Source of the DNA: Labilithrix sp.
Lineage (GTDB): Bacteria; Myxococcota; Polyangia; Polyangiales; Polyangiaceae
NCBI GenBank assembly: GCA_028287035.1
Contig: JAQBQL010000269.1
Span: 1 to 19,207 of the forward strand
Direction: 5' to 3'
DNA: 19,207 bases
Every line of letters begins with the position of its first letter. Position 1 is the first letter of the stretch. Below are positions 1 through 19,207 of the stretch, piece by piece. The position numbers and the translations under genes were made by a program. A model generated the notes under the pieces. It was not told the origin of the DNA. It did not search any database and saw nothing but the letters and a program-made list of their open reading frames with translations.

Positions 1-181
1 GGACGGCGGCGGGCTGGACCGTGGTCGGGGCGGCGGGCGCGGCTGCGGTGGGCGCAGACGGCGCGGACGATGCGGACGGCGCCGGGGCCGTCACCGCAGC
101 GGCGGTGTCATCGGCGAACGCCGTCGAGCCGCTGGCGGCCATCGTCAGCGCGGTGACGCCGGCGAGCAGGAAACGCTTCAC
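1..181 (-). CDS. Probable FliO N-terminus (partial, runs off the left edge)
   Basis: Only the first 60 codons are present. Reading starts at GTG 181-179, which overlaps the fliN stop in a GTGA junction, so the two are probably translationally coupled. The protein opens with a clear Sec-type signal (MKRFLLAGVTALTMAASG, cleavage near AFA-DD at about residue 24) and continues into an Ala/Pro/Ser/Thr-rich linker. Nothing conserved is visible inside the window. The gene directly after fliN in flagellar operons is usually fliO, a small membrane protein that helps assemble the FliP/FliQ/FliR export gate, and FliO proteins of some bacteria begin with such a signal and low-complexity stretch. The assignment therefore rests on position, not on a motif. 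An unrelated exported protein is possible. Confidence 0.5.
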   Translation of the reverse strand, partial: MKRFLLAGVTALTMAASGSTAFADDTAAAVTAPAPSASSAPSAPTAAAPAAPTTVQPAAV

Positions 182-504
182 TGGCCGTCTCCCTTGGGCG
201 CGACGATCTCGGTGATGCGGAGGGCGTAGCGGTCGCCGACGACGATGGCCTCGCCGCGCCCGATGACGCGGCCGTTCACGAGGATCTCGAGGGGCTCGCC
301 GGCCGCCTTGTCGAGCTCGAGGGTCTGCCCGGCGCCGAGCTTGAGCAGGTCGGCGATGCGCATCCGCTTCCGGCCGATCTCGAGCGTGACCTCCACCTCG
401 ACGTCGCGGAGGAGATCCATCGAGGGCTGCACGAGGCGGACGCGGGGCGCCTGGGCCTCCGGCTCGACGAAGGCAGGGGCGGGTCGGATGCTGGGAGCGT
501 TCAT
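178..504 (-). CDS. fliN: Flagellar motor switch protein FliN
   Basis: FliN forms the cytoplasmic base of the C-ring with FliM and docks the FliH export complex. From the ATG at 504 the protein has 108 residues. After a Pro/Ala-rich N-terminal 25 residues it is one SpoA (FliMN C-terminal) domain: VEVEVTLEIGRKRMRIADLL, then a LGAGQTLELDKAAGEPLEIL core, VNGRVIGRGEAIVVGD and YALRITEIV, all in the order expected for FliN. An in-frame TTG at 525 would add seven residues, but neither start has a strong Shine-Dalgarno site, and ATG is preferred. It overlaps the downstream probable fliO by four bases. Its usual partner fliM lies 2.2 kb upstream beyond a transposase gene, so fliN must either be read through that insert or use a promoter of its own. 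Confidence 0.95.
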   Translation of the reverse strand: MNAPSIRPAPAFVEPEAQAPRVRLVQPSMDLLRDVEVEVTLEIGRKRMRIADLLKLGAGQTLELDKAAGEPLEILVNGRVIGRGEAIVVGDRYALRITEIVAPKGDGQ

Positions 505-525
505 GCTGACGGTCCACTGCTTCAA

Positions 526-1504
526 GTCCCGTGCCCACCCGCAGCGTCATCGGCGTGACGACGCCAGCCCGGGATCCACGGGGCGGGCGTCATGGGCGCG
601 TGGCATCCGAAGACGAGTCGGCATTCACCCTGGGTGCCTGCGGACCCGTGCGCGAAGGTGGGTGCGGCGGCGCGGAAGTGCACGTCTGCGGGGGGATTGC
701 GCCGCCCGGCTCCTCGCGCACGCGGACGTTTGGTTGGCCGACGACAGGGGAGCGCATCAGGGTCTCGCGCGCGGCGCGTCGATGCGGAGCGGCAGGGCGG
801 CTGGAGCGGCGTGTGCCGGGGCGAGGCCGGTGCTGCGCTGCAGTAGCTCGCCGACGACCGGTTGTCCGCGGCGGGATCGCAGGAGCGAACGCGAGCTCGT
901 GCGAAGAGGGGATCGCGCGGCACCGCGTTCACCCGGCGCGACGAACGCGAACGGCTGACCACGGCACGCACCGAACGACTTCGTGGCTTGCACCGCGTCC
1001 GTGACGCGGACGACCGCGGGCGCGCGCTCCTTCGAGTTGCTCCGAGAGTCCGTACCGCGCTGCGGCGGGCCGCACGTGCGCCGGCCCCAGCTGGTGAATC
1101 GCGGGTACGCGCGAAGTGGCGCGCACCCGACGCGCAGGTGAGCGTGTGGCGCGCGGTGAGCGCCACCTGATGACCCCTGCGGCGAGGCGTGCGGGCCGTG
1201 GGAAGCGCGGGGCGGCGACGGACGCTCGCAACGATCGGTCCACCAAACCGAACATCGGACAATCGCCCGATTCAAACATCGCCTTCTTCGTTGCGCCGAC
1301 CAGAGCTCCAAGCGCGCGACGGCGCGCAACTCCGTCCTCCGCCGCACCGGTCCGGACGCGGGGCGCGCGCAAGAACGACGGACGTGAGGAAGCGCCGACG
1401 GACACGCCGAGGCGACAAAGACAACGAGAGATCCACAATCCCGAATACCTGAAGATCGCCGATTCGAGCATTGCCTTCTTCGTTGCGCCGACTAGCATTC
1501 CAAC
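526..1504. other. Non-coding stretch without a recognisable gene; right part carries transposase-related duplicated DNA
   Basis: Open frames exist here on both strands, but their translations are Arg/Ala-rich and show no conserved domain, as expected from random GC-rich DNA. I see no convincing start signal, tRNA or rRNA. Positions about 1230-1380 resemble the sequence directly upstream of and inside the 5' end of the transposase gene (listed separately). Positions 526-1230 hold nothing I can identify and may be decayed insertion DNA. Confidence 0.6.
1230..1380 (+). pseudogene. Decayed second copy of the transposase 5' region
   Basis: This stretch aligns, at an offset of 192 bases, with the upstream flank and first codons of the transposase gene. 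A 19-base core (gccttcttcgttgcgccga) is identical at 1281-1299 and 1473-1491. Over the 44 bases starting at 1268 and 1460 I count 37 matches. The next block, corresponding to transposase residues about 2-13, matches at 28 of 36 positions. At the place of the ATG this copy has lost the start codon and one base, and the frame degenerates afterwards. It looks like the relic of an earlier insertion or partial duplication of the same element, not a functional gene. Confidence 0.6.
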
Positions 1505-2224
1505 ATGCACGACGAGGCGCAGCTCTGTCTTCCGCTGCGCCGGCGCGGGCGCGGTGGCGCACGCAAGAACGCGGGGCGCAAGCCGCTGCCGGCGGGGCTG
1601 CGGCGGACCGTTCATCGCGCGCGGCCGCCACTTTCTTCGCATACGCCGGTGCACATCACGTTACGCGCCGCGAAGGGAGCTCCGTCATTCCGTCACGAGT
1701 TGATGGCGCGCGCGATCGGCGGCGTGATCCGCGCGATGAAGGTCGCGCGTGACGACCTGCGGATCGTCGAGTTCTCGATCCAGAGCAACCATCTCCATCT
1801 CGTCGTGGAGGCGGACGACGAGCGCGCCCTCTCTAGCGCTATCCGCGGTTTCCAGACGCGCGTGTCACGGCGTCTCAACCACCATGTCCTGAGGCGTCGT
1901 CGCGGGGCGGTCTGGGGTGACAGGTACCATCGTGAGGACCTCACGAGCCGGCGCCAGGCACGTAACGCGCTCGTCTACGTCCTCCAGAATGGCCATCACC
2001 ACGGCGCAGTGAAACCGGGTATCCGTGACCCGCTCTCCTCCGCGCTCTGGTCCGAGCGCTTCATCCAGAGACCCGTGCTCCCGCCGGAAAGCTCCCCCTG
2101 CTCACGAGCATTGACGTTCATGCTGAGCCACCTGTGGGAAAAACAGTGGCCGGGCCTCATCTTCCCCACCGAGGTCCCGAAGGGCAGGTCGAACGGCCGA
2201 CGCCATGAGAAAGGGGGCATTTGA
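1505..2224 (+). CDS. REP-associated / IS200-like (Y1) transposase
   Basis: A predicted 239-residue single-strand DNA transposase of the REP-associated tyrosine transposase type, which nicks and joins DNA through one tyrosine. The N-terminus carries the Arg/Lys-rich GGARKNAGRKP motif (residues 17-27) common at the start of this family. A PVHITLR strand follows (48-54), and then the metal-binding HUH motif in SNHLHLVVE (His96 and His98). Candidate catalytic tyrosines are Tyr141 in GDRYHRED and Tyr158 in ALVYVLQN. The C-terminal part ends with a Trp-rich segment and an evenly spread tail, so the gene looks full length. ATG 1505 is preferred because the family N-terminus follows directly. It lies inside the flagellar gene train in the opposite direction, between fliM and fliN. 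No clear terminal inverted repeats were found, which fits this class. Confidence 0.85.
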   Translation: MHDEAQLCLPLRRRGRGGARKNAGRKPLPAGLRRTVHRARPPLSSHTPVHITLRAAKGAPSFRHELMARAIGGVIRAMKVARDDLRIVEFSIQSNHLHLVVEADDERALSSAIRGFQTRVSRRLNHHVLRRRRGAVWGDRYHREDLTSRRQARNALVYVLQNGHHHGAVKPGIRDPLSSALWSERFIQRPVLPPESSPCSRALTFMLSHLWEKQWPGLIFPTEVPKGRSNGRRHEKGGI

Positions 2225-2461
2225 ACCGAGCGACTGCCGGATATGCACCCGACCTGGGACGGCACTTCGGTCACTTCCGATTCGGAACCAACGATCCCGC
2301 GCGCATCTCGCAGGGCTCTCGAACGGCCTGCGAGGTGGATGCGAGGGGCACCTCGGCGTCCGTCGGTGGCGTGCAGGCGTCGCGGCGCCGCTTCTTGGGC
2401 ATGACCTGTCCGCCTCCAACCCGCAGTGCGTCCTGCTCGCAGAGACCGAACGAGCGGGTGC
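2225..2461. other. Intergenic segment downstream of the transposase
   Basis: No gene is visible in these 237 bases. The overlapping open frames give Arg/Ser-rich translations without domain character. The right end of the transposable element should lie here, but I could not place it. Confidence 0.5.
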
Positions 2462-2467
2462 TACGCT
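2462..2467 (+). promoter_or_regulatory. Extended -10 promoter element of the leaderless type
   Basis: The sequence TGCTACGCT contains a -10 hexamer TACGCT preceded by TG one base upstream (extended -10). The following GTG start lies seven bases after the hexamer, so transcription would begin at or next to the start codon. No Shine-Dalgarno site precedes the gene, consistent with leaderless translation. No convincing -35 box is visible. Confidence 0.4.
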
Positions 2468-2473
2468 GCGCGG

Positions 2474-2728
2474 GTGTCCGGCGGCAGCAACTTCGACCAT
2501 GAGGCTCGCGCGGCATTCCTCGCGTTCCTCGAGCGCTTCGCGAAGGGCAATGCCGATCCGCACCAGTGGCAGGAGCTGGTCGTGACGCACTACCTCGACG
2601 CGACGCTCGAGCGGACACGGCAGGACTGCGTCCGCCTTCGGGCGAGAAACGGGGACATGCACTGGTCCACCGCGGAGCACGAGCAGATCCAGTCCTGGAT
2701 CCGCACGCTCCGCACCGCGGGCGGGTGA
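2474..2728 (+). CDS. Small hypothetical protein
   Basis: An 84-residue acidic/basic mixed, probably helical cytosolic protein. There is no signal peptide, membrane segment or motif I recognise. It begins VSGGSNFDHEARAAFLAFLE and contains a Trp/His-bearing middle (NADPHQWQELVVTHYLD) and a C-terminal helix ending IRTLRTAGG. The amino-acid composition is much more natural than that of the surrounding shadow frames. The GTG at 2474 was chosen over an in-frame GTG at 2426 because an extended -10 element sits seven bases upstream and the extra 16 residues look non-coding. It converges on fliM, whose stop lies 25 bases beyond. Function unknown; it may have arrived with the transposase insertion or belong to neither system. 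Confidence 0.6.
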   Translation: MSGGSNFDHEARAAFLAFLERFAKGNADPHQWQELVVTHYLDATLERTRQDCVRLRARNGDMHWSTAEHEQIQSWIRTLRTAGG

Positions 2729-2753
2729 CTCTCCTCGGGCCGCAGCCCCTCCC

Positions 2754-3575
2754 CTACTTGACGATCTCGATCCCGATCGACCCGCCGTTCGACTTCGGTT
2801 TTCCGCGGAAGATCTCCGCGCCCCCCGCGCAGATGCGGGCGCACTCGTCGAGGCCCAGCGTCAGCTGCACGACGTCGCCGACCTGCAGGCTCGCGAGCGC
2901 GGTCAGCGGGATCTTCACCTTGCCGAGCTCCGCCACGACGTCGACCTCGACGTCCACCATGGCCGCGGCCATCGCGCCGTCGGACGAGGCCTTCGCGGCC
3001 GGGCTCTCGTCGAGCACGGACAGCGGGACCGCGATGGCGACGATGCCGCCGCCGGCGATCGTGAGCGTGCACACCGCGCCGACGCCGGCGGTGGTGAGGC
3101 CCGCGCCCGGCGCGAGCTCGATGGTCAGGCCGAGCCGCGTCTTCAGCGCCTCGGCAAAAGCCTTCAAGATGGTCTCCACGACGCGCGACGCGAGCGCGGT
3201 CTGCGCCGAGCTCAGCTCCGTCCGCGCGACGTTGTCGGGGTCCGGATCGCCGCCGCCGAGCACGCCATCGAGCACGCGATGCACCGCCATCGCATCGAGC
3301 GCGAGGACGCCGGGGGCCCTCGTCGGACCGGCGACGAAGGGCACCGTGAACGCGAGGTTCGGGATCGACTCCGGGAGCTCTGCGAAGAGCGCGCTCCTCG
3401 CCGGGCCCGCGATGACCGCGACGCGCTTGCGGGAGAGGAACGGGAGCACCCGGCGCAGCGAGGACGCGAGCTCGCCCGACGCCCGGTCGAGGTTGCCCTG
3501 GGCGCGCCGGCTGCGTTCGCCGCTCGTCCCGAGCTGGGCAAGCGCGTTCGGCTGGCTCTTGTGCGCCACGCTCAT
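2754..3575 (-). CDS. fliM: Flagellar motor switch protein FliM (short form)
   Basis: FliM is the middle ring component of the flagellar switch, linking FliG to FliN. At 273 residues this copy is shorter than the roughly 320-340 of classical FliM. The C-terminal SpoA domain is clear (MVDVEVDVVAELGKVKIPL, LASLQVGDVVQLTL, then ICAGGAEIFRGKPKSNGGSI), and the middle domain is recognisable (AFTVPFVAGPTRAPGVLALD, VLDGVLGGGDPD, LSSAQTALASRVVETILKAF). The usual N-terminal CheY-P-binding motif (consensus like LSQxEIDALL) is missing; the protein starts MSVAHKSQPNALAQLG. ATG 3575 overlaps the fliL stop (ATGA), which supports this start over upstream in-frame codons. FliM identity is based on the two-domain layout and the fliL neighbour. 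Confidence 0.9.
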   Translation of the reverse strand: MSVAHKSQPNALAQLGTSGERSRRAQGNLDRASGELASSLRRVLPFLSRKRVAVIAGPARSALFAELPESIPNLAFTVPFVAGPTRAPGVLALDAMAVHRVLDGVLGGGDPDPDNVARTELSSAQTALASRVVETILKAFAEALKTRLGLTIELAPGAGLTTAGVGAVCTLTIAGGGIVAIAVPLSVLDESPAAKASSDGAMAAAMVDVEVDVVAELGKVKIPLTALASLQVGDVVQLTLGLDECARICAGGAEIFRGKPKSNGGSIGIEIVK

Positions 3576-4105
3576 TGCAGCACGAAGTCCGTGACCAGGA
3601 TCTTCACCGCGTCCACGGCGCCGGCGCCGTGGCAACGCTCGAGCATCTCGGTGCGGACCTTCTCCATGTGGGCGCCGTCCGACGCCTCCTCGTAGCTCAT
3701 GGCGCGGACGTAGGAGAGGATCGCGTCGCGGATGCGCGGCGCGAACGGCTTCATGGCCTCGCCCTCCTTGCCTTCTTCTCCGCCGCCCTTCTCGGGCTTC
3801 TCGAACTCGATCGCGATCGTCAGCTTCATCGCGTGACCCTTGCCCTTGGCGTCGAGGATCGTCAGGAGAAAAGGGTCCAGCGCGACGGTCGGTCCCGGCG
3901 GCTTCGGCTCGCGGCGACGCTCGACCGGCGCCTCGGGCGCTGCCGCCGGCGCGTGCGCGGATGCCGCCCGCGCGCCCCCGTACGAAGCGCCGGCCGCGAG
4001 GAGCGCGGGGATCAGCATCTTCATGATTCCCGAGACCGCCGAGGACTTCGGCGCCTTGGCCGTCGTGGCGGTGGTCTCGGCAGGCTTCGCTTCGGGGGTA
4101 CTCAT
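3572..4105 (-). CDS. fliL: Flagellar basal body-associated protein FliL
   Basis: FliL is an inner-membrane protein with a periplasmic domain that surrounds and supports the MotA/MotB stator. The 177 residues show a Thr/Lys/Ala-rich cytoplasmic N-terminus, one modest membrane segment (about residues 27-46, MLIPALLAAGASYGG) and a Pro/Glu-rich linker. The FliL domain follows, with VALDPFLLTILD, MKLTIAIEFE, the IRDAILSYVRAMSYEEAS segment, and the C-terminal VDAVKILVTDFVLQ typical of the family. An acidic insert of Gly/Glu/Lys (EKGGGEEGKEGE) interrupts the domain. The ATG at 4105 follows a 68-base gap after flgE, the largest gap between consecutive genes in this train apart from the fliM-fliN insertion. 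The stop overlaps the fliM start. Confidence 0.93.
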   Translation of the reverse strand: MSTPEAKPAETTATTAKAPKSSAVSGIMKMLIPALLAAGASYGGARAASAHAPAAAPEAPVERRREPKPPGPTVALDPFLLTILDAKGKGHAMKLTIAIEFEKPEKGGGEEGKEGEAMKPFAPRIRDAILSYVRAMSYEEASDGAHMEKVRTEMLERCHGAGAVDAVKILVTDFVLQ

Positions 4106-4173
4106 CGGGAATAGGATCGGCTCGGAGGGTCGTTGGATTAAGGCGTCACAGGCATGGCGTCACCGCGGTGGCG
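4106..4173 (-). other. Spacer between flgE and fliL
   Basis: These 68 bases contain two copies of GTGACGCC (minus strand) 15 bases apart but no sigma-54 -24/-12 pair, no strong hairpin and no Shine-Dalgarno site before fliL. In many related operons flbD sits here; in this window flbD is at 14196 on the other strand. Confidence 0.4.
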
Positions 4174-5457
4174 TCACTGCTTGATCTGCATCAGCTCCTG
4201 CAACATCTGATCCGCGGTGGTGATCACCTTGCTGTTCGCCTGGAACGAGCGCTGGTGCGTGATGAGGTCGACGAACTGCTCGGCCACGTCGACGTTCGAC
4301 TGCTCGAGCGCGCCGGAGACGACCGACGCGCGGCCACCGGTACCGACCGTGCCGAGCGCGGCCTCACCGGACTCCTTCGTCGCCACCCACATGTTCTGAC
4401 CGGCCTTGCCGAGGCCTTCGTTGTCGCGGAACTTGGCAATCGCGAGCTTGCCCGCGGCGACCGTCTGTCCGTTCGAGTAGACGCCGCTGACCACGCCCGT
4501 GCTGTCGACCTTGACGCCCGAGAGATCGCCCGACGCGTAGCCGTCCTGCGACTGTCCGGTGATCGCGCTGGCAGAGCCGAACTGGGTCGTGCCCTCGAGC
4601 CCGGTGCCGCCGGCGGCGATGGTCTTGCCGAAGTCGAGCGCCAGCGGCTGGTTCGGCGTCGCGCCGACGAAATTGACGGTCCCGCCCGTCGTCGGCGTGA
4701 CGCTCTGCATCGCGCCGTTCGTGGTGAACTGCATGGTGCCGGAGGCGATCTCGCTGTTCTGGCCGGCCGTTCCGCCCGTCACCTCCGCGCCCTTGGCGAG
4801 CGCGTGGTACTCCCACTGGCCGGCCGACGTCTTGCGGAAGTAGACGTCCACGGTGTGCGCCCGCCCCAGGGAGTCGAACGACGTCATCGAGGTGGAGATG
4901 TTCGACGTGGCGCCGGGATTCTGCGGATCCCAGGCGCCGGTCGGGGTGGTGGCGGTCGAATCCAGGTTTGCCGTCATGGTCATCTTGGCGGTCGCGCGCG
5001 GCGGAAGGCCGGCCGAGGGAAGCGTCACGTCGCCGAGCGAGGAGCTGAACGTGCCGTCCGGATTCGCCTGATAACCCTGGACCTTCATGCCCGCGGTGTT
5101 CGCGATGGTCCCGTCGTTCTGGACGGTGAGCTGGCCGTTCCGCGTGTAGAACTGGCCCTCGGCGCCGCCGAGGTTGCCCTTCACGACGAAGAAGCCGTCG
5201 CCGGAGAGCGCGAGGTCGGTGGGCTGACCGGTCGTCTGGAGCGTGCCCTGCGCGAAGATCTGCTGGCTGCGTGCGAGCCGCACGCCGGCGCCGACGCTGC
5301 TGCCCACCGCGCCGCCGAGCTGGTTCTCGAACTCGGCGCGCGAGCGCTTGAAACCGACGGTGTTGGAGTTGGAGACGTTGTCTCCGACGATGCCGAGGGC
5401 ATCCGACTCCGCCGAGAGACCCGAGACACCCGAATACATCGCATTCAAAATACTCAT
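4174..5457 (-). CDS. flgE: Flagellar hook protein FlgE
   Basis: FlgE polymerises into the hook, the universal joint between rod and filament. The 427-residue product has the rod/hook N-terminal signature (MSILNAMYSGVSGLSAESDA, then VGDNVSNSNTVGFKRSRAEF). The middle shows FlgE repeats (LALSGDGFFVVKGN, FYTRNGQLTVQNDGTIAN) and a Thr/Ser/Gly-rich variable outer domain. The C-terminus carries the paired coiled-coil motif (GALEQSNVDVAEQFVDLI, HQRSFQANSKVITTADQML). The length is normal for FlgE. ATG 5457 overlaps the flgD stop (ATGA), and the motif begins immediately after it, so longer upstream frames are not real. Export is through the flagellar type III pathway; no Sec signal is present. Confidence 0.97.
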   Translation of the reverse strand: MSILNAMYSGVSGLSAESDALGIVGDNVSNSNTVGFKRSRAEFENQLGGAVGSSVGAGVRLARSQQIFAQGTLQTTGQPTDLALSGDGFFVVKGNLGGAEGQFYTRNGQLTVQNDGTIANTAGMKVQGYQANPDGTFSSSLGDVTLPSAGLPPRATAKMTMTANLDSTATTPTGAWDPQNPGATSNISTSMTSFDSLGRAHTVDVYFRKTSAGQWEYHALAKGAEVTGGTAGQNSEIASGTMQFTTNGAMQSVTPTTGGTVNFVGATPNQPLALDFGKTIAAGGTGLEGTTQFGSASAITGQSQDGYASGDLSGVKVDSTGVVSGVYSNGQTVAAGKLAIAKFRDNEGLGKAGQNMWVATKESGEAALGTVGTGGRASVVSGALEQSNVDVAEQFVDLITHQRSFQANSKVITTADQMLQELMQIKQ

Positions 5458-6134
5458 CGAACAGTTCCTCCAACGCTGACGAGATCCGAGACCGGTGCGG
5501 TTGCGCCCGAATCGAGCAACAGCTCCGGATAACCCTTGTCGAACGAGACCTTCTTGACCGTGCCCGTGACGTCCGACGAGGCGTCCACCTTCGCGCCCTG
5601 CGCGTCCGTGGCGGTCACCTTGACGCTGTACGTGCCCCGCGGGACCGGCTGACCATTGGCGTCCTTGCCGTCCCAAGCGATGGGCACCGTGCCGGCGGGC
5701 CGGCCTCCGAGCTCCATCGTCCGGACGGTCTTGCCGTTCGCGTCCTGGATCTCCACCGTGGTCTTGGTGGAGGCTCCGCCGAGCGTCACGCTCGCGCCGG
5801 TCGCGTTGGTGCCGTCCCACGCGATGCCGTGGCCGCGGATGTTGACCGTCTTGCCGACGAGGTCGGTGGCGGCATTGTTCGAGAGGCCGCCGATCTGCGC
5901 CGAGAGCGTGTCGAGCTTCTGCGACTGCGCCACCGACTGCTCGACCATCGCGAACTGCGAGAGCTGCGCGACGTACTCCGTGCCCTGCGTGGGATTGAGA
6001 GGGTCCTGGTGGGACATCTGCGCGACGAGCAGCTTGAGGAACGCGTCCTTGTCGAGACCCGAGGACTTCGCAGCGCCCGTCGCGGTGGTCGTGGTGGGGG
6101 AGGTCCCGTTCACCCCGGATATCGAATCGGCCAT
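5454..6134 (-). CDS. flgD: Flagellar hook assembly protein FlgD (hook cap)
   Basis: FlgD caps the growing hook and guides FlgE subunits into place. The 226 residues contain the hallmark N-terminal block LDKDAFLKLLVAQMSHQDPL followed by NPTQGTEYVAQLSQFAMVEQ. Two tandem Ig-like/FlgD modules follow, each built around an 'AWDG' strand: GHGIAWDGTNATG and PIAWDGKDANGQPVPRGTYS. The Thr/Ser-rich first 25 residues are the usual flexible export region. It lies eight bases after fliK and overlaps flgE by four bases. The order fliK-flgD-flgE is the common hook cluster. Confidence 0.96.
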   Translation of the reverse strand: MADSISGVNGTSPTTTTATGAAKSSGLDKDAFLKLLVAQMSHQDPLNPTQGTEYVAQLSQFAMVEQSVAQSQKLDTLSAQIGGLSNNAATDLVGKTVNIRGHGIAWDGTNATGASVTLGGASTKTTVEIQDANGKTVRTMELGGRPAGTVPIAWDGKDANGQPVPRGTYSVKVTATDAQGAKVDASSDVTGTVKKVSFDKGYPELLLDSGATAPVSDLVSVGGTVR

Positions 6135-6142
6135 GCCGAGGT

Positions 6143-7834
6143 CTAAAGCACGATGCGTACCCGCGACGAGCGACGGTCCGTTGACGCTCCCGTGGACGGC
6201 GTGACGGTGCCTGCCTCCGCGGTGCGGCCCGGCCGGGCGTCACGTCCCTGGCTGTCGCCATCGCGCTGACCGGAGCGCGCGAACGATCCCGCGGCGGTGT
6301 CGGCGCCGCTCGAGCCGTGGGAACCGACGTGGACCTGCGCCCGCGGGACCTCGGCGCGCACGTCCGCGCGCAGCTCCGCGGCGTGCGCGTCGAGCAGCGC
6401 GGCGCCCTGGCGGTGCTCGGCCTGGACCTGCACGTCGACGCGGCCATCCTCGTGGGTCCTCGCGCGGACCTCGAAGCGTCCGAGATCCTCGACGGAGAGC
6501 GCGCCGTGCGCGTCGCCCGCGAGGACGCGCCGGTGCCCGACCGCCTCGGCGTTCTCGACGGCGCGAGCGATGCCGTCGGCCGGCTGACCTGCCTGCGCGG
6601 TGACGCTGTCCGCTGTCATGACGTTGACGTTCGCCATGCCAGAGGCGTCGGCGCCGTGGGGCAGCGCGAGCGCGGCCGCCGGAACGGCCTCGGGGAGCGG
6701 GCTCTGGTCGGCGGGCGTGGTGAGCCCGGCCTTCGCGGGCGCGGGCGCGGGCGCGGGCGCCGTCTCCTGCGCGTCCATGTCGGGCCTGGTGGGCTCGGCG
6801 GACCGCGCGGCGCCCCGGAGGGACGTGGCGCGGCCCGCGGTGGGTCGCAAGGGGGGGGTCCCGTTGACCCCAGCGCCGGGGCGGCTCGCGTTGAGAGTCA
6901 TCCCTCTGGCGAGCGGCGCCGGGGGCACCGCCGCGGCCATGGCGGGGACCGACGGGCCGGTGACGGCGGGATCGAGGAAGTCCGTCGGCTGGCCGAGGGC
7001 GCGCCCCGGGAACGCGCCGCTCGCGTACGGGTCGCTCCCGAGCCGGGCGGCCAGCGCGGGAGGCTCGGGGGCGGCCTCGGCCATGGGTGCGGCGCCGTTC
7101 AGGACCGTGCGCTCGGCGGCGGCGGTTGCGGAGCCGAGCTCCGGCGTCATGCGAGGGGCGGGCGTCAGGTCGGAGCGTCCAGGAACGTGGGCCGGCGAAG
7201 CGGCGCGCGGTGCGTTCGCCGCGCCGCCAGGGTTGCCCTGCGGCTTGCCCACGGCTCGCAGCATCGCCTCGGCGATCTCCGCGGACGCGAGATGCTCCTT
7301 CACGGCGGTGAGGCCAAGGGAGCTCGCGTCGATGGCGCCGCGGCCCACGCCTGCCCCGGCCACGCCCGCCTCGGTCATGGTCGCGACGTCCGCCGTCACG
7401 TCGACGTCGACGACCTCGGCGGTCGGTCGGTCGACGGTCCCGCCTGCGACCACCGCGCGCTCGACGCCTTCCGGCCCCGACGGAACGTGCGCCTCGTAGG
7501 GCCGTGCGCTCGCCTGCTGCGCCTGGAGCTGGAGCGCCGCCGCCATCGCCTGGGCCTCGGCGGTCTCGTCGTCTGCGCCGGTCTTGCGGCGCTTCGCGTC
7601 CTTGGCGAGCGTCGCCGTGCCGGGCTGCGCGAGCGCCCCCTTCGGCCCGGTCGCAGCGGCCTCGACCGCTTGCAGCTGGCTGCCGAGCTGCTCGGCAAAG
7701 CCGGCCTCACGAGGAGCGCCAGCGCCAGCGCCGGCCGGCGCGTCCACCACCGCCGCCGGCGCCTCGTCGGCACGCGCGGTGGCGGCCCTGGCGAAGGAGG
7801 ACATCACACTCTCGACTGCACCGGTGCCGTTCAT
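6143..7834 (-). CDS. fliK: Flagellar hook-length control protein FliK
   Basis: FliK is the secreted molecular ruler that measures hook length and switches export from hook to filament subunits. The 563-residue protein is mostly low-complexity Ala/Pro/Gly sequence, as expected for a FliK ruler, including an APAPAPAPA run encoded by four GCGGGC units at 6735-6758. Towards the C-terminus (about residues 440-500) a more ordered part fits the Flg_hook domain: LSVEDLGRFEVRARTHEDGR, VDVQVQAEHRQGAALLDAHA and AELRADVRAE. A Ser/Arg-rich tail follows. Identity rests on this domain plus position between fliJ and flgD. ATG 7834 overlaps the fliJ stop. Confidence 0.85.
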   Translation of the reverse strand: MNGTGAVESVMSSFARAATARADEAPAAVVDAPAGAGAGAPREAGFAEQLGSQLQAVEAAATGPKGALAQPGTATLAKDAKRRKTGADDETAEAQAMAAALQLQAQQASARPYEAHVPSGPEGVERAVVAGGTVDRPTAEVVDVDVTADVATMTEAGVAGAGVGRGAIDASSLGLTAVKEHLASAEIAEAMLRAVGKPQGNPGGAANAPRAASPAHVPGRSDLTPAPRMTPELGSATAAAERTVLNGAAPMAEAAPEPPALAARLGSDPYASGAFPGRALGQPTDFLDPAVTGPSVPAMAAAVPPAPLARGMTLNASRPGAGVNGTPPLRPTAGRATSLRGAARSAEPTRPDMDAQETAPAPAPAPAKAGLTTPADQSPLPEAVPAAALALPHGADASGMANVNVMTADSVTAQAGQPADGIARAVENAEAVGHRRVLAGDAHGALSVEDLGRFEVRARTHEDGRVDVQVQAEHRQGAALLDAHAAELRADVRAEVPRAQVHVGSHGSSGADTAAGSFARSGQRDGDSQGRDARPGRTAEAGTVTPSTGASTDRRSSRVRIVL

Positions 7835-8256
7835 GACTCCACCTTGGTCGTGCTCCGGGCCGCGAGCGCGTCCTCGGCAGCACGTGTCTTCTGGTTCGCT
7901 GCAGCGTTGACGGCGGCCGTCGCCTTCTCACCCCAGAGCTCGAAGCGACGGAGCTCGGTCCGCGCCGCGGCGACCTCCGCGAGGAACCGCTGCTCCTCGC
8001 GCTGCTTCTGACCGACCACCGCCTGGGCGCGCTGGACCGCCATCCGCAGCGTCCGTCCGCGTGCGTCGTGCACCGCGAGATCGTCGGCGGTCTCCGCGGC
8101 GGCCGCACGGTCGATGGAGGCGAGCCACGCCGCCTCCGAGGCCCTGACCGACTGCTCGGCGGCGGCCGTCGCGGCGCGGGCCTGCACGAGGGCGCGTTCG
8201 GCGGCCGTGACCGCCCGGTCCTTGACGCTCGTGAGCTTCTGGATGCGTTTCGACAT
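7831..8256 (-). CDS. fliJ: Flagellar export chaperone FliJ
   Basis: FliJ is the coiled-coil stalk of the flagellar export ATPase, analogous to the gamma subunit of F1. The 141 residues are almost entirely Ala/Arg/Glu/Gln-rich helix with no Pro or membrane segment: MSKRIQKLTSVKDRAVTAAE, a long heptad stretch, then QREEQRFLAEVAAARTELRR and FELWGEKATAAVNAAANQKT. This matches FliJ/YscO coiled-coil architecture more than exact residues, because the family is poorly conserved. It lies directly after fliI (TGATG junction) and overlaps fliK (ATGA), the standard place for fliJ. Confidence 0.85.
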   Translation of the reverse strand: MSKRIQKLTSVKDRAVTAAERALVQARAATAAAEQSVRASEAAWLASIDRAAAAETADDLAVHDARGRTLRMAVQRAQAVVGQKQREEQRFLAEVAAARTELRRFELWGEKATAAVNAAANQKTRAAEDALAARSTTKVES

Positions 8257-9578
8257 CAGGACCTCGAGAGCTCGGCGATCTCGAGGACCGCCGTGATCGA
8301 CTCCTCGCGCGGCGTGGCCTCGTCGGGCGGCTGACGGAGCAGGGCCTCGATCATCGGGAGGGACTTCTTCGCCGCGTCGATCCGCGCGTCGGACCCCGGC
8401 ACGTAAGCGCCGATCTGGATGAGGTCCGCAGCGTCGTCGTACGCGGCCAGCATCTCGCGGACGCGCGAGGCCGCCGCCAGGTGAGGCCGGTCGCACACCT
8501 CGCTCGCGAGACGCGACACGCTCTTCAGCACGTCGATGGCCGGGTGCTGGCCGCGGTCGGCGAGCTTGCGCGAGAGCACGACGTGGCCGTCGAGGATGCC
8601 TCGCACGGTGTCGGCGATCGGATCGTTGAGGTCGTCGCCCTCGACGAGGACCGTGTACACGGCGGTGATCGAGCCCGGCCCGCCATCGCGTCCGGCCCGC
8701 TCGAGCAGCGGCGGGAGGGCGGCGAACACCGTCGGCGTGTAGCCCTTGGTCAGCGGCGGCTCGCCAGCCGCGAGCGAGGCCTCGCGGAGCGCCATCGCGA
8801 ATCGCGTGACCGAGTCCATGACGAGGAGGACCTTCTTGCCCTGCTTGCGGAAGTACTCGGCGAGCGCGGTCGCCCGGAGCGCGCCACGGACGCGGACGAG
8901 CGGCGGCGTGTCGCTCGTCGCCGCGACGACGACGCAGCGGTGCATGTTCTCGGGGCCGATGGCGTTGCGGACGAAGTCGCCGACCTCGCGGCCGCGCTCG
9001 CCGATCAGCGCGGCGATGATCACGTCGGCCTTCGCGTGGCGGCACATCATGCCGAGCAGCGTGCTCTTGCCGACGCCCGTGCCGGCGAACAGACCGATCC
9101 GCTGCCCCTCGGCGAGCGGGAGGATGGCGTCGAGCGCGCGGACGCCGGTCTCGAGCGGGTGCTCGATCGGGCGGCGCGCGAAGGGCGTCGGAGGCTGCGC
9201 GTGGAGCGGCGCACGGCCGGCGCTACGCACGATCGGCCGCCCATCGAGGGGACGGCCGAACGCGTCGATGACGCGCCCCAGGACCTCGTCACCCACCTCG
9301 GCGGTCGCCTCGCCGAGGCGCGGCCGCACGCGGGCCCCCGGCGCGATGCCCGCGGTCGGTCCGAGCGGCGCGGCGAGCAGGCGCTCGTCGCGGAAGCCGA
9401 TGACCTCGAGCGGGACGATGCCGGAGGGCGTCACGACGTCGAGCTCGCGGCCGACCGCCACGTGCACGCCCTCCACCTCGACGAGCTGACCGACCACCTT
9501 CTTCACGCGGCCCTCGAGGCGCGCCAGCGGCAGCGTCGCGACCTGGTCGACGTACGATCCGAGCTGGATCCCGCTCAC
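8256..9578 (-). CDS. fliI: Flagellum-specific ATP synthase/ATPase FliI
   Basis: FliI is the hexameric ATPase that powers and unfolds substrates at the flagellar type III export gate. At 440 residues it has the normal length. Visible signatures are the N-terminal beta-barrel (GRVKKVVGQLVEVEGVHVAV), Walker A GLFAGTGVGKSTLLG, the ALIGERGREVGDFV segment, Walker B KKVLLVMDSVTRFAMALRE, the family block GEPPLTKGYTPTVFAALPPL and the LLERAGRDGGPGSITAVYTV stretch. The C-terminal DLIQIGAYVPGSDARIDAAK segment is typical of FliI/SctN. The start is GTG 9578, which overlaps the fliH stop as GTGA; the longer open frame upstream is a shadow of fliH. Confidence 0.97.
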   Translation of the reverse strand: MSGIQLGSYVDQVATLPLARLEGRVKKVVGQLVEVEGVHVAVGRELDVVTPSGIVPLEVIGFRDERLLAAPLGPTAGIAPGARVRPRLGEATAEVGDEVLGRVIDAFGRPLDGRPIVRSAGRAPLHAQPPTPFARRPIEHPLETGVRALDAILPLAEGQRIGLFAGTGVGKSTLLGMMCRHAKADVIIAALIGERGREVGDFVRNAIGPENMHRCVVVAATSDTPPLVRVRGALRATALAEYFRKQGKKVLLVMDSVTRFAMALREASLAAGEPPLTKGYTPTVFAALPPLLERAGRDGGPGSITAVYTVLVEGDDLNDPIADTVRGILDGHVVLSRKLADRGQHPAIDVLKSVSRLASEVCDRPHLAAASRVREMLAAYDDAADLIQIGAYVPGSDARIDAAKKSLPMIEALLRQPPDEATPREESITAVLEIAELSRS

Positions 9579-10237
9579 GAGACCGCTCCGATCGCTTCGC
9601 CGACGGCGGCCATGCGGGCGCCCGCGCTCACCTCGATCGACGTCGCCTTCGCGCGCACCTCGCACGTGCCGCGCGGGAGGGTCCGGTCGACCTCGAGACG
9701 GTGCTCGCCCTCCGTCGCGATCGTCCAGGTGTCCACCGGGACCGCGGCGGCGAGGTCGGGCGACATCGCGACGACGATCGCTTCGCGCGGCGGGAGCATG
9801 GCGATGGCCTCGTTGGCCCATCCGACGATGAGGGCGGGATCGGCGGCGACCGCCTCACCGACGACGCGCCCGGCGATGGCGATCGCGAGCTTCACGAGCT
9901 CTCCCTCGCTGGCCTCGAGGATGCGCCGGCGGGTGGTCGCGAGCTGCGCGGCGAGATCCGCGGCGGTCGCCTTCAGCACGTCGACCTCGGCGGTGAGCGC
10001 GGCGATCGCCTCGGCGTGCTCCCGGACCACGCGGCTCGGGGGCGCCGCCGCCTCGACGACGTACGCCTCGGGCGGACGACTGACCGAGGGCGGCGGAGGC
10101 TTGACGCTCGGCAGCACCTTCAGCTGGGGCCGACCTTCGCTGCGCGGCGCAGGTGCGTTGGCGGGAGTCGCCCAGGAGGGGCGCTGGACTGCGGCCTTCG
10201 AGGAGGCGACCGACCAGTCGGCGCGGCGGGGGCCCAT
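9575..10237 (-). CDS. fliH: Flagellar assembly protein FliH (export ATPase regulator)
   Basis: FliH binds FliI and anchors it to FliN at the C-ring. The 220 residues have a Pro-rich, poorly conserved N-terminus, a central coiled coil (about 75-115; VREHAEAIAALTAEVDVLKA) and a C-terminal FliH/SctL domain: LVKLAIAIAGRVVGEAV, PALIVGWANEAIAMLP, then LEVDRTLPRGTCEVRAKATS. Two in-frame ATGs are possible. The upstream one (10243) overlaps the fliG stop but has AGGAGG only one base away. The one at 10237 has the same AGGAGG at the ideal seven bases and is preferred. It is followed by fliI with a GTGA overlap. Confidence 0.9.
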   Translation of the reverse strand: MGPRRADWSVASSKAAVQRPSWATPANAPAPRSEGRPQLKVLPSVKPPPPSVSRPPEAYVVEAAAPPSRVVREHAEAIAALTAEVDVLKATAADLAAQLATTRRRILEASEGELVKLAIAIAGRVVGEAVAADPALIVGWANEAIAMLPPREAIVVAMSPDLAAAVPVDTWTIATEGEHRLEVDRTLPRGTCEVRAKATSIEVSAGARMAAVGEAIGAVS

Positions 10238-10239
10238 GT

Positions 10240-11211
10240 TCATTCCTCCTCGCGACCGAGGCTGATGGTGCCTGCGGCCTCGAGGCGGAGGGCGACCTCG
10301 ACGATCTCCTTGCGGGCCGCGTCGACGTCCGACTTGCGGATCTGGCCCATGTTCTCGAGGTCGTCGCGAATGAGGTCGGCGGCGCGCGCCGACAGGCCGC
10401 GGAACACCGCCTCCGTGACGGCCGGGTTCGCGCCCTTGAGGGCGATCGTGAGCCGATCGGTGGCAGCCTCGCGGAGCAGCCCGCGCATCGCCTTCGAGTC
10501 GAGCCGCGCCAGGTCGTCGAACGTGAACATCGCCATGCGGACGGTGTTGGCGAGCTCCGGGTCCTCGGCCTCGAGGTTCGCGAGGATGGTGCTGGAGGCG
10601 CCCTTTCCGCTCGCGTTGAGGAGCTCGGCGGCCTTGGCGACGCCGTCGACGTTGACGACCTGCGTGGCGTCGGCGGAGGGCAGCGCCGCGGCGAGGGCCG
10701 AGGCGACGTCCTCGAGGACGCTCGCCGGAAGCTGGGTCATCTTGCTGACGTGCTTCACGATGGCGGCCTGGCGCTCCTCGCCGAGGGCCGCGAGGATCGC
10801 GGCCGCGGAGATCGGCGAGAGCATCGAGAGGATGGCCGCCGCGAGCTGCGGGGGCTCGTTCGCGAGCAGGCCGGCCACGTCCTCGGGAGCAGCCTTCTCG
10901 AGCTTCCCGAGCGGGCTCTCGACGATCTGGTCGTCGAAGACGATGCGGGCGCGTTCCTCGCCGATGGCCCCTGCGGACAGCCGGCGGAGGTAGCGCAGGC
11001 CGCCGCGCGGCACGGCGACCGCCTTGTCGGACCGCTCGAGGAACTCCGTGAAGGTCTTCTTCGCGGCATCCTTCGGGACCTCCTTCATCGCCGAGGCGAT
11101 GGCGCGGATCCTACGGATGTCCTCCTCGTTCATCTGGTCGACGACGGGCCTTGCGACCTCCTCGTCGAGGGAGAGCAGGAACAAGACGGCTTTCTCGGCG
11201 TGTGTGAGCAC
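10240..11211 (-). CDS. fliG: Flagellar motor switch protein FliG
   Basis: FliG couples the rotor to the stator: it sits on FliF and its C-terminal charged helix interacts with MotA. The 323 residues carry the N-terminal FliF-binding domain (THAEKAVLFLLSLDEEVARP), the armadillo middle domain, and the torque domain beginning MFTFDDLARLDSKAMRGLLR. The charged torque residues known from E. coli are conserved in spacing: Lys in LTIALKG, Arg in LSARAAD 17 residues later, the Asp pair in IRDDLENMG, and Arg in QIRKSDV. The middle-domain EHPQ motif reads EPPQ here (LANEPPQLAAAIL). The start is GTG 11211, with GAGGA about nine bases upstream. The stop overlaps the alternative fliH ATG. Confidence 0.96.
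   Translation of the reverse strand: MLTHAEKAVLFLLSLDEEVARPVVDQMNEEDIRRIRAIASAMKEVPKDAAKKTFTEFLERSDKAVAVPRGGLRYLRRLSAGAIGEERARIVFDDQIVESPLGKLEKAAPEDVAGLLANEPPQLAAAILSMLSPISAAAILAALGEERQAAIVKHVSKMTQLPASVLEDVASALAAALPSADATQVVNVDGVAKAAELLNASGKGASSTILANLEAEDPELANTVRMAMFTFDDLARLDSKAMRGLLREAATDRLTIALKGANPAVTEAVFRGLSARAADLIRDDLENMGQIRKSDVDAARKEIVEVALRLEAAGTISLGREEE
10245..10250 (-). promoter_or_regulatory. Strong Shine-Dalgarno site deciding the fliH start
   Basis: A perfect AGGAGG lies inside the last codons of fliG, where it encodes part of the terminal Glu run. It stands seven bases from ATG 10237 but only one base from ATG 10243, so it points to the downstream start codon. Confidence 0.65.
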
Positions 11212-11244
11212 TGTGGGGTCCTCGGTGCCGGCGGAGACGTGACG

Positions 11245-12909
11245 CTAGGCGGCCTGCTTCTGCGTCGTGTCGTGCTGGCCCAGCCACTCACGCAAGATCA
11301 GGGCCGCGGTGGTGGGGTCGCGCAGGACCCGGTCGCTGACCAGCGCGCGGAGCTCCTCGGCGGTCGGCTCGGGGTTCGCGTCCTCCTCGGATTCCTCGCC
11401 GAGGGCCGCGAAGACCGACTTCTGCTCGGTGAGGGCCGCGAGCTTCGTCTCGGCGGCGCTCGCCGCGGCGAGCCGCTCGGCCGCCAGGCGCTTGGCGCGC
11501 TTCTTCATCATGAGCGCCATGACGATGACGGAGGCGACGAGGAGGGCCGCGGCGCCGGCCGCGTAGGGCCCGTGCTTCTTCGGCTGGAAGGCGAAGGGAG
11601 CGGCCGCCACCGGCGCGGGAGCCTCGGGGGCGACCGCGAGGAAGGGCACCGACTCGACCGTCACGAGGTCGCCGCGCTTGTCGTCGGCGCCGACCGCGCT
11701 CCGCACGAGCGCCGAGATCTTGTCCATCTCCTCGCGGGATCGCGCCGCGTTCGAGAGGGGGACGCCGTCGACGACGACCGCGACGGTCAGGCGGCGCAGC
11801 GTGCCCGCGGCGATGAAGCGCTTCTCGGTGACGTGGTCGACCTCGAAGTTCCGGGTGTGAGACTCGCGCACGTTCCCCACCGCGACCGGAGCCGGAACCG
11901 GAGCGCCGCCGTCCGCGCCGCCGGCCACCTTCGCGGCATCAGCCGGCAGGTTGCTCTGCGCGCCCGGCACGCCGGTCGCGCCCGCCGCGTCCTCGCCCGG
12001 CCGCTCCACGCTCTGCTCCTCGCTGCGCATCACGGTGGTCTTCGGGTCGTAGTGGTCCTCGACGCGCTCGACGCGCGAGGTGTCGAGCTCCGCGGTCACA
12101 CGCACGTCCACGTGCCCCTGTCCGACCACCTTCTCGACCAGCTGCCGCGCGCGCTCCTCGAGCGACGTCTCGAGCGAGCGCGTCTGCGAGGTGCGGTCGT
12201 CCTGGTCGGAGCCCGCCTCCTCGCCAGCACGGCGCGGCTTGTGGAGGACGGTGCCCTCGGTGCTCACGAGCGCGACGTGGTCGGGCGAGAGGCCGGCGAC
12301 CGACGACGACACGAGGTGCACGATGCTGTTGATCTCGCCGCCGCCGAGGCTGCGACCCGACCGGAGCTTGACGACGACCGACGCGCTCGCCGGCTCGTTC
12401 CGGCTCACGAACACGGATTTCTCGGGCAGAACGAGGTGAACGCGCGCGCTCTGGACGGCGCTGATGCTGCCGATGGTGCGCGAGAGCTCGCCCTCGAGCG
12501 CGCGCCGGTAGAGGATGCGCTGCTCGAACTCGGTCGCGCCGAGGCGCATCTTGTCGAAGCTCTCGAAGCCCACGGCGCCGCCGCGGGGGAGGCCGCCGCC
12601 GGCGAGCTCGAGCCGTAGCTCGCGCGCCTGCACCTCGGGCACCTCGATGGTCCCCTGCCCCTCGAGGCGGTACGGGACCTTCATCTCCTTCAGCTTCGCG
12701 ACGACCGCGGCCGCGTCCTCCTGCTCGAGGCTCGAGAACAGGATCGCGTACGGCGGGTTGGCCGACCGTACGCTCATGTAAGCCGCCACGGCGATGGCGG
12801 TCGCGATCGAGAACGCCAGGAAGACCTTCGCGGGACGCGACAGGTTCTTCAGCGCTTCGAGCGCCTTCAGGAGAGGCTTGCGGACGTTCTCGGGCAGGAA
12901 ATTGAGCAT
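11245..12909 (-). CDS. fliF: Flagellar MS-ring protein FliF
   Basis: FliF builds the MS ring in the inner membrane, the platform for rotor and export gate. The 554 residues show two membrane segments, one near the N-terminus (KVFLAFSIATAIAVAAYMSV) and one near the C-terminus (YAAGAAALLVASVIVMALMM). Between them are ring-building motifs: NPPYAILFSSLEQEDAAAV, the LPRGGAVGFESFDKMRLGAT block, YRRALEGELSRTIGSISAVQ, and ARVHLVLPEKSVF. The cytoplasmic tail ends DPTTAALILREWLGQH, the FliG-binding helix. The periplasmic part holds a Gly/Ala/Pro-rich insert (about residues 305-340). It starts at ATG 12909, 16 bases after fliE, and is followed by fliG after 33 bases. Confidence 0.97.
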   Translation of the reverse strand: MLNFLPENVRKPLLKALEALKNLSRPAKVFLAFSIATAIAVAAYMSVRSANPPYAILFSSLEQEDAAAVVAKLKEMKVPYRLEGQGTIEVPEVQARELRLELAGGGLPRGGAVGFESFDKMRLGATEFEQRILYRRALEGELSRTIGSISAVQSARVHLVLPEKSVFVSRNEPASASVVVKLRSGRSLGGGEINSIVHLVSSSVAGLSPDHVALVSTEGTVLHKPRRAGEEAGSDQDDRTSQTRSLETSLEERARQLVEKVVGQGHVDVRVTAELDTSRVERVEDHYDPKTTVMRSEEQSVERPGEDAAGATGVPGAQSNLPADAAKVAGGADGGAPVPAPVAVGNVRESHTRNFEVDHVTEKRFIAAGTLRRLTVAVVVDGVPLSNAARSREEMDKISALVRSAVGADDKRGDLVTVESVPFLAVAPEAPAPVAAAPFAFQPKKHGPYAAGAAALLVASVIVMALMMKKRAKRLAAERLAAASAAETKLAALTEQKSVFAALGEESEEDANPEPTAEELRALVSDRVLRDPTTAALILREWLGQHDTTQKQAA

Positions 12910-12925
12910 GATCTTTCGGAGAATT

Positions 12926-13249
12926 TCAGACGCTGGTTCGCCAGAGCTCGTGGAAGGCGTCGAGCAGCTTGTTCCGGACGTTGCCCACGAGCTTCAGGCT
13001 GATGTCCGCTTCCTTCATCGCAATCATCGTTCCGTGCAGGTCGTCGGTCTTTCCGTTGGCGAGCGCCTCCGCCTTCTGGACCGCGTTGTTCTCCTGGACG
13101 CTCGCGGCTTCGACCGCGCCCTTGAGCACTGACGCAAAGCCCGCGCCGTCCGCCGACGTCTGGTTCGCCGTCAGACCGCTGTCGCGATCGACCTTCAGCT
13201 CGCCGAAGTAGTCGCCGGCGGTGGTGACGCTGCCGATCGGAGTCGTCAC
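12926..13249 (-). CDS. fliE: Flagellar hook-basal body complex protein FliE
   Basis: FliE is the adapter between the MS ring and the rod. The product has 107 residues, the usual size. The diagnostic C-terminal block is present: FASVLKGAVEAASVQENNAV, then TMIAMKEADISLKLVGNVRN and KLLDAFHELWRTSV, matching the family pattern 'amekAdlslqlavqVRNKvleAyqEi'. The start is GTG 13249 overlapping the flgC stop (GTGA); longer readings run antisense-like through flgC and are not real. Order flgB-flgC-fliE-fliF is the classical rod/MS-ring cluster. Confidence 0.95.
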   Translation of the reverse strand: MTTPIGSVTTAGDYFGELKVDRDSGLTANQTSADGAGFASVLKGAVEAASVQENNAVQKAEALANGKTDDLHGTMIAMKEADISLKLVGNVRNKLLDAFHELWRTSV

Positions 13250-13698
13250 TTGCCGATCCTCAGCGCGGCGCGCGCCATCGACTTGAGCGACTCGATGGAC
13301 GTGACGCCGGCCTCGTAGGCGCGCGAGGCAGTCATCATGTTGACCATCTCCGTCACCACGTTGACGTTGGGGTACTCGACGAAGCCGTCGGCGTTGGCGT
13401 CGGGGTGGCCGGGCTCGTACACCATCTGCCCTGGCGTCTGGTCGGGGCGGACCTCGCTGAGCTGCACGGTCTCGACCTTCTTCAGGACGGGGTCGAACGT
13501 GTTCGGATGCAGCTGTTTCGCGCTGAAAACCGGGTCGAGTCGCTTGTAGGCGCCGCCCTCGGCGGTGCGCGTCGTGCGCGCGTTCGCGAGGTTGCCCGCG
13601 ACGACGTTCATGCGGCCGCGCTCGGCGGTCAGGCCGGACGCCGCCACTTCCATCGCGCTGAACACGCCGGCCGAGTTGACGGGTGCGGTCTTCATCAT
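13246..13698 (-). CDS. flgC: Flagellar proximal rod protein FlgC
   Basis: FlgC is one of the proximal rod subunits. It has 150 residues from ATG 13698; a second ATG directly follows at 13695, and AAGGG upstream is three bases from the first and six from the second, so either may be used. The N-terminal rod motif is AMEVAASGLTAERGRMNVVA with GNLANARTTR. The C-terminal motif is VEYPNVNVVTEMVNMMTASR followed by AYEAGVTSIESLKSMARAAL. The stop overlaps fliE, and the start overlaps flgB. Confidence 0.96.
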   Translation of the reverse strand: MMKTAPVNSAGVFSAMEVAASGLTAERGRMNVVAGNLANARTTRTAEGGAYKRLDPVFSAKQLHPNTFDPVLKKVETVQLSEVRPDQTPGQMVYEPGHPDANADGFVEYPNVNVVTEMVNMMTASRAYEAGVTSIESLKSMARAALRIGK

Positions 13699-14084
13699 CC
13701 GCCCTTTGCGTCGTTGGCGGCCCAGGACAGCGACGAGAGCTCGCTCGAGGCAAGCTGCGCGATCATGTCGTAGCGCAGCTGGTTCGACGCGATCTTCACG
13801 GTCTCCTTGTCGAGATCGACGCCGTTGCCGTCGCCGCCGGGACCGACGTGGGGCTCCTCGACGACGCGGAAGCCCTGGTCGGTGTGGGTCGACCCGTGCA
13901 GATGGCCCGCCTGCGTGGCGGCCATCGCGGAGTGGAGCTCGCCGTCGAACGTGTCCCGGGCGAGATCGACCGTCGCGTAGCCCGGCGTATCGAGATGCGC
14001 GAGGTTCGAGGCGAGCAGATTGTGTCGCTGGAGGTGGTAGTCGAGCCCCGTCCGGAGGTGCTCGACCGTGTCGATGAGAGCCAT
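13695..14084 (-). CDS. flgB: Flagellar proximal rod protein FlgB
   Basis: FlgB is the first proximal rod subunit. The 129-residue product has the rod N-terminal signature HLRTGLDYHLQRHNLLASNL then AHLDTPGYATVDLARD, a His/Gly-rich variable middle, and a C-terminal VDLDKETVKIASNQLRYDMI helix typical of FlgB. It is the first gene of the leftward flagellar train and shares a 111-base divergent control region with flbD. ATG 14084 was taken because the motif begins soon after it; a weak GGATGAG lies upstream. No convincing sigma-54 site faces this gene. Confidence 0.95.
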   Translation of the reverse strand: MALIDTVEHLRTGLDYHLQRHNLLASNLAHLDTPGYATVDLARDTFDGELHSAMAATQAGHLHGSTHTDQGFRVVEEPHVGPGGDGNGVDLDKETVKIASNQLRYDMIAQLASSELSSLSWAANDAKGG

Positions 14085-14138
14085 GCGGCTCGCTCATCCA
14101 CGAGCCGTGCCAGCGCCTCGCTCTTCTCTCGTCGTCAT

Positions 14139-14195
14139 GCAACCGACGCTCGGACGCTGGCCCGTTGGTTGCTGAGCACTGTCATCGAACCAACG
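14139..14195. repeat. Three alternating copies of an AACCAACG element in the divergent control region
   Basis: AACCGACG (14141-14148), its inverse CGTTGGTT (14163-14170) and AACCAACG (14188-14195) lie about 22 and 25 bases apart centre to centre. The second and third are perfect inverted repeats. The first and second extend to ten bases with one mismatch (GCAACCGACG / CGTTGGTTGC). The middle copy overlaps the -12 half of the sigma-54 promoter, and the last one ends at the flbD start codon. The layout suggests an operator for a dimeric regulator, but this is inference. Confidence 0.5.
14158..14173 (+). promoter_or_regulatory. Sigma-54 (RpoN) promoter for flbD-motA-motB
   Basis: TGGCCCGTTGGTTGCT matches the -24/-12 consensus TGGCACGNNNNTTGCW at every defined base except one (A to C), with the required GG-N10-GC spacing. 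Transcription should start near 14184, twelve bases before the flbD ATG. Use of sigma-54 for flagellar genes is common in many Gram-negative groups. Confidence 0.75.
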
Positions 14196-14453
14196 ATGCT
14201 CAAGCTCACCAAACTCGATCAACGCTTCGTGGCCATCAACCCGACGCTCCTCGCCTGGCTCGAAGAGACGCCGGACACCGTGCTCGTCATGGTGGGTGGC
14301 CAGCGCATCATCGTGCGCGAGAAGGTCGACGAGGTGATGGAAGCCTTCGTCGCGTTCTACGAGCGCGTCGGCCGTGCGCCCGTGGTGGTGGCGGAGCCGG
14401 AGCTCGCCGACCTCTTCGCTGGCCGTAAATCCTCACGAGACGGAGATTACTGA
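14196..14453 (+). CDS. flbD: Flagellar protein FlbD (SwrD family)
   Basis: A small 85-residue protein of the FlbD/SwrD family, found next to hook or stator genes and reported in Bacillus subtilis to increase flagellar power. The family pattern is plain: MLKLTKLDQRFVAINPTLLA, then WLEETPDTVLVMVGGQRIIV and REKVDEVMEAFVAFYERVG. A charged tail of about 25 residues is extra. This is not the sigma-54 activator of Caulobacter that shares the name FlbD. ATG 14196 lies twelve bases after the predicted sigma-54 start point and has no Shine-Dalgarno site. The stop overlaps motA by one base (TGATG), so the two are probably coupled. Confidence 0.88.
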   Translation: MLKLTKLDQRFVAINPTLLAWLEETPDTVLVMVGGQRIIVREKVDEVMEAFVAFYERVGRAPVVVAEPELADLFAGRKSSRDGDY

Positions 14454-15223
14454 TGCAACCCGGGCCCATCATCGGCGTCGCCCTCGCCCTCTTCTGCATT
14501 CTGGTCGGTAACTTCCTCGAGGGCGGTCACGCGGGCTCGATGGTCGGCGGCCCTGCCGCCCTCATCGTGCTCGGCGGGACCATCGGCGCGGTGCTCGTCC
14601 AGTACCCGATCTCGACGTGCATCGCCGGCGTGAAGGCCGCCCTCGGCACCTTCAAGAAGCCCGACGAGGACGCCGAGAAGCTGGTCGAGGAGATCGCCGA
14701 CTACGCCCAGCGCGCCAGGCGGGACGGCATCCTCGCGCTCGAGAAGGTCGCGGAGACCGCCTCGGATCCCTTCCTTCGCAAGGCCCTCACGATGGCCGTC
14801 GACGGCGTCGATTCGCAATCTCTACGCGAGACCCTCGAGGTCGCGATCAGCCAGGAAGAAGAGCACGGCGAGGACGCGGCCAAGGCGCTCGAAGCCGGCG
14901 GCGGCTACTCCCCGACGGTCGGCATCATCGGGGCCGTCCTCGGCCTCATCCACGTCATGAGCAACCTGTCCGACATCAACGCCGTCGGCCACGGCATCGC
15001 CGCTGCGTTCGTCGCGACCATCTACGGCGTCGCCGTCGCCAACATCGTGTTCCTGCCCCTCGGCGGCCGCATCAAGATGCGCGTCAAGGAACGGGCGCAC
15101 GTCAGGGAGATGACCCTCACCGGCGTGCTCGCCATCCAGGCCGGCATGAACCCGAAGCTCGTGCGCGAGCGGCTCTCGCAGTTCCTTCCCAACCACGGTC
15201 CGGCCAAGGCGGCCGCGAAGTAA
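14453..15223 (+). CDS. motA: Flagellar motor stator protein MotA
   Basis: MotA is the membrane ring of the stator that turns ion flow into torque on FliG. The 256 residues contain four hydrophobic segments (about 4-20, 31-51, 149-168 and 178-201). The cytoplasmic loop carries the charged block RRDGILALEKVAETASDPFL expected to face FliG. The third segment has the conserved proline in SPTVGIIGAVLGLIHVM, and the fourth is GIAAAFVATIYGVAVANIVF. A basic cytoplasmic tail follows. GGAG seven bases before ATG 14453 serves as Shine-Dalgarno site. motB follows after ten bases. Confidence 0.96.
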   Translation: MQPGPIIGVALALFCILVGNFLEGGHAGSMVGGPAALIVLGGTIGAVLVQYPISTCIAGVKAALGTFKKPDEDAEKLVEEIADYAQRARRDGILALEKVAETASDPFLRKALTMAVDGVDSQSLRETLEVAISQEEEHGEDAAKALEAGGGYSPTVGIIGAVLGLIHVMSNLSDINAVGHGIAAAFVATIYGVAVANIVFLPLGGRIKMRVKERAHVREMTLTGVLAIQAGMNPKLVRERLSQFLPNHGPAKAAAK

Positions 15224-15233
15224 GCGGCGCATC

Positions 15234-16214
15234 ATGGCCCGCAAGAAGAAGCATCCCGAGCACATCAACCACGAACGCTGGCTCGTCAGCTACGCCGACT
15301 TCATCACGCTTCTCTTCGCGTTCTTCGTCGTCATGTTCGCCGTGTCGCAGGTCGACTCCAAGAAGGTCGGCCGCTTCACGGAGTCCTTCTCGAAGGCGGT
15401 CGGCGTCGACATCTTCCCGCAGCCCGGCCGCGGGATCATGCCCGGGGTGAGCAACGGTATCCCCTCTGCCGAGGACGACCCCTCGAAGAATTCGGCGCTG
15501 CCGGCCGACCTCGACGGCCTCCAGGCCAGCCTCACGCACGCCGACGAGAACAACCAGTCCGGGGCGCCCGGCGTCCAGGTGATCGCGCGCCGGAACGAGC
15601 TCGTGCTGCGGCTCGCCGATGGCCTTCTCTTCGAGAGCGGCACCGACGCGCTCCGCGAGCCCGCGGTGCTGGTGCTCCAGAAGCTCGCCGTCGAGCTGAA
15701 GACGCGAAACGTGGACGTGCGGGTCGAAGGTCACACCGACCCACGCCCCATCCGGAACGGACGCTTCCGCTCGAACTGGGATCTCTCGACCTCGCGCGCC
15801 ACGGCGGTCGTCGCCCGGCTCGCCGCCGAGGGCATCGCCGCCAAGCGCCTGTCCGCCGCGGGCTACGGCGAGTTCCACCCGATCGCGCCGAACACGAGCG
15901 AGGACGGGATGAAGAAGAACCGGCGCGTCGACCTCATCGTGAGCATCACGCAGAAGGACGCGCCCGAGACGGTGCTCAAGGAGGCCAACGACAAGCCGGC
16001 CGACAAGCCCGTGACGGCCGACAAGCCGAAGGCCGCCAGGCCGGTGACGGACAAGGACCGCGTCGAGAAGCTCGAAAAAGAGCTGAACGACGTGCTCGAG
16101 CCCGCCCGCGACAAGCCCGTGGCGCCCGCGCCTGCGGCACACGAATCGCACGAGGAAGGTCACTCCGCGCCTTCCGAAGAGTCGCTCGACTCCACGCCCC
16201 CTCACCACGAATGA
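15234..16214 (+). CDS. motB: Flagellar motor stator protein MotB with long C-terminal tail
   Basis: MotB anchors the stator to peptidoglycan and carries the ion-binding aspartate. The 326-residue product shows the N-terminal membrane helix WLVSYADFITLLFAFFVVMF with Asp22 as the ion-binding residue, a plug/linker region, and an OmpA-like peptidoglycan-binding domain (about residues 115-236) with VEGHTDPRPIRN, NWDLSTSRATAVV and LSAAGYGEFHPI motifs. Beyond it is an unusual tail of about 85 residues rich in Lys, Pro, Ala and Glu with repeated 'DKP' and a His/Glu-rich end (HESHEEGHSAPSEE). The stop overlaps the next gene (ATGA). Whether ions are protons or sodium cannot be read from the sequence alone. 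Confidence 0.95.
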   Translation: MARKKKHPEHINHERWLVSYADFITLLFAFFVVMFAVSQVDSKKVGRFTESFSKAVGVDIFPQPGRGIMPGVSNGIPSAEDDPSKNSALPADLDGLQASLTHADENNQSGAPGVQVIARRNELVLRLADGLLFESGTDALREPAVLVLQKLAVELKTRNVDVRVEGHTDPRPIRNGRFRSNWDLSTSRATAVVARLAAEGIAAKRLSAAGYGEFHPIAPNTSEDGMKKNRRVDLIVSITQKDAPETVLKEANDKPADKPVTADKPKAARPVTDKDRVEKLEKELNDVLEPARDKPVAPAPAAHESHEEGHSAPSEESLDSTPPHHE

Positions 16215-16726
16215 ACATGTCTGCCCATCGCCTCGTCTCGAGCTCCCTCGTCGCCCTCGCCCTCCTCGCCGCTCCGCTCACCGCCTCGGCGCAGCGGTAC
16301 GTCCCCTCCGCCACGTTCGAGGCCGGCAACGGCATGCAGGGCGGTGGCGGGCGCGAGTCCTCGCTCGTCCGCGCTCCGACGCGGCTCCGTGCGGGCGCCG
16401 ACGTCCACGTCGACGAGGACCCCGAGAACGTCATCGGCGCGGCGGGGATCGTCGATCTCGAGCCCCGCACCCGCTTCGGCGCCGATCTCCGCTACATCCG
16501 CACCGTCGGGGAGCACTTCGCGCTGAGCGGCGGCGCCATCGCTTACATCACGCCCGGCACGATGATCGGGCCCGCGGCGACCCTCGAGTACCGCCATCCG
16601 TTCGCGAAGCAGCTGATGCTCACCGCCGGGCCCGAGGTGAACGTCTTCGTCGTGGGCATCGACGTCCCGGACAAGACGGTCATCTGGCAGGCGCTCCTCC
16701 ACATCGGCCTTCGCGTGGATCTCTGA
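16211..16726 (+). CDS. Predicted outer-membrane beta-barrel-like protein in the mot operon
   Basis: A 171-residue exported protein I cannot assign to a named family. It has a Sec signal peptide (MNMSAHRLVSSSLVALALLA, cleavage likely after TASA at residue 27). The rest consists of alternating hydrophobic/polar strands such as ADLRYIRTVGEHFALSGGAI, AYITPGTMIGPAATLEYRHP and LMLTAGPEVNVFVVGID, ending LLHIGLRVDL. Ending on a beta strand with an aromatic-poor terminal residue suits a small outer-membrane barrel or a periplasmic beta protein. It overlaps motB by four bases and is followed nine bases later by a lipoprotein gene, so it is part of the flbD-motA-motB transcript. A role near the stator is inferred from position only. 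Confidence 0.75.
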   Translation: MNMSAHRLVSSSLVALALLAAPLTASAQRYVPSATFEAGNGMQGGGGRESSLVRAPTRLRAGADVHVDEDPENVIGAAGIVDLEPRTRFGADLRYIRTVGEHFALSGGAIAYITPGTMIGPAATLEYRHPFAKQLMLTAGPEVNVFVVGIDVPDKTVIWQALLHIGLRVDL

Positions 16727-16735
16727 AAGGCTGCC

Positions 16736-17062
16736 ATGAACACCCCGCATTTCCGCTGGTTCCTGCTCGCCTCGGCCGGCACGCTGCTCGCGCTCGCCGC
16801 CTGCACGCTCGCGCCGGACCACTGCATCGCGATGAGCGACTGCGACGACGGCACCACCTGCAAGGAGGGGCTGTGCGTGTCGAACAACGACGACGACATC
16901 ACGCAGACGGTCAGCGACGCTGGCGCGGGCCCGGCCACCCCGCCCGATTCCGGCACGACGACGAGCTCGCTCGCGGCCGAGGCCTCGGCCGACGCCGGTG
17001 ACGTCGATGCGGCCGACGGCGCGAGCGTCGACGCCATGACGGACGCACCGTCGGACGGCTGA
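16736..17062 (+). CDS. Small Asp/Ala-rich lipoprotein
   Basis: A 108-residue predicted lipoprotein of unknown function. The signal (FRWFLLASAGTLLALAAC) ends in the lipobox LAAC with Cys23 as the lipid anchor. The mature start carries a compact cysteine module, HCIAMSDCDDGTTCKEGLC, of the kind common in myxobacterial surface lipoproteins. The remaining 60 residues are a disordered, strongly acidic tail of Asp/Ala/Ser/Thr. Shine-Dalgarno AAAGG lies five bases before the ATG. It is nine bases after the preceding gene and the last gene of the mot operon before a hairpin. Confidence 0.8.
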   Translation: MNTPHFRWFLLASAGTLLALAACTLAPDHCIAMSDCDDGTTCKEGLCVSNNDDDITQTVSDAGAGPATPPDSGTTTSSLAAEASADAGDVDAADGASVDAMTDAPSDG

Positions 17063-17118
17063 CGCCCCCCGCTAGCACCAGGACGGTGCCTCGCGATGGA
17101 GCACACCAGGTAGGAACG

Positions 17119-17154
17119 GGAGAAGGCGCACTGCCCGGCGGGGCGCGCCTCTCC
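17119..17154 (+). terminator. GC-rich hairpin, possible terminator of the mot operon
   Basis: Arms GGAGaAGGCGC and GCGCCTCTCC pair over ten bases with one bulged A, and the loop contains an inner GCCC-ggcg-GGGC stem. It begins 57 bases after the last stop of the operon. No T run follows, so it could instead be a processing or stability element. Confidence 0.4.
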
Positions 17155-17191
17155 GTCGGCGCAACTTCCTGCCGCCGTTCCGGATGAACGG

Positions 17192-17219
17192 TTGCAACGC
17201 AACGTCGCTCGGCTACCAT
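17192..17219 (+). promoter_or_regulatory. Sigma-70-type promoter for the protease locus
   Basis: TTGCAA and TACCAT are separated by 16 bases; each matches the housekeeping consensus at four of six positions. The predicted start lies about 50 bases before the ATG at 17276. It separates the lower-GC protease genes from the mot operon. Confidence 0.4.
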
Positions 17220-17275
17220 GCGTGCAGGTCGGCAACACCTCGTTGCGGAGGCACGAGCAGTCTGGGGGGACAACT

Positions 17276-17740
17276 ATGCATCCGTATCGAGTCGCACATT
17301 GGGCTAGACCAGCAATTCTTGTGGCCTCTTGCATTGCCGGCGTGGCCGCGTCGTCGTGCAGTGACGATAGCTTCAGCGATCAAACGCTACGACCGTCGCG
17401 TTCTCGTCACTACGACGCAGCCTTCCCCGATTCTATTCTCAACAAGCCCGCCGATTTCGTAGACCCGCTCGGCAGAGCTTGGCACCTAGTCGGACCGGGA
17501 AAACATCGCGAGGCGGGTTATCCGACCGAGCTCCAAGATATTCCGCGGCCAACCGGCAGGGTCTCGATACTAGATGCCCCCACAAGCGTCGAGGAGCGTC
17601 GCGAACGGTTGGCGCAAGCACTCAAGGCCGTGCGCCTGATCAACGGATTCGAGTACCGACTGGACGAACCAGACTACGCGCTAGCGGATCGAGTACTGAG
17701 CGGAGTTCGGGTGCCCGATACGGACCCGTGTCAGGGTTAG
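17276..17740 (+). CDS. Exported N-terminal segment (probable signal and propeptide of a serine protease, split by a frameshift)
   Basis: A 154-residue open frame with a strong Shine-Dalgarno run (GGGGGGA, five bases from the ATG). The N-terminus is an export signal (MHPYRVAHWARPAILVASCI, ending AASSC with Cys28 as a possible lipid anchor). The rest is hydrophilic and mostly helical: SVEERRERLAQALKAVRLIN then GFEYRLDEPDYALADRVLSG, which reads like a protease pro-region. It shows no domain I recognise. It stops at 17740, and the serine protease domain begins just beyond in the -1 frame without a signal of its own. I therefore infer that the two were one gene. It could instead be a separate small lipoprotein. 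GC content is lower than in the flagellar region. Confidence 0.65.
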   Translation: MHPYRVAHWARPAILVASCIAGVAASSCSDDSFSDQTLRPSRSRHYDAAFPDSILNKPADFVDPLGRAWHLVGPGKHREAGYPTELQDIPRPTGRVSILDAPTSVEERRERLAQALKAVRLINGFEYRLDEPDYALADRVLSGVRVPDTDPCQG

Positions 17741-17751
17741 AACACGTATCT

Positions 17752-18468
17752 ATGGTAGCGCCGAGAACTGCGAGTGGGCTCGAACCGCAGACCATCCTAG
17801 GATCCGACGACCGCTGGCGAGTTGGCTACCCCACTTCTGCGATGAGCGGTTACGCCCCATTCGGATTCATCAGTACGGGTTGCACATGCACGCTGATCGG
17901 ACCCAGTACCGCGCTTACGGCGGCACATTGCTTGTACCTAAATGGCCACTACAACTTCGGAAACGGGAACTATCCAGGTGTTGGCTTCGGCGCTGAAAGG
18001 AGTGATTCAACCGGTCAACCCATATACCCCTACGGGACGCAGTCGGCTGGGTGGGCGATTCCCAATGCATGGATCAATGACTCGTACCTGCCGTCTCCAA
18101 ATTGGGAGTACGATTTCGCCATTTTAGAGTTTGGGCAAGACATTGGGAATTCCACCGGCTGGTATGGCACAACGGCTGGTTTTCCAGCCTGGATGGAATG
18201 GCATGGCCGCATTGGATTCCCGGCAATGTATGGGCTACCGAGCATGTGGATGGCATCGGGGCGCAACGGCTACGCTTCGTCGGCGACTAACGGCCAGGTT
18301 GATTTCTACTGGGATGCCACTGCAGGCGATAGTGGCGGATCGTTTTGGCGGTCGAGCGACAGCCGCGTCTTCATGCACGTTAGTTATGAAAGTTCAAACT
18401 GGAACACTGCAAGAAAATGGGATTCCACAACGTACGCCTTCGTCCACACCTATGGAAACTGGCCGTAA
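17752..18468 (+). CDS. Trypsin-like serine protease domain (V8/glutamyl-endopeptidase type, S1 fold), probably 5'-truncated by frameshift
   Basis: A 238-residue open frame from ATG 17752 with a complete catalytic triad: His59 in ALTAAHCLY, Asp121 in WEYDFAILEF and Ser194 in AGDSGGSFW. A likely mature N-terminus is QTILGSDDRWRVGYP, resembling the 'vIGxDDR' start of V8-like proteases. Cys44 and Cys60 can form the disulphide flanking the active-site His. The domain is rich in Trp, Tyr, Asn and Gly, as in secreted enzymes. The frame has no signal peptide of its own and no Shine-Dalgarno site; the signal lies in the upstream frame that ends 12 bases earlier. The frame stays open upstream to about 17479, consistent with a -1 shift somewhere before 17738. 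The active-site residues look intact. Confidence 0.85.
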   Translation: MVAPRTASGLEPQTILGSDDRWRVGYPTSAMSGYAPFGFISTGCTCTLIGPSTALTAAHCLYLNGHYNFGNGNYPGVGFGAERSDSTGQPIYPYGTQSAGWAIPNAWINDSYLPSPNWEYDFAILEFGQDIGNSTGWYGTTAGFPAWMEWHGRIGFPAMYGLPSMWMASGRNGYASSATNGQVDFYWDATAGDSGGSFWRSSDSRVFMHVSYESSNWNTARKWDSTTYAFVHTYGNWP

Positions 18469-18803
18469 TGGTGGTCGTCTTGGCGACGGCTTGCGCCGAC
18501 GAGTGTCCGAAAGACGCGGTGTCCTGCCCCGCCTGCCTCGCGGTCGCGGACGTCTGCGACGCCGTATGCGAACCGATGAAGGCCATGCGGCACAACGCAA
18601 CCGACCAGTGTGACGATCCGCTGGCCGTCGTCGGATGTCGCCCTCCTGCTGACGCCGTTCCTCTCGATGCGCCGTGTGTTGTTCGTGTCCGGGATGGGGC
18701 CATCTTCATCGCCGAATCGAGTGCCGGCTTCGGGCAACCTGGCTGGAGGAGGTGCAGCGACGCCGAGAGTGCGAGCATGACGGGTCATCTCGTTTGCCGG
18801 TGA
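18417..18803 (+). CDS. Cysteine-rich lipoprotein, hypothetical
   Basis: A 128-residue protein of unknown function. From ATG 18417 it has a proper lipoprotein signal: basic n-region (VRLRPHLWK), hydrophobic core LAVMVVVL and ATAC with Cys26. The alternative ATG at 18468 would remove the basic part and is disfavoured. The mature part contains Cys26 plus ten further cysteines, including CADECPKDAVSCPACLAVAD and VCDAVC, enough for five disulphides. This suggests a compact extracellular fold. The gene overlaps the end of the protease frame by 52 bases. A partner or inhibitor relation to the protease is possible but not shown by any motif. Confidence 0.65.
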   Translation: MGFHNVRLRPHLWKLAVMVVVLATACADECPKDAVSCPACLAVADVCDAVCEPMKAMRHNATDQCDDPLAVVGCRPPADAVPLDAPCVVRVRDGAIFIAESSAGFGQPGWRRCSDAESASMTGHLVCR

Positions 18804-18804
18804 G

Positions 18805-18817
18805 GGAGACCTTCTCC
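18805..18817 (+). terminator. Short hairpin after the Cys-rich lipoprotein gene
   Basis: GGAGA-cct-TCTCC directly follows the stop codon at 18803. The five-base stem has no T run, so it is only a weak terminator candidate between two convergent genes. Confidence 0.2.
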
Positions 18818-18893
18818 GCGGCGCGTGAATCGCGGGTCCAGCACGCTGCTCGCGGCCGGTGATGCGGCTGTGGCTCGCCCCCCCGGCGCGACC

Positions 18894-19207
18894 TCAGTTG
18901 CAGTCGAGGGTGGGCTGCTTCGAGTCACCGAGGCGGATGGTCTTCTTGCCTTCCGTCGTGACGGTCGCGACCTTGCCCGTGCTGGCCTTCGCGCCCGCCG
19001 CGTCGACGAGCACGAGGCCCTTGTACATGCTGGCGACGACCGGCTGCTTCTTGCCGTCGACGGCGAGCGTGCCCTTGGCGCGATCGTTCGTCCACGTGAG
19101 GTCGAGCCGCACCGCGCCGCCCTTGGCGAGGCACTCGGCGCCGCCAGGAGCCGCGCCGACCGGCGGGGTCGCCTCCGGCGTGGTGGTCGCGGGCGGAGCC
19201 GCCGGCG
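18894..19207 (-). CDS. Hypothetical protein, C-terminal part (runs off the right edge)
   Basis: The frame is open from the edge to the stop at 18894, about 104 codons. The visible N-terminal part is a Pro/Ala/Thr-rich linker (PAAPPATTTPEATPPVGAAP), as often found after a signal peptide or lipid anchor. A small beta-rich domain of about 75 residues follows, bounded by two cysteines: GGAECLAKGGAVRLDLTW, GTLAVDGKKQPVVASMYKGL, then TIRLGDSKQPTLDCN. The Cys pair probably forms a disulphide. I do not recognise the family. High third-position GC, as in the flagellar genes, shows it lies outside the lower-GC protease segment. The true start is beyond the window. Confidence 0.65.
   Translation of the reverse strand, partial: PAAPPATTTPEATPPVGAAPGGAECLAKGGAVRLDLTWTNDRAKGTLAVDGKKQPVVASMYKGLVLVDAAGAKASTGKVATVTTEGKKTIRLGDSKQPTLDCN

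Follow-up and report, generated by a model that had tools for sequence, protein, structure and literature searches.

Here we describe a pair of neighbouring genes, A and B, which is very probably dedicated to the flagellum and whose products are predicted to be an integral outer-membrane beta-barrel and an outer-membrane lipoprotein, respectively. In myxobacterial relatives the two genes are kept together, mostly within flagellum gene clusters, which makes it probable that the pair is a new component of the flagellum at the outer membrane and not of its force generator. It was analysed in a stretch of 19,207 nucleotides from Labilithrix sp. (Myxococcota; contig JAQBQL010000269.1), referred to here as the window, which contains the following features.

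14196 to 14453, plus strand: flbD (Pfam PF06289, E 1.3e-17), first gene of the flbD-motA-motB-A-B series.
14453 to 15223, plus strand: motA (PF01618, E 2.1e-30; also PF20560).
15234 to 16214, plus strand: motB (PF13677, E 1.3e-21; PF00691, E 5.5e-16), with an ATGA overlap with A.
16211 to 16726, plus strand: A, 171 aa, with a signal peptide at about residues 1-28 (by eye) and a predicted 8-stranded outer-membrane beta-barrel at residues 30-170.
16298 to 16720, plus strand: barrel part of A, with predicted strands 30-45, 51-67, 70-82, 88-99, 103-114, 118-130, 135-146 and 158-170.
16736 to 17062, plus strand: B, a predicted lipoprotein of 108 aa with a signal, lipobox LAAC, Cys module and Asp/Ala-rich tail.
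16802 to 16876, plus strand: Cys module of B, C-x6-C-x5-C-x5-C-x4-C, the first Cys being presumably lipidated.
16877 to 17059, plus strand: acidic low-complexity tail of B, 61 aa (D+E 0.21, K+R 0).

The five genes of the series run in one direction, and the left side of the window carries flagellar genes, from fliN to flgB, in the opposite one; the latter were assigned by visual inspection, and Pfam supports fliN, fliM, fliL, fliE, fliF, fliG and, as a rod protein, flgC. The four-base ATGA overlap between motB and A and the gap of nine bases between A and B, on which an earlier note on this DNA had drawn, are exact to the base. Comparison was extended to 64 loci, namely the window, L001 and up to 20 kb around A from 62 further genomes.

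Some observations concern the window itself. An IS200-like Y1 transposase gene (1505-2224, plus strand; PF01797, E 2e-9) lies between fliN (178-525) and fliM (2754-3635), whereas in L047, L053 and L071 the two genes are found close together. On the other side of the pair, a trypsin-like protease region (17192-18468, plus strand; PF00089, E 1.3e-5) is distributed over two overlapping frames in a frameshift-like arrangement. While flgG is found at no more than 0.7 kb from A in 12 of the 23 MotB-linked loci, the window has other genes there, followed by the end of the contig; among its close kin, flgG lies about 5 kb (L032) and about 8 kb (L035) from the pair, and none is present within 8 kb in L033. 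The stretch 3' of the pair in the window, L032, L033 and L035 may be an insertion hotspot.

AlphaFold2 (AF2) modelled A as an 8-stranded barrel (pLDDT 88.8) whose structural matches are barrels of the NspA/OprF/OmpA type, at 8-12% identity. A thus presents the N-terminal 8-stranded barrel of the OmpA family as a likeness of fold only, without sequence relation, and it differs from OmpA and OprF by the absence of the C-terminal peptidoglycan-binding domain (PF00691), which, within the window, was found in MotB only. The window's A had no Pfam match at E<=1, and a sequence search of the PDB gave one match only, at E 2.2. Some relatives of A have weak matches to Porin_4, NtrZ or HutF_N; membership of either protein in a Pfam or NCBIfam family was considered and rejected, the best Pfam match being Porin_4 in 4 of 32 A proteins (best E 2.3e-4). 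A first protein comparison gave 31 homologues of A. Conservation along A is unevenly distributed: the loop at residues 147-157, with a GxDxP motif, is strongly conserved, the conserved charged residues R54 and R94 sit in strands and, if the topology is standard, outer loops L2, L3 and L4 reach 2.56, 2.55 and 2.48 bits against a mean of 1.91, with L1 at 1.25.

B has the signal peptide and lipobox Cys of a lipoprotein. A residue of the [AGS] class precedes the presumed lipid Cys in 29 of 33 B proteins, as judged by eye after reassigning that Cys in L041 and L062 (27 of 33 by script placement), and is missing in four. The five Cys of the module are invariant across 31 aligned B proteins. In the structural model the module is confident (pLDDT 87-89, blocks 31-50) and the tail is low (53-70), and the prediction for the window's B contains no globular C-terminal domain. 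Only sub-threshold Cys-module matches were obtained in Pfam and only knottin-like matches, at E>1, with Foldseek, and a sequence search with B alone retrieved one relative besides B itself.

The association of both genes is maintained in most loci. Of the 63 testable ones, which are the 64 loci minus L053, ending at a contig edge, 59 have a B-type lipoprotein gene next to A. In 49 loci B lies 3' of A in the same orientation, and in L054 it can be recognised beyond a run of N. In nine others (L118, L120-L123, L125, L126, L128 and L134) B is divergent from A and carries the same Cys module; the B proteins of this clade are in most cases longer, and the majority have a C-terminal part; the three that were scanned had no Pfam family over the cut-off. 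A clade of A without B, comprising at first 13 loci, was accordingly rejected, given that nine of the 13 are these divergent cases. No B was found by A in L127, L131, L132 and L138; in the first three of them, A follows a ParA/MinD-like ATPase gene and precedes an S30AE-like gene. When the count is restricted to flagellar-linked loci, B adjoins A in all 47 that are testable (48 minus L053, with L054 judged by eye). The same 14-base A/B overlap (e.g., 10479-10492 in L001) occurs in 14 of 33 measured pairs, in which B starts were chosen by script, so that the DNA for the end of the barrel also encodes the start of B.

A lipoprotein paired with a barrel could suggest a sensor of the RcsF/OmpA kind, in which B would be threaded through A or bound to it, partly exposed at the surface, and would signal the condition of the envelope or surface in connection with flagellar activity. 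RcsF has indeed been described, in the parts of the reports considered here, as a lipoprotein complexed with barrel proteins including OmpA (PMC4942254, PMC7553776), and, under the standard topology, the conservation of three of A's four outer loops exceeds the mean, which is unusual for exposed loops. Nevertheless, R54 and R94 may fill the small lumen of A, and the window's B has no predicted globular C-terminal domain, a part that the longer proteins of the divergent clade possess. Among the neighbours noticed, no signalling gene accompanies A throughout the loci. The likeness holds at the level of description only: RcsF is presented in those parts as an envelope stress sensor, whereas the A-B pair is found mostly in flagellar clusters. 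We regard a sensor of this kind as unlikely.

The genomic contexts point to the flagellum as a whole. In 48 of the 64 loci A is located among flagellar genes or close to them, and these placements are of six kinds. Neighbour labels were assigned by us; Pfam agrees for FlbD, MotA, MotB, FliN, FliM, FliL, FlgA, FlgH, FlgI, FliE, FliF and FliG, and describes the query genes of FlgG as an FlgE/F/G-type rod protein and of FlgC as a rod protein. The FlgB and FlgJ query genes had no Pfam match, and the labels FlgM, FlgD, FlgE, FliK, FliI and FliH are our assignments only. MotB is upstream of A in 23 loci, with the ATGA overlap in the window and L001. In eight loci flgG is next to the pair but flbD-motA-motB is missing; the sequence covers both flanks in six of them, L045 ending before flgG and L054 just upstream. 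The pair follows flgA in two loci (flgH is the next gene in L037, and L050 stops at this point) and fliD-fliS in ten, of which FliD is confirmed by Pfam in six, fliT was found in nine and fliC in nine. It stands beside fliL-fliM-fliN, divergently, in one locus, and in four A is separated from flgB by about 4 kb, FliF being encoded on the same contigs.

A is away from flagellar genes in the remaining 16 loci. Thirteen of them group in a single clade (96/85 support), and most of these have a housekeeping neighbour, either S30AE-like (9) or L-PSP-like (6), some having both (BLAST groups, named from L118). One member of this clade, L138, has a very long branch and fliC at 5 kb. The other three, L119, L137 and L141, have B, and no flagellar neighbour was found for them. 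Over the tree of A, the type of locus changes nine times, the least possible being seven and the shuffled mean 37.

The ten fliD-fliS loci, with fliT and fliC nearby in most, bring to mind the membrane-covered filament, which A and B would coat as flagellar sheath proteins, and a review of the subject reports, in the part considered, that outer-membrane proteins occur in sheaths (PMC7175336). However, 33 of the 64 loci have the pair with motB, flgG or flgA instead. The string "myxo" is absent from the main text of that review, which thus names no sheathed Myxococcota. A coat of the filament is, in our opinion, improbable.

The position beside motB had led the earlier note to propose a stator or outer-membrane accessory system. 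In Vibrio, extra envelope proteins form the H-ring and T-ring (FlgO, FlgP, FlgT, MotX and MotY), close to the L/P ring or the stator. Neither A nor B matches any of these families, or any other named motor accessory, in Pfam, which bears out the remark of the same note that no likeness to MotX, MotY or FlgT was visible. Specifically, FlgT domains and the OmpA-like peptidoglycan-binding C-terminal domain of the MotY type were sought in A and B with Pfam and are absent; FlgT_M was over the cut-off in none of 282 Myxococcota genomes, but neither was it in any of 14 control genomes. A pair holding MotB in the manner of MotX, MotY or FlgT would be consistent with the 23 loci in which MotB is upstream and with the ATGA overlaps, but it would lack the corresponding domains.

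The stator-specific role is rejected because the pair occurs by flgG without motAB in eight loci and after fliD-fliS in ten, to which the two loci after flgA can be added. The eight constitute a single branch (95/87), which is nested within motB-linked loci; a sigma-54 activator is upstream of the pair in the seven that are testable, and each of the eight genomes encodes a MotB domain at another place, on the same contig in five. The nesting suggests, as the simplest course, that the pair stayed by flgG when flbD-motAB left, though the tree is unrooted and does not by itself prove the direction of this change. Taken with the fliD-fliS clade, the branch indicates that the shared factor is the flagellum and not the stator, and we consider a stator accessory very unlikely.

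The distribution of A agrees with this. In an even draw of 282 Myxococcota genomes, of unstated completeness, with 12 candidates per genome scored for A and FliF accepted at E<=1e-40, A was matched in 38 of 85 FliF-positive genomes and in none of 197 FliF-negative ones (Fisher 1.2e-23, uncorrected for kinship). Homologues lying mostly away from flagellar genes, or in genomes without flagella, had been named in the earlier note as the pattern that would speak against its proposal; they were looked for, and the prevailing linkage of A together with its absence from the FliF-negative sample shows the reverse. The proposal consequently stands as regards an outer-membrane accessory linked to the flagellum, and falls as regards the stator. 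FlgH was matched in 104 of the 282 genomes, more than FliF, so some genomes counted as FliF-negative may have flagella; this figure is also far above that of A, which does not therefore track the L-ring as such. FlgH was unmatched in three A-positive genomes (G175, G236 and G328), and no A was matched in 47 of the 85 FliF-positive genomes under the scoring of 12 candidates each.

A closer sample comprised 96 relatives around the Labilithrix genome, with FliF taken at E below 1e-50, clear of YscJ (about 1e-27 or weaker). A first profile (A1) matched 33 of them, once each, and a second one (A2, 47 rows) 40, while FliF is present in 41. With A2, A was found in 36 of the 41 FliF-positive relatives and in four of the 55 FliF-negative ones. 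Among the latter, G033 and G040 carry A on contigs that include flagellar genes, G090 has it after fliC-fliD-fliS-fliT, and the match in G047 is a weak fragment (E 1.8e-4), which was left out of a second Fisher test, likewise uncorrected for kinship. The FliF-positive relatives without an A match are G013, G020, G058, G061 and G094. In G058 the order is MotB-FlgG-FlgA-FlgH-FlgI, the MotB and FlgG matches are 192 bases apart and A is missing, an empty slot indicating that the pair is dispensable for having a flagellar cluster. A search of genome contigs with A1 returned one locus, in the Labilithrix MAG, and a wider protein search with A2 returned 49 proteins among 7995 candidates scored. A generic barrel and lipoprotein merely hitch-hiking in flagellar operons, as the 16 unlinked A genes and the empty slot of G058 might suggest, is the least credible of the explanations, since all 38 carriers of the phylum sample are FliF-positive, those with unlinked copies included, and the pair occupies several different flagellar sites.

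For the flagellum-dedicated pair we propose a complete mechanism, to which we assign somewhat less than an even chance: A-B would be a module of flagellated Myxococcota that reinforces and seals the outer membrane at the rod and L-ring. A would be integrated in the outer membrane as an 8-stranded barrel, and B anchored beside it by its lipid, its small disulfide module being placed at the membrane and its tail being flexible and acidic. Both would be made together, often from overlapping genes; the conserved short loops of A and the Cys module of B would bind each other and a flagellar outer-membrane component, and the membrane would thus be strengthened and sealed, against rotation, at the point crossed by the rod and L-ring. 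The sequences, the pairing of the genes, the near-confinement of A to flagellated genomes and its placement in flagellar clusters are observed directly; the outer-membrane location is inferred from predictions, and the physical contact between A and B, the position at the L-ring and the function as a seal are likewise inferences. The module would work like the FapH ring of Helicobacter pylori or the H-ring of Vibrio, but around an integral barrel.

In the parts of the literature considered here, FapH (HP0838) is described as an outer-membrane lipoprotein of H. pylori, encoded in an operon with flgP and believed to shield the outer membrane while flagella rotate (PMC12472139, PMC11756786), and its loss causes sensitivity to bacitracin only when flagella turn (PMC12472139). 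Compared by description, both systems include an outer-membrane lipoprotein, predicted in the case of B, encoded among flagellar genes; B is paired with the barrel A, whereas no integral barrel partner of FapH is described in the part of the paper considered (PMC12472139). Among the titles and abstract beginnings retrieved from the open-access literature, none describes the A-B pair.

Myxococcota are known mainly for gliding, and we found little literature on their flagella, for which A-B provides a clear marker. The case also illustrates that gene order in one genome, here the position beside motB, can mislead on function. To our knowledge, the extra motor parts known so far are periplasmic or lipid-anchored. 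It is conceivable, although we hold it to be rather doubtful, that A-B represents the first transmembrane outer-membrane barrel dedicated to the flagellum with its own lipoprotein partner, i.e., a structural part of the Myxococcota motor, located at the outer membrane, that changed from one flagellar operon to another without losing that partner. If true, a conserved integral barrel accompanied by its own lipoprotein would constitute a new way of joining the flagellum to the outer membrane.
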